Shown: in pieces, positions 1 through 64,000 of the stretch
Position numbering within the stretch: the stretch's first letter is position 1
Layout of the letters: each line of letters starts with the position of its first letter
Assembly: GCA_017883235.1 (NCBI GenBank)
Contig: JADGNY010000002.1
Location: forward strand, 1-64,000
Length of the DNA: 64,000 nt
Direction: 5' to 3'
Source of the DNA: Thermoanaerobaculia bacterium
Lineage (GTDB): Bacteria; Acidobacteriota; Thermoanaerobaculia; Gp7-AA8
The notes under the pieces: model-generated
What the model was told of the DNA's origin: nothing
Seen by the model: the letters and a program-made list of their open reading frames with translations, nothing else
Databases searched by the model: none
Program-made: the position numbers and the translations under genes

Positions 1-17
1 AAGAGACTTGATGAAGT

Positions 18-63
18 GGTGGCCGAGCCTTGGGCAACCAACGCCGCCGGCCGTGCCGGCCTA
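18..63. repeat. Dispersed 46-bp repeat, copy 1
   Basis: A 46-bp stretch containing the palindrome GCCGGCCGTGCCGGC. The same sequence, with one C/T difference, lies at 28722-28767. This copy ends on the stop codon (TAG, 61-63) of the moaA gene, so the repeat supplies the gene's terminator codon. Intergenic palindromic repeat of unknown function. Confidence 0.85.
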
Positions 64-1065
64 CCCGCCGATGTGCGACATCTCCACCTTCTCGATGGGT
101 GTCGCCTCGGCGCGGATCTCGGAATAGCGGTCGTCGCGTGAGTGCCAGCGGCCGCGGATGGCGGCGGCGATCGTTTCGTCGTCCGCGCCGCCGCGGAGCA
201 AGCCGCGCAGGTCGTGGCCGGTGCCGGCGAAGAGGCAGAGATAGAGCTTGCCGTCGGCGGAGAGGCGGGCGCGCGTGCAACTGCCGCAGAACGGCTGGGT
301 GACCGACGAGATGATTCCGATCTCGCCTGCGCCGTCGAGGTAGCGCCAGCGCTCCGCGACTTCGCCGAAGTAGTTCGCCTCTACCGGCTCGATCGGCCAG
401 TGCGCGCCGATGCTCCCGGCGATCTCGCGGGCCGGGACGACGTCTTCCATCCGCCAGCCGTTCGTGTTGCCAACGTCCATGTATTCGATGAAGCGGACGA
501 TGTGGCCGGTTCCGCGAAAGCGGTGGGCCATTTCGACGATATCGCCGTCGTTTTCGCTTCGTTTGACGACGACGTCGATCTTGACCGGTGTGAGTCCCGC
601 CTCCGCCGCGGCATCAATGGCCGCGAGCACGCGTGCGACGGGGAAGTTGACGTCGTTCATGCGCCGGAAAACCGCGTCATCGAGCGAATCGAGGCTGACG
701 GTGATGCGATTGACGCCGGCTTCGCGTAGCGCGAATGCCTTCTCGCGTGTCAGAAGCGCGCCGTTCGTCGTCAGTGCAATATCCTGCACGCCTCGGATGC
801 GCGCGAGCATGGCCACGAGACGCTCGAGATCGCGGCGAAGGAGCGGTTCGCCGCCGGTGAGGCGGATCTTGGTAACTCCTTCGCGTACGAAGAGTTGTGC
901 CAGGTGCGCGATTTCCTCAAAGCTCAGGAGCTCGGCGCGGTCGAGGAAAGCGAAGTCGCGGCCGAAGACCTCTTTCGGCATACAGTAAGTGCAGCGAAAG
1001 TTGCATCGGTCTGTAACCGATATCCGCAGGTCGCGGAGCGGACGGCCGAGGGAGTCAACTGCCAT
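61..1065 (-). CDS. moaA: GTP 3',8-cyclase MoaA (molybdenum cofactor synthesis)
   Basis: Radical SAM enzyme that, with MoaC, turns GTP into cyclic pyranopterin monophosphate, the first step of molybdenum cofactor synthesis in the cytoplasm. The 334-residue product has the usual family length. The SAM-binding cluster is C21-x3-C25-x2-C28 (CNFRCTYC), followed by the GGEP motif at about 71-74. The second, GTP-binding cluster is C260-x2-C263-x13-C277. The C-terminus ends in the conserved Gly-Gly pair needed for activity. It is the last gene of a minus-strand trio with an esterase (11-bp overlap) and a flavin reductase; no other moa gene is in the window, so the neighbours do not form a complete pathway. 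Confidence 0.96.
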
Positions 1066-1924
1066 TCTGGGGAGACAACTCCGGGGCCGGGAACAAAAAC
1101 TCCAGCACCTCCGGAACGCGTTTGGCCCAGGCGCGCTCGCTGTGATCGCCGCGGCGGTCCTCGAAGTAGTGAAAGTCGTCCTCGTTCGTCCACCCCTTCA
1201 TGCGCAACCGGTCGCGCAGGAGACGTGCGTCGGTCATCCCCTCCACCCCTTCGCGGCCGCCGAAATCGAGCCAGATGCGCGGGCGCCGCGGGAAGTCGAA
1301 GTGATCGAGCGTGGTGAAGATGGCCCGGTTGTCCCACCAGACCGAGGGTGACATCACGGCCAGATGACCGAAGACGGCTGGATGCGTCAGGCCGATGTAG
1401 AGCGTAGCCAGACCTCCGAGCGACGAACCGCCGAGGGCGGTGTTGGGAGCATCGGAAAAGGTCCGGTATCTCGCATCGACGATCGTTTTCAGCTCCTCGA
1501 TGATCATCCGCGCGTAATCGTCCGCGTTTCCTCCCGCGTTGCGCGCGGCGTCATGCGTCGGGGTGTATTCGTCGATACGCGTATTCGTGTTGTCGATGCC
1601 TGCGATGATCATCGGCCGCGTGGTCCTGGCGCCGATCTTTTCGTCGGCCGCCTCGGCGAGACGCCAGTTCTGGCCGGGGATGAAGGCGCGCTCGGGCTCG
1701 AAGAGGTTTTGCCCGTCGTGCATGTAGAGCACCGGGTAGCGAACGTCGGCGCGGTCGTTGTACCCAGGCGGGAGGTAGATTGTGATGTCGCGATCGTTGC
1801 CGAGGACCTCGGAGTGAAACTCGCGGATGTGATCGAGGGTGCCGCGCCGTGCTTCCTTCCTCCGGTTGGGGAGCCAGAGCACGCGCTGAAATGCGCCGCG
1901 CAGCGTGTCGCGCATCTGCCGCAT
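1055..1924 (-). CDS. Esterase of the enterochelin esterase (Fes/esterase D) family
   Basis: Alpha/beta-hydrolase of 289 residues. The nucleophile elbow GGSSLGG lies at 165-171 with Ser168 as the likely nucleophile; a conserved HDGQNLF stretch near 69-75 and a GDHSE histidine near the C-terminus complete the pattern of the esterase D / putative-esterase family. No signal peptide is seen, so it is probably cytoplasmic. Its start overlaps the stop of the flavin reductase gene by one base and its end overlaps moaA by 11 bases, which implies translational coupling. The substrate is unknown; the family includes siderophore, S-formylglutathione and xylan acetyl esterases. Confidence 0.85.
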
Positions 1925-2409
1925 CAGCTACGCATCTCGCGATAGCCGCTGCGGAAGTAGAGAAGGGGATCGCCTTCCTGGGTGTGAATCTTCATGACTT
2001 CGCCGATGAAGATGGTGTGATCGCCGCCGGGAAGCCGGTCGTAGACCCGGCACTCGATCGCCGTCAGCGCGCCCTTAATAAGAGGAACGGTGAGCGGCAC
2101 ATCGAGGTCACCTTCAATCAGTTCCACTCCGTCGAACTTGTCGTCGCTGCGGGACGCGAACTTCGAGGAGATGTCGGCCTGCGTGCTGCTGAGGATGCTG
2201 ACACCGTACTTGCCGGCGGCGGCGATGGCGTCGTGCGTCTTCACCGATCTCTCGATGCAGACCAGGACGAGCGGTGGATGGAGCGACAGCGATGCGAACG
2301 ATGCCACGGTCATCCCGTACTGCTTGCCATCGTGTTCCGTCGTTACGACCGTTACGCCGCTGGCGAAATGCGAGAGAGCCAGCTTGAAATGACCTTCATC
2401 GATCGGCAT
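1924..2409 (-). CDS. Flavin reductase family protein (FMN-binding)
   Basis: A 161-residue flavin reductase-like protein. The family uses NAD(P)H to reduce FMN or FAD, often as the partner of a monooxygenase. The pattern SGVTVVTT near the start, [18 protein letters not shown], and the C-terminal G(D)HTIFIGEV block are typical. The start at 2409 was chosen because GGAGG lies eight bases upstream and similarity begins there; the frame stays open to 2520 but that part runs into the divergent sucC leader. It heads the esterase-moaA operon. No monooxygenase partner is adjacent. Confidence 0.88.
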
Positions 2410-2494
2410 GACGAACCTCCGGGCGCGGCAGTTTAATGCAACTTTCGCGCGCTCCGCCGCGTGCGGCGTTCGATGTGATAAAACTCCGCGCCCT

Positions 2495-3658
2495 ATGAAA
2501 GTCCACGAGTACCAGGCCAAAGAAATTCTGCGTCGTTACGGTGTGCCGACCCCGCGCGGCATCGTCGCCGAGAACGCGGACGAGGCGCGCGCCGCGGCCA
2601 AGGAGTTGGGTGGACGCGTCGTCGTCAAGGCGCAGATCCACGCCGGAGGCCGCGGCAAAGGCGGCGGCGTCAAGCTCGCCAAAGACGCCGACGAAGCCGC
2701 GGAACTGACGAAGAAGATGATCGGCATGACGCTCGTCACCCACCAGACCGGTCCCGAAGGCCGCGTGGTGCGGAAAGTGCTGATCGAAGAAGCGCTCAAC
2801 ATCGACAAGGAGCTTTACCTCGGCATCACACTCGACCGCCGCATCGGTATGCCGGTGGTGATGGCCTCGAAGCAGGGGGGGATGGAGATCGAGGTAGTAG
2901 CCGAGCGCGATCCGTCAGCGATCCATCGCGAGCCGATCGACGGCGTCCTCGGCGCACTCCCGTTCCAGGCCCGCGCGGTCGCTGACGCGCTCGGACTCAC
3001 CGGCGACGCGTACAAGAAATGCGTCGATTTCGTGCAGAAGCTGATGCGCTGCTACATCGACATGGATGCGTCGCTGGCCGAGATCAACCCGCTGCTCATC
3101 ACCAAAGAGGGCGGCGTGCTCGCGCTCGACTGCAAGATGAACTTCGACGACAACGCCCTCTTCCGCCACAAGGATGTGGTGGAGATGCGCGACCTGAACG
3201 AAGAGGATCCACTCGAGGTGGAGGCCTCTCATTTCAACCTCAACTACATCAAGCTCGATGGCAACGTCGGCTGTATGGTCAACGGAGCGGGACTGGCCAT
3301 GGGCACGATGGACATCATCAAGCTGGCCGGCGGTCAGCCCGCCAACTTCCTCGATGTCGGCGGTGGCGCGAGCGCGGAGCAGGTCGGAAACGCCTTCCGC
3401 ATCATCCTTTCGGACAAGAACGTGAAGGCGATCCTCATCAATATTTTCGGCGGCATCATGCGCTGCGACCGCATTGCCGAGGGGGTGGTGAGCGCGTCGC
3501 GCGAAGTGGGGCTGCCGGTGCCGGTGGTGGTACGGCTGGAAGGGACGAACGTCGAGCTGGGGAAGGAGATCCTGGCGAAGTCAGGACTCCCGCTGATCAC
3601 CGCCGACGGGATGTGGGACGCGGCAACTAAAGTGGTCGCCGCGGCGCAAGGGAAATAG
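2495..3658 (+). CDS. sucC: Succinate-CoA ligase (ADP-forming) subunit beta
   Basis: Beta subunit of succinyl-CoA synthetase, which makes ATP (or GTP) from succinyl-CoA in the citric acid cycle. The 387-residue product begins [18 protein letters not shown], the standard start of the ATP-grasp domain, and the frame upstream to 2408 shows no similarity, so 2495 is the start. The C-terminal CoA-ligase domain has the GGGAS and [10 protein letters not shown] motifs that carry the phosphate-transfer site. sucD follows three bases after the stop codon, as in most bacteria. Confidence 0.97.
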
Positions 3659-3661
3659 CCG

Positions 3662-4564
3662 ATGGCCATCTGGGCAGACAAGAACACACGGGTAATCGTT
3701 CAAGGCATCACCGGACGCGAGGGAACGTTTCACGCCATCCAGTGCCGCGACTACGGGACGCAGGTCGTCGGCGGGGTGACGCCGGGCAAGGGCGGTACGA
3801 CGCATGAGGGCTTCGCGGTCTTCAACAGCGTTCGCGAGGCGCGCCAGAAGGCGGGAGCAAACTGCTCGCTGATCTTCGTCCCTCCGCCGTTCGCGGCCGA
3901 CGCGATCATGGAGTCGGCGGATGCCGGCATCGAGCTGATCGTCTGCATCACGGAGGGCATTCCGGTGAACGACATGATGCGCGCGCACGATTTTCTGCGG
4001 AAGTCGAATGCGCGCGCGCTCGTGGCGGGCGCGATGCCGTCGCGTCTCATCGGTCCAAACTGTCCCGGAATCATTACGCCGGGGCAGGCCAAGATCGGCA
4101 TCATGCCGGGCCACATCCACAGCCCCGGCCCGATCGGTATCGTGTCGCGCTCGGGAACGCTGACCTACGAAGCGGTCGGCCAGACGCGTGCGATCGGCCA
4201 GTCGACCGCGGTCGGCATTGGCGGCGATCCGCTGCCGGGCACGAACTTCATCGACTGCCTTGCCGCGTTCGAAAGTGATCCGGCCACCGAGGTCATCATC
4301 ATGATCGGCGAGATCGGCGGCTCGGCCGAGGAGGAAGCGGCGGCGTTCGTGAAGAACAACGTGACCAAGCCGGTCGTCGCCTTCATCGCCGGCCAGACCG
4401 CCCCCCCAGGCCGCCGCATGGGCCACGCCGGCGCCATCATCAGCGGCGGCAAAGGGACGGCGGCGGAGAAGATGGCCACGCTGAGGGCCGCCGGGATTCA
4501 CGTCGTCGAAGCGCCGAGCGAGATGGGATCGAAAGCAGCGGAGGTTTGGAAGGGGCGGAGGTAG
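3662..4564 (+). CDS. sucD: Succinate-CoA ligase subunit alpha
   Basis: Alpha subunit of succinyl-CoA synthetase, 300 residues. It has the N-terminal CoA-binding Rossmann domain ([12 protein letters not shown] at 13-24), the IGPNCPG motif at 130-136 and the phosphohistidine loop [12 protein letters not shown] with His255 as the transiently phosphorylated residue. It is co-transcribed with sucC. It ends 5 bp from the convergent toxin gene stop, with no obvious hairpin terminator between them. Confidence 0.97.
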
Positions 4565-4569
4565 GGCGG

Positions 4570-4989
4570 TTACGCCGACCAGGGATTGATCAAGTCGATA
4601 CCAAGACCCTCGAAGTGTCGGATGTTGCGGGTGGCGATTTTAGCTTTCCGCGCGATAGCGATACCGGCAATCTGCACGTCGCGGACCTCGAGACTTCGAC
4701 CTACCTTCCGCCGCGCGGCCGCAATTCGGCCCGCAGCCTGAGCGGCGGATTCGTCGAACGGAACTACGCGTCCGTCAAACGCTTCTTCAAGCGCCCTTGT
4801 GAACGCATCCTCGAGCGACTGCCTGCGTCGGCTCGGCGCCAGGATTTCGAGGCCCACGCGAATCTCAAATACACTGATGGCAGTCGTCCAAATTGATTCG
4901 CGTGGTTGCGTATCGAGCCAAGTCACTACGGCTGCATCCGACTCGGGCTTCATGAACCCTGAAATGACGTTCGTGTCGAGCAGAATCAC
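4570..4989 (-). CDS. PIN-domain RNase toxin (FitB/VapC type)
   Basis: Toxin of a type II toxin-antitoxin pair, 139 residues. PIN domains are Mg-dependent RNases. Acidic residues expected at the active site are visible: Asp5 in LLDTNVIS, Glu in SVFEI, and Asp in the VRDVQIAGIA helix, with TRNIRHF near the end as in FitB. The start is GTG at 4989, which overlaps the antitoxin stop codon as GTGA; this coupling is typical of such operons. The antitoxin lies immediately upstream. Confidence 0.9.
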   Translation of the reverse strand: MILLDTNVISGFMKPESDAAVVTWLDTQPRESIWTTAISVFEIRVGLEILAPSRRRQSLEDAFTRALEEAFDGRVVPFDESAAQAAGRIAAARRKVGRSLEVRDVQIAGIAIARKAKIATRNIRHFEGLGIDLINPWSA

Positions 4990-5234
4990 AGATCGAACTC
5001 AATGGGTTCAACCGGATAGCCCCGTAGTTCTTGAATCTCCTCATCGATTCCGACGCCATGAAAGATAGCCGCGAGTTGCGTTCCTAATCCTACGGGCGTC
5101 CGTCCCTCACTCTTGACCGCGTCTCGAAGGATCTCGCGAACTTCTTCCTCGGTGCTCCGACCGTGGCTGCGCGCGCGCTTCTGCAGCTTTTCCTTCACAT
5201 CATCGTCGAGCTGGCGAACCAGAAGTTGAGCCAT
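4986..5234 (-). CDS. Antitoxin of the FitA / Arc-MetJ type
   Basis: An 82-residue partner of the PIN toxin. The N-terminal half (QLLVRQLDDDVKEKLQKRA) reads as a ribbon-helix-helix DNA-binding domain, followed by a helix and an acidic tail that would occupy the toxin active site. FitA-family antitoxins bind their own promoter together with the toxin. The gene is first in the pair; the 29 bp to the carbonic anhydrase gene upstream is short, so it may share that gene's transcript or have its own promoter there. Confidence 0.88.
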   Translation of the reverse strand: MAQLLVRQLDDDVKEKLQKRARSHGRSTEEEVREILRDAVKSEGRTPVGLGTQLAAIFHGVGIDEEIQELRGYPVEPIEFDL

Positions 5235-5263
5235 TGCCAGTGAATGATATCACGATAGCGCCG

Positions 5264-5944
5264 CTACTGCTGCAACACCTCCACCTCTCCGCTCTCCAGT
5301 TTGTAGTACGCCACGATCAGCCCGACGCGCTTGTCGAGCACGGCCTTGCGGATCACCGTACTGTGCGCGAGCAGGTATGCGGCGGAACTGAGGGCGTTGG
5401 CTTTGACTCCTCGTTCGACGCGATCCTTCTCGGGCCATAACGGAAGGCCGACGAACGACTCACGGATCCGTTGCACGAGCGAGACGAGGCTCGGTGTCGG
5501 CGGATCGTCGGTCTTCAGGGCTTCGACGACAGCACCGCAGTTCTGGTGTCCCATGACCACGATCAGCTTTGTCCAATTGTGGTCGATGGCGTATTCGATG
5601 CTGGCGATCTCGAATGGATCGGCCACATTGCCGGCCACCCGGACGACGAAGAGGTCGCCGACAGTACGGCCGAAGACCAGTTCCGGAGGCACGCGGCTAT
5701 CCGAGCACGAGAGGACAGTGACCGGCGGATTCTGCTTGTCCGCAGTGCGTTCGCGTGCGCCCGCGATGCCCGTATAGGGAAGGCTGCCTCCCTTATAGAC
5801 CGTGTTTCCGCGCATCAAGTCGTTCCAGAGCGACGCAGTTGTGTACGGTTCCTGGAACGGGGGCGGAAACTGTTGGGCAGCCAATGGCAGCCCCATTCCC
5901 AAAACGGCCAGAAAGACGAAGACGATCGATACGGAACGACGCAT
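5264..5944 (-). CDS. Exported beta-class carbonic anhydrase
   Basis: Interconverts CO2 and bicarbonate. The 226-residue product starts with a clear signal peptide (basic start, then VFVFLAVLGMGLPLAAQQ), so the enzyme is likely periplasmic. Zinc ligands and the Asp-Arg dyad are in SCSDSR, and the His/Cys ligands in GHQNCGAV, both intact. The insert around GSLPYTGIAGARERTADKQ precedes the first motif. Periplasmic beta enzymes are less common than cytoplasmic ones. The gene stands alone, upstream of the toxin-antitoxin pair. Confidence 0.93.
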   Translation of the reverse strand: MRRSVSIVFVFLAVLGMGLPLAAQQFPPPFQEPYTTASLWNDLMRGNTVYKGGSLPYTGIAGARERTADKQNPPVTVLSCSDSRVPPELVFGRTVGDLFVVRVAGNVADPFEIASIEYAIDHNWTKLIVVMGHQNCGAVVEALKTDDPPTPSLVSLVQRIRESFVGLPLWPEKDRVERGVKANALSSAAYLLAHSTVIRKAVLDKRVGLIVAYYKLESGEVEVLQQ

Positions 5945-5966
5945 GGAGTGACCTCCTCTGTTTATT

Positions 5967-6581
5967 CTAACGCCGCGTGATCACGATCTCGCTGATATCT
6001 ACCGGCCGGCTGATGGCATCGACGATCGTCGCCGCGACGTCATCCTGGTCCATGAAGCCCGGGCGCGTCTCCGGCCAGAACGGGGTTCTCATCCCACCCG
6101 GGGCCACGGCGATGATTCGCGCCTTCGTCCCTTTGGCCTCGGCTTTCAGCGATTCGGTGTAGCCGCGGGCTCCCCACTTCGCCGCGCAGTAGACGCTCTC
6201 GTTCGCTTTGCCGATCAGCGCAGCGGTGGAGAGGACGTTGACGATCGTGCCACCGTGCTCCTTGAATCTCGGAAAGAGGACCTCGCAGAAATTGATGGTG
6301 GCGATGAGGTTCGCATCGATGATCGCCGCGATGGTTTGTTCATCGTAGGAACCAGCCGGGCCGAAGACTCCGATGCCGGCACAGTTGACGAGAAGATCGA
6401 TGGCGCCGAGCCGCTCCGCCGCTTCGATGGCCCGAAGTGCGGTCTCGCGTTTCGCGGCATCGCCGGATACGTCAGCGCTCGCGCGGCGTGCCACGCCGAC
6501 GACAAGAGTGCCGCTCGTGCGCAGGAGTTGCGCGATCGATAGCCCCAACCCGCTGGATGCTCCGGTGACGATGGCAACCAT
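5967..6581 (-). CDS. Short-chain dehydrogenase/reductase (SDR)
   Basis: NAD(P)-dependent oxidoreductase of the classical SDR type, about 204 residues. The cofactor motif TGASSGLG is at 6-13 from the chosen start, NCAG follows in the middle, and the catalytic Ser-Tyr-Lys is visible as the STAAL region and YCAAKWG. The start at 6581 (MVAIVTGASSG) fits the family; the frame extends to 6629 without similarity. The substrate is unknown. The short length puts it near the YdfG or DltE-type sepiapterin-like reductases. Confidence 0.88.
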   Translation of the reverse strand: MVAIVTGASSGLGLSIAQLLRTSGTLVVGVARRASADVSGDAAKRETALRAIEAAERLGAIDLLVNCAGIGVFGPAGSYDEQTIAAIIDANLIATINFCEVLFPRFKEHGGTIVNVLSTAALIGKANESVYCAAKWGARGYTESLKAEAKGTKARIIAVAPGGMRTPFWPETRPGFMDQDDVAATIVDAISRPVDISEIVITRR

Positions 6582-6610
6582 GTCGAAGAGTGTAGCTTCA
6601 GTCCCAGCCG

Positions 6611-8548
6611 TCAATACCAGTCCAGCCATCGATCATCGAGCAACAACCGTTCGCCGCGGCCATCGATGATCTCTACCTGCACGTCGGTATTTGGCCGGAT
6701 GTTCTTTGGCCGTGAGGCGAACGCGCGGACGTACGCCGGCTTCGTCGTGGCGTCGTACCAGCGATACCAGCGGCTGGTGGCCGAATCGGACTTCAGAGTC
6801 GCCGGAAGGCGGACCCTCCCATTTTCGAAGAGCAGATTCACCTCGCGGATGCCGAAGGGTGAGAGCGCCACGCCCGAGAACGTTGCCGGTCCTTTGAGCA
6901 TCTCGTGTCCGGTCGGTAGTAGGAGCGCTCCGAAGGTCGACTCGTTGTACGTGGCGTGCCCGCCGAGCATCGCCCGCAGCTCCGGCGAATCGCCGCGCAC
7001 CCCGACGCGAAACAGCCAGTCCCCGCCGACACCGCCGTCGAATCGGCGCAGAAGACCGAGTTGGCCGGCGTCGACCATCTTTCCCAGCCACAAACGCCCG
7101 GCCGCGTCGAGCGAATCGGCGTGGACGACCACGTTCGTGACGCCGATACGCGCCAGCTCGGGCACGAGGTCATCCGACCATTGCTCGCAGAGATTTGCGA
7201 GGCGCGTGTACTCCGGCGGATCGAAACCGGAGACCCCGTTGACGATCGGCCGGTGATGGGCGGTGGCGCGCAACATCACCTCGTACTCGTTCTCGTGCAC
7301 GATCGGCAGTTCGGCCATCGCGTGCGGACGGGCGCTGGCCGCCCAGCGGTCGACGGGACGTTCCCCGGCCGGGGCCATGTACCAGCGGATGGACTGATGC
7401 AGCTCGACGAGGAAGGCCAGCGCGATGATGATCCCGGCCCACGCCGCGCGTCGTGTGATCGCGGCAACGGCGATTGCGATGAGCAGAGCCAGTCCGACAT
7501 GGGAGATGAGCGCCCATCGTGCCGGCACGCGGACCGCGCGAAATCCTGGGACGTAGGTGAAAAAGAATCGATAGAAGGGCGTGTGCAGTCCGAGCGAGCC
7601 GATAAATCCGAGGAGCACCCATGACCAGGCCAGAGTCAGTGGCTTCCATTCGCGCGAAACGAAGGCCACGACAGCCAGACAGAGCGCGAGCGCACCCGGG
7701 AAGAGCCATCGTTCGGGATCGGCCTTGGGATCGTCGGCCGTCGGATAGGGACGCCAGGCGAAATTGTTGAGCAGCCAGTCGTGCGGCTCCGCGGAGTGAC
7801 CCATCGTTTCGTCCCACGACCGCTCCATCCCATAAAGCTTTGACGCGGCGCGGTACGGATAGAGGAACGGGACGATGACGAGCATTGCCACCGCGCCGGC
7901 AACGGCGATGCGGGCGAGCGGCGGCCGGAGGATGGCCACCGTCATCACGACGGCCACGCCGCCGAAGAGGAAGAAGTGGACGTTGGACAGCCCGTTCCAG
8001 AGAAATGCCGCGCCGAACCAGACCGCATGGCGCCAGTCCGGCTGACGCGCGTAGCGAACGAGCGCGTATAGCAGCAGAGGCAACGTCCCCGCCCAGACGT
8101 ACTGGACGTGCGGCGCGTGCGTGAACCGGTAAGGGAGAAAGGCGTAGAAGATGCCAGCCGCGATCGCGCCCCACATGCTGCCGGTGATCTCGCGGGCGAG
8201 CAGATACGCGCCAAAGCCGCACAGCGTGTAGCCGAGCAGCATGGCCACGTTGTACGCCGCGAGCGGCGTGACGCCGGCGGCCCGCAGCGGAAAAAGGACG
8301 ATGGCGATTCCGTAAAGGTTCTCGCTGAATGCCAGCGAGTACTTGGCCGGATAGAAGATGTTGGCCTGAAACAGCCGCCCGGGCTGGTGAAACGTGGCAT
8401 GCCAGTCCCAGTCGAGCACCCAGGTATTGATGTAGGGATCTCCGGGATAGGCGACGGCGCGGCCGATGTTCGGCAGCAGCGGCCAGGTCATGAAGATGGC
8501 CAGGAGCGCGAAGAGGATGAAGGCGGCGGCGTGCTGCTTCGGCGTCAC
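6611..8548 (-). CDS. Large polytopic membrane protein, glycosyltransferase-like
   Basis: A 645-residue integral membrane protein with roughly ten to twelve hydrophobic helices in its first 420 residues and a soluble C-terminal region. Near the N-terminus, YPGDPYINTWVLDWDWHA resembles the first periplasmic loop of GT-C glycosyltransferases, where an Asp is catalytic. The start is taken as GTG at 8548 (VTPKQHAAAF) because the first helix begins there; a longer open frame to 8869 runs antisense through the small gene at 8588. The C-terminal part may bind a sugar. The role, perhaps in surface glycan synthesis, is inferred. Two related-looking membrane proteins lie at 58059 and 59344. Confidence 0.75.
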   Translation of the reverse strand: MTPKQHAAAFILFALLAIFMTWPLLPNIGRAVAYPGDPYINTWVLDWDWHATFHQPGRLFQANIFYPAKYSLAFSENLYGIAIVLFPLRAAGVTPLAAYNVAMLLGYTLCGFGAYLLAREITGSMWGAIAAGIFYAFLPYRFTHAPHVQYVWAGTLPLLLYALVRYARQPDWRHAVWFGAAFLWNGLSNVHFFLFGGVAVVMTVAILRPPLARIAVAGAVAMLVIVPFLYPYRAASKLYGMERSWDETMGHSAEPHDWLLNNFAWRPYPTADDPKADPERWLFPGALALCLAVVAFVSREWKPLTLAWSWVLLGFIGSLGLHTPFYRFFFTYVPGFRAVRVPARWALISHVGLALLIAIAVAAITRRAAWAGIIIALAFLVELHQSIRWYMAPAGERPVDRWAASARPHAMAELPIVHENEYEVMLRATAHHRPIVNGVSGFDPPEYTRLANLCEQWSDDLVPELARIGVTNVVVHADSLDAAGRLWLGKMVDAGQLGLLRRFDGGVGGDWLFRVGVRGDSPELRAMLGGHATYNESTFGALLLPTGHEMLKGPATFSGVALSPFGIREVNLLFENGRVRLPATLKSDSATSRWYRWYDATTKPAYVRAFASRPKNIRPNTDVQVEIIDGRGERLLLDDRWLDWY

Positions 8549-8587
8549 GGCCGCGATGATAGCGGCAGGCCGAGGTAGGATCGCAGG

Positions 8588-8821
8588 ATGAAGAAGGTTC
8601 GCTCCCGGCGTATGACGGTCGAAGAAATCCTTTCCGCGGCTCGCGTGGTTCGGGCGCAGGTCAAGCGGGAGCTGACAGACCAGGAAATCGATCACGACAA
8701 GAGGAAGGGACGAGCGGGCGTCGAGGAGTTGCTCAAGAAGGCAAAAGACTTCCGGTCGACTCTGCAGTTCGAAACGACAGATGAGGAAATAAGCGAAGCG
8801 AAGAGGCAAGGACGCACATGA
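8588..8821 (+). CDS. Small charged protein, unrecognised
   Basis: A 77-residue, strongly charged, probably helical protein with no cysteine. It has two similar halves, each with a T-(D/E)-x-E-I core (TDQEIDHDKRKGR and TDEEISEAKRQGR), suggesting an internal duplication. A purine-rich AGGTAGGATCGCAGG precedes the ATG. It is divergent from the membrane protein gene, whose extended frame it contradicts. It might be an orphan antitoxin or a small regulator; no function can be assigned. Confidence 0.6.
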   Translation: MKKVRSRRMTVEEILSAARVVRAQVKRELTDQEIDHDKRKGRAGVEELLKKAKDFRSTLQFETTDEEISEAKRQGRT

Positions 8822-9255
8822 TCGGGCGGCTGCGCCGCACGGCACAGACAAGTGAGTCTGTGCCCACACGTGTCCAAATTAGGGAAACCTATTCGAGACA
8901 GCGTCTCGAAGGCGACGAAGCAGGGGAATCATCGCGTAGCGACCCCAGCCGCGGAGCGGCGACATCTACGTAGCCCACCGGCGTGAGCCGTGGGATTTGA
9001 TGTCGAACGAATATCAAGCCGCGGAGCGGCGACATCTCGAATCGTGCAAACGACGGGGAATCACGATAAGCGAGATTCGAAATGTCGCCGCTCCGCGGCT
9101 GTTTCTGGGCTCTGGGCTTCCCACAGCTCACGCTGTGGGCTACGTAGATATCGCCGCTCCGCGGCTTGTCGCGACCGCTTCTTCCGCGAGGTGCTGCATG
9201 ACCGCGATTTGGACTGCGACCTGTTCGATCGCTCTGCAAGCCTGATCTCGAACCT
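8822..9255. repeat. 434-bp non-coding stretch made of nested inverted repeats
   Basis: No credible gene. It holds a 24-bp near-palindrome at 8841-8864 (GGCACAGACA...TGTCTGTGCC type, the family also seen at 37881-37996). It then has four copies of GCCGCGGAGCGGCGAYAT: two forward (8947-8965 and 9017-9035) and two inverted (9081-9100 and 9148-9166). The outer pair extends into about 47 bp of near-perfect pairing (8947-8993 with 9121-9166), and the inner pair into 27 bp (9017-9043 with 9074-9100). A transcript could fold as a hairpin inside a hairpin. Confidence 0.85.
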
Positions 9256-10605
9256 CTACGGCCTGCGCCGCGTCCGATCCGCGAACCGCGGTCCGGAGTT
9301 GACCGCTGCGCGGCCGTTGCCGCCGGCGGAAGGGCGCGGACCGTGTGCCGGGCGAGCGTCCTTGCGCGACTGCGGACGGGAGCTGGCGTAGGTATTCGGG
9401 CGTTGTGGGCGAGGGGCGGAGGGGCGCGATGGCCTCCATGAGGTCATCGTCGGCGCCAACGCTTTGTAGGCACTCGCGTCGAAGCCCTCGGCGACTTTGC
9501 GGGGGATGCCGCGGGAGATGAAGCGCTCCAGGTCGCGGAGGTTGCCGCGGTCGTCCGGTGTGACGAAGCTGATGGCATCGCCGACCGCTTTGGCACGGCC
9601 GGTGCGGCCGATGCGGTGGACATAGTCCTCAGGCTGCGGCGGGAAGTCGTAGTTGACGACGTGCGAGATTCCCTCGACGTCGATGCCGCGTGCGGCGATG
9701 TCGGTGGCCACGAGAACGCGAACCGTTCCGGCCTTGAACGCTTTCAGCGCGGCGATGCGCTGGCTCTGGCTGCGGTTCGAGTGCAGCGTGGCGGTGTTGA
9801 TACCGGAGGAGCTGAGCCTGCGGGCGATCTTGTCGGCGCCGTGTTTGGTGCGCGAGAAGACCAGCACCGAGTCGAGCGTGGCATCGCGGAGCAGGTGAAT
9901 CAGTAGCGCGAGCTTTGCTTCCTTCGTCGTCTCGTATACGAACTGAGTGACCAGCTCGGCGGGATTGGCGCGGCGGCCGATCTGGACGACTTCGGCGTTG
10001 CTGAGGAACTCATTCGTCAGCGTCTCGATCTCCTTCGAGAGCGATGCCGAGAACATCATGGTCTGGCGTTGTTTCGGGAGCGCCTTGACGATGCGGCGCA
10101 TGGCGGGGAGGAAGCCCATGTCCAGCATGCGATCGGCTTCATCGAGCACGGCGACCTCGAGACCGGAGAAGTCGACGTGACCCTGTTCCATCAGATCGAT
10201 GAGACGGCCGGGCGTGGCGATGACGATCTCGGTGCCGGCGCGCAGCGCCTGGATCTGCGGGCGTTCGCCGACGCCCCCGTAGACGGTGGCGATGCGCAGA
10301 TGAAGATGGCGGGCATACTTGCGCACGTTCTCTTCGATCTGCACCACGAGCTCACGGGTCGGGGCGATGACGAGGGCGCGCATGCAGCGGCGATTCGTGG
10401 CCGAGCCGCGCGTGGAGAGGCGCTGCAGAATCGGCAGCACGAAGGCGGCGGTCTTGCCGGTGCCGGTCTGGGCGATTCCGATGACGTCGTGGCCGCGCAG
10501 CACGAGCGGAATTGCTTTGGTCTGGATGGGGGTAGGTTCCGTGTAGCCGGCTTCGCGCACGGCTTTGGCGATTTTCGGGTCGAGCCCGAGTGCTTCAAAA
10601 GGCAT
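9256..10605 (-). CDS. rhlE: DEAD-box RNA helicase, RhlE type
   Basis: ATP-dependent RNA helicase of 449 residues acting on structured RNA, for example during ribosome assembly or mRNA decay. Motifs in order: F-aromatic/Q motif (TPIQ near 25-28), AQTGTGKT at 45-52, APTREL at 81-86, TPGR, DEAD at 155-158, motif III as SAS (186-188, usually SAT), and HRIGRTGR in the C-terminal RecA lobe. The last 75 or so residues are a low-complexity Arg/Pro/Ser-rich basic tail, typical of RhlE proteins. The gene is single, with the repeat cluster just downstream of its stop. Confidence 0.93.
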   Translation of the reverse strand: MPFEALGLDPKIAKAVREAGYTEPTPIQTKAIPLVLRGHDVIGIAQTGTGKTAAFVLPILQRLSTRGSATNRRCMRALVIAPTRELVVQIEENVRKYARHLHLRIATVYGGVGERPQIQALRAGTEIVIATPGRLIDLMEQGHVDFSGLEVAVLDEADRMLDMGFLPAMRRIVKALPKQRQTMMFSASLSKEIETLTNEFLSNAEVVQIGRRANPAELVTQFVYETTKEAKLALLIHLLRDATLDSVLVFSRTKHGADKIARRLSSSGINTATLHSNRSQSQRIAALKAFKAGTVRVLVATDIAARGIDVEGISHVVNYDFPPQPEDYVHRIGRTGRAKAVGDAISFVTPDDRGNLRDLERFISRGIPRKVAEGFDASAYKALAPTMTSWRPSRPSAPRPQRPNTYASSRPQSRKDARPAHGPRPSAGGNGRAAVNSGPRFADRTRRRP

Positions 10606-10707
10606 TTGTGTCCGTTCCTGTCAGAGTATTTGTTCAGCTCTGACGCTCGGACAGAGGTGAAGCAGTGCCCATTCGAACGGCGAGGAGGTGGCAAAAATTG
10701 CGACGCG

Positions 10708-11265
10708 TCAGCCTGCCTTCTGCCGCGCAGCGCTCAGCTGATCTTCAATGTCGAGTGCTGCCGCCCATCGCTCGACGTAGTCGACGTCCAGCTTTGCGCC
10801 TTGAATCTCGATGATCCCGGCCGCATCTCTGATCTGCCTCTCCGATTCACCCAGCTTTGCCCACTCGAGCTTCGCGAGTAGTAGATCTTCAGGTGTAGCT
10901 GCGTACAGAGCGACACCAAGGATGTCGATTACTCTTCGGCGGCCGAACTCTCTCCTGCTGAAGGGCCTGTCTTTCCGCACGATGAAGTCGATTTTCCAGA
11001 TTCCTCGCCGATCGATCACGCTGAACATCGATCGTCGCCGGAACGCATCGAGCGCGTCATCCTTGTCGGAGTCGTAAATCGGCTCGCCAAATTTTTCCAG
11101 GAGTGCGTCGAGTTGATCGCGCGTCGGCTCGATGACCACATCGATATCCTGAGTTGCTCGCGGAACGCCATGGACTGAGCTGACGAAGGAGCCGGTCACC
11201 ATGTACGGAACACCGGCGTCCTCCAAGGCGCGTCGGAGATTCACGAGGACTTCCTGGACGCTCAA
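10708..11265 (-). CDS. Nucleotidyltransferase-fold protein (AbiEii-like / UTRA-type NTase)
   Basis: A 185-residue protein with a polymerase-beta nucleotidyltransferase signature: GSFVSSVHGVPRATQDIDVV contains the GS pair followed by the D-x-D metal site (DIDVV). Further on, KIDFIV supplies the third acidic strand. Such small NTases include toxins of AbiE/MenT-type systems and tRNA or protein modifiers. The start overlaps the end of the 71-residue gene at 11262-11477 by four bases, so the two are probably one unit. Whether this is a toxin or a housekeeping enzyme cannot be settled from sequence alone. Confidence 0.75.
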   Translation of the reverse strand: MSVQEVLVNLRRALEDAGVPYMVTGSFVSSVHGVPRATQDIDVVIEPTRDQLDALLEKFGEPIYDSDKDDALDAFRRRSMFSVIDRRGIWKIDFIVRKDRPFSRREFGRRRVIDILGVALYAATPEDLLLAKLEWAKLGESERQIRDAAGIIEIQGAKLDVDYVERWAAALDIEDQLSAARQKAG

Positions 11266-11477
11266 AGCCGCGGCCGTCGGCCATAAAACACCGCCAGCAC
11301 CTCCGCGAGAATCTCCTCTTCTTCATACTCCGGATGGCGATGCTTGACGCCGGCGATTGCGAGGTCACGCAGCAAATCGCTCATCTCAGCGGCGATTCGC
11401 CCGCGGCCCGTCTCGCCGATTTCACGATAGAGCCGGAGCTGTGTTTCCCTCATCGCGGGAGACGTGTCAAAGGCCAT
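11262..11477 (-). CDS. Small helical protein paired with the nucleotidyltransferase
   Basis: A 71-residue protein (start MAFDTSPAMRETQLRLYREI) that looks fully helical and contains a RHPEYEEEEI stretch. It is upstream of, and overlaps by four bases, the NTase-fold gene. That arrangement, small acidic protein first and NTase second, resembles toxin-antitoxin or regulatory pairs, but the family is not one I can name with certainty. Confidence 0.65.
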   Translation of the reverse strand: MAFDTSPAMRETQLRLYREIGETGRGRIAAEMSDLLRDLAIAGVKHRHPEYEEEEILAEVLAVFYGRRPRL

Positions 11478-11504
11478 GGAAAGTCCATTGTAGCCGCGCG
11501 CCGC

Positions 11505-11885
11505 TCAGCGCCGGAACACGAATGGCTTACTGATCGCCTTCCCCTCCCCGTCGAAGAAGCGAATCGTCATCGAATGGTCGTCCAGCTCGACGACGGCGAA
11601 GCCGAGTTGCGGGGTGGCCTCGGAGGGGAAGAGCGTCTTCGCGTGCGGGATGATCGGGGGTACAGGATCGGAGCCGGCGCCGCTGATCAGGAATCGCGGC
11701 TGACCGTCGATCAGCTCGAGATGATGGTCATGGCCGCAGATGTAGAGGTCGACTTTTGCGCGTTTCATCAGCGGCTCGAGTGTGACCATACGGCGATGCT
11801 GGTCGCGTGGGAAGTGGCCGTGATAGCCGGAGGAGACGATCGGATGATGGCCGGCGGCGATACGCCAGATCGTTTTCGATAGACT
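11505..11885 (-). pseudogene. C-terminal fragment of a metallophosphoesterase
   Basis: The frame encodes the second half of a calcineurin-like phosphoesterase of the acid-phosphatase type: a metal-binding AAGHHPIVSSGYHG block, the CGHDHHLELI block, and a following beta-rich tail to a normal stop. The N-terminal half with the D-x-H and G-D-x-x-(D/N) motifs is absent. Similarity begins at about 11885, ten bases from the start of the divergent tautomerase gene, and the open frame further upstream only mirrors that gene. This is best read as a decapitated gene rather than a functional enzyme. Confidence 0.75.
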
Positions 11886-11894
11886 GTCGTGATC

Positions 11895-12269
11895 ATGCCG
11901 CTGGTCAAGATATACGCAGGTACGAAGAATGACGTCGAGCTGCGCGCGATCGGCGATTGTGTACACGACGCGCTCGTCGCACAGGCGAACGTCCCCGCCG
12001 ACGATCGCTTCCAGATCCTGAATCGCCTCGATCGTGACCTGATCGTTGCACATCCGTCTTACGGAGATGTGAGCCGATCCGAAGACGTCGTCATCATTGA
12101 GATAACTCTGAACGCAGGGCGCACGGTGGAGATCAAGAAGAAGCTGTATGCCGACATCGCCCTGCGGCTGGAAGGACTTGGAGTCAGGCCTGACGACGTG
12201 CTGGTCTCGTTGATCGAGGTGACCAAGGAGAACTGGTCGTTCGGAGGCGGCCGGGCCACGTACGCGTAA
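11895..12269 (+). CDS. Tautomerase superfamily protein
   Basis: A 124-residue tautomerase-like protein. After removal of the initiator Met the chain would start with Pro (MPLVKIYAGTKND), the catalytic base of the 4-oxalocrotonate tautomerase/MIF superfamily. The start at 11895 is chosen for this reason over the ATG two codons upstream. The length suggests the fused two-unit or cis-CaaD/MSAD-like size class. A hairpin (CCCGG-TTTT-CCGGG) follows the stop at about 12273. Substrate unknown. Its upstream edge abuts the truncated phosphoesterase. Confidence 0.78.
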   Translation: MPLVKIYAGTKNDVELRAIGDCVHDALVAQANVPADDRFQILNRLDRDLIVAHPSYGDVSRSEDVVIIEITLNAGRTVEIKKKLYADIALRLEGLGVRPDDVLVSLIEVTKENWSFGGGRATYA

Positions 12270-12294
12270 AAGCCCGGTTTTCCGGGGGGCAGTT

Positions 12295-12303
12295 TGCTAG
12301 AAT
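12295..12303 (+). promoter_or_regulatory. Possible extended -10 promoter element ahead of bamA
   Basis: TGCTAGAAT matches the extended -10 form TGnTATAAT at five of six hexamer positions. No good -35 box is seen 17 bp upstream. It lies about 140 bp before bamA, in the 174-bp gap after the tautomerase gene, and would give a long leader. Tentative. Confidence 0.3.
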
Positions 12304-12443
12304 GCGCCGCCGCACGGGTCTGTTGTGGGCTCCCGCGTGACCTGAGTCCCGGTTCGCACGTCAATAGGTCGACAGGCTGCAAAATGCTCCCGATACGTGG
12401 CTGACTGAGTTCAGTCTGTCCACGAGCCTCACCAGACAAAACT

Positions 12444-14957
12444 ATGAACCGAATCGTCGCCATCTGCCTTGCGGCCGGACTCTTTACGGGAAGCGCCCTT
12501 GCGCAGACCGGACAGCCCGATGCTCAGACTCCCCCCAAACCGAAGCCCGGCACGATCATCGATCGTCCCGAACCCGGACGAATCACCTCGGAACCGGCTG
12601 TAACGCCGGCTCAGCCAGCTCCGGTCACGCCGAAGCCCGGCAGCTCGCTTGCTGCCGGACAGCGCGTCGAACGGTTCGAAGCGGTCGGCAACACAAGCGT
12701 TGCCAGCGACACGATCCGCGTTTACCTCGGCGTAAACCCCGGCGATCCGTACGATCCGGCGGCGCTCCAGAAGAACTTCCTCAACCTCTGGCAGACCGGT
12801 CTCTTCGACGACATCCGCCTCGAGACCGATACGGCGCCGAACGGAGGCGTCATCGTCCGTGCCGTCGTCAAGGAGCGTCCCCGCATCGGAGCGGTCGAGT
12901 ATCGCGGCAACAAAGAGCTCAACACCGCCAAGATCAACGAGCAGCTCGAGAAGGACAAGATCGACCTCCACGTCGGCAACACCGTCGAGCAGACGTTGAT
13001 CCGCCGTGCCGCCGAGTCGATCAAGAAAGCCTACTCCGAGGGCGGATTCGAGGGCGTCGTCGTCGACACCACGATGGAGGACATGAGCGAGGCCGGTGAC
13101 AAGAAGATCGTCTTCAACGTCTCCGAAGGCATCAAAGCCACCGTGGCCCGGGTCTTCTTCACCGGCAACGCGCACTTCTCCACGCGCGTCCTGCGCCGGC
13201 AGATGAAAGAGGTGAAGGAAAACAACATCATCACCTGGATCCGGAAGAAGAACCTCTACATTCCGTCAAAGCTGGACGAGGATCTCGAGCACGTCAAGAA
13301 CTACTACCAGGACTCCGGCTACATGAATGTGGCCTTCGGCGAACCGCAGCTCAAGACGATCGGGACGACGAAGAAGCCGCGCATGACCATCACGATTCCG
13401 ATCAAGGAAGGGACGATCCATCACTTCGGCGAAGTGACCGTCACGGGCGTCACCGTCTTCAAACCCGAGGCGTTCGTCGGCAACTTTCCGATCAAGAAGG
13501 GCGACGTCATCCGGCGCAAGCCGATCCAGGACCGCCTCGACGCTCTCGATGAGCTCTACCGGATGCGCGGCTACATCTACTCGTACATCAACCCTGAGTA
13601 CGTCGAGCGTGATGGCAACATCACCGACGTCCACATCCAGGTGTTCGAAGGCGAACAGTTCCGCCTCGGCCGTCTCGAGTTTCAGGGCAATACGAACACG
13701 AAAGACAAGGTCCTCCGCCGCGAGATCTTCCTCGATGAGGGGCAGATCATGGATATGGAGACCTTCAAGCAGTCGATTTACAAGCTCGGACAGCTCGGTT
13801 ACTTCAAAGTCAACGACAACCCCGACTTCAAAGTGAATCAGGAGAAGAAGGTCGTCGACGTGACCGTGAAGGGAAGCGAAGAGGGGAAGAACGACGTGCA
13901 GTTCGGCGGCGGCTACTCCGAGGGAACCGGCTTCTTCGTGCAGACCCAGTTCTCCACGCGTAACTTCCTCGGCGAGGGAGAGAACCTCGGCCTCAGCTTC
14001 CAGCGCGGCAACAGGCAGAACTTCTATTCGGTGTCGTACGCCGATCCCTGGTTCATGGATACGCCGAACAGCCTCGGTATCTCTCTCTTCAACCGCACCA
14101 CCGACTATCCCCTCTCCATCGGTTACCAGGAGCGGAGCAAAGGTGGTTCGATTGCCTACGGTTACCGGCTGCATCGGTTTGACAGCATTTCGCTCGTCTA
14201 CGGACTGGAGCATGTGAAGACGCACGAAGAGTCGAACATCCTCCCCGACGCCAACGGCAACGTGCCGATCTCGGACATCTCCGATCTGGTCTACACCTCG
14301 TCGTCGATCGGGCCGTCGTACGCCTTCGACTCGCGCGACAACCCGTTCGATACGACCCGCGGCGCGCGGCTGTCGATGGGGATGACGTTCTCCGGCGGCC
14401 CGCTTGGAGGGACGATCCACGCCATCCGGCCGACCTTCGCGACGACGAAGTACTTCAAGCTGTCCCGCCGCTCCTCGTTCAGTGTCAACGTCGATCTCGG
14501 CTACCTGAAGCCGCTCGACTACGGCAAGGGCTGCGCGCTGACGTTCGACGACTACATCGATCAGAACAGCAAACTATGCGTGCCTAAAGGGCAACGCTTT
14601 TTCGTCGGCGGCGAGTACTCGGTCCGCGGATTCGAGTACGGCACGCTCGGTCCCAAGGAGACGTTCCAGGGAGTCTCGCAGATTGCCGGCGGTTACAAGC
14701 AGGTGTTCTTCAATACCGAGTACGTCTTCAAGGTGAACGACCCGCTGCGCCTGGTGTTCTTCACCGACGGTGGATGGGCTTACGGCTACAGGGACAAGGT
14801 CGATCCAAAGATGATCCGTTACTCGACCGGCGCCGAGCTGCGCATTTTCCTCCCCGTCTTCCAGTTCCCGATCCGGTTCATCTACGCCATCAATCCTTCG
14901 CCCAAGCCGGGTGATCAGTTCAAGACCTTCAACTTCACCATCGGGAATACGTACTAA
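12444..14957 (+). CDS. bamA: Outer membrane protein assembly factor BamA
   Basis: Core of the BAM complex that inserts beta-barrel proteins into the outer membrane. The 837-residue product has a signal peptide (MNRIVAICLAAGLFTGSALAQ), a Pro-rich linker to about residue 70, a run of POTRA domains (about 70-420) and a C-terminal 16-strand barrel of the Omp85/surface antigen type. The barrel includes the conserved FFVGGEYSVRGFEYGTLGP segment with the VRGF lid-lock motif. It ends in an aromatic residue, as outer-membrane barrels do. It is directly followed by the periplasmic chaperone skp, the usual order. Confidence 0.96.
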   Translation: MNRIVAICLAAGLFTGSALAQTGQPDAQTPPKPKPGTIIDRPEPGRITSEPAVTPAQPAPVTPKPGSSLAAGQRVERFEAVGNTSVASDTIRVYLGVNPGDPYDPAALQKNFLNLWQTGLFDDIRLETDTAPNGGVIVRAVVKERPRIGAVEYRGNKELNTAKINEQLEKDKIDLHVGNTVEQTLIRRAAESIKKAYSEGGFEGVVVDTTMEDMSEAGDKKIVFNVSEGIKATVARVFFTGNAHFSTRVLRRQMKEVKENNIITWIRKKNLYIPSKLDEDLEHVKNYYQDSGYMNVAFGEPQLKTIGTTKKPRMTITIPIKEGTIHHFGEVTVTGVTVFKPEAFVGNFPIKKGDVIRRKPIQDRLDALDELYRMRGYIYSYINPEYVERDGNITDVHIQVFEGEQFRLGRLEFQGNTNTKDKVLRREIFLDEGQIMDMETFKQSIYKLGQLGYFKVNDNPDFKVNQEKKVVDVTVKGSEEGKNDVQFGGGYSEGTGFFVQTQFSTRNFLGEGENLGLSFQRGNRQNFYSVSYADPWFMDTPNSLGISLFNRTTDYPLSIGYQERSKGGSIAYGYRLHRFDSISLVYGLEHVKTHEESNILPDANGNVPISDISDLVYTSSSIGPSYAFDSRDNPFDTTRGARLSMGMTFSGGPLGGTIHAIRPTFATTKYFKLSRRSSFSVNVDLGYLKPLDYGKGCALTFDDYIDQNSKLCVPKGQRFFVGGEYSVRGFEYGTLGPKETFQGVSQIAGGYKQVFFNTEYVFKVNDPLRLVFFTDGGWAYGYRDKVDPKMIRYSTGAELRIFLPVFQFPIRFIYAINPSPKPGDQFKTFNFTIGNTY

Positions 14958-15008
14958 ATGCGCGGCGATTTAGCGGTCGTCCACGCCCACAAATTTAAGG
15001 AGATCTCC

Positions 15009-15557
15009 ATGAAGAAGTTTCTCGTCTCGCTCGCGGTGGCAGCGCTCGCGGCGCCGATGTTCGCCCAGAGCGCACCGGCCCGCCTTGCGGTAATCGACGT
15101 CAACAAGGTGCTGATGAGCTCGGCCCCCGGCAAGGTCGCCTACGAGCGGCTCAAGAAGATGCAGGACGACCGAATCGCCAAGGCGCAGGCCATGAACGAC
15201 GAGATCGCCAAGCTCGACAACGACATCAACACCAAGAAGCTCACGCTCAGCGAGGACAAGCTGGCCGACATGGCCAAGCAGCTCTCCGACAAGAAGATCG
15301 CCGCGCAGCGCTTCGCGCAGGACGCCGATCGCGAAGTCGCCGAGGCCCGCGACAAGACGCTGCTCGATCTCGAGAACAAGATCAAGCCGGTCATCGACGC
15401 CGTGGGCAAGGAGATGGGCCTGGCGGCTATCTTCAACAAGTTCGAGTCGGGTCTGGTCTACGCCTCGGATGCGATCGACATCACCGACACGGTCATCAAG
15501 CGCTTCACCGACACCGCGGCGCCGGCCTCCGCGCCTGCTCCGCCGAAGAAGCCGTAA
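15009..15557 (+). CDS. skp: Periplasmic chaperone Skp/OmpH
   Basis: Chaperone that carries unfolded outer-membrane proteins across the periplasm to BamA. The 182-residue product has a signal peptide (MKKFLVSLAVAALAAPMFAQ), the RLAVIDVNKVL strand and a long central pair of charged helices forming the tentacles, ending in an Ala/Pro tail. The start at 15009 is fixed by the strong AAGGAG ribosome site eight bases upstream; the frame is open from 14958 but without such a site. It lies 51 bp after bamA and is followed by a strong terminator. Confidence 0.94.
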   Translation: MKKFLVSLAVAALAAPMFAQSAPARLAVIDVNKVLMSSAPGKVAYERLKKMQDDRIAKAQAMNDEIAKLDNDINTKKLTLSEDKLADMAKQLSDKKIAAQRFAQDADREVAEARDKTLLDLENKIKPVIDAVGKEMGLAAIFNKFESGLVYASDAIDITDTVIKRFTDTAAPASAPAPPKKP

Positions 15558-15577
15558 GCACGAAACGCGCGCACGCG

Positions 15578-15607
15578 AAAAGCCTCCCGGCGCGGGAGGC
15601 TTTTTTC
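15578..15607 (+). terminator. Rho-independent terminator after skp
   Basis: An 8-bp stem AGCCTCCC / GGGAGGCT (15581-15588 with 15594-15601) around a GGCGC loop, preceded by AAAA and followed by a run of T. The A and T runs can extend the stem, so it may work in both directions. It separates bamA-skp from the lpx genes. Confidence 0.93.
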
Positions 15608-15636
15608 GTTACCCGCGGCATACAATGCGCGCCCGA

Positions 15637-16614
15637 ATGCCCGCGGTTCAGATCTCGGAAATTGTCGCGTTCACCGGCGGCCGCTACAGCGGTCCAGCCG
15701 ATCGGATGATCGATGGCGTGGCGCCGCTTGCCGGCGCCGGCGAGGCGCAGCTTTCTTTCCTCTCGAATCCGAAATACGCCGCACAACTGGCCTCCACGCG
15801 GGCCGCGGCAATCTTCGTCTCCGATGACGTGACCGGCGACGATGGCCGCTTCATTCGTGTCGCCAATCCTTACTACGCCATGGCCAGCGTCGTCGCGAAG
15901 TACTTCGACAGGCGGCCGATGCCGAGCGGAATCTCTTCGCTCGCTTCAATCGCGGCGGCGGCCACGCTCGGTGCGAACGTGGCCATCGGGCCGTTCTCGA
16001 CGATCGCCGACGGCGTGGTTCTCGGCGACGGTGTGGTGATCTTTCAGAACGTCTCGATCGAGGCAGGAACCACCATCGGCGACGGCACGATCGTCTATCC
16101 GCAGGTGTCGATTTACGATCGCTCTGTCATCGGCAAGCGCTGCATCATCCACAGCGGCGTCGTCATCGGTGCCGACGGCTATGGATTCGCCACCGAGGGA
16201 GGGCGGCATCACAAGATTCCGCAGATCGGCATCGTTCGCATCGGTGACGACGTGGAAATCGGTGCCGGCTCGACGATCGATCGGGCCGCGCTGGGCGAGA
16301 CAACCATCGGCGACGGCACCAAGATCGACGACCAGGTCATGATCGGGCACAACGTGAAGGTGGGCCGGCACTGCCTTCTGGTCGCGCAGGTCGGGATCGC
16401 CGGCTCGACCGAGCTCGGCGACCATGTCGTCGTCGCCGGCCAGTCCGGCTTCGGCGGACACCTCACGATCGGTAACGGCGTGCAGGTCGCCGCGAAGAGC
16501 GCCGTGTTGGATGACGTTCCGGATGGAATGAAAGTGATGGGGATTCCCGCGGTCCCTTTCCGCGAGTTTGCAAGACGAGAAGCCATGCTCCGGCGAATGG
16601 CAAAGAAGAAGTGA
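15637..16614 (+). CDS. lpxD: UDP-3-O-acylglucosamine N-acyltransferase
   Basis: Third step of lipid A synthesis: adds a hydroxyacyl chain from ACP to the 2-amine of UDP-3-O-acyl-glucosamine. The 325-residue product has the N-terminal uridine-binding domain (ISEIVAFTGG, LSFLSNPKYA) and the left-handed parallel beta-helix of hexapeptide repeats, with the GADGYGF loop and HNVKVGRHC near the catalytic His. The start at 15637 (MPAVQISEIVA) is preferred; ATG at 15625 would add four residues. A TACAAT hexamer at 15621-15626 may be the -10 box of a promoter just after the terminator. Confidence 0.95.
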   Translation: MPAVQISEIVAFTGGRYSGPADRMIDGVAPLAGAGEAQLSFLSNPKYAAQLASTRAAAIFVSDDVTGDDGRFIRVANPYYAMASVVAKYFDRRPMPSGISSLASIAAAATLGANVAIGPFSTIADGVVLGDGVVIFQNVSIEAGTTIGDGTIVYPQVSIYDRSVIGKRCIIHSGVVIGADGYGFATEGGRHHKIPQIGIVRIGDDVEIGAGSTIDRAALGETTIGDGTKIDDQVMIGHNVKVGRHCLLVAQVGIAGSTELGDHVVVAGQSGFGGHLTIGNGVQVAAKSAVLDDVPDGMKVMGIPAVPFREFARREAMLRRMAKKK

Positions 16615-16632
16615 CAGAGTAGTGAGGAACCA

Positions 16633-17070
16633 ATGCTGACCATTACCGAAATCATGAAACTGCTGCCGCATCGCTACCCGATGCTGCTCGTTGACCGTGT
16701 GATCGAGATCGAGGAGGGGAAACGCATCGTCGGCCTGAAGAACGTCTCGGCGAATGAGCAGTTTTTCCAGGGACACTTTCCGGGAGCTCCAGTCATGCCG
16801 GGCGTTCTGATCGTCGAGGCGATGGCGCAATGCGCGGCCATCCTCGGGCTGCGCGATATGCCGGACCGCGAGAAGAAGCTCTTTCTCTTCGGCGGCGTCG
16901 ACAAGGCGCGCTTCCGCCGCCCTGTCGTGCCGGGTGATCAACTTCGACTCGAGTGTGTCGTTCTGCACCGGCGCTCCTTATCGGTAAAAATCCACGGCAA
17001 GGCCACCGTCGACGGCCAACTGGTCGCCGAGGCCGAGTTGTTCAGTGTGCTGATCGACAGGCCGGAGTGA
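16633..17070 (+). CDS. fabZ: 3-hydroxyacyl-ACP dehydratase FabZ
   Basis: Dehydratase of fatty acid elongation, 145 residues with the single hot-dog fold. [13 protein letters not shown] and the catalytic helix region [24 protein letters not shown] carry the active-site His and Glu. It sits between lpxD and lpxA as in most diderms, where FabZ and the acyltransferases compete for the same hydroxyacyl-ACP. The stop is 5 bp before lpxA. Confidence 0.97.
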
Positions 17071-17075
17071 GCACG

Positions 17076-17855
17076 ATGGCCGAGATCGATTCCACGGCAG
17101 TCATCACCGGCAACGCCGTCCTTGCGCCCGATGTCGTTATCGGCGCGTACGTCGTCATCGGCGCGAATGTCACCATCGGCAGCGGGTGCGTCGTCGGCCC
17201 GTTCACGCGCATCGAAGGTCCGACCACGATCGGGGAGCGCAATCACTTCTACGGCCACGCCTCGATCGGCGGCCCGCCGCAGGATCTCAAATACAAGGGC
17301 GAGCACACCGAGCTGGCGATCGGCAACGACAATTTCTTTCGCGAATTCGTGACCGTCAACCGCGGCACGACGGGCGGCGGCGGCAAGACGACCGTCGGCA
17401 ACGAGAACTTTTTCATGGCTTACTCGCACGTGGCGCATGACTGCCATGTAGGCTCGCACACGGTTTTTGCCAACAACGCCACGCTGGCCGGCCACGTCGA
17501 GATCGCCGACTTCGCCACGATCGGCGCGTTCAGCGCGGTGCACCAGTTCTGCCGCGTCGGCGAGCATGCCTTCATCGGTGGCGGCTCGATGATTACCCAG
17601 GACGTGATGCCGTATGCGAAGACCGTGGCCAAACGCGACAACCGCTCCTATGGCATCAATACGATCGGTCTTCAGCGCAAAGGGTTTTCCGACGAAACCG
17701 TCGACGCCCTCGAGCGCGCGTACCGCATCCTCGTCCGCTCGAAACTGAACCTCGAGGCGGCCCTGACGAAGATCGAGGAGGAGCTCGGCCTCTTCCCCGA
17801 GGCCAGGTACCTGGTCGAGTTCGTGCGCGAATCGAAGCGAGGCATCATTCGATGA
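17076..17855 (+). CDS. lpxA: UDP-N-acetylglucosamine O-acyltransferase
   Basis: First step of lipid A synthesis: transfers a hydroxyacyl chain from ACP to the 3-position of UDP-GlcNAc. The 259-residue length is standard. Hexapeptide repeats form the beta-helix, the catalytic block is YSHVAHDCHVG (His pair), and the C-terminal helical domain begins at GINTIGLQRKGFS. The start at 17076 follows fabZ closely. The next gene, a Gfo/Idh/MocA oxidoreductase, overlaps the stop by four bases, a pairing that in some bacteria supplies the 3-amino sugar donor for amide-linked lipid A. Confidence 0.96.
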   Translation: MAEIDSTAVITGNAVLAPDVVIGAYVVIGANVTIGSGCVVGPFTRIEGPTTIGERNHFYGHASIGGPPQDLKYKGEHTELAIGNDNFFREFVTVNRGTTGGGGKTTVGNENFFMAYSHVAHDCHVGSHTVFANNATLAGHVEIADFATIGAFSAVHQFCRVGEHAFIGGGSMITQDVMPYAKTVAKRDNRSYGINTIGLQRKGFSDETVDALERAYRILVRSKLNLEAALTKIEEELGLFPEARYLVEFVRESKRGIIR

Positions 17856-18787
17856 ACGTCGGTGTAATCGGCACCGGCTACCTCGGGCGTCTTCACGCGC
17901 GCATCCTCACCGAGATGCCGGAGGCGGACGTCGTCGGGTTCGTCGAGACGAACGACGACATCGCCGCCGAGGTGACCGCGAACCTCGAGTTGAAACGATT
18001 CGATTCCGTCGGCGCCCTTGCACGCGAGATCGAGTGCGCGGTGGTGGCCACTCCGACGATGACGCACTTCGAGATCGCCCGCGAGTTGCTGGAGGCCGGA
18101 TGCGACGTGATGGTCGAGAAGCCGATCACCCCCTCGGTCGAGGAAGCGCGGCGACTCATCGAAATCGCGGCGTCGCGGCAGCGCATCCTGCAGGTCGGTC
18201 ATGTGGAGCGTTACAACCCGGCCATCACCGCCGTCGCGCCGTTGTTGCACAGCGCCCGTTTCATCGAAGGGGAGCGCCTCGGCGTCTTCGTCGGCCGCTC
18301 GCTCGACATCGACGTCCTGCTCGACCTGATGATTCATGACCTCAACCTCGTCCTCTCGCTGCTCGGGCAGCGCGTCGTCGACGTGCGGGCCGTCGGCGTG
18401 GCCGTGCTCACCGAGAACGTCGACATCGCCAATGTCCGCCTCGAATTCGAGAACGGCGCCGTCGCCAACCTGACGGCAAGCCGCGTCTCGCAGGAGCGCG
18501 TGCGCAAGATCCGCTTTTTCAGCCCCGAGGCATACATCTCGATCGATACGAAAGAGCAGGAAGTGAAAGGCTTTCGCCTCGACGGCAAATCGATCGTTCC
18601 GATCGATTTGAAGGTGACGAAGAAAGAGCCCTTGCGCGCCGAGCTTGAAGCATTTGTCGAATGCGTAAGCTCGCGTGCGCGGCCGCTCGTCAGCGGAGAG
18701 GACGGCCTGGCGGCAGTGGAGCTTGCCATTCGGGTGGCGAAGGCCATCGATGACTCGTTGAAGCGATTCGGAATGTCGCGGGAGTGA
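17852..18787 (+). CDS. Gfo/Idh/MocA family oxidoreductase in the lpx operon
   Basis: NAD(P)-dependent sugar oxidoreductase of 311 residues: Rossmann motif GVIGTGYLGRLHA at about 4-16, the EKP motif (VEKPIT) with the catalytic Lys, GHVERYNPA, and the LMIHDLNLVL helix with the Asp-His pair. It overlaps lpxA by four bases. The established relative in this position is GnnA, which oxidises C3 of UDP-GlcNAc before the transaminase GnnB forms the 3-amino sugar. No gnnB-like aminotransferase is next to it here, so this role is only a hypothesis; similar genes of unknown function also follow lpxA in other phyla. Confidence 0.82.
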   Translation: MNVGVIGTGYLGRLHARILTEMPEADVVGFVETNDDIAAEVTANLELKRFDSVGALAREIECAVVATPTMTHFEIARELLEAGCDVMVEKPITPSVEEARRLIEIAASRQRILQVGHVERYNPAITAVAPLLHSARFIEGERLGVFVGRSLDIDVLLDLMIHDLNLVLSLLGQRVVDVRAVGVAVLTENVDIANVRLEFENGAVANLTASRVSQERVRKIRFFSPEAYISIDTKEQEVKGFRLDGKSIVPIDLKVTKKEPLRAELEAFVECVSSRARPLVSGEDGLAAVELAIRVAKAIDDSLKRFGMSRE

Positions 18788-18796
18788 GCAAGGCAA

Positions 18797-19675
18797 ATGA
18801 ACGACGCAAGCATCGGCATCATTGGCGGCTCCGGCCTGTATCAGATGGAAGGGCTGACCGTTCTCGATGAGCGCAGGATCGACACTCCGTTCGGTGATCC
18901 GTCCGATGCCTACATCATCGGTGAGATTGCCGGCGTCCGCGTGGCGTTTCTCTCGCGGCATGGACGAGGCCATCGTCTCTCCCCGAGCGAGTTGAACTAT
19001 CGCGCCAATCTCTTCGGCTTCAAGCTGCTCGGCGTTCACACGATCCTTTCGGCGAGCGCCGTCGGATCGATGAAGGAAGAGTACGCGCCGACCGACATCG
19101 TCTTCCCGCATCAGTTCATCGACCGGACCCGGCATCGGCCCGATACGTTCTTCGGCAACGGCCTGGTCGCGCATGTCGGATTCGCCGATCCGATCTGCAC
19201 CGCGCTGTCCTCGACGATGAGCAAGGCCGCCCGTGACGTCGGCGCGCGCGTGCACGACGGTGGCGTTTACATCTGCATGGAAGGGCCCCAGTTCTCGACG
19301 CGCGCGGAGTCGAACCTCTATCGCTCCTGGGGCGCCGACGTCATCGGCATGACCAACCTCCAGGAAGCGAAGCTGGCCCGCGAAGCGGAGATCTGTTATG
19401 CCACCATGGCCCTCGTCACCGACTACGACTGCTGGCACGCGACGCACGAAGACGTCACGGTCGAGACGGTTCTGGCGTATCTGGCAAAGAACGCCGAGAC
19501 CGCCCAGAAGATCCTTCACAACTCGATCGTTCCGGCCGCGAACCGCAAGCGCGACTGCGCCTGTGTCAACGCGCTGCAATACGCGATCATCACGCAGAAA
19601 ACGGAGATCCCGGAGAAGGTGAAGAGGGATCTGGCGCCCCTCATTGGCAAATACGTTTCCCAGGAGATCAGATGA
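18797..19675 (+). CDS. mtnP: S-methyl-5'-thioadenosine phosphorylase
   Basis: Cleaves methylthioadenosine with phosphate to adenine and methylthioribose 1-phosphate in methionine salvage. The 292-residue product has the phosphate-binding GIIGGSGLY start, the SRHGRGH motif, and GVYICMEGPQFSTRAES and GMTNLQEAKLARE of the substrate site. It overlaps the following kinase gene by four bases. Later methionine salvage genes (mtnA onward) are not in the window. Confidence 0.93.
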   Translation: MNDASIGIIGGSGLYQMEGLTVLDERRIDTPFGDPSDAYIIGEIAGVRVAFLSRHGRGHRLSPSELNYRANLFGFKLLGVHTILSASAVGSMKEEYAPTDIVFPHQFIDRTRHRPDTFFGNGLVAHVGFADPICTALSSTMSKAARDVGARVHDGGVYICMEGPQFSTRAESNLYRSWGADVIGMTNLQEAKLAREAEICYATMALVTDYDCWHATHEDVTVETVLAYLAKNAETAQKILHNSIVPAANRKRDCACVNALQYAIITQKTEIPEKVKRDLAPLIGKYVSQEIR

Positions 19676-20589
19676 GCATCCTTGTTGTCGGCAGTGTCGC
19701 GTTCGACGCGATCGAGACTCCGTTCGGGAGCGTCGACAGATGTATCGGCGGATCGGCGACGTACTTCTCCGTCGCCGCGTCCTTCTTTTCCGAGGTTGAT
19801 CTCGTGGCCGTCGTCGGCGACGATTTCTCGGAAGACGACCTGGGCATCTTCCGCGGCCGCAAGATCAACCTTGATGGCCTGCAACGCGTCCCCGGCGCGA
19901 AGACGTTCTTCTGGAGCGGCGAGTACGGCTTCGATCTCAACGTCGCCAAGACGCGCGACACACAGCTCAACGTCTTCGCCGACTTCAAGCCGCGGCTCGG
20001 CGAAAAGCATCGCAACCCGGACGTGCTGTTCCTCGCCAACATCCAGCCCGATCTGCAGATGGAAGTGCTTCAGCAGTGCCGCCGCCCACGCGTCGTGGCG
20101 CTCGACACGATGAACCTCTGGATCGCTACGGCCAAAGAATCGCTGACGCGCATCCTTCGCGAGGTGGATCTCGTGGTCATCAATGAAGCCGAGGTGCGGC
20201 AGTTCACGGAAGAGGCAAACCTCATCAAGGGGGCGAGGCAGATCCTGGCGCTCGGGCCGCGAACGCTCGTCGTCAAACGCGGCGAGTACGGCGTCATGAT
20301 GATTACACCCGACGCCGTCTTCGCCGCACCGGCATATCCGCTGGAAGCGGTTTTCGATCCGACCGGCGCCGGCGACACCTTCGCCGGCGGCTTCCTCGGC
20401 TACCTTGCTTCGCGCGCGGAAGTGAGCGACCGCGATCTTCGCCGAGCCATCGTTTTTGGCAGCGTGCTGGCGTCGTTCACCGTCGAGAAGTTCTCACTGG
20501 ATCGCCTCCGCGAGATCACGCTCGACGACGTCTACGAGCGCTATCAGGAGTTCCGCAAGCTCACGCACTTCGAGGATCACGACCGGTAG
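19672..20589 (+). CDS. PfkB family carbohydrate/nucleoside kinase
   Basis: A 305-residue ribokinase-fold kinase. The N-terminal glycine pair region is CIGGSATYFS; the C-terminal PfkB signature with the catalytic Asp is DPTGAGDTFAGGF. Coupled by a four-base overlap to the MTA phosphorylase, so adenosine or a ribose derivative from salvage is a reasonable substrate guess. Sugar kinases of this family cannot be assigned by motif alone. Confidence 0.85.
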   Translation: MSILVVGSVAFDAIETPFGSVDRCIGGSATYFSVAASFFSEVDLVAVVGDDFSEDDLGIFRGRKINLDGLQRVPGAKTFFWSGEYGFDLNVAKTRDTQLNVFADFKPRLGEKHRNPDVLFLANIQPDLQMEVLQQCRRPRVVALDTMNLWIATAKESLTRILREVDLVVINEAEVRQFTEEANLIKGARQILALGPRTLVVKRGEYGVMMITPDAVFAAPAYPLEAVFDPTGAGDTFAGGFLGYLASRAEVSDRDLRRAIVFGSVLASFTVEKFSLDRLREITLDDVYERYQEFRKLTHFEDHDR

Positions 20590-20693
20590 GCCGAATTGAC
20601 GTGACACCTCACCGGCTGGCCGGCGGACCGATCCTGTTCATGTCAACCGCGGCGATGTGAATTCTTCGTGACGCACAAACAACGAAGGCGCGG

Positions 20694-23072
20694 ATGCATA
20701 ATCGGACTGTGACCACCGGTCCCACAGAGCAATCATCCGGCCCGCTCGCCGCCGTCCTGGAAGGGGCCGGGGTCGGGATCGTTGTCCTTGACTGGCGCGG
20801 GCACATCGTCATCGCCAACACCGCGTTTTGCGATCTGCTCGGGTACGCGAAAGAGGAGCTGTTGGGACTCCACGAGCGGAACATCACGCACGACGACGCG
20901 GACGCCGCTCTCTTCCAGGATCTCCTCGCCGGAAAGCGGACGCGGTACACGATCGACAAGCGCTATCTCCACCAGAGCGGCGCTGATGTGTGGGGACGCG
21001 TCACGGTGACCGTGGTCCGTGAATCTGCCGGCGACTTCGCCATCGCCGTGGTCGAGGACATCACAGAGAAACGCGGCATCGAAGAAGCGGCGGATGAAGT
21101 ACGCAGGGCTCACGAGCGCTACGCACTGGTCGCGCGCGCCACGAACGATGTCATCTGGGACTGGGACGCCGAGCATGGAACCATCATCTGGAACGACGCG
21201 CTCCAGTCGATGTTCGGGTATGCGCCCGATCAGATCGACAACCGCCTGCAGTGGTGGGACAGCCACCTGCATCCCGACGATCGCGAGCGCGTCGTTGCCG
21301 GCATCAACGGCATCATCGAGAAGGGCGGCTCGTCGTGGACTGACGAGTACCGCTTCGAGCGCGCCGATGGCAGCTTCACCGAGGTGCTCGACCGCGGATA
21401 CATCGCCCGGTCGGAAGACGGCACGCCGATCCGGATGATCGGGGCGATGCTCGATGTGACGGAGCGCAAGCGCGCCGAGCGCACGGCGACGTTCATGGCC
21501 GAGGCCAGCGCAGTCCTCGCCTCATCGCTCGACTATCACGTCACTCTGGCGCGCGTGGCGGAACTGACGGTTCCGTTGCTGGCCGATTGTTGTTTCGTCG
21601 ATCTGCGCACCGGCGAAGAGACTTTCGAGCGGCTTGCTTCGGCTGACCAGGATCCCACACGCGACCTCTTTGCCCGCCTCGTTCGCGAGGTCATCACGAC
21701 CGGTGTTCCGCGGCTGCTCGCGCATATCGACGGCACGGATCCGCTGTACGCATCCGGCATTGGTTCCGCGTTGATCGTCCCTCTCGTCGTTGTGTCGGGT
21801 GACCGGCCGATGGGCGCGCTTACCCTGGCGATGAGTCATTCGCGCCGGGTTCTGGCGGAGAGAGATACGCGCGTCGTGGAAGATGTGGCGCGCCGCGCGG
21901 CGATGGCGATCGAGCACGCCCGCCTCTACGACGATGCGCAGAAAGCCAATCTCGCCAAGGACGAGTTCCTGGCCATTCTCTCCCACGAGTTGAGCACGCC
22001 GCTGACGATCATCCTCGGCTGGTCAGGCATTCTCAGCCGCGAAGACGTCACACAGGAAGAGCTGACCCGCGGGGTCGAGAGCATCCGCGCCGGCGCTCTG
22101 GCTCAGGCGCAGCTCATCGATGACGTTCTCGATCTTTCGCGCGTGACGACTGGCAAGTTGCGTCTCGATGTCCAGCCGGTCTCGATCGGACAGCTCGTCG
22201 CCGATTCGCTGACGGCCGTTCGTGTGGCCTCGGCCGCAAAACGGATCGAGCTGATCGCGCCCGACACGACCACGGCAGCCACAGTCCTCGGCGACGCGAA
22301 CCGCTTGCGTCAGGTGATCTGGAATCTGCTCACGAATGCGATCAAATTCACGCCGCCGGGTGGGCGGGTGGTAGTGGATCTCGAGATCACACCCGGCACC
22401 GTCCGGCTGATCGTGACCGATACCGGCCGCGGGATCGCCCGCGAGTTTCTCACGCACGTCTTCGAGCCCTTCCGCCAGGCTGACGCCTCCACGACGCGCG
22501 CGCATGGCGGCCTCGGCCTCGGTCTGGCCATCGTTCGCTATCTCGTTGAAGGGCACGGCGGCACGGTCGCCGCGTTCAGCGACGGCCTCGACCAGGGCGC
22601 CCGCTTCGTCGTCGAGCTTCCCTCGGTATCCACCTCGACCAGCTTCGTTTCCGCCACCCGGTCGAAGCCGAACGCGGAACTGGCCGGCGTTCGCGTTCTC
22701 TTCGTCGATGATCAGGCCGACGCCCGCGAGCTCGCGGAAGTGATCTTCTCCGGCGCCGGCGCGGAGACCACCATCGCCTCATCGGCGACGGAAGCGTTGG
22801 GCGCGCTGGAGCGATTGCCGATCGATATCATCGTTGCCGACATCGGCATGCCCGAGGTCGACGGCTACGGCCTCATCGCGGAGATTCGCCGCCGCGATGC
22901 AATCTCCGGACGCCACACCCCCGCAATCGCCGCGACCGCGTATCGTGGACAGGAGGATCGTACCCGCGTGCTTGCGGCGGGTTTCGACGCGTACCTCAAG
23001 AAACCGATGGATGCGGCCACGCTGACGTCGACGGTGGCCGGGGTGCTCGCGGCGGCACGAAGCAGCGCGTGA
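20694..23072 (+). CDS. Hybrid sensor histidine kinase (PAS-PAS-GAF-HisKA-HATPase-REC)
   Basis: A 792-residue signalling kinase without membrane segments. Order: PAS (about 15-125), PAS_3/PAC (about 140-265, with WDSHLHPDDR), GAF (about 285-415), HisKA with the phosphoacceptor in LSHELSTPL, ATPase boxes NLLTNAIKF, DTGRGIA and GLGLGLAIV, then a C-terminal receiver (VLFVDDQADARE, phosphorylated Asp in ADIGMPEVDG, conserved Lys in YLKKPMD). The convergent single receiver at 23080 ends 7 bp away and may be its partner in a phosphorelay. The signal is unknown. Confidence 0.93.
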   Translation: MHNRTVTTGPTEQSSGPLAAVLEGAGVGIVVLDWRGHIVIANTAFCDLLGYAKEELLGLHERNITHDDADAALFQDLLAGKRTRYTIDKRYLHQSGADVWGRVTVTVVRESAGDFAIAVVEDITEKRGIEEAADEVRRAHERYALVARATNDVIWDWDAEHGTIIWNDALQSMFGYAPDQIDNRLQWWDSHLHPDDRERVVAGINGIIEKGGSSWTDEYRFERADGSFTEVLDRGYIARSEDGTPIRMIGAMLDVTERKRAERTATFMAEASAVLASSLDYHVTLARVAELTVPLLADCCFVDLRTGEETFERLASADQDPTRDLFARLVREVITTGVPRLLAHIDGTDPLYASGIGSALIVPLVVVSGDRPMGALTLAMSHSRRVLAERDTRVVEDVARRAAMAIEHARLYDDAQKANLAKDEFLAILSHELSTPLTIILGWSGILSREDVTQEELTRGVESIRAGALAQAQLIDDVLDLSRVTTGKLRLDVQPVSIGQLVADSLTAVRVASAAKRIELIAPDTTTAATVLGDANRLRQVIWNLLTNAIKFTPPGGRVVVDLEITPGTVRLIVTDTGRGIAREFLTHVFEPFRQADASTTRAHGGLGLGLAIVRYLVEGHGGTVAAFSDGLDQGARFVVELPSVSTSTSFVSATRSKPNAELAGVRVLFVDDQADARELAEVIFSGAGAETTIASSATEALGALERLPIDIIVADIGMPEVDGYGLIAEIRRRDAISGRHTPAIAATAYRGQEDRTRVLAAGFDAYLKKPMDAATLTSTVAGVLAAARSSA

Positions 23073-23079
23073 GTCATCA

Positions 23080-23463
23080 TCAGGTCGAAGTCTGCAGCTC
23101 CGCGCAGATTCCCCGTACCGTCTCCGCCAGCTTGTCGATCTCGAACGGTTTTTGCAGGACCAGCGTGCCGGGGGGGAAACGGTCGCTGAGGTAACGCGAG
23201 ATTGCGGAGAGGATGATGAGGCGCGGCTTGTCTGCCAGTGCCGCAACGGCTTCCGCGACGAGCAGGCCGTTCTTCTTTGGCAGCATCAGATCGAGGATGA
23301 CGATGTCGTATCTGCCGGACGCGAGCTTTTCGATGGCCTCCTCTCCGTCAGAGGCGACATCGATCGATGTCGTCTGACGGGAAAGGATGGTTCTGATCAG
23401 GTCCTGCAGCTTTTCGTCATCCTCGACGATCAGGAGCGCGAAGGGTTGATCGTTCACGGCCAT
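23080..23463 (-). CDS. Single-domain response regulator
   Basis: A 127-residue stand-alone receiver: acidic pair in LIVEDDEKL, phosphorylated Asp in VILDLMLPKKNG, Thr/Ser switch in IILSAIS and Lys in VLQKPFE. There is no output domain, so it acts by protein contact or as a phosphate shuttle. Start at 23463 chosen because AGAGG lies about ten bases upstream and similarity begins there. It converges on the hybrid kinase gene. Confidence 0.88.
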   Translation of the reverse strand: MAVNDQPFALLIVEDDEKLQDLIRTILSRQTTSIDVASDGEEAIEKLASGRYDIVILDLMLPKKNGLLVAEAVAALADKPRLIILSAISRYLSDRFPPGTLVLQKPFEIDKLAETVRGICAELQTST

Positions 23464-23644
23464 TTTCTCAATGCCTCTTAGGTGAATAGTACCTGCGCCC
23501 GCACAAGCGGGCCGCGCAGAGGATCGAATCCCTACCCGCAAATGTTTCTTGACATGCGTTTTCGCAACGCGCATCTTCGACGCTCCCCGGGAGCTTCACC
23601 GGAACGTTCGACCAGTTGGCCGAATACCTGACCAGGAGTTGACC

Positions 23645-24040
23645 ATGTCGATGATCGAGAGGTTCAGATCACAGGCGCCGAGGATTCTCGGCGTTACCAG
23701 GATCCTGGTGGGGATCATGCTCGCCTGCCACGGTGCGCAAAAACTGTTCGGTGTTTTCGGAGGCATGCCGGGCGTACCGAAGGCGCTGATCTGGTCCGCC
23801 GGGCCGATCGAGCTCGTTGGCGGTGCGCTCATCGCAATCGGGCTCTTCACGCGAAGTACGGCCTTCCTGACGAGCGGCTTCATGGCCTTCGCCTATTTCA
23901 TCCATCACGCCCCCAAGGGTTTCTGGCCCATCACCAATGAAGGCGAGCTGGCGATCCTCTACTGCTGGCTGTTCCTCTACATCGCGGCGCAGGGGCCGGG
24001 AGCGTGGGCGCTGGACAATCTGCGCGGACGAGCTGACTGA
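23645..24040 (+). CDS. DoxX family membrane protein
   Basis: A 131-residue membrane protein with four predicted helices. RILVGIMLACHGAQKLFGVFGG and the GPIELVGGALIAIGLFTRSTAFL block are the DoxX family hallmark. DoxX-like proteins have been linked to redox stress and quinol/thiol oxidation, but most are uncharacterised. Start at 23645 has AGGAG nearby (CCAGGAGTTGACC before ATG). Confidence 0.88.
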   Translation: MSMIERFRSQAPRILGVTRILVGIMLACHGAQKLFGVFGGMPGVPKALIWSAGPIELVGGALIAIGLFTRSTAFLTSGFMAFAYFIHHAPKGFWPITNEGELAILYCWLFLYIAAQGPGAWALDNLRGRAD

Positions 24041-24056
24041 CGTCAGCGTCCGCGCG

Positions 24057-24077
24057 TTGTCGGTTGTCGGTTGCTGG
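24057..24077. repeat. Three heptamer tandem units
   Basis: TTGTCGG TTGTCGG TTGCTGG, three 7-bp units in tandem between doxX and the toxin-antitoxin promoter. No inverted partner is seen nearby. Same unit length as the inverted heptamer elements at 28571, 29864, 50637, 52399 and 53752. Confidence 0.6.
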
Positions 24078-24083
24078 GATTCA

Positions 24084-24130
24084 TTGACACAAACGGCTGT
24101 CTCGCCTATCATGTACATATCGATGTACAT
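24084..24130 (+). promoter_or_regulatory. Promoter and paired operator of the second vapBC operon
   Basis: TTGACA (24084-24089), a 17-bp spacer and TATCAT (24107-24112) form a near-consensus sigma-70 promoter. Overlapping the -10 box and running downstream are two copies of the perfect 8-bp palindrome ATGTACAT (24111-24118 and 24123-24130) separated by ATCG. This is the expected layout for autorepression by an antitoxin dimer or antitoxin-toxin complex. The antitoxin GTG start follows at 24143. Confidence 0.85.
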
Positions 24131-24142
24131 CGAGGTGAGCCC

Positions 24143-24424
24143 GTGGCTAAAAGACATTCGATCGCCGATGCACGCAGCAATCTGCCGCAGCTCATTCGCG
24201 ACGCGGAAGCGGGGGAACCTGTCGAATTGACGCGCAGAGGAGAAGGCGTAGCGGCGTTGATCGGCTGGGAGCAATACGAGCGGTTCCTGGCGACGTCACG
24301 TCCGTTCTCGGAAGCATGGGATGACTTTCGCCGTGAGTTCTCGCTGGCGGAGATGAAGATCGATCCCGACGAAGTGTTTGCCGGAGTGCGGGATAAAGGC
24401 CCCGGCCGGGACTCGAAGCTGTGA
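24143..24424 (+). CDS. Antitoxin, Phd/YefM family
   Basis: A 93-residue antitoxin. The N-terminus (VAKRHSIADARSNLPQLIRDAEAGEPVELTRRG) is the Phd/YefM DNA-binding fold, followed by EGVAALIGWEQYERFL and an extended acidic C-terminal tail for toxin binding. The start is GTG at 24143 with CGAGGTG just upstream; longer frames start inside the promoter and operator. The stop overlaps the toxin GTG start. Confidence 0.9.
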   Translation: MAKRHSIADARSNLPQLIRDAEAGEPVELTRRGEGVAALIGWEQYERFLATSRPFSEAWDDFRREFSLAEMKIDPDEVFAGVRDKGPGRDSKL

Positions 24425-24837
24425 CGCTTCAGTATCTCCTCGACACGAACATCGTATCGGAGCCGCTCAGGCCGAAGCCGCGCCACGGCGTTCTGCGAAA
24501 AATCCTCGACTACGAGGACGAGATCGCAATCCCCGCGATCGTGTGGCACGAGCTTCGGTACGGAGCGGCGAGGTTACCGGAATCTCGCCGGCGCACGGTC
24601 ATCTCACGGTACCTCAACGATGTCGTTCGGGCCACGATGCCGATCCTCGACTACGATGAAATCGCCGCTGAATGGCACGCCGCCGAGAGAGCGCGGTTGG
24701 CGGCCCGCGGAGAGACGCCACCATTTGCCGACGGTCAGATCGCGGCAATCGCGCAGGTACACGATCTGACCCTGGTGACGTTCAACGATGCCGATTTCAA
24801 GCGTTTCGACGGCCTTCGGATTGAGGTCTGGCGGTAA
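24421..24837 (+). CDS. vapC: PIN-domain RNase toxin (VapC type)
   Basis: A 138-residue VapC-type toxin, probably cleaving a specific tRNA or rRNA site. Acidic PIN residues are Asp in YLLDTNIVSEP, Glu in VWHELRYG, Asp in FADGQIAAIA and Asp in TFNDADF. Start is GTG at 24421, overlapping the antitoxin stop as GTGA. It resembles the E. coli and Salmonella VapC subgroup more than the FitB type seen at 4570. Confidence 0.92.
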   Translation: MTLQYLLDTNIVSEPLRPKPRHGVLRKILDYEDEIAIPAIVWHELRYGAARLPESRRRTVISRYLNDVVRATMPILDYDEIAAEWHAAERARLAARGETPPFADGQIAAIAQVHDLTLVTFNDADFKRFDGLRIEVWR

Positions 24838-24843
24838 ACGTCC

Positions 24844-25575
24844 TCACAACAACTCCCTTAACCTCTGGTACCCGCTCCTGCTCACCGGCAGCCGTGTCCC
24901 ATCGCGAAGAATGGCCACGCGGCTGTCCTTTGCGTACAGCTCGATCTTCTCGATGCGTTCGATGTTCACCACGTACGCGCGGTGGATGCGCACGAAGCGG
25001 TCGGGATCGAGTTGCGCCGCAATCTCGCCGATCGGTTGTTGCTTGCGCAGCTTGACGCCGCCGGTGGTGATGCGGATGGCGTCATCGGCGGCCTCCACGT
25101 AGTCGAGGCGGGATACCGGCACGACCTGGATCGCGCCGTCGTCGCCGCGCACGACCACCCGTTGCAACGGCCTTGCGCGGAGCGACGTCGCCAGACCGGT
25201 AAGCGGCGGGCGATCGTGATGTCCGGCAGCCCGTTTGACGCGTTCCATCACCTGGCCGAATCGCTCCTGTGACAGCGGCTTGAGAAGGTAATCGAGGGCG
25301 TGGACCTCGAAGGCGCGCAACGCGTGCTCGTCGTGAGCGGTGACGAAGACGACGATCGGCGACCGGTCCAGCAGCTCGAGCACTTCGAAGCCGTCGAGCT
25401 TCGGCATCTGGATGTCGAGCAGAAGGAGGTCGGGATCGTGCTGGGCCACCGCCTTGACCGCCTCGAATCCGTTCGCGCACTCGGCGACGATCTCGCAATC
25501 CTCATCCGCGGAGAGGAATTCGCGCAGGAGCTCGCGCGCCGGCTGTTCGTCGTCGACGATTACGGTCCTGATCAT
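24844..25575 (-). CDS. LytTR-family response regulator
   Basis: A 243-residue regulator: receiver domain (IVDDEQPARELL, Asp in LLLDIQMPKLDG, Thr in VTAHDEHAL, Lys in YLLKPLS) joined to a C-terminal LytTR DNA-binding domain (about 145-240, with VEAADDAIRI and RIHRAYVVNIERI). LytTR regulators bind paired direct repeats upstream of envelope or virulence genes. It is the last gene of a five-gene overlapping operon and overlaps its cognate kinase by four bases. Confidence 0.94.
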   Translation of the reverse strand: MIRTVIVDDEQPARELLREFLSADEDCEIVAECANGFEAVKAVAQHDPDLLLLDIQMPKLDGFEVLELLDRSPIVVFVTAHDEHALRAFEVHALDYLLKPLSQERFGQVMERVKRAAGHHDRPPLTGLATSLRARPLQRVVVRGDDGAIQVVPVSRLDYVEAADDAIRITTGGVKLRKQQPIGEIAAQLDPDRFVRIHRAYVVNIERIEKIELYAKDSRVAILRDGTRLPVSRSGYQRLRELL

Positions 25576-26630
25576 CGCGGCAACTCGATCACGACGCGGA
25601 ACTGGCCTTCCGTTTCACGTGCCTGCAACATCGCTCGCCCTTCCGACACGGCGCTCAGCCGTCCTCGGGCGTTCTCGATGCCGATCCCTTCGCCGCGAAC
25701 GTCCGCGCGATCGGGATCGGCCGGATTGTCGATGAGGATGCGCAGCATGTGATTCTCGAGCGTGGCCACGATGTCGATCGTTCCTCCCTCGATCATCGAG
25801 GCCACGCCGTGCCGGACTGCATTCTCCACCAGCGGCTGCAGGAGGAGCGGCGGCACCATGCAGCGCGACGCCTCCTCATCGACGTTGATGTGTGTCGTGA
25901 GCCGGTCGCCGAAGCGCACTTTCTCAATTGCCAGGTAGCGCTCGACGAGGTCGATCTCCTCGCCGAGCGTGATGCGCTCCAGCGCGCCGAGCCGGAGGAT
26001 CAGGCGAAAAAAATCGGCGAGGCGCTGTGCCATCTCTCGCGCCTCCAGCGGACGCGAGCCGCACATCGAGGCCACGGCATTGAGGCTGTTGAACAGAAAA
26101 TGCGGATCGACCTGCGCCTTGAACGCCCGCAGCTCGGCCTCGCGCGCGAGCAACCGGTAGCGCAGCACTTCGTCTTCCGCTTCGCGAAGCGCTTCGATCT
26201 CCAGGAAGAGGTAGTGCACGGCCACGGCGGCCAGATAGAGAAGGATGCCCAGTCCGAAGAGGACGGAGTAGTCCGGCGTCAGGGCCGCATTCGCCTGGCG
26301 ATTCAGCACCGGCACCCACGACTTCCAGGTCCACACCCACAGGCCGCTCCCGGCGGCTGCCGACCCGGCATGGGCGATGGCGATCGACATGCGCGAGGTG
26401 TTTCGCAGCGGCAGCGCGCTGCAGAGGAATCGCGAGGTCAGGGCGATGAAGCCGAGCAGGAGCGATGGCGGGAGCGCCGCCGCGATCGCCAGGCCGGCCG
26501 AGGCCCCTCGTGCCCAGAGGAAAAAGACCGAGCTGGCCGTGGCCGCCGCGGCCACCGCCGCCACCGCGTAGAGGGCCAGCGCGCCGCGGCTCAATGCTCT
26601 TCGTGTCGTCGTTGCCGTCGTCGTTGACAT
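25572..26630 (-). CDS. LytS-type sensor histidine kinase
   Basis: A 352-residue membrane kinase with about four transmembrane helices in the first 165 residues and no large sensory domain. The HisK domain has the phosphoacceptor in QVDPHFLFNSLNAV, and the ATPase has PLVENAVRHG and GIGIENARGRL. Kinases of this subfamily pair with LytTR regulators, here encoded immediately downstream with a four-base overlap. The LiaF-like genes just upstream suggest that the signal comes from envelope damage. Confidence 0.93.
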   Translation of the reverse strand: MSTTTATTTRRALSRGALALYAVAAVAAAATASSVFFLWARGASAGLAIAAALPPSLLLGFIALTSRFLCSALPLRNTSRMSIAIAHAGSAAAGSGLWVWTWKSWVPVLNRQANAALTPDYSVLFGLGILLYLAAVAVHYLFLEIEALREAEDEVLRYRLLAREAELRAFKAQVDPHFLFNSLNAVASMCGSRPLEAREMAQRLADFFRLILRLGALERITLGEEIDLVERYLAIEKVRFGDRLTTHINVDEEASRCMVPPLLLQPLVENAVRHGVASMIEGGTIDIVATLENHMLRILIDNPADPDRADVRGEGIGIENARGRLSAVSEGRAMLQARETEGQFRVVIELPR

Positions 26631-26633
26631 CGG

Positions 26634-27374
26634 TTACCCCTTCGAATGTTTGATTTCGACGCCGCCCATGATCGCGCTGCCGCGGATGATGAGCGTTGGC
26701 GCGTCGGCGGGGACGTCCCGCTCGGTCTTATCGACCATGCCGCCGAGGATTGCCACGGCCCGGTTATCGATTCGCCATCCCCGAGGGACGCGGATCTCGA
26801 TCCCGCCCCAGAAGGCCAGCACGTCGATGACCGCCTCTTTGGTGATCTTCGCGTCGCGGAGATTGATCTGACAGCCGCCCATGACCGCCACGGCGTCGCC
26901 ACCGGCGAAATCGCTCGATGCCACGCCGCGGCCGACGCCGCCCATGACCGCCACCGTGTGAAACGAGTTCGACTCCGCCGCGTTCTTTGCCACCGGCGAC
27001 AGCGCCTGTCGGATCAGAGATACGCCACCGACGCTGATCAGCAGCGGCCACACGCCGAGGATCGTGGCAACATGAAAGTGAGGCAGGAACGGCAGCGGCG
27101 GGAGAAACACCAGGCCGATGGCGATCAGCACGATCGCGGTCACCCACTGCCGCTGCGGGAAATGAGCGAGGCCCATCGCGATCACCACGAGAGGCCACCA
27201 TTCAAAATAGTCGGAGGCGTGCAGATCGCCCGTGTGGTCGAGCCATCCGATCACGCCGGCGGCGAGGATGGCCATGCCCCACACCAGCCGGGCCCAGGGA
27301 TTGTCGCCGCGCTTGCGCGCGCGAAGCCGGATCTCGGCTCTCAACCGACGCCGTTCGTCGTCATCTTCAAACAT
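26634..27374 (-). CDS. LiaF-like membrane protein (second copy)
   Basis: A 246-residue protein with three or four hydrophobic segments (about 25-135) and a soluble C-terminal domain rich in short Gly-Gly turns (AVMGGVGRG, AVMGGCQIN, FWGGIEIRVP, IMGGVEIKH), the beta-stacked LiaF/VraT C-terminal domain. LiaF inhibits its partner kinase in Firmicutes until cell-wall stress relieves it. It overlaps the middle membrane gene by eight bases and lies three bases before the kinase gene. Confidence 0.85.
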   Translation of the reverse strand: MFEDDDERRRLRAEIRLRARKRGDNPWARLVWGMAILAAGVIGWLDHTGDLHASDYFEWWPLVVIAMGLAHFPQRQWVTAIVLIAIGLVFLPPLPFLPHFHVATILGVWPLLISVGGVSLIRQALSPVAKNAAESNSFHTVAVMGGVGRGVASSDFAGGDAVAVMGGCQINLRDAKITKEAVIDVLAFWGGIEIRVPRGWRIDNRAVAILGGMVDKTERDVPADAPTLIIRGSAIMGGVEIKHSKG

Positions 27375-27741
27375 GATTGCTCTCCCGTTCTTCGTCGTCG
27401 CGGCGCCGCGCCGGACCGACGATGGTCCTCACGATGATGCCGGCGCCAAGAATCACCAGAAGAAACGGCCAGGACGATTCGTAGGTGAAGCCGTGGAAGT
27501 GCAGCGTGACCGCCTCCAGCCACGCGCCGAGCGTGATCATCCAGAGACCTCCCCAGACCGACCGGCGGTGAAAGAGCTTCGAGATTCCGATGATCACGAT
27601 GATGAGTGGCCAGTACCTGCGCAGGGTCCAGGAGAAGTCGGCGATGCCGAGCCGGCCGAGCAGAAGGAACGTGCCGGCCGCGACAAGAAACAATCCCCAG
27701 AAGATCTGGTTGCCGTCGATGTGCCGCCGATCGCCGTTCAT
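27367..27741 (-). CDS. Small DUF5668-like membrane protein
   Basis: A 124-residue protein with about four hydrophobic helices (WGLFLVAAGTFLLLGRLG, WPLIIVIIGISKLF and two more), matching the N-terminal membrane module of the LiaF-like proteins on either side but lacking their beta-stacked C-terminal domain. It ends in a short charged tail. Start at 27741 (MNGDRRHIDGNQIFWG) overlaps the upstream gene by four bases. Confidence 0.8.
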   Translation of the reverse strand: MNGDRRHIDGNQIFWGLFLVAAGTFLLLGRLGIADFSWTLRRYWPLIIVIIGISKLFHRRSVWGGLWMITLGAWLEAVTLHFHGFTYESSWPFLLVILGAGIIVRTIVGPARRRDDEERESNHV

Positions 27742-28460
27742 ATCGCCTCCGCGGCTACGCTCTTGATCTCGATTCCGGCCATGATGGCCAGTCCGTTGAC
27801 GACCAGCCTCCGCCCGCCGGGCGCGGCTTTCGTCTTGATTTCCGCTCCCCCCATGATCGGAACGGTGTTTCCGATCACCTCCCACCCCTCGGGGACTTTG
27901 ATCTCGATACCGCCCCAGACGGCGATGATCTCGAGCTCGGCCGTCCCCTGTTCCATGTCCGCCTTCGTCAGATCGAGCTCGCAGCCGCCCATGAAGGCGA
28001 AGATCCGGCCGCCGGCGTAGTTGCGCGTGGTGACCTTTTCCTTGCGTACCCCGAGGATGGCCCAGATCGTCGACGCCGGCTCACCCGACAAGTGCGAAAC
28101 ACGAAATCCGAAGGCCCGGGCCACGATCGCCAGTCCTCCGAAGATCAGAGCAATCGGCCAGAAGTCGAAGATGGAGAATTGCAGCCAGTCATTGTTGAAG
28201 ACGATCAGCAGGGCGCCGCCTCCGATCAACAGGATCGGCAGCGTCTTGTTGCGGCGGTCCTGAAACTTCAGGATGCCGATGGCGATGAGGACCACCGGCC
28301 AGTAGGGAAGAATCCGATCCGCGTCGGCGAGATCGAGGTTGTCGAGCGTCAGCAGCACGCCGAGTAGGGTGAAGAAGATGCCGACGATCAGCTTCACGCT
28401 GATCTTCGCACTCGTCCCGTCAACTGCCGGTGGCTGGTTCTGTGTGATCGATACGTTCAT
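27738..28460 (-). CDS. LiaF-like membrane protein (first copy)
   Basis: A 240-residue protein and the first gene of the operon. It has four hydrophobic segments (about 20-130), then the LiaF-type C-terminal domain with repeated Gly-Gly turns (FAFMGGCELDL, VWGGIEIKVP, IMGGAEIKTK, IMAGIEIKS). Start at 28460 is supported by AAAGGA about nine bases upstream. With its near-duplicate at 26634 it suggests an internal gene duplication around the small middle protein. Confidence 0.86.
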   Translation of the reverse strand: MNVSITQNQPPAVDGTSAKISVKLIVGIFFTLLGVLLTLDNLDLADADRILPYWPVVLIAIGILKFQDRRNKTLPILLIGGGALLIVFNNDWLQFSIFDFWPIALIFGGLAIVARAFGFRVSHLSGEPASTIWAILGVRKEKVTTRNYAGGRIFAFMGGCELDLTKADMEQGTAELEIIAVWGGIEIKVPEGWEVIGNTVPIMGGAEIKTKAAPGGRRLVVNGLAIMAGIEIKSVAAEAI

Positions 28461-28570
28461 GAGCGAAATCCTTTCGTTGAGCTTCAGCGGCAAGATACGG
28501 AGGCTCACGCGGCTTGTCTGCACCCGACCGGCGAACGGTGGTGGAAAGGCGGTGAGTGGAGCCGATCAAA

Positions 28571-28648
28571 GGATGAAATCTGAAGGATGAAGGATGAATG
28601 TGCGGTTTGATTCATCCTTCATCCTTCATCCTTCCGCCTTCATCCTTG
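28571..28648. repeat. Heptamer inverted element (GAAGGAT / ATCCTTC)
   Basis: Left arm has tandem GAAGGAT units and the right arm tandem ATCCTTC units. 28581-28599 and 28610-28628 pair perfectly over 19 bp around a 10-base loop. Degenerate heptamers (CGCCTTC, ATCCTTG) continue on the right. One of five inverted 7-bp elements in the window. Confidence 0.85.
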
Positions 28649-28721
28649 CCTCTGCCTCCGTGGTGAAGGCTCTTTCAACGAACCACTAGGAGTCTGCGCG
28701 GCAGAACGATGGAGCGAAAAC

Positions 28722-28767
28722 GGTGGCCGAGCCTTGGGCAACCAACGCTGCCGGCCGTGCCGGCCTA
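28722..28767. repeat. Dispersed 46-bp repeat, copy 2
   Basis: Same 46 bp as 18-63 apart from one base; contains GCCGGCCGTGCCGGC. It ends 11 bp before the chosen start of the DUF1028 gene, so it forms part of that gene's leader. Confidence 0.85.
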
Positions 28768-28778
28768 GAATGCAGCTC

Positions 28779-29831
28779 ATGAAGAAGCTTCTCCTGCTCG
28801 CCCTTCTCACCGCGCAGCCGCTGTTCGCGCAGATCCGTCCCGTCAACACCTTCTCGATCGTGGCGCGCGATCCCCAGACGGGGCAGATCGGCGTCGCGGT
28901 GCAGTCGCACTGGTTCGCGGTCGGGCAGATCGTGCCGTGGGCCGAGGCGGGCGTGGGGGCGGTGGCGACGCAGAGTTTCGTCGATCCCTCGTATGGCCAG
29001 CTCGGGCTCGATCTTCTGCGCACCGGCAAGTCTGCCCCTGACGCGCTTCGGGGTCTCCTCGGCGCGGACCCATCCTGCGAGGTGCGGCAGGTGGCGATGA
29101 TCGACGCCGCCGGCAACGTGGCCACATTCACCGGAGCGCACGACATCCAGGCCGCGGGTGGGGTGGCCGGTGGTGGCGACGCCGCGAAGCAGATCCCGTG
29201 CGGGACCGCGGGCGGGCTGCTGATGCTCGGGCACGGCTTCTCGGCGCAGGCGAACCTGATGGCCAACGACAAGGTCTGGCCGGCCATGGCAAAGGCATAC
29301 GCCGAGGCCACCGGCGATATCGCCGATCACCTGCTCGCCGCGCTCGATGCCGCCCAATCGGTCGGCGGCGACATCCGTGGGAAGCAGTCAGCGGCGTTGA
29401 TCGTCGTCAGCGGCAAGTCGTCCGGCAAACGTTGGCAGGACGAGGTCTTCAATCTTCGCGTCGACGACAATCCAACGCCGCTCGTCGAGCTGCGCCGTCT
29501 CGTCGCTCTGCAGCGCGCCTACAACCACATGAACGCCGGCGATCTGGCCACGGAGCACAACGACAACGAGGGGGCGCTGCGCGAGTACAGCGCGGCCGAG
29601 AAGATTGCCGCGACGACGACCGGAGTGCCGCAAAGCCGCTACGCCGAGATGATCTACTGGCACGCCGTGGCTCTCGTCAACATGAAGCGCGTCGACGAAG
29701 CGCTTCCGCTGTTCGCGCGGTCATTCGATATGGAGCCGGGCTGGCGCGAGCTGACGCCGCGGCTGCCCCACGCCGGGCTGCTGCCGGATGATCCGAAACT
29801 GATCGAGCGGATCGTCGGTGCGCACAAGTAA
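28779..29831 (+). CDS. DUF1028 family exported protein
   Basis: A 350-residue protein with a signal peptide (MKKLLLLALLTAQPLFAQ) and then the DUF1028 domain (NTFSIVARDPQTGQIGVAVQSHWFAVG ... ATQSFVDPSYG ... AAGGVAGGGDAAKQ region), an Ntn-hydrolase-like fold of unknown activity. The last 100 residues look like TPR helices (ALREYSAAEKIA, YAEMIYWHAVAL, ALPLFARSF). ATG at 28770 is the alternative start. The upstream 46-bp repeat is in its leader; an inverted repeat ending in a T run follows. Confidence 0.88.
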   Translation: MKKLLLLALLTAQPLFAQIRPVNTFSIVARDPQTGQIGVAVQSHWFAVGQIVPWAEAGVGAVATQSFVDPSYGQLGLDLLRTGKSAPDALRGLLGADPSCEVRQVAMIDAAGNVATFTGAHDIQAAGGVAGGGDAAKQIPCGTAGGLLMLGHGFSAQANLMANDKVWPAMAKAYAEATGDIADHLLAALDAAQSVGGDIRGKQSAALIVVSGKSSGKRWQDEVFNLRVDDNPTPLVELRRLVALQRAYNHMNAGDLATEHNDNEGALREYSAAEKIAATTTGVPQSRYAEMIYWHAVALVNMKRVDEALPLFARSFDMEPGWRELTPRLPHAGLLPDDPKLIERIVGAHK

Positions 29832-29841
29832 GGACGAAGAA

Positions 29842-29964
29842 CCATCCGCAGATGACGCAGATGAAACCAGAAACCAGAAACCAGAAACCAGAATGCTCCG
29901 CTCAGCCGCCATTTCTGGTTTCTGGTTTCATCTTTCTGGTTTCATCCGCGCCATCTGCGGATGG
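29842..29964. repeat. Long inverted repeat with GAAACCA heptamers, possible terminator
   Basis: Left arm: CCATCCGCAGATGACGCAG then four tandem GAAACCA heptamers. Right arm: TTTCTGG units, then CATCTGCGGATGG. The arms face each other over 123 bp with a centre near 29905, and the right arm is followed by CCTTTTTC. It can fold into a long hairpin and may end DUF1028 transcription. The heptamer part belongs to the same class as 28571, 50637, 52399 and 53752. Confidence 0.82.
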
Positions 29965-29996
29965 CCTTTTTCAGCCCACCTCTATACTCGCGCGGC

Positions 29997-31349
29997 ATGA
30001 GGCTACGCATCGCCGCCGTCGTGCTCCTTCTCTCCGCGCAGACGATCCTCGCCGCACCGCCGGTCGATCGCGCGGCCATGGCCGCGAAGGTCCGCGCGGA
30101 GTTTCTCCATTCGTGGAAGGCCTACGAACAATACGCGTGGGGCCATGACGAGCTGCGCCCGATCAGCAAACAACCGCGCGACTGGTACGGCCAGTCGCTG
30201 CTCATGACGCCGGTCGATTCGCTCGACACGCTGCTGCTCATGGGCTTCCACGACGAGGCGGAGAAAGCGAAGACGCTGATCGTCGATCGCCTCTCCTTCG
30301 ACAAGGACATCTCCGTGAAGGTCTTCGAGGTGACGATCCGTCTCCTCGGCGGGCTCCTCTCCGGCTATGAGATGACCGGCGACCCGCGCCTGCTCCACCT
30401 CGCCGACGACCTCGGCACGCGCCTCCTGCCGGCGTTCAACTCGCCGACAGGCATGCCCTACATGTACGTCAACCTGCGCACCGGAAAGACCTCCGGCGCC
30501 CGCTCCAATCCCGCCGAGATCGGCACGCTCATCCTCGAGTTCGGAACCCTCAGCAAGCTGACGCACAAGCCGGTCTACTTCGACAAGGCCAAGCGCGCCA
30601 TCGTCGAGCTGTACAAGCGCCGCTCGAAGCTCGATCTCTCCGGCGAGGAGATCGACGTCGAGACCGGCGCCTGGGTCAGCAAGGCCAGCCACGTCGGCGG
30701 CGGGATCGATTCGTATTACGAGTACCTGCTGAAGTGCTCTCGGCTTTTTAATGACAGCGGGTGCGCCTCGATGTGGAAGACCACCATCGCCGCGCTGAAC
30801 AAGCATCTCGCCGACGAAGCGCCGTCCGGCTTCTGGTACGGCGAGGTGAACATGGACAGCGGCAAGCGCACCGCCTCCGAGTTTGGCGCCCTCCACGCTT
30901 TCCTCCCCGCCGTGCTTGTCCTCGGCGGCGACGTCAAACGCGGCCGCCGCCTCGAAGAGTCATGCTTCCGCATGTGGACCCTGCGCGGCATCGAGCCGGA
31001 AGTCCTCGACTACCGGACCATGACGATCAAAGAGCCCGGCTACCAACTCCGCCCCGAGATCGTCGAGTCGGCCTACTACCTCCACCACGCCACCCACGAC
31101 CCCCGCTACCTGATGATGGGCCAAACCTTCTTCGACGCCCTCGTAACCCACTGCCGCACCGACGCCGGCTACACGACGCTCAAGAGCGTGGTGACGATGG
31201 AGAAGAGCGACCTGATGCCCAGCTACTTCCTGGCCGAGACGCTCAAGTACCTCTACCTGCTATTCGCGCCCGAGTCGGTGCTCGATCTCGACAAGGTGGT
31301 GTTCAACACCGAGGCGCATCCGTTGAAGCGGACGTGGAAGGTAAAATAG
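29997..31349 (+). CDS. Glycoside hydrolase family 47 (alpha-1,2-mannosidase) with signal peptide
   Basis: A 450-residue exported protein (signal peptide MRLRIAAVVLLLSAQTILAA) of the GH47 class I alpha-mannosidase family, better known from eukaryotic N-glycan trimming. Family blocks present: TPVDSLDTLLLMG, GGGIDSYYEYLLK, LRPEIVESAYYL and the C-terminal TEAHPL whose Thr binds calcium. The start at 29997 follows from the signal peptide. Bacterial members exist but are uncommon. Probably secreted or periplasmic, acting on mannose-containing glycans from the environment. It follows the DUF1028 gene after the inverted repeat. Confidence 0.9.
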   Translation: MRLRIAAVVLLLSAQTILAAPPVDRAAMAAKVRAEFLHSWKAYEQYAWGHDELRPISKQPRDWYGQSLLMTPVDSLDTLLLMGFHDEAEKAKTLIVDRLSFDKDISVKVFEVTIRLLGGLLSGYEMTGDPRLLHLADDLGTRLLPAFNSPTGMPYMYVNLRTGKTSGARSNPAEIGTLILEFGTLSKLTHKPVYFDKAKRAIVELYKRRSKLDLSGEEIDVETGAWVSKASHVGGGIDSYYEYLLKCSRLFNDSGCASMWKTTIAALNKHLADEAPSGFWYGEVNMDSGKRTASEFGALHAFLPAVLVLGGDVKRGRRLEESCFRMWTLRGIEPEVLDYRTMTIKEPGYQLRPEIVESAYYLHHATHDPRYLMMGQTFFDALVTHCRTDAGYTTLKSVVTMEKSDLMPSYFLAETLKYLYLLFAPESVLDLDKVVFNTEAHPLKRTWKVK

Positions 31350-31355
31350 GGTGCC

Positions 31356-31502
31356 ATGAGCGACGAATCCGATGGCGACGTCGATCAGGAATGGTTGGAC
31401 GAGATCGAGCGCCGCTGCGCCGCTGTCGATGCCGGAGAGGCAGTCACGTCTGACTGGAAAGAGTTCCGCGATCGGGTTGAACGAGAAATCTTCGGCAGGT
31501 GA
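31356..31502 (+). CDS. Small addiction-module-like protein (orphan)
   Basis: A 48-residue acidic protein, MSDESDGDVDQEWLDEIE onward, with the W-(x)n-E-x-R and later DWKEFRDRV pattern of the putative addiction module component family (antitoxins usually paired with a RelE/ParE toxin). No toxin gene follows; the next kilobase is repeats. Starts 7 bp after the GH47 stop, so it is probably on the same transcript. Confidence 0.6.
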   Translation: MSDESDGDVDQEWLDEIERRCAAVDAGEAVTSDWKEFRDRVEREIFGR

Positions 31503-31667
31503 CGAAACCGCTTCGTCCGAACGAGTTTGCTGAAGCCTAATCGCGACGGAGTGGCTGGCGTCTCGCCGACTTTAGCCGCAAGCCAGGGACCAATGTGGCA
31601 TTGGCACAGACCCTTTTCCGGATGTCAATAGGCACACCGACGACGTTCGCCGCACACCCGCGGCGTA

Positions 31668-32068
31668 ACACGACACACAGGCAGAGGGACACGACACACA
31701 GGCGGAGGGACACGACACGCGGGCGGAGGAACGCGACACGCGGGTGGAGGAACACGACACGCGGGCGGAGGAACACGACACGCGGGCGGAGGAACACGAC
31801 ACGCGGGCGGAGGGACACGACACGCAGGCGGAGGAACACGACACGCGGGCGGAGGAACGCGACACGCCGGGCGGAGGGACACGACACACAGGCGGAGGAA
31901 CACGACACGCAGGCGGAGGAACACGACACGCGGGCGGAGGAACGCGACACGCCGGGCGGAGGGACACGACACACAGGCGGAGGAACACGACACGCGGGCG
32001 GAGGAACGCGACACACAGGCGGAGGAACACGACACGCGGGCGGAGGAACGCGACACACTGGCGGAGGA
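31668..32068. repeat. Tandem array of 19 units of 21 bp
   Basis: Consensus ACACGACACGCGGGCGGAGG plus one A or G. Seventeen units are 21 bp and two (starting ACGCGACACGCCGGG) are 22 bp. Variation is mostly at fixed positions (ACAC/ACGC, CGCGGG/CACAGG/CGCAGG). The two 22-bp units begin the same three-unit block, indicating block duplication. A partial twentieth unit follows at 32069. All frames are open because the unit lacks stop codons, but each 22-bp unit shifts the frame, which argues against a protein. Confidence 0.92.
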
Positions 32069-32400
32069 ACACGGGAAGATCTCGAGCGCGCGCCTCCCTC
32101 CCCTCGAGAGCCCTTCTCCCCCGCGCTTTCCAGCGGGGGAGAAGGGCCTGCCCTGAGCGAGCGCAGCGAGTCGAAGGGTGGCGAAGCCGGAGGAGGGGGC
32201 GGTGCTTGCGATGTCCCGACCGGCATCCACGGTTTGGTGCGGCTGCGCGGCGCTGTAAGCCTATCAACGGCCTCCGTGAGCGGACGGAGTCACCATTTCT
32301 GGTGATTGATGCGCATCTCGACTGCCCAATCGCCCGAATCGCCGGGACCGATGTGGCACAGATGTTCACCATTATTGGTGAGATTCCGACCTCAACGGAG

Positions 32401-32464
32401 CATTCGTTCTCGTCACGCGAGCATTCGTTTGTTGTCACGCGAGCGTTCGTTCTCGTCACGCGAG
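32401..32464. repeat. Short tandem array, about 3 units of 21-22 bp
   Basis: CATTCGTTCTCGTCACGCGA plus G, then a 22-bp variant with TTGTTG, then CGTTCG..., and a broken fourth unit CGTTCGCGTGTGACC. Different sequence from the array at 31668 but the same period. It lies about 150 bp beyond the stop of the TIR gene. Confidence 0.8.
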
Positions 32465-32609
32465 CGTTCGCGTGTGACCTCAACCGAGCGTTCGGCGAAC
32501 CGGCAAATGTCAGCCCTTCGGACTTAACTGCTGTCCTGCCAGGATTTGGTTAACCCACGTTTCTTCAGACGCTTACGTAGAGTCGCGACGTCCCACGTTC
32601 GCCGCCCAC

Positions 32610-35345
32610 TCAGTGAAACTCCGCACTGGCCCGCCGCGCCAACAACTGCCTGGCCACTCGTTCGACCCCCGCGGCGACGTTCGTCCACCCCTCGTCCTGC
32701 GTCGGCCACTTCGAGATCGGCTTGCCCATCTCGGGGAGCGCGTTCAGCTTGCCGAAGGGGAGGTTGGTCCAGGCGTTCGTCGGCCGGACGATGATCGGAA
32801 TGACCTCTGCCGTGCCTGCCTCATGCTTCTTCATCGCCTCGGCGAGCTCGGTTTCGTAGCAGTAATTCGAATCGACGAAGTCCGCGCTGATCAGGAGCAG
32901 CACGATGTCGGCTTCGTTCAGCTTCTGCGAGATCTCCTCCGCCCATTCATCGCCCGGATCGATGTCGTGGTCGTACCAATCGGTGATCAGTTTCAGGCGC
33001 CGGAGCGGCGACAGATGTTTCTTCAGGCTGAGCCGGTGCCTCGAATCGACATGCGCGTATCTGTAGAAAACCAGCAGCGGCTCCTCACCCGAACTCCCTC
33101 GGCCCAGACGCGCGAGACCGTCGTCGCCGAGCCTCGGCGATCGCGGGCCGAGGTCGACGCCGTTCAGAAGATCGCGGACCGGCAGCACGACCACATTCCG
33201 ATCGATTACCTGTTGCCACTTTGCATCGGCGTCGTTACTTTCCAGGACCTCCAGATCGCGATACGGCACCACGACCTGAGGGTGATTCGGTAGCGGAACC
33301 ATCTCGGCCGGGTTGAGACGCTGAATGTCGCTGTGGATGGCCTCGAAGTCCTCCCGGATCACCGCCAGCATCCGGCGGCGCGTATCGACCGGGCCGTCGA
33401 TGGAGATGAAAACGCGGCGTTCCTGCAGGTCGGCCTTTACCAATGCCGTGTTCCCTTCAAAGTTCAGGATCACCCCGGTACGCCAGCGATGCTTCTCGCT
33501 GAGGACGTGGGTGCGCACGATGAACCGCGGAAGTAACCCGGATGGAAGCACGGGATAGTGGTATTGGAAATTGAGGCAACCGGCCGGATCGAACTTATCC
33601 GCTTCCTTCGGCTGCTGTGGGTCGAGAAGCTCCGGTATCAGATAGCGGCCTCCCGTTGGAAAGCTGAAACAGAGCTCGAACTTCTCCATCAGATCGAGCA
33701 GGAACTGGTGCATCTTCTCGGGATAGCGAGTTTGGTCGAGCTCCTTCTTCAAATCTTCGACGCGCAACTCCCCTTTCGCCGCTGCCAGCCGAGTGGAGTT
33801 CAACAGCCCGTAGATTCCCTCGGTGACCCAGTGCGGATTGAGCACATGGGTGTCGCGCAGGCGCCGGTCCTCGCGAAAATTCAGAGCAATGCCGAGACGA
33901 TGGAGGTGGGTGGCCAGACTCTCTTGGGCGCCTTCGTCCTGCTCGCCGTATTTCGCGCAGATGGCACGGTACTCATCGAACGACAGGAAGTTCTTCCTCG
34001 TCTTCGAGAGCTTCTCTTTGATCTCGAACCATGCCGCTGGGAATGCTGCGCGAAGATCCGGCAATTGATTCGTTTCGCGCGCGATCGCCTTGCGCAATTT
34101 ATCGATGCCCAGGCCCTTCGCGCCGGGCTCAGCTTTCGAATCAGGATTGTCGCAGTCTGTCTCCACGAACGCCCTGATTTGCGGGAACTTATCCTGCAAT
34201 GCGCGCCGGTTCAGGTCGAACGGATCTTTACGGACCTTATTGAGCACCACCAGCACAGGCGATTCGGGAGCGAAGCTGGTTACGATACGCAGCCAGTAGT
34301 CGACTTCTGCTTCCTGCTGTCCGCCCCGCCCGTCAAGCACCAGCACGTAAACGCTTCGGTCAGTTAGAAAAAACTGATGCGTCGCGTGCATGATCTCCTG
34401 ACCCCCGAAGTCCCACACATGCATCCTAACCTCTTCGGCTCGGTTTAGAGCCAGAGGCCATTGAGTAATCCGTATTCCTTGAGTTCGGTCTTCGCGACGA
34501 GAGAACCTGTTCTCGACCAGCCGCTTCACAAGCGAGGTTTTCCCGACCTCGCCGCGTCCGACCAGGATTAACTTCGCCTCCCGCAGAGGTCGTCGCTGTT
34601 GATCGGTACGAGTACGGGAGTAGTAATCTAGTATCAGGCTTGGTTCTGGGACGTTAAGTTTATCTCGCTCTGGAGACCAATCGATCCATTGCGGCCCTAG
34701 AACCGCTGCCGGCAGATGTAAACCGGGATTTTCGTGTAAAAACAACGCATTGAGCGACTTCAATCGGCGAAGGGATAATGGCAGGATGCTCAGGTTGTTG
34801 TCAAAAAGGACCAGAGTTCGCAGACCTGTGAGATCGCCAATCGATTCCGGCAACACCGACAGTTCGTTTCTCGCTACATCGAGTATTTGAAGTTGCGTCA
34901 GTTGCCCGATCGATTGAGGAAGAGAAATTAGCTGGTTACCAGAAAGGTCGAGTTCAATAAGCTCTGTGAGTTGACCAATTGATGCCGGGAGGGTCGTGAT
35001 TTCGTTATCCCACATGTCTAGGACTCGCAATTTCGTTAAGCGTCCCAGCCACTTCGGCAGTGCTCTGAGCTTATTACTTGAGACGCGGAGGTTTCTTAAG
35101 TTGCCCAGTTGGCACAGTAATTCAGGAAGCGCGGTGAGTCGATTGTCCGCGATGGAAAGGAACTCAAGCTGCGCGAGTTGCGAAAGGGATCTAGGTATCT
35201 CCGCCAAACCGAGGCGATCCAAATAGAGGCCCGTAACTTGTTCGTCGCCGGCTTCAGCTAGAGCTTCAGCTATCCGCAGTTCGGCCTCGGCAAAGGCTTC
35301 GTCGGCACTCGATTTGGCAGTGAAAGGACGCTTCTTCGATCGCAT
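32610..35345 (-). CDS. LRR-Roc-COR-TIR protein (Roco family with TIR effector)
   Basis: A 911-residue multidomain protein. Residues about 37-210 are seven or so 23-residue leucine-rich repeats (pattern LxxLxLSxNxLxxLPxSIGQL). Residues 255-430 are a Roc GTPase: P-loop GRGEVGKT (263-270), switch II DFGGQE (312-317), and a G4 site reading NKVR instead of NKxD. Residues about 430-700 fit the COR dimerisation region. Residues 755-900 are a TIR domain: VFYRYAHVD, WYDHDIDPGDEW, DIVLLLISADFVDSNYCYE, with Glu833 aligned to the catalytic NADase Glu. The 5' half, coding the LRRs, is visibly more AT-rich than neighbouring genes, suggesting acquisition. No second gene is attached. A sensor-switch-NADase role, as in phage defence, is inferred. 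Confidence 0.9.
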   Translation of the reverse strand: MRSKKRPFTAKSSADEAFAEAELRIAEALAEAGDEQVTGLYLDRLGLAEIPRSLSQLAQLEFLSIADNRLTALPELLCQLGNLRNLRVSSNKLRALPKWLGRLTKLRVLDMWDNEITTLPASIGQLTELIELDLSGNQLISLPQSIGQLTQLQILDVARNELSVLPESIGDLTGLRTLVLFDNNLSILPLSLRRLKSLNALFLHENPGLHLPAAVLGPQWIDWSPERDKLNVPEPSLILDYYSRTRTDQQRRPLREAKLILVGRGEVGKTSLVKRLVENRFSRREDRTQGIRITQWPLALNRAEEVRMHVWDFGGQEIMHATHQFFLTDRSVYVLVLDGRGGQQEAEVDYWLRIVTSFAPESPVLVVLNKVRKDPFDLNRRALQDKFPQIRAFVETDCDNPDSKAEPGAKGLGIDKLRKAIARETNQLPDLRAAFPAAWFEIKEKLSKTRKNFLSFDEYRAICAKYGEQDEGAQESLATHLHRLGIALNFREDRRLRDTHVLNPHWVTEGIYGLLNSTRLAAAKGELRVEDLKKELDQTRYPEKMHQFLLDLMEKFELCFSFPTGGRYLIPELLDPQQPKEADKFDPAGCLNFQYHYPVLPSGLLPRFIVRTHVLSEKHRWRTGVILNFEGNTALVKADLQERRVFISIDGPVDTRRRMLAVIREDFEAIHSDIQRLNPAEMVPLPNHPQVVVPYRDLEVLESNDADAKWQQVIDRNVVVLPVRDLLNGVDLGPRSPRLGDDGLARLGRGSSGEEPLLVFYRYAHVDSRHRLSLKKHLSPLRRLKLITDWYDHDIDPGDEWAEEISQKLNEADIVLLLISADFVDSNYCYETELAEAMKKHEAGTAEVIPIIVRPTNAWTNLPFGKLNALPEMGKPISKWPTQDEGWTNVAAGVERVARQLLARRASAEFH

Positions 35346-35359
35346 ACCTACATCAATCC

Positions 35360-35379
35360 TGACAATAGACCGTTTGTCA
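35360..35379. promoter_or_regulatory. Inverted repeat upstream of the TIR gene
   Basis: TGACAA-N8-TTGTCA, perfect 6-bp arms, 15 bp upstream of the TIR gene start. On the minus strand it includes TTGACA, a possible -35 box, so the repeat could be an operator over the promoter. No convincing -10 box could be fixed. Confidence 0.45.
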
Positions 35380-35552
35380 ATCGGAGAAGTGGCGGTTAGA
35401 GTCGTTGAAGAACGTTATGAGCAGCGCAGCGCCGTCGATGGTCGGAATGGCATGAGGTTTACGGACCAGGCCGCTAGGCTTCCAATGCCAGTCGTCCCGT
35501 CGAGAAGATCTCGGAATTGCAGCTCGGCACGCTCCCCGCACGTCAGGTGACC

Positions 35553-36029
35553 ATGAACCTCCCCTCCATCCTCCTCTGGGGTTTCGCGGCTACCGTCCTG
35601 CTGACCAGCCTCACCATCGCGGCGCAGTCGCTGGGGCTGACGCGGATCGATATCCCGTTCATCATCGGGACGATGTTCACGCCCGACCGCGACCGGGCCA
35701 AGGTGGTCGGGCTCGTCCTCCATCTCGTCAACGGGTGGGTCTTCGCCATCGTCTACGGACTCTTTTTCGAGAACCTGCATATGGCCACCTGGTGGTACGG
35801 GGCGCTCCTCGGCGCGGCACAGGGGATGTTCATCGTGGTGGTGGTGCTGCCGGTTCTTCCCGGCGTTCATCCGCGCATGGTGTCGGACTTTCGCGGGCCG
35901 GAGCCGACGCGGTTGCTCGAGCCGCCGGGGTTCCTGGTCAGGAACTACGGGTCGAAGACGCCGTTCGTGCTGCTGTTCGCGCACGTGATGTACGGGGCCA
36001 TGCTGGGGACGTTCTACGCGCTTTACTGA
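35553..36029 (+). CDS. Small integral membrane protein, unrecognised
   Basis: A 158-residue protein with four probable transmembrane helices (ILLWGFAATVLLTSLTIA; VVGLVLHLVNGWVFAIVYGLFF; ALLGAAQGMFIVVVVLPVL; FVLLFAHVMYGAMLGTFYALY). A soluble loop with HPRMVSDFRGPEPTRLLEPPG lies before the last helix. Start at 35553 has AGGTGA upstream; the frame back to 35517 has no such site. Its end overlaps the convergent GH15 gene by seven bases. Function unknown. Confidence 0.78.
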   Translation: MNLPSILLWGFAATVLLTSLTIAAQSLGLTRIDIPFIIGTMFTPDRDRAKVVGLVLHLVNGWVFAIVYGLFFENLHMATWWYGALLGAAQGMFIVVVVLPVLPGVHPRMVSDFRGPEPTRLLEPPGFLVRNYGSKTPFVLLFAHVMYGAMLGTFYALY

Positions 36030-37858
36030 GCGCGCGGCTCCGATTTCCCTTTTCGCGATGCCTCCTCGAGGTGCAACGCCGCGTGGAGCAGGGCGATGTG
36101 CGAGAGCGCCTGCGGGAAGTTGCCCAGCAGCGCTCCGCTCCCGGCGTCAACCTCCTCGGCGAACAGTCCGGCGTCATTGCCGCGGCGGATGACGTCGTCG
36201 AAGAGCGTGCGCGCGTCGTCGACGCGGCCGGCCAGCGCCATCGCTTCCACCAGCCAGAAGGTGCAGGCCAGGAAGACGCCTTCGCCGGGCGGGAGGCCGT
36301 CCTCGGTCTTTCGGCTGTCGTAGCGGTAGATGAGACCGTCGTGGCCGAGGCCGGCGCGGATGGCGTCGATCGTCCCGAGCATCCGCGGATCGGTCGGATC
36401 GATGAAGCCGACGCGGGCGATGAAGAGCAGGCTGGCGTCGACCTCCTCGTCGTCGAAGATGCCGGTGAACGTGTTCCGTTTCGCATCGAAGCCGTGCGCC
36501 AGCACCGCATCCTTGATGTCGGCCTTCGCCTTCTCCACGCGGGCGTCGTCGATCTTCATCTGGCAGCGCTTGGCGATGCGTTGCGCGCTGTCGAGCGCGG
36601 ACCATGCCATCACTTTTCCGTGGACGTGCTGGCGGGGGTCGCCGCGCTTCTCCCAGATGCCGGCATCCGGTTCCTGCCAGCGCTCGCAGACGATCTCGGT
36701 GAGACGGCGGAGAAGGTGCTGCACATCTCGGTCGAGCTTCGCGCCGCGGCGCGTGGCCTCTTCGACTGCGCCGAGGACTTCGCCATAGACGTCGAGTTGA
36801 AACTGGGAGTGAGCGGCGTTGCCGATGCGGACCGGGCGCGAGCCGCGGTAGCCGTCGAGATGATCGAGGGTCTTCTCCGGCACGTTCGCCTCGCCGAAGA
36901 CGTCGTAGAGCATTTGCAGATGCGGCTGGGTGAGGCGCGTCGAATAGAGGAGCCAGTCGAGAAAGGCCGCCCCTTCGTTGGAAAAACCACTGGCGTAGAG
37001 CGCAGAAACGGTCCAGGAGGCGTCGCGCAGCCAGCAGTAGCGATAGTCCCAGTTGCGCACGCCGCCGATGAATTCGGGGAGCGACGTCGTCGGCGCAGCG
37101 ATGATGGCGCCGCTCGGGGCGTACGTCAGCAGCTTGAGCACGAGCACGGAGCGGAGGACGAGCGCGCGGTACGGCCCGTCGTACGTCAGTTGCGACGACC
37201 AGGTGCGCCAGAAGGAAATCGTCCGCTCGATCTCCGACGCCGCATCGAGGCTGGGAAGAACGGCCGGCGTCGCCTCGTCGAAGCCGAGCGCGAACGTGCG
37301 CGACTGGCCGGCGTGCAGCGTGAGGCGCGAGGTTGCCGTGCCGTCGCCGACGGCGAATTCGCAATCGCTGCGAAGGTTCATGACGCGCGCTCCCCAGGAG
37401 CAGGAGACCGAGTCGCCGCGCAGCGTCAGCCGCGGCGTGATGAGCCCGTAATCGAGCCGCGGCGAGTAGACGATCTCGATCGGAACCTCTCCTTCGATGA
37501 CCTCGATGCGGCGAAGCAGTTGCCGAAACGGTGAAAGGCGCTTCTGCTTCTCCTCCTCCGTGAAGACCGGCATCAGATCGAGCATCCGCGCCACGCCGGT
37601 CCCGGTCGTGAACGTCGTCTCGATGACGTTCGTACCTTCCAGGTAGCGTCGCTTCGCTTCGTGCTCGACGGACGGCCGGATGGCGAAGAAGCCGCCCTTC
37701 TCCGCATCGAGAATGCGCCCGAAGACCGACGCGGAATCGAAGCGCGGCCAGCACAGCCAGTCGATCGAACCGCCTCGGGAGATCAGCGCGACAGAACGCG
37801 TACAACCGATGGCCGCGTAGTCGGCGATGGGAGGGTAGGGGGGCACGGTGCTAAACAC
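36023..37858 (-). CDS. Glycoside hydrolase family 15 protein (trehalase/glucoamylase-like)
   Basis: A 611-residue cytoplasmic enzyme. N-terminal beta-sandwich (IADYAAIGCTRSVALISRGGSIDWLCWPRFDS) followed by an (alpha/alpha)6 barrel. GGVRNWDYRYCWLRDASWTVSAL is the standard GH15 block, and the late GEGVFLACTFWLVEAMALAGR block carries a catalytic Glu. Members of this bacterial subgroup are trehalases or glucan hydrolases. It has no signal peptide, so it acts on internal trehalose or short glucans. A single gene with the REPIN-like element in its upstream gap. Confidence 0.93.
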   Translation of the reverse strand: MFSTVPPYPPIADYAAIGCTRSVALISRGGSIDWLCWPRFDSASVFGRILDAEKGGFFAIRPSVEHEAKRRYLEGTNVIETTFTTGTGVARMLDLMPVFTEEEKQKRLSPFRQLLRRIEVIEGEVPIEIVYSPRLDYGLITPRLTLRGDSVSCSWGARVMNLRSDCEFAVGDGTATSRLTLHAGQSRTFALGFDEATPAVLPSLDAASEIERTISFWRTWSSQLTYDGPYRALVLRSVLVLKLLTYAPSGAIIAAPTTSLPEFIGGVRNWDYRYCWLRDASWTVSALYASGFSNEGAAFLDWLLYSTRLTQPHLQMLYDVFGEANVPEKTLDHLDGYRGSRPVRIGNAAHSQFQLDVYGEVLGAVEEATRRGAKLDRDVQHLLRRLTEIVCERWQEPDAGIWEKRGDPRQHVHGKVMAWSALDSAQRIAKRCQMKIDDARVEKAKADIKDAVLAHGFDAKRNTFTGIFDDEEVDASLLFIARVGFIDPTDPRMLGTIDAIRAGLGHDGLIYRYDSRKTEDGLPPGEGVFLACTFWLVEAMALAGRVDDARTLFDDVIRRGNDAGLFAEEVDAGSGALLGNFPQALSHIALLHAALHLEEASRKGKSEPRAQ

Positions 37859-37880
37859 AGTAAATGAGCCAATGGGGAGG

Positions 37881-37996
37881 CCAATGTGGCACAGACACTC
37901 TTGTCTGTGCCGGGGCTTGCCAAGACTGAAGATTGCAAGCCCTCATCCGCGGCGGCTTCGGCTCAGGCACAGACAAGAGTGTCTGTGCCACATTGG
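37881..37996. repeat. REPIN-like inverted doublet
   Basis: Two 31-bp arms, exact reverse complements (37881-37911 and 37966-37996), face each other. Each arm contains its own near-palindrome GGCACAGACA...TGTCTGTGCC, and a smaller hairpin GGCTTGC...GCAAGCC lies between them. A single copy of the core is at 8841-8864 and a fragment is near 31594. The doublet form is that of REPINs, which are mobilised by a RAYT transposase; none is in the window. Confidence 0.88.
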
Positions 37997-38062
37997 TTCC
38001 TTGCCTCTGGCGGCAGGCACGGCTAGTAATTTCAATCCTCGACTGTGAACGCATCGTCCGTT

Positions 38063-41000
38063 CTACCGCCTCCGCCATCTTCGCAAGAGCGCCACGCCCC
38101 CCGCCAGCAACGCGATCCCGCCGGCGATCCCCGCCGCCTTCCACGCCAGTTTTCGTCCGTCGAGTCTGGCCGGCTGCTCCTCGTACGACCGCTCCGGTAA
38201 CTCCCCCGCCGCCCCTTCCTGCATGGCCAGGTGCAGCACCTGTGCGACGTGCAGCGCCTCCCGGCCGGTCGATTGCGCGATCTGTTCGCGGCAACTGAAA
38301 CCGTCGGCGATGATGATGGTGTCGCGGGACGCTGCGCGCACCGCGGGAAGCAGGACGCGCTCGCCGATGCGCATCGACAGCTCGTATTTGTCGCGCTCGA
38401 ATCCGAAGGCGCCGGCCATGCCGCAGCAGCCGGAATCGGGATGGTCGACGTCGAGTCCGAGATTCTTCAGCAACTGCTCTTCGTCGTCGAAATGCAGGAC
38501 CGCTTTGTGGTGGCAGTGCGCCTGGACCAGCGCTTTGCCGCGCAGCTTCGGCAGTTCGATCCCTTCGCCGATCAGAAACTCCGGTAGCGTCTTCACCGCC
38601 TTCGACAGACGCGCCGCGGTTTCGTCGGCAGGGAAGAGATTCGGCAGCTCGTCGCGGAAGACCGAGACGCAGCTCGGCTCGAGCCCGACGATGGGGATGC
38701 CTTCGTCGAGCTCGGGCCGCAGCGCATCGATCGTCTCGCGCAACAGGGACTTGGCCATGCCGAGGAAGCCCCAGTCGTAGAGAGGACGCCCGCAGCAGAG
38801 GCGTTTGCGCGGGATGATCACTTCGTATCCCGCCGCCTCCAGCACCTCGGCTGCCGCATTGGCGGTGCCGGGGTGGAAGTGATTGTTGAAGGTGTCCGGC
38901 CAGAGGAGGACCTTCTTCCCTGTCGCGGCAGAGCGGCGTTTCCTGAACTGTTCGACGAACGTCGTCTTCGCGAACTTCGGCATCTGCCGTTCCGGCGCAA
39001 CGCCGCCGAGCGTCTTCATGATCGGCAGCGACATCAACGCGTTCGCCAGGTCGGGAGCCATCTGCGCGAGGCCCGCCCACCAATAGATCCAGCCCATCGT
39101 GTACGCGCCCACCGGGCGCAGCTTGCGCTCGTAGTAGTGCGAGAGGAACTCCGCCTTGTACGTGGCTATATCGACGTTGACGGGGCAGTCGCCCTTGCAT
39201 CCCTTGCAGGCCAGGCAGAGATCGAGCGAGTCCTTGACCGCCTCGTTGTTCCAGTTCGCCGGGATCGTCTTCCCCACGAACATCTCGAAGAGCAGGCGGG
39301 CACGCCCGCGCGTCGAATGCTCCTCTTCGCGCGTGACCATGAAGCTCGGACACATCGTCCCGCCGTCCAGGCGCCGGCATTTGCCGACGCCGACGCAGCG
39401 CATGGCGGCGCGGTCGATGCGGCCGTCGTCCTGCGGAAACTGGAAGTGCGTCTCCGGCGACCAGGGGTGGAAGTCGCTGCCGAGGCGGAGGTTCTCGGTC
39501 GGGTGATACGGCATCACCACCTTGCCGGGATTCATCTTCCACTCCGGATCCCAGAGCGATTTGAATTCGTTGAACGCCTGCACCAGCTCCGGGCCGAACA
39601 TCTTCGGCAGCAACGCCGCGCGCGACTGGCCGTCGCCGTGCTCGCCGGAAAGGGAGCCGTTGTACTTGATGCAGAGGTCTGCCGCTTCGTCGATGTATTC
39701 ACGAAACTTGGCGATGCCCGGCTCGGTCTCGAGATCGAAATCGTTGCGCGTGTGGACGCAGGCTTGGCCGAAGTGGCCGTAGAGCGCTCCGATATATCCA
39801 TACCGGTCCAAGAGCGCCCGCAGTTCGCGGAGGTACTTGCCGAGGTGCTTCGGATCGACGGCCGAGTCCTCCCAACCCTCCCATGAGTGCCCCTTGCCGG
39901 GGACGAACGCCGTCGCGCCGAGGCCCGACTCGCGGATCGCCCAGATCATCTTCGCTTCTCTCTTGTTGTCGTAGATCCGGTGCGATGGCTTGAACGGCGA
40001 CGCCGCCAGCGAGGCGATCATCGTCCGGGCGTAGCCGTCCGACGCTTCCTTCGTCTCGCCGCCGAACTCGACCAGCAGCCAGCCTCTCCCTTGAGGCAAC
40101 AGATCGATCTTGTCGACGTTCAGCCCTTTCGTCTTCATGTCGGCGATGAGGCGGTCGTCGATCCCTTCGAGGCCGATCGGCTTGAATTCGAGCAGGCGCG
40201 GCACGTCGTCCGCGGCGAGGTAGATGTCGTCGTATCCGAGGACCACCAGCGTGCGCGACGGCGGGGAGTAGACCAGCCGGCACTTCGCCTCGAGCACCAC
40301 CACGCAGGTGCACTCGCTGCCGACCAGCGCCTGGGCGACGTTGAATCCGTTCTCGGGGAGAAGCGAATCGAGGTTGTAGCCGGAGACGCGCCGCGGGATC
40401 TTCGGATACTTCGCCCGAATGAGATCGCCGTAGGTGTCGCGAATCCGTTTCATCCCGGCGTAGATCTCGCCGCGTCTTCCGCCGCCCGCGATGATGGTTT
40501 CCAATTCGGCGTCACTGGTCGGTCCCACTCGCATCCGCACGCCGTCGTACGTGAGGATCTCCAGCTCGTCGATGTTGTCGACGGTCTTCCCTGCCATGAG
40601 TCCGTGCACGCCGCAGGAGTTGTTGCCGATCATTCCTCCGAGCGTGCAGTGCGTGTGGGTTGCCGGGTCGGGCCCGAAGGTGAGCGTGTGCGTCTCCGCC
40701 GCGTTGCGGAGGTCGTCGAGGATGATCCCCGGCTCGATCCACGCGTACTTCCCCTCGGCATTCAGCTCGCGGATGCCATGCATGTACTTCGAGAAGTCGA
40801 GGACCACCGCCACGTTGCAGCACTGCCCCGCCAACGACGTCCCCCCTCCGCGCGCCAGCATCGGCGCACCATGCTTGCGCGCCAGCGCGACGGTGGCGAT
40901 GACGTCATCCGCATCGCGCGGAACGACGACGCCGATCGGCACCTGGCGATAGTTGGAAGCGTCGGTGGCGTAGAGCGCGCGGGCTCCGTCATCGAAGCGG

Positions 41001-41158
41001 ACTTCGCCTTTGACCGCTCGTTTCAGCTCGGACGCCAGGATCTCCGCATCAATGTTCAGCGTCTGGATGCGGTCGCTGTGCTCGATGCGCGTTCGCACGG
41101 GGCGGTCGTGCGGGAAGGCGACGGGGTCGAAGTGATGCATGTCAGACATCGAAGACAT
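38063..41158 (-). CDS. FAD-linked oxidase / Fe-S / CCG-domain oxidoreductase, 1031 residues
   Basis: A three-part respiratory-type dehydrogenase. The N-terminal third has the FAD-binding PCMH domain (VVVPRDADDVIATVALA, RGGGTSLAGQCC) and the FAD-linked oxidase C-terminal domain. The middle has Fe-S motifs CVGVGKCRR...CP and CLACKGCKGDCP. The C-terminal part has two CCG (DUF224) cysteine-rich motifs, CCGRPLYDWG and CCGMAGAFGFERDKY. The last 25 residues form a hydrophobic helix ending RRWRRR, which may anchor it to the membrane. The family includes D-lactate and D-2-hydroxyglutarate dehydrogenases (Dld2/YdiJ type). The start is uncertain: ATGs at 41158, 41149 and 41140. Confidence 0.92.
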   Translation of the reverse strand: MSSMSDMHHFDPVAFPHDRPVRTRIEHSDRIQTLNIDAEILASELKRAVKGEVRFDDGARALYATDASNYRQVPIGVVVPRDADDVIATVALARKHGAPMLARGGGTSLAGQCCNVAVVLDFSKYMHGIRELNAEGKYAWIEPGIILDDLRNAAETHTLTFGPDPATHTHCTLGGMIGNNSCGVHGLMAGKTVDNIDELEILTYDGVRMRVGPTSDAELETIIAGGGRRGEIYAGMKRIRDTYGDLIRAKYPKIPRRVSGYNLDSLLPENGFNVAQALVGSECTCVVVLEAKCRLVYSPPSRTLVVLGYDDIYLAADDVPRLLEFKPIGLEGIDDRLIADMKTKGLNVDKIDLLPQGRGWLLVEFGGETKEASDGYARTMIASLAASPFKPSHRIYDNKREAKMIWAIRESGLGATAFVPGKGHSWEGWEDSAVDPKHLGKYLRELRALLDRYGYIGALYGHFGQACVHTRNDFDLETEPGIAKFREYIDEAADLCIKYNGSLSGEHGDGQSRAALLPKMFGPELVQAFNEFKSLWDPEWKMNPGKVVMPYHPTENLRLGSDFHPWSPETHFQFPQDDGRIDRAAMRCVGVGKCRRLDGGTMCPSFMVTREEEHSTRGRARLLFEMFVGKTIPANWNNEAVKDSLDLCLACKGCKGDCPVNVDIATYKAEFLSHYYERKLRPVGAYTMGWIYWWAGLAQMAPDLANALMSLPIMKTLGGVAPERQMPKFAKTTFVEQFRKRRSAATGKKVLLWPDTFNNHFHPGTANAAAEVLEAAGYEVIIPRKRLCCGRPLYDWGFLGMAKSLLRETIDALRPELDEGIPIVGLEPSCVSVFRDELPNLFPADETAARLSKAVKTLPEFLIGEGIELPKLRGKALVQAHCHHKAVLHFDDEEQLLKNLGLDVDHPDSGCCGMAGAFGFERDKYELSMRIGERVLLPAVRAASRDTIIIADGFSCREQIAQSTGREALHVAQVLHLAMQEGAAGELPERSYEEQPARLDGRKLAWKAAGIAGGIALLAGGVALLRRWRRR

Positions 41159-41183
41159 CGTATGTCACCGGAGCGCTGTCACA

Positions 41184-41309
41184 GGAGCGCTGGCGTCTCG
41201 CCGGCTGGCCCGGGGGCGTCTCGCCCCCGGACTGCAAGACTCGATACCTTCGCCTGGTAACCTCAGCGGCGAGACGCCGCCGAGCCAGCCGGCGAGACGC
41301 CAGCGCTCC
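41184..41309. repeat. REPIN-like inverted doublet, GGCGTCTCGCC family
   Basis: Two 26-bp arms (41184-41209 and 41284-41309) are exact reverse complements, each carrying GGCGTCTCGCC or its complement. Between them is a second hairpin (CGGGGGCGTCTCGCCCCCG). It fills the gap between two minus-strand genes, 4 bp after the TPP-enzyme stop, and could act as a terminator. A single CTGGCGTCTCGCC copy occurs near 31557. Confidence 0.88.
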
Positions 41310-41312
41310 GTC

Positions 41313-43088
41313 TTACTTCATCTTCCCCATCAACTGCTTCATCGCATCCCGAATGATCGCGCTCCTGCTGGGGTCGTGCAGCAGCGACGTGACGAAATTC
41401 TTCGCCTCCTCGAACGTGATGTGCGGCGGCAACGGCGGGACCTCGGGGTCGGTGCGAAAGTCGAGAACACATGGCCGGTCGAGGGCCAGCGCCTCGTCCC
41501 AGGCCGGACCGACATGTTCGGCGGATTCGACGCGGATTCCTCCCAGGCCGATCGATGCGGCGAAGGCGGCGTAGTTGAACTCCGGCAATTCCTGCGATGC
41601 GACGAACTTCGGGTCACCGGCCAGCACGCGCTCCTCCCACGTGACCATGTTCAGGTCGTGATTGTTGAGGACGCAGACAATGAGCCGGGGATCGGACCAC
41701 TCCTTCCAGTACTTGGCCACGGTCAGCAGCTCTGCCGAGCCGTTCATCTGCATCGCGCCGTCGCCGCAGCAGGCGATGGCCACCCGTTCCGGAAAGGCGA
41801 ACTTGGCGGCGATGGCGTACGGCACACCGGGTCCCATGGTGGCCAGGTTGCCGGAGAGCGATCCCATCATCCCGCGGCGCATGCGCAGATGCTGCGCGTA
41901 CCAGCTCGCCGTCGATCCGGAATCGGCGGAGAGGATGCAGTCGTCGGGCAGGCGCTTCGACAGCTCGTGAAACACACGCCGCGGATTGATGCCGTTCACG
42001 GCGTCGTCCATGGCTCGCTCGTCCATCAGCTTCCACCAGTCGCGGATCGATTCTTCGAGCGTCTGCAGCCAGGCGCGATCGCTCTTCCGCTGCAACAGCG
42101 GGATGAGTGCGCGCAGCGTCTCCTTGCTGTCGCCGACAAGGTTGACCTCCATCGGGTAGCGGATGGAGAGCTGTCTCCCGTCGATATCGATCTGCACTCC
42201 TCTAGCAGAACCATCCTCGGGGAGAAACTCCGGATAGGGGAAGCTGGAGCCGACCATGAGCAGCGTGTCGCATCCGGACATGAGATCCCAGCTTGGCTTC
42301 GTGCCGAGGAGCCCGATCGTGCCGGTGACGAACGGCAACGCGTCGGGCAGCGCCGACTTGCCGAGGAGCGCTTTGGCCACGCCGCACCCGAGGAGATCGG
42401 CCACTTCGACCACCTCATCCATGGCCCGGAACGTGCCGGCGCCGACGAGCATGGCCACCTTCTTCCCCGCGTTCAGAACGTCCGCGGCGCGGCGGAGATC
42501 CTCATCCTTCGGAATGATGCGCGGGCTCGTGTAACCGACGCCGGAGTGAACCGTGGCGTGCTTGTGCGGCGGCTCCTCCCACGGCTCTTCCTGCAGATCG
42601 TTGGGAATGATGATGGCCGTGACGGTGCGCTGGTCGAGGGCGATGCGGATGGCCCGGTCGATGAGATGCCGCAGCGACCCCGGCGCCATGGCCGTCTGGC
42701 AATACTCGCTGGCAACGTCCTTGAACAACGTCTGCAGATCGACTTCCTGCTGATAGCTCCCGCCCATTGCCAGACGTGACGACTGCCCGACGATGGCCAC
42801 GACCGGCTGATGGTCGAGCTTGGCGTCATACAAGCCATTCAACAGATGGATCGCCCCCGGCCCCGAGGTGGCCATGCAGACCCCGACGTCCCCGGTGAAC
42901 TTGGCGTGCGCGCAGGCCATGAAGGCCGCCATCTCCTCGTGCCTGACCTGGATGAAGTCGATTTTCCCGTCAGCCCGGTTCAGCGCGCCGAGGATTCCGT
43001 TGATCCCGTCGCCGGGATAGCCGTAGATGCGATGGACGCCCCACGCTTGGAGGCGTTCGACGAGGAAGTCGGATGCGGTTTTCGACAT
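41313..43088 (-). CDS. Thiamine pyrophosphate enzyme, pyruvate oxidase-like
   Basis: A 591-residue ThDP-dependent enzyme of the pyruvate oxidase/acetolactate synthase superfamily. The start YGYPGDGINGI and the catalytic Glu in VRHEEMAAFMA belong to the PYR domain. The central domain (LLGCGVAKALLGKSALPD) would bind FAD or be structural. The PP domain has GDGAMQMNGSAELLT with a downstream Asn (LNNHDLN), the ThDP-Mg motif. Pyruvate oxidase or a quinone-linked dehydrogenase (PoxB-like) is the likely activity, but carboligases cannot be excluded. A single gene. Confidence 0.9.
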   Translation of the reverse strand: MSKTASDFLVERLQAWGVHRIYGYPGDGINGILGALNRADGKIDFIQVRHEEMAAFMACAHAKFTGDVGVCMATSGPGAIHLLNGLYDAKLDHQPVVAIVGQSSRLAMGGSYQQEVDLQTLFKDVASEYCQTAMAPGSLRHLIDRAIRIALDQRTVTAIIIPNDLQEEPWEEPPHKHATVHSGVGYTSPRIIPKDEDLRRAADVLNAGKKVAMLVGAGTFRAMDEVVEVADLLGCGVAKALLGKSALPDALPFVTGTIGLLGTKPSWDLMSGCDTLLMVGSSFPYPEFLPEDGSARGVQIDIDGRQLSIRYPMEVNLVGDSKETLRALIPLLQRKSDRAWLQTLEESIRDWWKLMDERAMDDAVNGINPRRVFHELSKRLPDDCILSADSGSTASWYAQHLRMRRGMMGSLSGNLATMGPGVPYAIAAKFAFPERVAIACCGDGAMQMNGSAELLTVAKYWKEWSDPRLIVCVLNNHDLNMVTWEERVLAGDPKFVASQELPEFNYAAFAASIGLGGIRVESAEHVGPAWDEALALDRPCVLDFRTDPEVPPLPPHITFEEAKNFVTSLLHDPSRSAIIRDAMKQLMGKMK

Positions 43089-43278
43089 GACGGGGAAGAA
43101 GAGAGCACAATCTGTGCGCGATTCATGGGATCTGGCGGAAGGGTATGACGCAACGAGCCGTCACCGGTCTCGTGGGAGATCGGCGCCACGTAACGTCGGA
43201 GCGAGCAAAGATATGAACGTACTTAGACTTAGATCCACACAGGCACCATCGACTATCGAAAGTGCTACAATTCAGTAA

Positions 43279-43662
43279 ATGGCGACGAGAGCGGTAAAGC
43301 CCGTGCCTGAACTCTCTACCGTAGAGACTTTGTCTCTGCACGCAGGACACCGAGCGGCCGTGTATCGAGCTGTGGGTATGTATGTGATCTTGCTCTCGGG
43401 GCTGGCGATCGTGCTTTCGTTTTTCGGTTTCTCCTCTGATGCCAGGTTCATCCTAAGGTATGTTACGGCTGGCAGCGGCGCAACGGTGTTCATGCCGTTT
43501 GTGCTGAAGTACATGAAGTGGGCTGGGATTCGAGATGTCTGTCAAAACTTGAAGGTCTTGCTAGCTCAGTCGGCCGAACAGCCAGGAGCGGTTAGCAACG
43601 CAGCGCTCACCTTGATGGCCGGTCAGTTTTGGACTCTATACAAGGGTCTGTGGAGGGCGTAA
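43279..43662 (+). CDS. Small membrane protein, unrecognised
   Basis: A 127-residue protein with two hydrophobic helices (about 33-50, VGMYVILLSGLAIVLSFFGF, and about 58-75). The C-terminal half is soluble and mostly helical. Its stop overlaps the start of the next gene by one base (TAATG), so the two are co-translated. The two-gene segment 43205-44270 is visibly more AT-rich than the neighbours, which suggests recent acquisition. Function unknown. Confidence 0.72.
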   Translation: MATRAVKPVPELSTVETLSLHAGHRAAVYRAVGMYVILLSGLAIVLSFFGFSSDARFILRYVTAGSGATVFMPFVLKYMKWAGIRDVCQNLKVLLAQSAEQPGAVSNAALTLMAGQFWTLYKGLWRA

Positions 43663-44264
43663 TGCCTGATTTATCCGTCACCGAGACAATAGACCTAATC
43701 GCGACTCAGGAGCGGCGGCAATTCCGGGCAATTATTATCGGGTCCGCTTTAATCGTGATCGTATGGGCCAGTCTTGCTTATGCGGCCTATCAACGACTAC
43801 ATTCACTGCGTGTCGAGATCGCCGAAGAGCAACAGCAGCAGCAGAAACTGACGTCAGCTGTAGCACGACTCATTCAGCAAAAGCAAGCGCTCGAAGGCAA
43901 AGTTGGTAAAGATATCCCGCTTCAGTATCTTGTCAAGCCACTCCTGAGTTCATCTGAAGTCCCTGGACTTCGCGACGTGCATGGACACCAAGTGTTCGAT
44001 TTTATTCTTTATGTCTATGTTCCGCCTTCTCGCGTCTCGGAGCTGGAAAGCGTGGCCTACGTGATCAATCATCCGGAACGCCTTAGGCCGTTGGTGCGAA
44101 GCGATGATCAATTAGGCCAATTTGCAGTCAAATACCGTGGTACCGGATGCTTTGCGCCTGTGATTGTGCGGGTCACGCCTAAGTCAAAACCGACGTTTGA
44201 TCTACCCTTTGACATGTGCGACGCCTGGCGCGCTGAAGCGGCGGCGCGTGCGCATGCACAGTAA
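43662..44264 (+). CDS. Membrane-anchored coiled-coil protein, possible YEATS-like C-terminal domain
   Basis: A 200-residue protein: one transmembrane helix (FRAIIIGSALIVIVWASLAY, about 21-40), a Gln-rich coiled coil (about 48-90), then a beta-rich domain. The last part (VAYVINHPERLRPLVRSDD and FAVKYRGTGCFAPVIVRV) resembles the prokaryotic YEATS-type beta sandwich with its G-x-G-x-F turn, seen in membrane-linked signalling and conflict proteins; this is a weak, by-eye match. Start at 43662 has GGAGGG eight bases upstream. Confidence 0.7.
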   Translation: MPDLSVTETIDLIATQERRQFRAIIIGSALIVIVWASLAYAAYQRLHSLRVEIAEEQQQQQKLTSAVARLIQQKQALEGKVGKDIPLQYLVKPLLSSSEVPGLRDVHGHQVFDFILYVYVPPSRVSELESVAYVINHPERLRPLVRSDDQLGQFAVKYRGTGCFAPVIVRVTPKSKPTFDLPFDMCDAWRAEAAARAHAQ

Positions 44265-44483
44265 TAAACAAACAGATGCGTGTCAGAGGTAAGCGCCGTT
44301 TGGCGTCGTTTTGAGTAGGTCGGGGTCGCGTGGGTTTCGAACGTCCGTTGATCAATTCCAGAAACCCTACGCGACTCCTGCCGGAGTCGGATGAATGCCC
44401 GGGAAACGATTTCCGGTTGTCGCTCGCTTGGACCACCGGCTACCGTACGAGTCGCTCCAGCGACGTTGGCGTTGCCTCCAGAT

Positions 44484-44562
44484 TTAGAACTTCACGCCGA
44501 GGATTACGCGCCTTCTCGGTGACGCATACCCCACGACCTCCTCATACTTCGTATTCGCCAGA
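44484..44562 (-). pseudogene. Relic: last 25 codons of a TonB-dependent receptor
   Basis: Read on the minus strand the 79 bp encode LANTKYEEVVGYASPRRR then VILGVKF and a TAA stop. The intact BtuB-like receptor 1.1 kb away ends with the same 25 residues except for two substitutions (Thr for Ala, Arg for Ser) and uses TGA. Upstream of 44562 the similarity stops. This is what remains of a duplicated receptor gene after deletion. Confidence 0.88.
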
Positions 44563-44600
44563 AAACGCAGTGGTGCCAGGCCTTCGTTTTGGACCCCTAT

Positions 44601-44638
44601 CCAGGGAGGTAAGAACCAGCAGCTCGGCTGGGCCGCCG
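44601..44638. repeat. 38-bp direct repeat flanking the dehydrogenase gene, left copy
   Basis: Begins CCAGGGAGGTAAGAACCAGC and ends GGGCCGCCG. The right copy is at 45553-45590 with four differences. The two copies bracket the 2-hydroxyacid dehydrogenase gene in direct orientation. Confidence 0.82.
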
Positions 44639-44639
44639 G

Positions 44640-45473
44640 TCAATAGCCCGCCCTCTTGTCCACCACGTTCAGCAACGCCTCCCCCCGCTCGAAACGGGCG
44701 AGGTTCTCGAGGAAGCAACGCATGGCTACCTCGTGCGAGTCGTCGGTATGGTCGGCGCAGTGCGGCGAGAGCAGCACGTTTTCGAGTGCCGACAGCGGGT
44801 GGTCGGGGGGGAGGGGCTCGGCGGCGAAGACGTCGAGCGCGGCGCCTTTGAGGTGATGGGACTCGAGCGCGGCGAGGAGCGCTCCTTCATCAACGACGGC
44901 GCCGCGGCCGACGTTGATCAGCACCGAGCCCGGCTTCATCCGCCGCGGATCGACCAGTCCGCGGGTCGATCCGGTGAGTGGCGCGCAGACGACGACGTAG
45001 TCGGACTCGGTGAGCACCTCGTCGAGCGAGCCTTGCCGGCGCGAGAACGGGATCACTCGCATGCCGGCGCATCGCGCCGCCACCGCCCGGCCGATCGATC
45101 CGTAGCCGACGATGCCGACCGTTTGCCCTTCGATGCGCTGGACGTTGAACGGCTCCCATCGCCGCACCCGCATCAGCCGCGGAATGTCTTTGGCGAAGTG
45201 AAGGATCGCGGCGAGGACCCATTCCGCCAGCGCGGGCGCGAAGATCCCCCTGCCGTTCGTCACTGGGACGTCGATCTCCGGGAAGAGGAGGTTCTCCACG
45301 CCCGCGGAGAGCGCGTGCACCCACTTCACGCTCGGAATCCGCGGCCAGACTTCGCGAAGCCGCGCTCCGGCGCGCGGGTGAACGAGCACGATCTCGGCGT
45401 CGCCGTCTGTGGCGTACTCGGGCAGCATCGAAAGCGGCGCGAAGTCCGGCGGTCCGAGGTAGAGCAGGCGCAT
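44640..45473 (-). CDS. D-isomer-specific 2-hydroxyacid dehydrogenase
   Basis: A 277-residue NAD(P)-linked dehydrogenase, slightly short for the family (about 310). The Rossmann motif GIVGYGSIGRAVA, the substrate Arg in LTGSTRGLVD, the NVGRGAVVDEGAL block and the catalytic His in LSPHCADH with its upstream Glu (FAAEPLPP) are all present. It resembles the GhrA-like glyoxylate/hydroxypyruvate group with a shortened N-terminal domain. The gene sits between two 38-bp direct repeats, next to a TonB receptor relic and an intact receptor. Confidence 0.9.
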   Translation of the reverse strand: MRLLYLGPPDFAPLSMLPEYATDGDAEIVLVHPRAGARLREVWPRIPSVKWVHALSAGVENLLFPEIDVPVTNGRGIFAPALAEWVLAAILHFAKDIPRLMRVRRWEPFNVQRIEGQTVGIVGYGSIGRAVAARCAGMRVIPFSRRQGSLDEVLTESDYVVVCAPLTGSTRGLVDPRRMKPGSVLINVGRGAVVDEGALLAALESHHLKGAALDVFAAEPLPPDHPLSALENVLLSPHCADHTDDSHEVAMRCFLENLARFERGEALLNVVDKRAGY

Positions 45474-45552
45474 GGGGCAACTCTATCCTGACGCGCCTGG
45501 CGTAATGTGGTTTGGCGGTATGCGTTACAGCGCGCGCGGGACGCGCGCGGTC

Positions 45553-45590
45553 CCAGGGAGGCGAGAACCAGCAGCTGGGGTGGGCCGCCG
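45553..45590. repeat. 38-bp direct repeat flanking the dehydrogenase gene, right copy
   Basis: Begins CCAGGGAGGCGAGAACCAGC; differs from 44601-44638 at four positions. Located between the dehydrogenase start and the BtuB stop. It is followed by a GGGCCGCC...GGCGGCCC hairpin (45583-45602) that could end btuB transcription. Confidence 0.82.
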
Positions 45591-45622
45591 TTGGCGGCGG
45601 CCCTTGCGAGTGGGCTTGGTGG

Positions 45623-45625
45623 TCA
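45623..45625 (-). other. BtuB stop codon used for relic comparison
   Basis: The intact gene ends AAG TTC TGA here, while the relic at 44484-44486 ends AAG TTC TAA. The differing stop codons show that the relic is not a recent exact copy. Confidence 0.8.
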
Positions 45626-47467
45626 GAACTTCACCCCTAGAATCACCCTCCTGCTCGGCGACGCATACCCCACAACCTCCTCATACTTCGCATTCGCCAG
45701 ATTCTCGATCTTCACGAACGGCGTCAGCCGCGAGAGCCGGTACTGCACATTCACGTCGACGGTCGTGTAGGCACGGTTCGTCGTACGCGTGAACGGCAGT
45801 ACGGCGAGGTTGTCGTCGCGCTCGCCGGTGCGGAGGAGGGCGAGGTTGGTGTCGACGGCGCCGGTGCGGTAGCCGGCGGAGATCGAGCCGGAGTGCTTGG
45901 GGCGGCGGAGCAGGCGCAGGCCCGTCGCTTCGTCGTCGTTGCGGTGGAGGTAGGTGTAGCTGAAGGCGGTGTAGACGTTGGCGCTGACGTGCTGCGTGGC
46001 GCCGAGCTCGAGGCCGTCGCTGCGGACGCGGCCGATGTTCTGGGAGATGAAGGTGACCGGGTCGAAGGTGATGAGGTTGCGGTAGCGGGTGTTGAAGTAG
46101 GTCAGGGAGAAGAGGCCGTCGCGGCCCATGGCGGCGTCGTAGCCGATCTCGTAGCTGCGGTTGCTCTCGGCGCTGAGGTTCGGGTTGCCGAAGAAGGGGA
46201 AGTAAAGCTCGCCGAGGGATGGGGCGCGGAAGCCGCGGCCGAAGGCGGCGCGCCACTTCGTGGCGCCGGTGACGATGGCGGCGGCGATGCGCGGCGAGGT
46301 CTGCGAGCCGAAGACGTCGAAGTGGTCGCTGCGGACGCCGGCGCTGAGCTCGAAGCGTGACGTCTGTCCGATCGGGTGCGTGTAGCGGTCTTCGATGAAG
46401 TACGAATGGTCGGTGCGTCGCTTGTCGAGGAAGTTCGGGCCGAAGTTGGTCACGTCGTTGACGACGTCGTGATCGTATTCGCCGCCGGCGACGATGGTGC
46501 CGACCGGCGTGGTGAAGCGTGTCGTCAGGCGGGCGCGGCGGGTCTTGGCGTCGGTCGACGTCGACGTCGTGAAGGGATCGGCGGGATCGTGGAAGTCGTC
46601 AACGCGGTGATTGTCGGAAAGCGTCAGGTCGGTGATGAAACGTCCAAGGGTGAGCGTGGCGGGGATGGCGATCTGCGTCTCGGTTCCGTTCTGGCGGCGG
46701 TCGAGGCTGGGGACGAGCGCCGTCCCGGCCGCATTGGTGTTGAAGGGGATGCCGAGGTTGTAGGAGGTGTGGCGCGCGGCCGCGCCGAGGGAGAAAGCGT
46801 CGGAGGAGGACCACTTGAGGTTCGCGCCGCCGCTGTTCTGACGGAAGTCGTCGTTCGGGTTGAAGCCGTCGTCGGTGCGGTGCTCGTAGGTGCCAGCCGC
46901 AGTCAACGTATCGCTGGCGTATGCGGCGTCGATCATGGCGTTGCGCAGCCCGTGGCTTCCGCTTTCGAAGTCGCCATGCACGCCGCTGGTTCTCGGCGCC
47001 GTCAGCACGTTGATCACTCCGGCCATGGCCTCTGAGCCGTACAACGCAGAAAACGGGCCGCGGACGACTTCGATCTGTTCGACGCCGGCGGTGGAGAAGC
47101 GTCCCCAGTCGTAGCCCGAAAAGTACGGGTTGTTGAGGACGATGCCGTTCCACATCACCAGCGTTTGCGTCGACGCGGCGCCGCGCGTGAAGAGCGAGGT
47201 GGCCTTGCCGGGCGATCCGCTGCGGGCCAGGACGAGACCGGGCACTTCGCGGAGGACGTCGGCGACATCGCGCGCGGCGCGTTCGTCAATGTCTGTCCGG
47301 GTGATGACGGTGACCGCGGCGGGCGTCGCCTGCACGCTTTCGGGCAGAGACGAGGCGGTGACGACGATCTGAGCCTCGATCGTTGGTGAGGCATTGGTGG
47401 GTTGTTGGGTGGATTGAGCGAACGACGGGACGACAAAGAAGAGAGACAGTGCGAGAACACGCTTCAT
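45623..47467 (-). CDS. btuB: TonB-dependent outer-membrane receptor, probable vitamin B12 transporter
   Basis: A 614-residue outer-membrane receptor. Signal peptide MKRVLALSLFFVVPSFAQ, a TonB-box-like stretch (EAQIVVTAS), the plug domain (TDIDERAARDVADVLREVPG, GGxxG-like region, FSALYGSEAMAGVINV) and a 22-strand barrel ending in Phe (RRVILGVKF). A cobalamin riboswitch lies directly upstream on the same strand, which strongly supports cobalamin or another corrinoid as substrate. Start at 47467 has AAGGAG nine bases upstream; the longer frame would overlap the riboswitch. A relic of a sister gene is at 44484. Confidence 0.93.
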   Translation of the reverse strand: MKRVLALSLFFVVPSFAQSTQQPTNASPTIEAQIVVTASSLPESVQATPAAVTVITRTDIDERAARDVADVLREVPGLVLARSGSPGKATSLFTRGAASTQTLVMWNGIVLNNPYFSGYDWGRFSTAGVEQIEVVRGPFSALYGSEAMAGVINVLTAPRTSGVHGDFESGSHGLRNAMIDAAYASDTLTAAGTYEHRTDDGFNPNDDFRQNSGGANLKWSSSDAFSLGAAARHTSYNLGIPFNTNAAGTALVPSLDRRQNGTETQIAIPATLTLGRFITDLTLSDNHRVDDFHDPADPFTTSTSTDAKTRRARLTTRFTTPVGTIVAGGEYDHDVVNDVTNFGPNFLDKRRTDHSYFIEDRYTHPIGQTSRFELSAGVRSDHFDVFGSQTSPRIAAAIVTGATKWRAAFGRGFRAPSLGELYFPFFGNPNLSAESNRSYEIGYDAAMGRDGLFSLTYFNTRYRNLITFDPVTFISQNIGRVRSDGLELGATQHVSANVYTAFSYTYLHRNDDEATGLRLLRRPKHSGSISAGYRTGAVDTNLALLRTGERDDNLAVLPFTRTTNRAYTTVDVNVQYRLSRLTPFVKIENLANAKYEEVVGYASPSRRVILGVKF

Positions 47468-47512
47468 GACGACTCCTTCCCTCCGAAGAAGGCCGATCAA
47501 AAGTGGGTTCCG

Positions 47513-47695
47513 AGCCAGCCGGTCTCCTGGCTTCCGGGTCATCCTCGTCGCGCCGCCTTCCCGCATCGGGAGATGCAGTGGCTTTCGTGGAGCGAGTCGT
47601 CGCCGGTCACAGTGGCGGGGGCCGCGCCGGCATCACACCGGCTTCCCGTTCACTGACTCAGAGGAAATTGGGAAAGAACTTCTCACAGTCTATCC
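47513..47695 (-). promoter_or_regulatory. Cobalamin riboswitch
   Basis: On the minus strand, in order: CGGGAAGCCGGTG, then GCCGGCGCGGCCCC, then CCCGCCACTGTGACCGG, then the B12 box AAAGCCACTGCAT, and the 3' element CCGGAAGCCAGGAGACC. This is the ordered set of conserved segments of the AdoCbl riboswitch. It lies 46 bp upstream of the btuB start, so bound cobalamin would reduce receptor synthesis. Edges are approximate. Confidence 0.93.
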
Positions 47696-47704
47696 TGCGC
47701 TGCC

Positions 47705-47970
47705 GCGAAGCGGAAGCGTCAGGATCTCCGGTGAGACCGCGCGGTCGTGGCCATCGTGACAATTCGTGCGATTGCCACCGGTGACCTCTCGGGACTGTCT
47801 ACTAATGATGGTTATCGCGGTGCCACCGGAGATCCTGACGTCCTACGGCGTCAGGATGGACTGACGACTGTCTACTAATGACGGTCAGCGCGGCGACACC
47901 GGAGATCCTGACTGCTTCCGCTTCGCGTCGCGTCAGGATGAACTACTTGTGCGTCAGGATGAACTACTTG
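47705..47970. repeat. Compound repeat region between the riboswitch and the amidohydrolase operon
   Basis: Three structures overlap. (1) A 47-bp direct repeat starting GACTGTCTACTAATGA at 47793-47839 and 47866-47912. (2) An inverted pair 47705-47733 and 47897-47926 (GCGAAGCGGAAGCGTCAGGA with its complement, one indel). (3) A 20-bp tandem GCGTCAGGATGAACTACTTG at 47930-47949 and 47951-47970, the second covering the stop codon of the amidohydrolase gene. The shared core is ATCCTGAC / GTCAGGAT. No gene is present. Confidence 0.85.
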
Positions 47971-49274
47971 GGCCTCGCCTTGAACTTCTCCCACAGCAAC
48001 GTCTGATTCGTATCCAACGTGATCTCCTCCCCACCGATGAACAGCCGTTTTACGTGGGTGACGATCTCCAGCGGGTCGCCGTCGGTGACGATGATGTTGG
48101 CGAGCTTGCCGGTTTCGAGGGAGCCGATCTTGTCGGCCAGGCCGAAGATCTGGGCGGGGGTGATGGTGACCGAGCGCAGCGCCACATCCTTCGGCAGTCC
48201 GAAGGCGGCGCAAGCGGCGGCGTTGTAGGGGAGGTTGCGGGCATTGTGGGAGTCCTGCGACTGGATGGCGAAGGGGATGCCGGCGTCGTTCAGCGTCTTG
48301 GCGTTGGTGAAGACGAGATCGTACGGATCGTCCTCACGCGGCGGTAAGGAAAGGATCGGGCCGAGGATCACCGGGATGTTGCGCGACTTCAGCTCGGGGA
48401 TCACACGGGCGACATCCTCGGCGTCGGCGAGGATCACCTTGAGCTTGAACTCGTCGGCGAACTTGAGCGCGGCGCGGATGTCGCGCTCGAGGTTCGCGTG
48501 CATGACCACCGGCTCGCGGCCTTCGACGACGGGAACGAGTGCTTCCAGGATCACGTCGCGGTCGTTGCGCTTGATGTCGGGATGGCTGGTTCGCGCCGCG
48601 GAGGCCTTCGCGTACGCCTGTGCATCGCGAAACGTGTCGTGCAACTTGTCGATCTGCTTCGTGTAGTTCTTCGCTGCTTCCTTGGCCGCCTCTTCGTCCT
48701 GCGGGACTTCGTCGAACGAATTGTTGCGCAGGCGGGGGAAGTGGATGTGCATCGCCAGCGGCGCTTTGAGCGTCATCTCCTGTGGCGTCCAGCCGGCGAG
48801 CTGAATCATCGCGGACGATCCCGAGATGATGCCTCCCGCGGGCTCCGTAACGACGGTGGTGATGCCGTTGACGCGCGTGACCGGGATGACGTTGCTGTGC
48901 GGATTGACGGCGATCTCGGCGCGGGCGTTGGGATTGATGTCACCCAGCTCCGCCGTATCGACCGTACCGGGGACGGCGCTGATCTCCTCGAGGCCGACGT
49001 GCGAGCCGCTGTCGATGAGACCGGGGTAGACGAAGAGTCCCGTGCCGTCGATGACGGTCGCGTTGGCGGGGATGGCCACGTTTGCGCCGACGGCGGTGAT
49101 GACGCCGTTGTTGAACACGATCGTTCCGTTAGGAATCGCCGCCGAGGTGACCGGGACGATGGTGGCGTTGCGGATGGCCACCAGCGGCTTCTTGCCGGGG
49201 CTGTTGATGATGACCGATTGGGCGAAGGCGGATGACGCCACCAGCACCGCTGCGATGAAGAGCTTAGTTTTCAT
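47964..49274 (-). CDS. Exported amidohydrolase (imidazolonepropionase-like), third gene
   Basis: A 436-residue metal-dependent hydrolase with a signal peptide (MKTKLFIAAVLVASSAFAQ). The N-terminal strand ATVIDGTGLFVYPGLIDSGSHVG is in the position of the amidohydrolase H-x-H strand but reads SGSHVG, so one of the two usual His is missing. The later VVMHANLERD and DSHNARN blocks could supply ligands. The barrel is shorter than in the two upstream proteins. Substrate unknown. It overlaps the upstream gene by 11 bases and ends inside a tandem repeat. Confidence 0.85.
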   Translation of the reverse strand: MKTKLFIAAVLVASSAFAQSVIINSPGKKPLVAIRNATIVPVTSAAIPNGTIVFNNGVITAVGANVAIPANATVIDGTGLFVYPGLIDSGSHVGLEEISAVPGTVDTAELGDINPNARAEIAVNPHSNVIPVTRVNGITTVVTEPAGGIISGSSAMIQLAGWTPQEMTLKAPLAMHIHFPRLRNNSFDEVPQDEEAAKEAAKNYTKQIDKLHDTFRDAQAYAKASAARTSHPDIKRNDRDVILEALVPVVEGREPVVMHANLERDIRAALKFADEFKLKVILADAEDVARVIPELKSRNIPVILGPILSLPPREDDPYDLVFTNAKTLNDAGIPFAIQSQDSHNARNLPYNAAACAAFGLPKDVALRSVTITPAQIFGLADKIGSLETGKLANIIVTDGDPLEIVTHVKRLFIGGEEITLDTNQTLLWEKFKARPK

Positions 49275-50736
49275 CGGTCACCTCCGGCTTCGCTTCGTCG
49301 TCGCTGTTGCCGGGCTTGCCTGGCTTCTTGTTCTTCGCCTCGTCGTCCGCTTCTTTCTTCAAACGGTCCGTCTTCTCTTTGGCCATCTCTTTGCGCATAA
49401 CCAGATCGTGCTGGCGGTCGAAGAGGATCTCGCCGTCGACGAGCGTCGTTTCGACGCGGGAGTAGGTCGAGAACGGATGGCCGGTCCAGATGACGATGTC
49501 GGCGTCTTTGCCGACGTCGATCGATCCGAGGCGGTGGTCGAGGCGGAGCTGCTTCGCGCCGTTCAGCGTGCAGAGTTTCAGCGCCTCTTCTTCTGACAGG
49601 CCGCCGTACTTCATCGCCTTGGCCGCGTCCTGATTGAGGCGGCGGGCCAGCTCGTCCGAGTCGGAATTGACGGAGGTCAGCACGCCGGCATTCGTCATGA
49701 GTGCGACGTTGTACGGGATGGCGTCATAGGCCTCAGCTTTGAATCCCCACCAGTCGATGAACGTGCCGCCGCCGACGCCATGCGCGGCGATCTCTTTGGC
49801 AACTTTGTAGCCCTCGAGCACGTGCTGCAGCTCGCGGATCTTGAAGCCCTGCTCGTCGGCGACGTTGAGCAGCATCATGATCTCGTCGGCGCGGTAGCAG
49901 TGGGAGTGGACGTCGATCTTTCCCTTGAGGACGTCGACCATCGTCTCCATCAGGATGTCGCGCCGCGGCGGGATCGGGTTATCGCCGCGCTTCTTCTTCG
50001 CTTCGTATTCGTCCCAGCGCGCGGTGTAGTCCTTGGCGTCGATGAACGACTGCCGGATCACTTCCTCCACGCCCATGCGCGTCTGCGGATACTGCGCGGG
50101 GATGCCCGGCGGGGGACGGAAGTTGGATGACTTCGGGTTTTCGCCGAGAGCGAACTTGATGGTGCGGGGAGCATCGGCGATCGGCCATTCCGAGACCGGA
50201 TGTCCCCACTTCCATTTCACGATCTGCGACTGCCCGCCGATCGGATTCGCCGAGCCGTGCAGCACCAGCGCGGTGGTCGTCCCGCCGGCGAGCTGGCGAT
50301 AGACGTTGATGTCTTCGTTGTTCAGCACGTCGCGGATGCGCACCATGCCGGTATTCGGAAGCGAGATCTCGTTCACGCTCCCTTCGACCGCGGTGTGGCT
50401 ATGCGTGTCGATGATGCCCGGCATCACGAACTTGCCCGCCGCATCGATGACCTGCGCGCCGGCCGGAGCCGTCACCTGCGCGTTCGTTCCCACCGCGGCG
50501 ATCTTTCCTCCGTGAACGAGGATCGATCCATGCTCGATCTTTCCGTGCGTGATGGTGAGGATGGTGGCATCGCGGATGACGATGTCCTGTGCGGACGCGG
50601 CGGTTGCGATCAATAGGAACGCCAGCGCGAGGACGCGGGTGTCGGGTGTCGGGAGTCGGGCGTCGGAGCACGAGCGCCGTTCTACGACTCCCGACTCCCG
50701 ACCCCCGACCCCCGCCGTTTCATTTTCCATTCTCAT
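49264..50736 (-). CDS. Exported amidohydrolase (imidazolonepropionase-like), second gene
   Basis: A 490-residue protein. The mature part is a typical amidohydrolase: AGKFVMPGIIDTHSHTAVEG gives the H-x-H metal site, then HSHCYRADEI and the C-terminal DHRLGSIDVGKDADIVIW block. It ends in an unusual Lys/Asp/Glu-rich tail of about 45 residues. The start ATG at 50736 overlaps the upstream stop (ATGA). The first 35 residues before the hydrophobic signal (VLALAFLLIATAASA) are encoded by a heptamer inverted element (50637-50712), so the signal peptide has an abnormal extension; no other start codon exists between the element and the signal. Confidence 0.85.
   Translation of the reverse strand: MRMENETAGVGGRESGVVERRSCSDARLPTPDTRVLALAFLLIATAASAQDIVIRDATILTITHGKIEHGSILVHGGKIAAVGTNAQVTAPAGAQVIDAAGKFVMPGIIDTHSHTAVEGSVNEISLPNTGMVRIRDVLNNEDINVYRQLAGGTTTALVLHGSANPIGGQSQIVKWKWGHPVSEWPIADAPRTIKFALGENPKSSNFRPPPGIPAQYPQTRMGVEEVIRQSFIDAKDYTARWDEYEAKKKRGDNPIPPRRDILMETMVDVLKGKIDVHSHCYRADEIMMLLNVADEQGFKIRELQHVLEGYKVAKEIAAHGVGGGTFIDWWGFKAEAYDAIPYNVALMTNAGVLTSVNSDSDELARRLNQDAAKAMKYGGLSEEEALKLCTLNGAKQLRLDHRLGSIDVGKDADIVIWTGHPFSTYSRVETTLVDGEILFDRQHDLVMRKEMAKEKTDRLKKEADDEAKNKKPGKPGNSDDEAKPEVTDEN
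50637..50712. repeat. Heptamer inverted element inside an amidohydrolase gene
   Basis: Left arm GGGTGTC GGGTGTC GGGAGTC GGGCGTC, right arm CGACTCC CGACTCC CGACCCC CGACCCC, separated by about 17 bp. It lies between the start codon and the signal peptide of the 490-residue amidohydrolase, in frame. Same family as 52399-52533. Confidence 0.85.
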
Positions 50737-52364
50737 TTCCTGCTCCCCGTGAACGGGAACGTGCCGAGCGTCGTCGACACCGTCCCTTCCATGTTCGCGC
50801 CGTGCAGCGTGCCGTGGAAGACCCAGTCGCCCGCTTCTTCCTTGCCGCGGCCGGCGATGGAGAACTGCACCGTGGTGCCGTCGAACGTGCCGTTGCCGAT
50901 GTCGCCGGCGCCGCGGTCGCCGGAGAATGTGCCGCTGATCTGGCCGTTCTCGACGTGCAGCGTGGCGGAGATGTTCACGTCGCCGGCGGTTGCCTTGACG
51001 ACGAAGCTCCAGGTGCCGTCGACGCCCGTCGTTGCCGTCGTCCCCGTCGTCCCCGGCTTCTTCTTCTCATCCTCGGCAGGGACCTTGGTCTCGCGGCCGT
51101 CGACGAAGATCCGTTTCACCTTCGACTCTTTGTCGAAGATCGGCTTGTCGGTGATGACGAGGTTGGCGATCTTGCCGCGCTCGAGAGAGCCGAGCTGACG
51201 GTCGATGCCGATGATCTTTGCGGGATTGATCGTGGTCGCTTTCAGGGCGTCGTCGGCGGAAAGGCCGTTCTCGATGGCCTTGCGGATGCCGGGGAGATAG
51301 TCGCCGGTCTTCCCCGCGCCGCTGACGAGCGCGAAGAGGACGCCGTTCTTCGCCAGGGCGGCGGGCGTGGTCGGCGCGAGCTGGCGGTCGCGGATGACGC
51401 GCAGTGGCTGTTCTTCGCGATCCTCCTTCGATGTTGGAGCCACGGGCCACTTCGTCGAAACCAGCAGCGGTGCGCCGAGCGCCTTCAACTCGTCGGCCAT
51501 GCGATAGCCCTGGCGGGCGCCGGCGATGATCATCCTCACGTTGAATTCCTTGGCGATGGCCTCGGCGCGCCGCATCATCAGATCACTGTCGGCCACGAAG
51601 ACGACCGGCACGTCGCGCCGCAGCACGCCGCCGAGGGCGTCGAGCGACGGGCTCTCGTCAGGGCGCTTGTAGCCGGCCGGGGTTTTGTCGTAGATCGCAT
51701 GCGCCGCGGCGTGTTGCTGCGCGTCCAGCAGCGTCTGACGGATGTACGAGATCACGCCCATGAGCGAGTCGGGATAGGTCCAGGCCGGACGGGGATTGAA
51801 GGAGATCTGCTGCGCGGCCGGATTGCGGATGACGCGCGATTCCATCGTCCCGCCGCCCCTCCCGTCGCCGAGGTTGAGAGCGACAGACTGGCCGTTGAAA
51901 ATGCCGAAGGCCGGCGCGGTGACGATCGTCGTCACGCCGGTGGCGCGCTTGGCCTCGACGTCATCGTCGGAGATCTTGGCCTCGCGGAAGGCGAGAAAGG
52001 CCGGACCGGTCTCCGGAAGTTGTTCCGGGGGAGCGTTGCGCGCGCCGCCGCCTCCTCCTCCGCGCCGCCGAGGTGCGCTGGCGCTCGGAAATCCGAGCGA
52101 CGTCTGCGCGTCGATGAGGCCGGGGTAAACGTGGGCCCCCTTCACGTCGATGATGGTGGCGTCGAGCGGAATCACCACGGCGTCGCCGACCGCTTCGATC
52201 AGTCCGTCGCGGATGATCACCACGCCGTTCGGAATCTCCGGCCCGCTGACCGGATGAACCGTTCCGCCGGTGATCGCATACACGCCCGGCGCGTCGGCAA
52301 AGCCCGGCCACGCGGCGAGAAGAAGGAGGATGAAACTCGAAAAACAGAGGAAACGTCTGGACAT
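50733..52364 (-). CDS. Exported amidohydrolase (imidazolonepropionase-like), first gene
   Basis: A 543-residue protein and the first of three overlapping amidohydrolase genes. Signal peptide MSRRFLCFSSFILLLLAAWPGFA; the metal-site strand reads GAHVYPGLIDAQTSLGFPSA, so the usual H-x-H is replaced by A-Q-T and the protein may be a non-catalytic or altered member. A Gly/Arg-rich loop (PRRRGGGGGGARN) follows. The C-terminal 110 residues (GVDGTWSFVVKATAGDV to the end) form an added beta-rich domain. Start at 52364 has GGAGG five bases upstream; GTG at 52370 is the alternative. Confidence 0.83.
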   Translation of the reverse strand: MSRRFLCFSSFILLLLAAWPGFADAPGVYAITGGTVHPVSGPEIPNGVVIIRDGLIEAVGDAVVIPLDATIIDVKGAHVYPGLIDAQTSLGFPSASAPRRRGGGGGGARNAPPEQLPETGPAFLAFREAKISDDDVEAKRATGVTTIVTAPAFGIFNGQSVALNLGDGRGGGTMESRVIRNPAAQQISFNPRPAWTYPDSLMGVISYIRQTLLDAQQHAAAHAIYDKTPAGYKRPDESPSLDALGGVLRRDVPVVFVADSDLMMRRAEAIAKEFNVRMIIAGARQGYRMADELKALGAPLLVSTKWPVAPTSKEDREEQPLRVIRDRQLAPTTPAALAKNGVLFALVSGAGKTGDYLPGIRKAIENGLSADDALKATTINPAKIIGIDRQLGSLERGKIANLVITDKPIFDKESKVKRIFVDGRETKVPAEDEKKKPGTTGTTATTGVDGTWSFVVKATAGDVNISATLHVENGQISGTFSGDRGAGDIGNGTFDGTTVQFSIAGRGKEEAGDWVFHGTLHGANMEGTVSTTLGTFPFTGSRK

Positions 52365-52398
52365 TCGCACCTCCGCGGCGCGACATGATACGGGATGT

Positions 52399-52533
52399 AG
52401 CGGGTGTCGCTTGTCGGGGGTCGGGTGTCGGAGAGGAAAATTTCGACGCGGGAGTCGGGGGTCGGGAGTCGGGAGTCGGAGCGTCCGTCTACGCGTCCGC
52501 CGCTCCGACCCCCGACCCCCGACTCCCGCGTAC
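52399..52533. repeat. Heptamer inverted element, GGGAGTC/GGGGGTC family
   Basis: Tandem units of 7 bp (GGGGGTC, GGGTGTC, then GGGAGTC GGGGGTC GGGAGTC GGGAGTC) face CTCCGAC CCCCGAC CCCCGAC TCCCGCG. It lies in the gap between the divergent amidohydrolase operon and the MglA-like gene. Nearly the same units as at 50637-50712, so these two sites share one heptamer family. Confidence 0.85.
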
Positions 52534-52578
52534 CCAGTTTGACTCCTCTATCCCCCTTCGCTACGCTCACCGGCCTCC

Positions 52579-53748
52579 ATGGTCCTCTTCAACTACGCCA
52601 CCAAAGAGATCACTGCGAAGATTGTCTACTACGGCCCGGGTCTCTGCGGCAAGACGACGAATCTGCAGTTTGTCTATGACTCGCTGCCGTCGAACAACAA
52701 GAGCAAGATGCTCTCGCTGGCCACGAAGACGGATCGCACGCTCTTCTTCGATTTTCTCCCTCTCGACCTCGGCAAGATTCGCGGCATGCGCACCAAGCTG
52801 CAGCTCTACACGGTGCCGGGGCAGGTCTACTACAACTCCACGCGGCAGCTCGTGCTGAAGGGGGCCGACGGCATCGTCTTCGTCGCCGACAGCCAGGACC
52901 ACGCCACCGACGCCAACATTGAGTCGCTGCAGAACCTCGAGGACAACCTCAAGCGCCAGGGCGTGCGCATCCGCGAGATTCCGCTGGTGATGCAGTTCAA
53001 CAAGCGCGATCTGTCCAACGCTCTGCCGGTCGCGGCGATCGACGCCGAGGTGAACAAGCTCGGCGTGCCGCATTTCGAATCGGTGGCGACCATGGGCCTC
53101 GGCGTGGAAGAGACGCTGAAGGGGATCACGCAACTGGTCCTGGCCCATCTCGTCAAGAAGTACGGGCTGGAAGGCTCCGAGCCGAGCGAGCGCGACATCC
53201 AGATTCTGAATGCCGCGGTTGCGCAGGAGCCGAAACCTCCCGATACGTTGTGGGACGAGGACGATGTCTTCGCCGAGCCCCCTCCGCCTCCACCGGCCTC
53301 GGCGTTCGCGCTCGACGACATCAGCGGCGCCGAGGACATCCCGCTCGTTCCGACGGAACTGATCGGCTCTCCACCCCCTTCGCCCCCTCCAGTGTCGCCT
53401 CCGCCAGCCGCCGAACCGTTCGAGGATTTCGAAGACTACTTCGCCAGCCCGCCGCCGATGCCCGCACCCGCAGCACCGCCGTCGTCATCGGGCATCTCGG
53501 TGCGCGGCTCCACATCGGCCCTTGCCCCTTTGAGCGAACCAACTGAGGTCCCGATGATGTCGATCGAGATCCCGCTCCCCGACGGCATTCTCAGCTCGCT
53601 CCCCGACCTCAGCGTCCCCGCCGAACGCCGGGCCTCCGACGGACTGGTCAAAGAAGTGACGGTCCCGCTCAATCTGACGATGGAGGAGCTCCGCCAGCAT
53701 CGGCGGCTGCGGCTGAAGATCACGCTGGATGTGAATCTGCTGTCGTGA
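52579..53748 (+). CDS. MglA-like small GTPase with long proline-rich tail
   Basis: A 389-residue protein. Residues 1-200 are an MglA-type Ras-like GTPase, which in other bacteria sets cell polarity and motility direction: P-loop GPGLCGKTT (19-27), switch region LYTVPGQVYYN, and NKRD in VMQFNKRDL. MglA is normally about 195 residues; here a Pro/Ala/Ser-rich acidic linker (about 215-345) and a conserved-looking end (VPLNLTMEELRQHRRLRLK) follow. No MglB partner gene is adjacent. The tail could be a docking arm. Confidence 0.9.
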   Translation: MVLFNYATKEITAKIVYYGPGLCGKTTNLQFVYDSLPSNNKSKMLSLATKTDRTLFFDFLPLDLGKIRGMRTKLQLYTVPGQVYYNSTRQLVLKGADGIVFVADSQDHATDANIESLQNLEDNLKRQGVRIREIPLVMQFNKRDLSNALPVAAIDAEVNKLGVPHFESVATMGLGVEETLKGITQLVLAHLVKKYGLEGSEPSERDIQILNAAVAQEPKPPDTLWDEDDVFAEPPPPPPASAFALDDISGAEDIPLVPTELIGSPPPSPPPVSPPPAAEPFEDFEDYFASPPPMPAPAAPPSSSGISVRGSTSALAPLSEPTEVPMMSIEIPLPDGILSSLPDLSVPAERRASDGLVKEVTVPLNLTMEELRQHRRLRLKITLDVNLLS

Positions 53749-53751
53749 CGC

Positions 53752-53899
53752 GAAAATCAGAAATCAGAAAGCAGAAAGCAGAAGTGAAAACCGGTGGCTT
53801 CCGGCTTTCTGCCAATCCGAAATGTTGCTGATGTGTGCGGCGTTGTCCGAACCGCCGTGGGCTCATTTCTGCCTTCTGCTTTCTGCTTTCTGCCCTTCA
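53752..53899. repeat. Heptamer inverted element next to tRNA-Ser
   Basis: Left arm AATCAGA AATCAGA AAGCAGA AAGCAGA (53756-53783), right arm TTTCTGC CTTCTGC TTTCTGC TTTCTGC (53866-53893), with about 80 bp between. It fills the gap between the MglA-like gene and tRNA-Ser. Confidence 0.83.
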
Positions 53900-53903
53900 A
53901 AAC

Positions 53904-53993
53904 GGAGGAGTGGCCGAGTGGTTTAAGGCAGCGGTCTTGAAAACCGCCGTACCTGCAAGGGTACCGTGGGTTCGAATCCCACCTCCTCCGCCA
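53904..53993 (+). tRNA. tRNA-Ser (anticodon UGA)
   Basis: A complete 90-nt class II tRNA with encoded CCA: acceptor GGAGGAG / CTCCTCC, anticodon stem GCGGT / ACCGC with loop CTTGAAA (anticodon TGA), a long variable arm (ACCTGCAAGGGT), and the T-arm GTGGG TTCGAAT CCCAC. It reads UCA and related serine codons. Its 3' end is an integration site (see the duplicated 28 bp at 56943-56970). Confidence 0.96.
53966..53993. other. attL-like site: 3' end of tRNA-Ser
   Basis: 28 bp covering the T-arm, acceptor strand and CCA. Identical to 56943-56970. Confidence 0.88.
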
Positions 53994-54255
53994 CGTCGGC
54001 GGACCTTCCGCGACATTTCCGCTTCCGTACATTCCCGCGCGCATTGGCTGTTCTCGAAGCGCACGGGGTGTGTCTGTTCACGAATGACTCGCTCGCTCTT
54101 TTCGGCGTGTCGGATGGAGACTTCGTCGGCTCAAGGAGCGAAGCAGGGTAGGGAAATCTCGCGCCGCATCACTCCTAAACTGAGGGACATGAGAGTATCT
54201 TGCTGAGCATCGCTCCACCAACCCAAGAAACACTAGTCGTTTCGATCGTCTGACT

Positions 54256-54720
54256 ATGTCGACGCTAAAGTTTCTATTCGCCCTGGGCGGTGCAATCTAT
54301 GTGATCGCTACCGGAATGCGGGCGGTTAACGAAGACGAGTGGGGACAGTTTGCGTGCGGATGCTGTATCGTGCCCGTCCTCGCTTTCGCGATAGCTCCTC
54401 TCCTGTGGACTGACCTCCATCCGAACACTCCAAATGTACTAAACGGCGTAGTTCACCCTTTATTCGATGCGCTAATCGGCGGCCTCATGTCTGTGGGGGC
54501 AGTTTTAATGTCGGGTATCGTGAACTACCGATTGAACAAGGAACAACGTGCCTATAACGACCTCATCAAAGGTCGGGGAGCGTCAAATCTGGATAGGGCG
54601 CACAGGCCCGCCACACCGGTGTTGGAGCGTATTCTCTCGCATCCTCTCGTGTCCCTTCTCGCCTTCATCGCGTCCATCCTCACAATCCTAGCCTTCTACT
54701 TTCAATTCCTCCGGCGGTGA
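54256..54720 (+). CDS. Island membrane protein, unrecognised
   Basis: A 154-residue protein with about four hydrophobic segments: STLKFLFALGGAIYVIATGM, CGCCIVPVLAFAIAPLLW, ALIGGLMSVGAVLMSGIV and VSLLAFIASILTILAFYF. A charged stretch (NKEQRAYNDLIKGRG) lies before the last helix. First gene of the tRNA-Ser island on the plus strand. Its small size and position beside a HEPN-like protein would suit a membrane sensor or effector of a defence module, but there is no direct evidence. Confidence 0.72.
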   Translation: MSTLKFLFALGGAIYVIATGMRAVNEDEWGQFACGCCIVPVLAFAIAPLLWTDLHPNTPNVLNGVVHPLFDALIGGLMSVGAVLMSGIVNYRLNKEQRAYNDLIKGRGASNLDRAHRPATPVLERILSHPLVSLLAFIASILTILAFYFQFLRR

Positions 54721-54889
54721 TGCGTGGTCTCCCCGCTGGGAGTTCATTCAGAACCTTCAAGGTCGTCGAAGGCTGAACGAGGTTCATCAGCTTGAGATCG
54801 CCGACAGCAAGTCGTCCGCGTGCGGACTATTTGCTTCCCTTCGGAGACGTATGCGCGTATCGGCGAGCTTCTTGCGTATCCCGTACGTG

Positions 54890-55072
54890 ATGGCAAAGCG
54901 ACCAGACATCCTCCAGAAGTTAGATCATGCGAAGCAGCGCGCCCGTAACGAAACGCCTGAGTTGCAACAGCTCTACGCGGCCTACGGAATCCTCTACCTC
55001 GATGTCATCGACGGCAATCTGGACGACGCGATCCTGCGAAACCTCGTCAAGGTGACGATGGCGAAATCGTGA
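54890..55072 (+). CDS. Small helical protein of the island
   Basis: About 60 residues from MAKRPDILQKL; the frame is open from ATG at 54851 (73 residues). Charged and helical (LDHAKQRARNETPELQQLYAAYG) with no recognised domain. It overlaps the end of the convergent 571-residue gene by 26 bp. It could be an antitoxin-like partner. Confidence 0.5.
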   Translation: MAKRPDILQKLDHAKQRARNETPELQQLYAAYGILYLDVIDGNLDDAILRNLVKVTMAKS

Positions 55073-56762
55073 CCAGAAAGTGCGCATGAAGGCTATCCAG
55101 CAGTCGTGTCGCCCTCGCGAGGAGGTCCGTGAAGACCAACGACAGCGGTTTCGTACCGATACCGACTGCAGCTGACGCCTTCTGATAACCTGCCCCTTTG
55201 CGGTGGCCGACACCCGTCGAACGCAAGGACTGCAAGTTCCGAAGAAACTTCACGTGCACATCGGCATCCGGGAGTCCCTCGCTGGTGATGAACTCCTGCA
55301 GCTTAGTGATGCCCGGCACGTCCTTCGTAGCACCACGATTGATGAGTGCTTCCTCGTTGATCGAATCATTCAGGAGCTTCGTGAGCGATAGGACGAGGCC
55401 ATCGAACTCTGCCTGTTCATCGGTCATGGGGATGCGCAAGGCAGTGAAGTTATGCGTATCTCCGGCGTGCAGCGGCCGGAATAACTGCCATCCGAAGCAT
55501 TCCGCCCACGCCTCTTGAAACTGCACGAATCGTTGCTTGAACACCAAGTCGCCGCGCTCCGCGGCGGTGAACTGGGCGAGCATGCTGCGACGGAAGTGCA
55601 CTTCGCTAACCGTGCCGTCCGGGGGGACGTTGTAGCTGCGCCAGTACTTCTGCTCTTCAAGCGGCAAGCGTCCGAGGTCGCCAAGGTGCACGATGATGTA
55701 ATCAGGGCCATTGTTGTCCAGCCGCAAGCTCCACAACGCGCTGCAGGTCAGCTCTCCGTCGATGACGGCGTACTTTGCTGGTTGGGCGAAGTACTTCGTG
55801 AGTACGTCGCGGCGGAAGAAAACCAGCGTAACGAAGTGTGGCGCACCCCTGTTCTTGCCGAAGTGGTTCGCGAGCTGCTCCGGGTCGCACGTGAACTCGC
55901 GCAGCTCACCTTGATCGGTGCGGCCGATGATGAACTGCTCGTGCTGCTTTGCTTCGTTGTACGGCCAGATGCCGGATTGCTCCTTGGGCAGCGGCGGAAC
56001 GTAGCGCTTGCCGATCAGGCGGGAGTACGTGTCGCTACCGGCTTTGAAACTCTCCTGCACCGTGTACTCATACGCTAGGAGCTTCCGACGTACTTCGACG
56101 CGCTGCTCCTCCGGCGGGATCTCGTCAAGCGCGAGTGGTGAGAAGACATAGCTGTCGATGCCCACGCTCAAATGCATCCGCTTGATCGCAAGAAACTGCC
56201 GGACGGCGTAGGTCTTCACGTCCACGTGGTCATCGCCGAGGCGCGCGATAACTTCCTCGCACCCGCGATCATTCACTTTGATGAAGACGCTCCGCAACGG
56301 GTCGAAGCTGAGGTTGTGGAAGAGTCGGAACTCTTCAAGCAACTCGACCGCCTTGGGCCGATGATCGTGAAACAGCCGGACGAGCACCAACGGCTCCACA
56401 CCCATTTGGCCGAAGCGGTCGTAACCAACCTTGCCTCCTCGCATGAAGCACGAGGGACCGCCGTCACCGATACTGAGATCAAAGCCCAGGCCGGCCTGAT
56501 ACGCCTTCAGACGCCTGGTAGGAACGAGCGCGCTGAAGATCGTCTTGGTGTGCACATCATCCCCTTCGACGTGGTACACGGTCGTCCACTCTTGCGATCC
56601 CACGCTCTCAAGCCAGGCACGGTGTTCTCCTTGGAGTACTCGTTCGCGCTCGGTCACGATGTCAGTCCTCAGCCAGGTTGTGTTAAATCGTGGCCGGTTG
56701 AACAGTAATTCCAGAGCGGCGTCGGCGTCGCGTGCTGGGGCCCGAAGAGAGGATCCCGGCAT
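55047..56762 (-). CDS. 571-residue island protein with C-terminal HEPN-like R-x5-H motif
   Basis: No recognised full-length family. The N-terminal 230 residues contain beta-rich segments (TVYHVEGDDVHTKTIFSAL, VLVRLFHDHRP); the middle has FHVTLV-like blocks and EYTVQESFK; the C-terminal 130 residues are helical. Near the end, LRSTGVGHRKG supplies Arg514-x5-His520, the RNase signature of HEPN domains, in the usual place ahead of a final helix pair. HEPN proteins act as RNases in abortive infection and other phage defence systems. The start ATG at 56762 has no clear ribosome site. Main gene of the tRNA-Ser island. Confidence 0.78.
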   Translation of the reverse strand: MPGSSLRAPARDADAALELLFNRPRFNTTWLRTDIVTERERVLQGEHRAWLESVGSQEWTTVYHVEGDDVHTKTIFSALVPTRRLKAYQAGLGFDLSIGDGGPSCFMRGGKVGYDRFGQMGVEPLVLVRLFHDHRPKAVELLEEFRLFHNLSFDPLRSVFIKVNDRGCEEVIARLGDDHVDVKTYAVRQFLAIKRMHLSVGIDSYVFSPLALDEIPPEEQRVEVRRKLLAYEYTVQESFKAGSDTYSRLIGKRYVPPLPKEQSGIWPYNEAKQHEQFIIGRTDQGELREFTCDPEQLANHFGKNRGAPHFVTLVFFRRDVLTKYFAQPAKYAVIDGELTCSALWSLRLDNNGPDYIIVHLGDLGRLPLEEQKYWRSYNVPPDGTVSEVHFRRSMLAQFTAAERGDLVFKQRFVQFQEAWAECFGWQLFRPLHAGDTHNFTALRIPMTDEQAEFDGLVLSLTKLLNDSINEEALINRGATKDVPGITKLQEFITSEGLPDADVHVKFLRNLQSLRSTGVGHRKGAGYQKASAAVGIGTKPLSLVFTDLLARATRLLDSLHAHFLVTISPSSP

Positions 56763-56773
56763 TGAGATTGAAA

Positions 56774-56932
56774 GTGCCAGGCCTTCGTTTTTCGCACGAC
56801 GCTAAACTACTGAGCCGAGACGTTTTACTGGATGCTGATTTCGGCGTTGGATCGGTGCGATCGTTATTTGGACCAATCAGCTAGTGGCCGGCGTGGCAAA
56901 GAAGAGCGGATTCGAAGGCCTGACCCTTCGGT
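56774..56932 (+). repeat. 159-bp direct repeat, copy A
   Basis: About 95% identical (eight differences) to 57763-57921. Both encode in the same frame a 36-codon tail, VPGLRFSHDAKLL onward to FGPIS and a stop, and differ mainly by conservative substitutions. Copy A ends just before the attR-like site, inside the island. It is probably the 3' end of an otherwise lost gene. Confidence 0.88.
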
Positions 56933-56942
56933 GCCAGGGGCT

Positions 56943-56970
56943 GTGGGTTCGAATCCCACCTCCTCCGCCA
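56943..56970. other. attR-like site: duplicated end of tRNA-Ser
   Basis: GTGGGTTCGAATCCCACCTC then CTCCGCCA, identical to the last 28 nt of tRNA-Ser. There is no tRNA body upstream of it, so it is an integration scar rather than a tRNA gene. Confidence 0.9.
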
Positions 56971-57130
56971 AAGCCTGAGCAGTGCCGTGTCAGCGCCTCA
57001 TCCAGCAGACCACGGATTCAGAAACGGGCAATTACGGCGCCGGGTTGAAACGCGCGTCGCCATGCCAGCAACGCGGAAAGAGAGGGACGATGCCCATCGT
57101 CCCTCCCTGTTGTGTGCGAAAAACCTCACG

Positions 57131-57559
57131 TCATGGGCAGGGGGGCAGGCACGGAATGGTTGAGCCACGCGTGGCCTTCCATGGCCCGTGAGTCTGTGTA
57201 CCACTGGTAATCGTGACGGTAACCGTGTCGCCATCGACGGACCCGGTAAACCGCGCCGCTGTCGGCACGTTCGATTGCGGCGGGGGTCCGAAGATGACCG
57301 TGAACGTGCCGTCGGTCATGAAGGTGCCCCGGTCGTTCACCGGGGGCCGCGGCAAGGAACCGCTGCCGCAACCAGCAGCGATAGTCACGGATGAGGCGGT
57401 GACGTCGAGACACATCTGCGTACTGGACCAGTGGCCTTCGGCGAGCAAGACGGCCGTGCCAGTTCCAGGCTCGGTCGGACTCCTCATGCGGCCGCAAGAA
57501 GCTGCGAGGAGGAGCGCAAACAACGTGAGAATCGGAATCCTTGATTTTATAGAGAGCAT
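57131..57559 (-). CDS. Small predicted lipoprotein, unrecognised
   Basis: A 142-residue exported protein. The first 25 residues form a lipoprotein signal (IPILTLFALLLAASC, likely lipidated Cys22). The rest is a Thr/Gly-rich beta domain (FTGSVDGDTVTVTITSGTQ) with cysteines near the start and end. ATG at 57559 is preferred; GTG at 57577 overlaps the stop of the fragment upstream. Lies just right of the island. Confidence 0.7.
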   Translation of the reverse strand: MLSIKSRIPILTLFALLLAASCGRMRSPTEPGTGTAVLLAEGHWSSTQMCLDVTASSVTIAAGCGSGSLPRPPVNDRGTFMTDGTFTVIFGPPPQSNVPTAARFTGSVDGDTVTVTITSGTQTHGPWKATRGSTIPCLPPCP

Positions 57560-57573
57560 GGTTGCCTCGGAAA

Positions 57574-57740
57574 TCACCTGACGTCAGTCACGTATGTATC
57601 GCCGTTCGAACCGAGCGTGTGTGCGATCCACGCGTCGTTCCATCGCGCGCCGTCCGGGTAATTATGCCGCCAGATCTCATGGTAGTCGCCGATGAAATAA
57701 CTGGTCGGGTTCGACGAGATACCGCTGATCGCCGATGGGC
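57574..57740 (-). pseudogene. C-terminal fragment, BNR/sialidase-like protein
   Basis: The frame ends SNGDTYVTDVR and contains TSYFIGDYHEIWRHNYPDGARWNDAW. This reads as the last blade of an exported BNR-repeat or sialidase-type beta-propeller protein whose upstream part is missing. Upstream of it lies the 159-bp repeat copy B. Identification is by pattern only. Confidence 0.5.
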
Positions 57741-58058
57741 CGAGGATGGGAGAAGATTGAAGGTGCCAGGCCTTCGTTTTTCGCACGACGCTAAACTACT
57801 GAACCGGAACGCTTTACTGGATGCCGATTTCTGCGTTGGATCGGTGCGATTGTTATTTGGACCAATCAGCTAGTGGCCGGCGTGGCAAAGAAGCGCGGAT
57901 TCGAAGGCCTGACCCTTCGGTCCCACGTCCGGATTCGAAGGCCTGACCCTTCGGTCCCACGTCGTTCGCGATGAGGATCGCCGGGCGCAGACACGCCGCC
58001 GGCAGGCGCTGAACATCGTTACGCGTCGGAGGACTTTGACTTCGCGTATTCTCAACTG
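57578..58058. other. 481-bp gap with fragment and repeats
   Basis: Apart from the fragment at 57574-57740 it holds copy B of the 159-bp repeat (57763-57921) and the 34-bp tandem duplication at 57896-57963. The last 95 bp before the glycosyltransferase-like gene should hold its promoter; none is recognised. Confidence 0.75.
57763..57921 (+). repeat. 159-bp direct repeat, copy B
   Basis: Partner of 56774-56932. Its right end runs into a perfect tandem duplication of 34 bp (57896-57929 and 57930-57963, each with the GAAGGCCTGACCCTTC hairpin). Outside the island. Confidence 0.88.
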
Positions 58059-59249
58059 ATGGGTCGAGCTCGGAAGCGCGGAACCGTCGGCAAAAGTGGC
58101 CCGCAGACGGGCGTCGGCAAGAGTCATCCAACCCGATTCCTCGCCACACGCGCGGGCCGGGTGGCGCTCTTTTGCGTACTCGCCGGGGCGATGGTAATCG
58201 CCTTCCATTCCGGCGTTGAGGCGCTCTTTCCCCTGGCCAACAATGTGAGCCCTTCGGGCGATGACTGGTGGTCCTACCATCGCTTCGCGGTCAGTGTTCT
58301 CAACGGCGGCATGAGCATGCCGGCCGTGCAGGGCCCGTACACGCGTCCGGGCGGGTTCGGATATGTCTACTTTGTCGCCGCTGTCTACGCATTCGCCGGC
58401 GTCCGCTCGCAGGCGGTGTACCTCATCCAGACGTTCCTGCTCGCTCTGTCCGTTCTCGGCTTCGTCCACGCCTTTCGCCGGCGCTTGACTCCGTTCTATC
58501 TTCTTCTCTACGGCCTGCTGGTCATCGTCTTCGCCTACCTGGATCACTTTCGCTTCTTTACCTTCCGGCTCCTCAGCGAGAACCTCGTGATCTTTCTGCT
58601 CGCGGCGCTTTTCATCGCGTTCGAGCGCCTGCTGTCCAGCGGCTCGCGGCTCGCCGCCGCCGCGACCGGGCTTCTTGCCGGCGCCTGCTTTCTCGTGCGT
58701 CCGAACACGCTGCTTCTCGCGCCGGCATGGGCGCTGCTGCTCCTCTACCGGAAGAGGGAGAGGCGCACGATCATCAACGGCGCGATCCTGATCGCGGGCG
58801 TGGTCCTCATGGCCGGCCTGATCGTCTGGCGCGATTACGCGGCGACGGCGACATTCGATCTGCGCGTGCTCACGACACGGCAGGATTGGCTTCACCCATC
58901 GTCGATCGGCGACGCCTTCCCGTTCTATGGCCGGAGAATTCTCTACGTCCTCGGATACCTGCACGCGCTGATCCCCGAGTTCGGATCATTGCAGTACTGG
59001 TATGCGGCATGGGCGGGCGTGCTGCTTCTGGTGGGATGGTGTCTTCGAGATCGGCAGATCGACGATCTCGACCTGGCCGCACTCGTCTTCCTGGCCGCGT
59101 ACTACGGCCCGCTGATCGCCGTGGCCGACATCACGAACTACGGCGTTCGGATGCTCACGCCGGCGATGCCCGTCGTCCTATACCTGGCCGTGAGGGGTGC
59201 GATGTTGACTCTCTCGCGACGCAAGCGCTTCGTCGTGGAGGACGAGTGA
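58059..59249 (+). CDS. Polytopic membrane protein, GT-C glycosyltransferase-like
   Basis: A 396-residue membrane protein with about nine to ten helices. An N-terminal cytoplasmic basic stretch is followed by a helix (RVALFCVLAGAMVIAF) and then a loop with GDDWWSYHRFA, where the paired acidic residues sit in the position of the GT-C catalytic Asp. ARG/His-rich turn HAFRRRLTPF follows. It likely transfers sugars from a polyprenyl phosphate donor, as in cell-surface glycan synthesis. Closest in kind to the two membrane proteins at 6611 and 59344. Confidence 0.75.
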   Translation: MGRARKRGTVGKSGPQTGVGKSHPTRFLATRAGRVALFCVLAGAMVIAFHSGVEALFPLANNVSPSGDDWWSYHRFAVSVLNGGMSMPAVQGPYTRPGGFGYVYFVAAVYAFAGVRSQAVYLIQTFLLALSVLGFVHAFRRRLTPFYLLLYGLLVIVFAYLDHFRFFTFRLLSENLVIFLLAALFIAFERLLSSGSRLAAAATGLLAGACFLVRPNTLLLAPAWALLLLYRKRERRTIINGAILIAGVVLMAGLIVWRDYAATATFDLRVLTTRQDWLHPSSIGDAFPFYGRRILYVLGYLHALIPEFGSLQYWYAAWAGVLLLVGWCLRDRQIDDLDLAALVFLAAYYGPLIAVADITNYGVRMLTPAMPVVLYLAVRGAMLTLSRRKRFVVEDE

Positions 59250-59343
59250 TCGCGACCTAAGCGTCGCCGCCAATGAGCGAATGAACCAGCGGTTCGCCTA
59301 GGGCGTTCGGCCCTGCGTTGCGCGCGCCACTTCCGCCTCTCTG

Positions 59344-61788
59344 GTGCATGATGTCGCCCGAATGGCGGCGATGAGCACGATCGGCACGGTGTCTGCCCTG
59401 CTTGGACCAGCCGTCTCCGCCACCGCGCTCTATCTCGTCACCGCCTGCGCGCTGGGGTTCCTCGCGCACCGGTTTGTCCGGCCGATGTCGAAGACGGCAG
59501 CGCTCATCCTGCTGCTTCTTCCCCTTTGCTTCACGGGGCGCGCGCTCCTGACCGGCCGGGTGTATGCGCCGATCGATTTCCCGTACGTCGCGCAGCCGCT
59601 GCTGTCGTTTCGCGCCGATTTCAGGGTCACGGGGCTGCATAACGGGGTGCTCAGCGATGTCTACAGCCTCAACATCCCGTGGCGGTACGCCGCGCGGCTG
59701 GCGATTCTTCGCGGAGAGTGGCCCTTGTGGAACCCGTATGTGGCGGCGGGCGACATTCTGGCCGCGGCCGCACAGCCGACTCCCTACGAGCCGCTCTTTC
59801 TGATCAGTCTCCTCCTCCCCATGCCGGTGAGTCTGACCTTTCTCGCCGCGATCACCTTCTTCCTCGGCGGGCTGCTCATGTTCCTCTTCCTGAGAGAGAT
59901 CGCCTGCTCGGAGCGGGCGGCGCTGGTGGGAGCCGCGGCCTGGACGTTCTGCGGGTTCCTGGTCTTCTTTCTGGACTGGGTGATCACGCCGGTGAACGTC
60001 TGGTTTCCTCTGGTCCTTCTCGGTGTGAGGAGGATGGTGCGCACCCCCGGGTTGCGTGCCATGAGCATCCTGACGGTGGCGTTCTCGATGATGCTTCTCA
60101 ATGGCCACCCGGAGAGCGCGCTTCACATCGTCGCCGTCGGCCTGGTGTGGGCGGCGGCGGAGTTGTGGCGTGTCCGGTTCCGTGGAATGACGCGATCCAT
60201 ACCGCTGGCGACTGCCGGCGGCGTCCTGGCTCTTGCCATTACCGCGATCTACATGTTTCCGATCGTTGAGGCCATCCCGCAAACATCGGAGCATCGCTTC
60301 CGGGAGAACGTCTTCGCGCACGCGCGGCGGTCGGGCCCGCCGGCCGAGGTGATGCAGAGACTGTTGCGGCAGTTCGTGCCGTTCATCATCGGGGAACCGC
60401 AGAGGCAGTGGCGTCCCAGGCCGACCGAGCTCAATGTCATCCCGGAGAGCATGTACGTCGGTAGCGCCGCTCTCTCGCTGGCGGTCTTTGGCCTCTGGCG
60501 TTCACGGTGGCGCGGCAAATGGCTGGTGTTGGCGCTGGTGCTCTCCGGAATCGCGATCGGTATCCAGCTTCCGCCGTTCGGCGACCTTCTCGCCAAACTG
60601 CCTTTGTTCGACATCGCTCTCAACGAACGGCTGATTCTGGTCTCGGCATTGGGACTGTGCATTTTTGCAGCGCTCGGGGTCGACGCCATCGTCAATGAGC
60701 CAAGCGGGCGCCGGCCGGCGCTGGCCGCCTTGGGCGTCTTTTTGTTTCTTCTCGCTCTTTGCGTTTACCTGTATCCCGGGATGCGCGCCCGCGGGCTGAC
60801 CGCCGGGTATCTATACGGGGCGATCACACTCCTTCTTCTACCGCCGATTCTTGTCGCAGCGGCGTGCTCGCCGCGCCGTCCCGCCGCCCTCGGGCTCGCG
60901 CTTCTGATCATTGTCACCGGCGAGCGCACTCTGCAATCAGGCGACTTCAACCCCACCCTGTCAGCCAGAATGTTTTATCCGGCGGTCCCGCTGTTCAGCC
61001 ATCTCCAGCATAGTGACGATCCATACCGGATCGTCGGGGTCGGTGATGTTCTTCCGCCGAATATCGCCACCATGTATCAAATGGAAGACGTGCGCCAATA
61101 CACGGCCATGACCTTCACCGCGAATTACGATCTGCAGCCGTTGTGGTCCGCGCACCAGCCGGTCTGGTCGAATCGGGTCGACGATCTCACCGCGCCGTTT
61201 CTGTCACTGATGAACGTACGGTATGCCTTCGCCGAGAGCTCCGTCGTGCCGCCGCCACACTGGTCACTTGTCGCATCCGACCGCGGGACGCAGCTATTGG
61301 AGAACCAGAACGTTCTCCCGCGTGCATTCATCCCGAGGGCGGTCACGATCGGAGACAACCCCTTCATCTGGGAAGGGATCCAGAAGGAGAAGGACTTCAG
61401 CGCCCGAGGCTGGATCGTCATTCCGGGAGAGAGTCCTCGGCAGGAGCCGAATGGGTCGGGATCATTGACGGTCCGAAGACAGGGCATGGGAGCTCTTGCC
61501 ATCCGGTCCCATCTCGATTCGAACGCCTGGGTGGTGGTGTCGGAAACGGCGTGGAAGGGATGGCGTGCGCACGTCGACGGAGAGCCCGCCAAGCTGAGAA
61601 TCGCAGATGGGATGTTTCTGGCGATGTATCTTCCGGCCGGAGATCATGACGTTCGCCTGACCTATTGGCCGCGTTCCTTCGTCGTCGGTAGAGCGATCTC
61701 GGCGGTCACGCTCCTGCTGATCGGCGTGAGCGCGGGGATCGTACTGCTGCGCCGCCGCCGAGGGGCGTTGAGAGCTACGATGCCGTAG
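59344..61788 (+). CDS. YfhO family membrane protein
   Basis: An 814-residue membrane protein of the YfhO type, implicated in glycosylation of surface polymers. It has an N-terminal hydrophobic region with about 14 helices (about 15-535), a conserved loop (PIDFPYVAQPLLSFR near 78-92, SLNIPWRYAA), and a C-terminal beta-rich periplasmic domain ending in one more helix and RRRRGALRA. WVVVSETAWKGWRAHVDG and YLPAGDHDVRLTY are typical of the family's end. Start GTG at 59344; ATG at 59362 is the alternative. Overlaps the next gene by one base. Confidence 0.85.
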   Translation: MHDVARMAAMSTIGTVSALLGPAVSATALYLVTACALGFLAHRFVRPMSKTAALILLLLPLCFTGRALLTGRVYAPIDFPYVAQPLLSFRADFRVTGLHNGVLSDVYSLNIPWRYAARLAILRGEWPLWNPYVAAGDILAAAAQPTPYEPLFLISLLLPMPVSLTFLAAITFFLGGLLMFLFLREIACSERAALVGAAAWTFCGFLVFFLDWVITPVNVWFPLVLLGVRRMVRTPGLRAMSILTVAFSMMLLNGHPESALHIVAVGLVWAAAELWRVRFRGMTRSIPLATAGGVLALAITAIYMFPIVEAIPQTSEHRFRENVFAHARRSGPPAEVMQRLLRQFVPFIIGEPQRQWRPRPTELNVIPESMYVGSAALSLAVFGLWRSRWRGKWLVLALVLSGIAIGIQLPPFGDLLAKLPLFDIALNERLILVSALGLCIFAALGVDAIVNEPSGRRPALAALGVFLFLLALCVYLYPGMRARGLTAGYLYGAITLLLLPPILVAAACSPRRPAALGLALLIIVTGERTLQSGDFNPTLSARMFYPAVPLFSHLQHSDDPYRIVGVGDVLPPNIATMYQMEDVRQYTAMTFTANYDLQPLWSAHQPVWSNRVDDLTAPFLSLMNVRYAFAESSVVPPPHWSLVASDRGTQLLENQNVLPRAFIPRAVTIGDNPFIWEGIQKEKDFSARGWIVIPGESPRQEPNGSGSLTVRRQGMGALAIRSHLDSNAWVVVSETAWKGWRAHVDGEPAKLRIADGMFLAMYLPAGDHDVRLTYWPRSFVVGRAISAVTLLLIGVSAGIVLLRRRRGALRATMP

Positions 61789-62504
61789 TGCGGGCCATCG
61801 ACTCGAAGCTCTTCGTTCTCTCCGCGGAGATCGATCGCGAGGTCGATGATTACCGCGCGTCCGTTCCCGCGATCCGCAGCGCGGAGTCGATCGCGTTTCG
61901 CAAACCGGTGACGATGTTCATCGGCGAGAACGGATCGGGGAAGTCGACGCTCGTCGAGGCCATCGCCATCGCGGCGGGATTCAATCCCGAGGGGGGGTCG
62001 AAGAACTTCCAGTTCGAAACGGTGCGGAGGGAGGTGGAGCTCGATCCGCTGTTGCGTCTCGTGCGCGCGCCGCGGCGTCCGTCCGACGGCTACTTTCTTC
62101 GCGCCGAGAGTTTCTTCAACGTGGCCACGGAGATCGACCGCCTCTGCGTCACGCGCGGATACGGCGGCCAGTCGCTCCACGAACAGTCGCACGGCGAGTC
62201 GTTCATGGCCCTGCTCCTCAACCGATTCCTCGGCGACGGTCTGTACGTCCTCGACGAACCGGAAGCCGCTCTCTCCCCGATGCGGCAGCTATCGATGCTC
62301 GCTCGCATCCACGATCTCGTCCGCGCCGGCTCACAGTTCATCATCGCCACCCACTCACCGATCCTCATGGCGTATCCCGACGCCACTCTCCTTTTGATGG
62401 AGCAAACCATCCGCGAGGTCGCGTACGAAGAGACGGAACACTACACGGTGATGCGCGATTTCTTCAATCACCGCGCGGCGATGCTGCGGGAGTTGATGGG
62501 GTAG
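61788..62504 (+). CDS. AAA family ATPase (SMC/ABC-like, predicted ATPase)
   Basis: A 238-residue ATPase: Walker A GENGSGKST near 46-54, a degenerate signature HGESF, Walker B LYVLDEPEAAL and the H-loop ATHSP. This is the short, stand-alone form of the AAA_21/AAA_23 class without a coiled coil or nuclease domain. GTG start overlaps the YfhO stop by one base. Similar ATPases occur in several defence and repair systems, but also alone in chromosomes; the role is unknown. Confidence 0.88.
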   Translation: MRAIDSKLFVLSAEIDREVDDYRASVPAIRSAESIAFRKPVTMFIGENGSGKSTLVEAIAIAAGFNPEGGSKNFQFETVRREVELDPLLRLVRAPRRPSDGYFLRAESFFNVATEIDRLCVTRGYGGQSLHEQSHGESFMALLLNRFLGDGLYVLDEPEAALSPMRQLSMLARIHDLVRAGSQFIIATHSPILMAYPDATLLLMEQTIREVAYEETEHYTVMRDFFNHRAAMLRELMG

Positions 62505-62598
62505 TGGAGCAGCCGAACTCGAAGTGGGCCCGCGAGATGCCTTCCGGCTCGCCCCGCTCAAAACGCTTCTCGCGATACCGAAACTGGAAACCTGTGGG

Positions 62599-63339
62599 AT
62601 GATATCAACGTCAAACACTCCGATGAGTTGGAACGCACGCAGCCTCCGTCTGACAATTTTTCCGGCGGGCGAAGGCAACTGGCCATCGTGGAGCGACGTC
62701 ACCGGCGCTACAGCCGAAACGTCCCTGACGCGTGCGGGGCTGATCCAAGAGGAGGGAGCTTTTGCCGATGGGCAATTGAGTCTATTGCGGCAAATTCCTC
62801 TCCGGCTCGACCTACTCTACTCGGCGGCAATATCGCCGACGCCGGAGTCAACTAGCGGCCCTCGGAGCGTAGGTCAGCTCGACACCGCTTTGGTCGTGTT
62901 CACCCCTCTCGCGGACCACTTTCTGGTCAGCGCCCCCCAGGCACTCAGAATTGCTTTCGGACTGCAACTCGTCAAACCATCGCGGAGTCGTGCCGAAGCG
63001 TACGACATCCTTAACGCTTCGATTTGTAACGCAAAGTTTGATTTCGAGAATGCTCAAGAGTTTTCGTATCAAATCAACCGTCCAAGAAAATCGACCGGTG
63101 TCGATAACGACCTCCTTCTAAACCGACTCTCAAAATGGTCGGCACTTATGGAAAGGCTTGTGGTTGACGATCTTTCTAGCGGTCGAGTCGTCACGGCAAG
63201 TGAATCTTATGGTGCCTCGCTGGAAATAGACGTCAACACGGCTGCGGATCGAGGAGATCCTCTTCAAAACCCTGCTGAACTGTTTAGGGAATTGACACGG
63301 CTTGCCGTCGAAATAAGCGAGAAGGGAGACGTGAAGTGA
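62599..63339 (+). CDS. Unrecognised protein, first gene of a coupled pair
   Basis: About 246 residues from ATG at 62599 (ATG at 62623 is an alternative; the open frame reaches back to 62524). It begins with a beta-rich stretch (SLRLTIFPAGEGNWPSW) and ends in a helical part. No signal peptide or membrane helix. Its stop overlaps the GTG of the next gene. The segment from 62600 to the window end is less GC-rich than the rest, so the pair may be acquired. Confidence 0.65.
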   Translation: MISTSNTPMSWNARSLRLTIFPAGEGNWPSWSDVTGATAETSLTRAGLIQEEGAFADGQLSLLRQIPLRLDLLYSAAISPTPESTSGPRSVGQLDTALVVFTPLADHFLVSAPQALRIAFGLQLVKPSRSRAEAYDILNASICNAKFDFENAQEFSYQINRPRKSTGVDNDLLLNRLSKWSALMERLVVDDLSSGRVVTASESYGASLEIDVNTAADRGDPLQNPAELFRELTRLAVEISEKGDVK

Positions 63340-64000
63340 CAGCTGCGCCTGGATCTTCAAAACGCTTGACCTTAACCGGAGCCTCGACGGCGTTGAGCGA
63401 GCAGATCACGCCCGCGCAATCACTTGTCAAGAATGCGCGAGGCGCTCTCATGCCGTCGGGTTTTCAGTGGGTGGACGGCCCTCTACTTGGTGAACAGAGA
63501 CTCACGTCTCACGTGCGCTCACCGGCGAACAGGTGGTTTCTGGTTGTAACGTCCTCGACCGCGCGCCCGGATCGCGGACGGCTACTGGCCGAGATTCGAT
63601 TTGAACGCTTTGAGCGAAGCGTGCGAGAACAAGATGAGCCGGACGATTGCGATATTTTGGAGCCACTTCGTCAGTTCTTGATTTCTACGCAAGGGGCTGG
63701 GCTATCACTTGTCATTGACCTTTTGGAATCACGTGTCCCCAAGAATTCGTTGATCTGTCGCATTCTTGAAGATATGGCGTTGATAAAGATGGATGACGTT
63801 CGGGATGAGATACTCGAAGTCTACCGGGCGGCCTTTGCTCACCCTTCTCCTGCAGTTCGGGATGCGGCTGCTCTGGGGTTACTGGACCTAGGCAGCAGGG
63901 CGGCTCGCATGCTGCTTGAACATCAAAGCGCGATTGAGGACAATCGAAACGTTCGAAATAGCCTCCGTCAAGTGTTAGCCTCGTTTCCGACGTATGCTGG
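63336..64000 (+). CDS. HEAT-repeat-like protein, truncated by window end
   Basis: An open frame from GTG at 63336 to the last base (221 codons, no stop), overlapping the previous stop as GTGA. The first 150 residues are mixed (FQWVDGPLLG, LLAEIRFERFE). From about residue 130 the chain is helical, and HPSPAVRDAAALGLLDLGS is a good HEAT-type repeat. It is coupled to the upstream unrecognised gene, so the two probably act together. No function assigned. Confidence 0.7.
   Translation, partial: MTAAPGSSKRLTLTGASTALSEQITPAQSLVKNARGALMPSGFQWVDGPLLGEQRLTSHVRSPANRWFLVVTSSTARPDRGRLLAEIRFERFERSVREQDEPDDCDILEPLRQFLISTQGAGLSLVIDLLESRVPKNSLICRILEDMALIKMDDVRDEILEVYRAAFAHPSPAVRDAAALGLLDLGSRAARMLLEHQSAIEDNRNVRNSLRQVLASFPTYA

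Follow-up and report, generated by a model that had tools for sequence, protein, structure and literature searches.

The window analysed here, a stretch of 64,000 nucleotides from a Thermoanaerobaculia bacterium, contains two small rightwards-transcribed genes, W1 and W2, flanked by leftwards-transcribed genes for a TPP-dependent enzyme (41313-43088, - strand) and a 2-hydroxyacid dehydrogenase (44640-45473, - strand). The question they raise is whether the product of the second carries a YEATS domain and, if so, what such a domain would do on a membrane protein. An earlier note had described two co-translated membrane genes within 43205-44270, with a composition unlike that of their neighbours, and had guessed at a YEATS-like domain in residues 110-200 of the second protein. 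The pair and its signals are:

43279-43662, + strand: W1, 127 aa, ATG start, TAA stop at 43660-43662; a small membrane protein (ORF list, hydropathy)
43652-43657, + strand: GGAGGG, ribosome-binding-site-like, 4 bases 5' of the W2 ATG (sequence)
43660-43664, + strand: TAATG stop/start overlap of W1 and W2, with one shared base (sequence)
43662-44264, + strand: W2, 200 aa from ATG; N-terminal motif, transmembrane (TM) helix, coiled coil and YEATS-like domain
44293-44306, + strand: terminator-like stem 3' of W2; weak, with three such sites versus 1.1 expected in shuffles

Co-translation of W1 and W2 is likely, because of the TAATG overlap and the GGAGGG ahead of the W2 ATG; the longest open reading frame of W2 begins at an upstream TTG and has 211 aa, against the 200 aa of the ATG version. 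Overall GC is 0.554 in W1 and 0.527 in W2, a 1-kb GC profile drops to 0.54 at the cassette versus about 0.65, and GC at the third codon position is 0.65 and 0.52, respectively, versus 0.84-0.88 in the six neighbouring genes measured. Both parts of the earlier description thus hold: the two frames (43279-43662 and 43662-44264) are joined by the TAATG overlap and have TM helices by hydropathy, and their position-3 GC (0.65/0.52 versus 0.84-0.88) sets them apart. As composition deviates from that of the neighbours, a foreign origin is indicated, and from the sequence W1 and W2 are best read as a laterally acquired pair. In 15 of 1,000 block shuffles of the region an open frame of 200 codons or more appears, so that the length of the W2 frame by itself argues only modestly for a gene; the stronger argument that W2 is a gene is its domain match. 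The parts of the two proteins are:

43303-43374, + strand: N-terminal motif of W1, VPELSTVETLSLHAGHRAAVYRAV, common with W2 (local alignment)
43369-43425, + strand: W1 TM helix 1, about aa 31-49 (hydropathy maximum 2.33)
43450-43506, + strand: weak second hydrophobic stretch of W1, about aa 58-76 (mean hydropathy 1.34); uncertain
43662-43733, + strand: N-terminal motif of W2, MPDLSVTETIDLIATQERRQFRAI, common with W1 (local alignment)
43725-43784, + strand: W2 TM helix, about aa 22-41 (hydropathy 2.28), within the confident helix 6-81
43785-43904, + strand: coiled-coil-like helix of W2, about aa 42-81 (confident helix 6-81, AlphaFold single-sequence model)
43995-44216, + strand: YEATS-like domain of W2, aa 112-185 (PF20305 match, pairwise tests, model)

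W1 is composed of an N-terminal tail, one clear and one weak TM stretch, and a C-terminal part of no known family; it has no family match of usable score in Pfam, NCBIfam, PADLOC or PHROG. W2 begins with a tail of about 20 residues, followed by the TM helix, a Q-, L-, E- and A-rich helix continuing as far as residue 81, a linker and the beta domain (112-185). The two tails are alike (PELSTVETLSLHAGHRAAVYRAV in one and PDLSVTETIDLIATQERRQFRAI in the other), with the shared motif placed just ahead of each first TM helix. Local alignment of the N-termini gives a score of 41, which was not equalled in any of 20,000 trials with the W2 tail shuffled, a figure somewhat flattered because the stretch was picked after being seen; with the W1 tail alone shuffled within the whole protein, the full local score of 47 is reached in 2 of 5,000. 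The likeness of the tails, as a feature of the sequences, is a new observation. The orientation of W2 is weakly supported, as positive charge is near-equal on the two flanks of its TM helix; a placement with the domain outside is suggested by the shared tails and by the positive C-terminal flank of W1 (by eye).

The top Pfam match of W2 among 24,736 models is pYEATS (PF20305; E 0.0011, 19.2 bits), with residues 112-181 aligned to positions 1-68 of 73, nearly the whole profile, and a six-frame search places the match at 43995-44213 (profile 1-71). It is the only PF20305 match in the whole genome at E up to 1, a limit at which 7 of 14 control genomes also give matches, none of them above the cut-off. 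The score lies below the curated PF20305 cut-off of 26.9 bits, and W2 is therefore filed here as a divergent homologue, not as a curated member. This cut-off is also missed by two proteins that have the canonical motifs (L040, 20.1 bits; L008, 25.6 bits), of which L008 is annotated as pYEATS in its own record.

Further pYEATS domains were gathered from 3 of 297 genomes of the same phylum, from 20 loci on genome contigs, from six plasmid records (four taken further), and from 2 of 349 genomes in the phylum of L029 (Bradyrhizobium) and 11 of 282 in that of L037 (Myxococcales). The latter 631 genomes (349 + 282) yielded three matches below the cut-off (L065, L066 and L067), where about six chance matches are expected at E up to 0.01; because of this expectation L065 is trusted on its pairwise similarity and layout and not on its Pfam score, and L066 and L067 are uncertain as pYEATS carriers. 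The last two are Myxococcota papain-like proteins with lipoprotein-signal-like N-termini (by eye) and a weak C-terminal pYEATS match.

Pairwise comparison of the W2 domain with 39 other domains gives a shuffle z above 4 for five of them: L065 (11.7, and 11.1 with none of 5,000 shuffles as high), L059 and L057 (8.5 and 7.2, none of 500 as high for either), L058 (4.7) and L068 (4.2). No z above 2.4 is seen with the other 34 (L060, 1.6; L005, 0.3), which are mainly of the canonical class, and W2 lacks the motifs DPQKG[RQ][FW]GG, LH[DP][TS]F, GAFTVG and LELDL of the effector-linked class. Profiles of pYEATS domains drawn almost entirely from the DPQKGRFGG class score W2 no better than shuffled sequence: the 26-domain profile gives 0.2 bits, below many shuffles, and the 7-domain profile likewise fails. 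L057 in turn matches solved YEATS chains (Taf14 best, E 3.9e-9; also AF9, YEATS2 and YEATS4) as well as the Pfam YEATS model PF03366 (51 bits), and the chain from W2 through L057 and L059 to eukaryotic YEATS therefore consists of significant steps; a profile of W2 and L065 finds no YEATS match in the PDB. That the W2 domain is a YEATS homologue is well supported at this level of comparison.

Modelled by AlphaFold as a single sequence, W2 has one confident helix (6-81) and a beta domain with pLDDT under 50. With an alignment of 20 pYEATS domains, which biases the model towards a YEATS-like outcome, the domain reaches a pLDDT of 78.6 and a pTM of 0.63, and is predicted as a seven-stranded Ig-like sandwich with two helices, one short and one C-terminal. 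Foldseek gives this model no match with an E value of 0.001 or lower, and the 50 matches listed include no YEATS chain. VIA-align lists YEATS2 (5iql_A; Z 5.7, rmsd 3.4 Å, 87 of 101 residues aligned, 20% identity), with the highest identity among the 50 matches listed, as well as 7eie_B and 5xnv_A; many other, unrelated Ig-like folds score level with YEATS2 (Z 5.5-6.6). The predicted fold agrees with YEATS without proving a YEATS topology.

The earlier note had given W2 a TM helix, a coiled coil and a beta domain, a layout now backed by hydropathy, the helix 6-81, the Pfam match, the alignment-guided model and the pairwise tests. Its guess for residues 110-200 is supported by pYEATS as best Pfam match, the pairwise z values and the link of L057 to eukaryotic YEATS. 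The profile search it had proposed returns PF20305 as best match, under the cut-off; structure prediction returns an Ig-like sandwich, so that the outcome it had named as refuting, a structure lacking a YEATS-like immunoglobulin fold, is absent, a result that the pYEATS alignment favours.

YEATS domains of animal and yeast cells are readers of acylated histones. Taf14 holds the acyl group in a sandwich of F62 and W81 (PMC6212594). At the positions aligned with these residues, in an alignment of 40 domains, W2 has R140 and T161, and L065 has I and P. Of the 40 domains, 38 retain the first aromatic and 36 the second; both are missing only in W2 and L065, which are also the only two with an extra N ahead of HP (NHP), and L008 and L064 lack the second aromatic only. 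W2 and L065 form a sub-lineage that, judged from its sequence, is not expected to bind acyl-lysine in the known way.

As to presence in relatives, which the earlier note had put forward as a check, W2 is found among 100 related genomes only in its own and is absent from the other 99. No close relative of W2 was found in viral contigs, genome contigs, plasmids or phages. Thirteen weak matches within the phylum (E 0.001-0.03) were dropped, being by eye other proteins or TM-plus-coil layouts. The profile of W2 and L065 gives, beyond its two queries, weak partial matches only, in 2 of 188 Myxococcota genomes and 2 of 199 genomes of the same phylum as W2. In 148 genomes of the class, W1 has besides itself a single match, to a frame of 4,919 aa (E 0.0066), and it has none in plasmids or viral contigs. 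Neither protein matches a PADLOC defence model up to E 10.

The neighbouring 2-hydroxyacid dehydrogenase was found under a strict limit in 3 of 19 other relatives, in stretches with no W1, W2, TPP enzyme or TonB receptor; because these carry none of the neighbours, an empty site could not be shown. No insertion repeats bracket the cassette. Between W2 and the dehydrogenase lies a scar (44486-44638) that retains the final codons of a TonB-receptor-like gene, its stop codon and 38 nt of flank; pieces of the scar are 87-89% identical to pieces of 45553-45700, their order swapped between the two copies. The TonB receptor gene (45623-47566) has a cobalamin riboswitch (47500-47672, - strand) at its upstream end.

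Several known systems share parts of this arrangement. L065, from Myxococcota genome G993, has like W2 a TM helix, a coiled coil and an NHP-type domain without both aromatics (BLASTP E 1e-6 in a single comparison), but its coil is much longer (343 aa in total), and it is a single gene with no W1-like neighbour. The lineage of L057, L058, L059, L060 and L068 is pYEATS (PF20305) that also resembles eukaryotic YEATS. W2 is like L057, L058, L059 and L068 in direct sequence similarity and in the pattern VxYxxHP...F...G.F, and its model is Ig-like; it is unlike L057-L060 and L068 in its sub-cut-off Pfam score, the N inserted before HP and the two missing aromatics, and it sits on a TM helix and coil whereas L068 is fused to a protease. 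Eukaryotic YEATS domains (Taf14, AF9, YEATS2), linked through L057, resemble W2 in its predicted fold and in the histidine of the HP loop; the F62/W81 acyl sandwich of Taf14 (PMC6212594) is replaced in W2 by R140/T161.

Membrane and pYEATS parts also occur together in the YLATT-pYEATS fusions (PF20303 + PF20305; L025, L034 and L040), but in one protein instead of two genes, and with the canonical DPQKGRFGG, LHxTF, GAFTVG and LELDL that W2 lacks; W1 has no YLATT (PF20303) match in Pfam up to E 10. L074 (Myxococcota, G1114) resembles W1-W2 in that a gene for a 235-aa protein with two TM helices and the pYEATS gene after it share an ATGA stop/start overlap, but its pYEATS protein has no TM helix or coil, and its membrane protein has no similarity to W1 (BLASTP E 8.6).

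Other pYEATS domains are fused to, or neighbours of, SIR2_2 (L028, L037), FRG (L011, L029) and TIR_2 (L038), and are found with a trypsin-like protease (L068) and a papain-like protease (L066), both of which look exported by eye; patatin (L008, L075, L076) and subtilase (L011) are further neighbours. TM stretches are seen by hydropathy in 10 of the 20 pYEATS proteins from genome contigs, and YLATT ('YEATS-Like-Associating Three TM') is present in three (L025, L034, L040) of the seven TM-bearing fusions scanned (L003, L025, L026, L030, L031, L034, L040). We note that the standalone pYEATS gene L057 lies at L075 (6057-11203) with genes for a TPR-S ('Tetratricopeptide Repeats-Sensor') protein, a 227-aa protein and a patatin; the 227-aa gene ends 3 bases before L057, and the neighbourhood resembles a conflict island. 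The names pYEATS and YLATT reportedly originate with the Aravind group. Among the papers listed, we found no description of pYEATS, prokaryotic YEATS or YLATT. The partners of other pYEATS domains are the sole basis on which, by analogy, W1 and W2 might be given a conflict or signalling role.

The reading we tentatively prefer is that W1 and W2 are a laterally acquired membrane module, with W2 as an envelope sensor and W1 as its small membrane partner; the function, orientation and ligand of W2 are those we infer as follows. The shared N-terminal motif would lie in the cytosol, with W2 anchored N-terminus inside and its stalk and YEATS-like domain projecting outside the cytoplasmic membrane. 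W2 would self-associate through the stalk and pair with W1 in the membrane, and the shared tail would serve both proteins in the cytosol as a motif for docking or assembly. A ligand or peptide would bind the YEATS-like domain by a route other than the acyl-lysine sandwich, altering the stalk and then W1, whose membrane part could act as the output, either as a leak or through a cytosolic partner recruited by the shared motif. The pair would work as the fused TM-pYEATS proteins (Pfam YLATT-pYEATS) do, split over two genes.

Pairing is argued from the TAATG overlap and the shared motif. There is precedent for a separate membrane partner in L074, for fused partners in the YLATT/TM pYEATS proteins, and for pYEATS on exported-looking proteins (by eye) in L066 and L068; counting against a sensor pair, W1 is without a recognisable relative and L065 without a W1-like neighbour. 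A more specific form of this reading is speculative and on balance unlikely: a YEATS-derived domain that lost its acyl-lysine sandwich would now sense outside the cytoplasm, carried by a stalk of TM helix and coiled coil, both in this acidobacterial-type genome and in a Myxococcota genome, and would here work with W1, which carries the same cytosolic docking motif. To our knowledge, no two-protein transmembrane signalling device of such a kind has been described for YEATS.

The main alternative, which we consider possible if rather unlikely, is a cytosolic conflict sensor, in which W2 has the opposite orientation in the membrane and its YEATS-like domain reads a cytosolic infection cue, and a pore-like W1 depolarises the cell. 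It draws on the likely cytosolic effectors to which pYEATS is joined or adjacent (SIR2_2, FRG, TIR_2 and patatin), on the YLATT membrane domains, and on the presence in the window of an LRR-Roc-COR-TIR protein (32610-35345) matching the PADLOC ThsB TIR model, but neither W1 nor W2 matches a defence model, and W1 has one clear TM helix only. The TIR protein is moreover about 8 kb off, beyond metabolic genes, and its linkage to the cassette is accordingly loose. We think it unlikely, too, that W2 is an envelope scaffold, a bitopic protein whose periplasmic coil aids complex assembly and whose YEATS-like fold is merely a protein-protein interface. The TM helix and coil of W2 weakly resemble GspM (E 0.0074), FtsL (0.031) and an Rz-like spanin (0.069), all of that layout; these matches cover the TM helix and coil only, however, composition alone can yield such scores, the two NCBIfam matches are far under their curated cut-offs, and a core envelope part would be expected in the other 99 genomes, where W2 is missing.

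A decaying passenger, recently inserted and functionless in its host, would suit the foreign composition, the lack of a close relative among those found and the TonB-receptor 3'-end scar nearby, but is improbable given that both frames are intact and start-stop coupled, that W2 has a ribosome-binding-site-like sequence, and that an N-terminal motif common to the two proteins points to selection on each of the genes. That the likeness to YEATS arose by chance and the domain is a different beta sandwich is very improbable, since against a score under the Pfam cut-off and a model Z that is middling among many Ig-like folds stand the comparisons with undoubted members (z 8.5 and 7.2, none of 500 shuffles as high) and with L065 (z 11.1, none of 5,000).

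W2 and L065 would let one ask whether pYEATS modules can sense from outside the cytosol. Their lineage, with the fold apparently kept, the cage residues gone and a membrane stalk added, also offers a test of what the YEATS fold binds beyond acyl-lysine, and the joining of pYEATS to immune-type effectors suggests another, perhaps older, role for YEATS.

Other features of the window are noted here in their own right. The LRR-Roc-COR-TIR protein (32610-35345, - strand) has 911 aa, and its N-terminal half lies in AT-richer DNA; its TIR part matches PADLOC ThsB (6.6e-48) and Pfam TIR_2, making it an NLR-like candidate defence protein. At 61788-64000 (+ strand) a 238-aa ATPase with many PADLOC ATPase matches (best mad3, 2.6e-20) is followed by two genes, the first of them without a Pfam match, in an AT-rich stretch that is a possible further defence-like island. 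In an AT-rich stretch directly after tRNA-Ser (53904-53993) lies a gene (54256-54720, + strand) whose 154-aa product has no Pfam match and, by eye, several hydrophobic stretches. In line with its acidobacterial-type DNA, the window also contains an Acido-Lenti-1 RNA, just above its gathering score.

Follow-up and report, generated by a model that had tools for sequence, protein, structure and literature searches.

The question raised by this locus is whether an open reading frame (ORF) of 571 codons, found in the 64,000-nucleotide stretch of DNA that was analysed (the window), encodes an antiviral RNase of the HEPN type, and whether its product acts alone or together with the small genes beside it. 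HEPN RNases form one of the major classes of antiviral effectors, and the family represented here has stayed uncatalogued despite its occurrence in many phyla, on plasmids and in restriction operons. All results described below were obtained by computation, from the family and its conserved motif to the predicted fold, the defence genes that accompany the relatives and the att-like repeats. An antiviral function is proposed from genomic context.

A small island at a tRNA-Ser gene

The ORF was confirmed at 55047-56762 on the minus strand, and the plus strand over this region is broken by stops. The true start is likely a GTG codon further in, because this codon is preceded by AGGA, because most relatives are approximately 530-600 amino acids long, a range that includes the resulting 536-residue form, and because residues 1-35 of the longer ORF have pLDDT values below 50 in an AlphaFold2 model and are predicted to be disordered. 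Residue numbers in the text are those of the 571-residue ORF.

The gene is part of an island of about 3 kb, which is real and more sharply defined than in the preliminary description. It is bounded by two identical 28-nucleotide direct repeats (Table 1), the first of which is the 3' end of a tRNA-Ser(TGA) gene. The repeat is present in exactly two copies in the 6.9-Mb genome, and these are 2,977 bp apart from start to start. The G+C content between them is 57.8%, versus 62.7% for the window. The locus thus has the marks of a tRNA-integrated island, with the 3' end of the tRNA gene repeated directly at its two borders, a reduced G+C content and a patchy presence. Only three credible ORFs are enclosed by the repeats, namely the HEPN gene and two small ORFs for 154 and 73 amino acids. 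None of the three has a Pfam integrase match, and there is no recognised defence gene beside the HEPN gene inside its own island.

The block formed by a GTPase gene (52579-53748) and the tRNA-Ser(TGA) gene is conserved in seven related genomes. Nothing downstream of this block aligns among these seven relatives, and the comparison gives no clean empty site. A protein search of one genome of the same genus (G254) did not find the HEPN gene. There, a second copy of tRNA-Ser(TGA) is located about 5.2 kb further on (L102:1762-7149), and the site is occupied by a different element that encloses a homologue of PDC-M05A (a PADLOC candidate) and a 1395-amino acid P-loop protein. As judged from these two sequences, the tRNA-Ser(TGA) site appears to serve as an insertion point for small cargos of defence genes.

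Other family genes adjoin tRNA-Ser, tRNA-Glu, tRNA-Met and tRNA-Asn genes (in L048, L054, L027 and L031), and two of them start within some 35 nucleotides of the tRNA (L048, 7686-7809; L054, 7837-7947). Repeats of the tRNA end are not found beside the family gene in any of these four loci.

Two further observations concern the surroundings of the gene. A 172-nucleotide sequence just 5' of the long HEPN ORF has a second copy 1 kb on, outside the island, and weaker copies exist elsewhere in the genome. Farther along the window (61788-63339), a gene for an ATPase resembling AAA_21/AriA and PtuA is followed by one for a 271-amino acid protein that belongs to no family, and the two may form a defence pair.

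Table 1. Features of the island and of the HEPN-family gene, in window coordinates.
Feature	Position	Strand	Basis or remark
tRNA-Ser(TGA), integration site	53904..53993	plus	ARAGORN, Rfam
attL-like 28-nt repeat GTGGGTTCGAATCCCACCTCCTCCGCCA, tRNA 3' end	53966..53993	plus	exact repeat
154-aa protein with 3-4 hydrophobic segments, orphan, putative passenger	54256..54720	plus	hydropathy
73-aa ORF, orphan	54851..55072	plus	26-nt tail-to-tail overlap with the HEPN gene
HEPN-family gene, likely extent	55047..56657	minus	536 aa, GTG start at 56657
C-terminal HEPN-type helical domain, residues 404-564	55071..55553	minus	AlphaFold2, Foldseek, motif position
R514-x5-H520 motif, predicted RNase active site	55203..55223	minus	invariant in 15 sequences unselected by motif
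N-terminal beta-rich region, residues 45-396	55575..56630	minus	AlphaFold2; proposed sensor or regulator
172-nt repeated sequence 5' of the long ORF	56765..56936	plus	second copy (94%) at 57754-57925
attR-like identical 28-nt repeat	56943..56970	plus	exact repeat

A widespread family with a conserved R-x5-H motif

There are about 85 loci with relatives of the window protein, and they are distributed patchily over many bacterial phyla and occur in one archaeal bin. Whole-protein searches recovered relatives in five other genomes of the same phylum and in 22 plasmid records, and, with a cutoff of E<=1, none among 50,697 phage records. With the single sequence as query, no relative was seen in the genome contigs or the viral contigs. 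An alignment was needed to find them, and it gave 64 loci in genome contigs and six in viral contigs (IMG/VR).

The window protein has no match at all in Pfam, PADLOC, NCBIfam or PHROGs, and the matches of its relatives in these collections are weak, scattered and confined to single members. The family is widespread and unnamed, with no credible model in Pfam, NCBIfam, PADLOC 2023 or PHROGs. A literature search via the locus tags of the relatives found nothing relevant. In a quick tree, the window copy is placed beside a Patescibacteria protein and the phyla are intermixed, which suggests horizontal movement of the family genes.

Some members depart from the usual size. Two have an additional C-terminal region of approximately 237 amino acids (L072:2429-4777 and L073:7953-10322). 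Short forms of about 280-340 amino acids on IMG/VR contigs (L086-L089) are reduced to the middle part plus the HEPN region, carry RxxxxH and adjoin a conserved gene for 209-217 amino acids. An ORF of 941 amino acids (L066) was considered as a fusion and rejected, since by eye it is probably an upstream extension of the frame.

The feature that first drew attention to the protein, R514-x5-H520 (LRSTGVGH), is present, with R514 encoded by 55221-55223 and H520 by 55203-55205. We do not take its presence by itself as evidence, because the window protein has five R-x4-6-H pairs versus 4.5 expected by shuffling. Its significance comes instead from conservation among sequences that were collected without regard to the motif. 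In the 15 sequences from whole-protein searches (16-39% identity), the 514/520 pair alone among the five is invariant, all 15 sequences carry Rx5H or Rx4H, and R514 and H520 are among only 10 invariant columns of 571. In the full set, the arginine column is conserved in 78 of 78 sequences and the histidine column in 74 of 78, the remaining four having Rx4H shifted by one; for the 64 genome-contig loci this conservation is non-independent evidence, as they were retrieved with the motif as search pattern. Also nearly invariant are the polar residue that follows the arginine (S515) and two acidic residues (D454 and D466) in the core helix preceding the motif, where HEPN domains have an acidic residue in helix 2.

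Predicted structure

An AlphaFold2 model built from 58 sequences has a pLDDT of 89.5 and a pTM of 0.81 for the full protein, and the C-terminal domain modelled alone reaches a pLDDT of 93.9. The domain is predicted to consist of helices 404-423, 450-466, 500-516 and 540-564, wherein R514 is placed at the end of the third helix and H520 in the loop that follows. This is the architecture described in a survey of HEPN proteins, which have two alpha-hairpins with Rx4-6H at the end of helix 3 or in the loop to helix 4 (PMC3710099).

Among the 50 Foldseek matches listed for the domain, the four with a probability of at least 0.3 are all HEPN proteins (HepT 6m6u, 1wwp, SO_3166 5yep and 2hsb). These HEPN entries carry the highest probabilities at E values of 1.1 or more, and no match in the list has an E value below 0.1, so that none is significant. 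HEPN models of Pfam, NCBIfam and PADLOC do not match the window protein, and none is listed among the family matches of its relatives. The preliminary description had proposed profile searches as a check and had named, as grounds for abandoning the HEPN call, a C-terminal region that does not fold as a HEPN bundle or an R and H that are not conserved in homologues. The profiles gave no support. Neither of the two grounds applies, and the call holds on the invariant R and H and on a predicted helical bundle that carries them at the HEPN position, with HEPN proteins as the most probable, though not significant, of the listed Foldseek matches. In our judgement, the C-terminal part is well supported as a HEPN-type domain with predicted RNase activity.

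The N-terminal region comprises approximately 350 residues that are beta-rich and mostly folded with confidence in the model. As first described, it matches no known family, and a search for internal duplication (hhalign) was negative. For the full model, Foldseek gives nothing at E<=0.001. Its best match is Avs3 (8dgc; E=6.5e-3, probability 1.00, 230 columns), with a TM-score of 0.19 and an rmsd of 12. Because 8dgc is absent from the 50 matches listed for the HEPN domain modelled alone, the likeness to Avs3 probably sits in the N-terminal half. We regard this match as a lead only. The region is a candidate for a new sensor fold.

Proposed function and genomic company of the relatives

The explanation that we favour, at a probability of roughly 0.7, is that the gene encodes a single-gene abortive-infection effector, with a predicted C-terminal RNase and a putative N-terminal sensor. 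The N-terminal region would sense a cue of infection, most likely a phage protein, and this would release the RNase by way of a presumed trigger that acts on an autoinhibited and perhaps dimeric protein. The released enzyme might then cut RNA in the infected cell and cause growth to stop. The gene would travel between bacteria as compact cargo, which in this genome probably entered at the tRNA-Ser(TGA) 3' end. As a single gene with a named predicted catalytic pair, it is directly testable. A more specific version is tentative. Perhaps these proteins are one-protein immune sensors, spread across phyla, in which a conserved phage protein is recognised directly by the beta-rich fold, possibly through an element that also occurs in the terminase-sensing Avs3, and the fused HEPN RNase is then activated; such sensors might repeatedly have become guards within type I restriction operons.

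The company of the relatives supports the defence-type setting that had been suspected for this gene. Type I restriction-modification (R-M) genes are found in 11 loci (L007, L017, L028, L029, L030, L037, L038, L052, L062/L003, L068 and L073), where the contig of L003 is contained in that of L062, an Acidobacteria MAG, and the two are counted together. HSDR_N is found in five of 133 neighbours versus approximately 1.8e-4 per gene in the phylum of the window (P ~6e-11), a control rate that is derived from 68 matches listed in 99 genomes and an estimate of ~3,800 genes per genome. Relatives are also located in GMT islands (L008, L065), beside CBASS-like SAVED, NTase and ThiF genes (L014) and beside type IIG-like enzymes (L041, L060, L069). 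Other neighbours include Mrr_cat (L020), nSTAND3-Mrr (L068), Abi_C (L037) and HerA proteins.

The R-M association raises the possibility of a PrrC-like guard, wherein the type I restriction enzyme binds and silences the RNase, which fires when a phage anti-restriction function disables the enzyme. Family genes are indeed located within hsdR/M/S operons (R-S'-fam-M-S in L017, M-x-S-fam in L030, M-S-..-R-fam in L052, and also L073 and L037), and those of L029, L030 and L052 overlap HsdS or HsdR by a few codons. In PrrC, too, the HEPN domain is C-terminal, and its gene lies within a type Ic operon (PMC3710099). Most relatives, however, have no adjacent R-M genes, the HSDR_N matches of the genome under study are on other contigs (C81, C115, C199), and the family lacks the ABC ATPase domain of PrrC. 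This reading is rather doubtful. Under the favoured reading of a single-gene effector, a disturbed type I R-M complex could still be the cue for the restriction-linked relatives.

It is unlikely, more so than the guard, that the family serves to protect mobile elements against each other, in competition between plasmids and islands, instead of acting against phages. The plasmid records, the GMT islands, the adjoining tRNA genes and the lack of matches among the phage records point in this direction, whereas chromosomal R-M and CBASS-like company is a typical antiviral context and relatives do occur on six IMG/VR contigs. The two readings are compatible and not exclusive.

A different view of the island was that a sensor, a membrane component and an RNase form one abortive-infection module. 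The small membrane protein and the 73-residue protein do exist. Both are encoded on the strand opposite to the HEPN gene and convergent to it, and the former has a weak match to DUF998 (E=0.019). Neither has a relative beside any family member, a search of 297 genomes from the phylum gave no substantial one, and the HEPN gene is found without them in the approximately 85 other loci. The three-gene module was therefore rejected, and on these sequence comparisons the two small proteins are best treated as passengers. The same observations bear on the suggestion that the locus is a toxin-antitoxin system or an addiction module that belongs to the mobile island and in which one of the two small proteins is the antitoxin. 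HEPN toxins are common in such systems (PMC3710099) and the small ORFs share the island, but their convergent overlap on the other strand, their orphan status and the lack of a conserved partner across the family make this very improbable. An RNA antitoxin, as in AbiF, was considered and rejected, since Rfam gives nothing besides the tRNA and a weak match antisense to it.

With neighbour genes called by a simple longest-ORF rule instead of a gene finder, a close same-strand neighbour is present in 46 of 78 loci and none is present in 32. Clustering of the neighbours revealed no partner protein common to the whole family, and for this reason the gene looks self-sufficient.

Some subsets of loci have recurrent neighbours. 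In nine Poribacteria loci (L033, L034, L035, L036, L039, L043, L063, L074 and L081), a PIN gene (Pfam) for 136 amino acids (139 in L036) adjoins or overlaps the family gene at its end, and the family protein of L039 has a tail of approximately 50 amino acids that may be antitoxin-like. Another conserved gene is located 29-37 bp upstream of the family gene in L055 (6719-7900), with relatives in L051, L056 and L059; it has no Pfam match and, by eye, a PD-(D/E)XK-like stretch.

Least probable of all is a helical RNA-binding or structural protein in which R-x5-H is incidental, a reading that accords with the lack of a profile match and of an E-value-significant structural match to HEPN but is countered by the finding that, at 16-39% identity, it is exactly the R and the H of the HEPN catalytic position that are invariant.

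Comparison with known systems

The favoured single-gene effector can be compared with several known systems. The anticodon nucleases PrrC and RloC have a C-terminal HEPN RNase, and PrrC resides in type I R-M operons, as do several family members. Their N-terminal part is an ABC ATPase, whereas the present protein has no AAA or ABC match and a beta-rich region instead. An ATPase is likewise missing relative to Avs3, the best match of the whole model.

ApeA also combines an N-terminal region with a C-terminal HEPN domain, and in epsilonproteobacteria its gene is part of R-M operons (PMC3710099). The collected ApeA proteins have approximately 450-490 amino acids and a motif of about RNYxTH, versus RSxGxxH in the present family. 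The kinship with ApeA-like proteins that had been considered at first was rejected, as profile-profile comparison (hhalign) gives a probability of 0.7% over the whole length and 0.2% for the domain, and neither ApeA_NTD1 and HEPN_Apea in Pfam nor ApeA in PADLOC matches the window protein.

HEPN-MNT toxins (5yep, 6m6u and 8xeh) rank high among the solved structures matched to the domain, with target-normalised TM-scores of up to 0.54. There is no gene for an MNT antitoxin in the window island, and none recurs in the neighbour clusters of the family.

A precedent for a solo gene of this type is Tha, a single-gene HEPN system of 301 amino acids from S. aureus prophages that is triggered by a phage tail protein (PMC11087260), a likeness that is drawn from the published description of Tha. 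The N-terminal part of Tha is predicted without confidence, whereas that of the present protein comprises about 350 residues that are confidently beta-rich. Both consist of one protein with an N-terminal part that has no known domain and a C-terminal HEPN domain, which carries Rx4H in Tha, and 5yep, which is among the four HEPN matches of the present domain, is similar to the HEPN domain of Tha as well.
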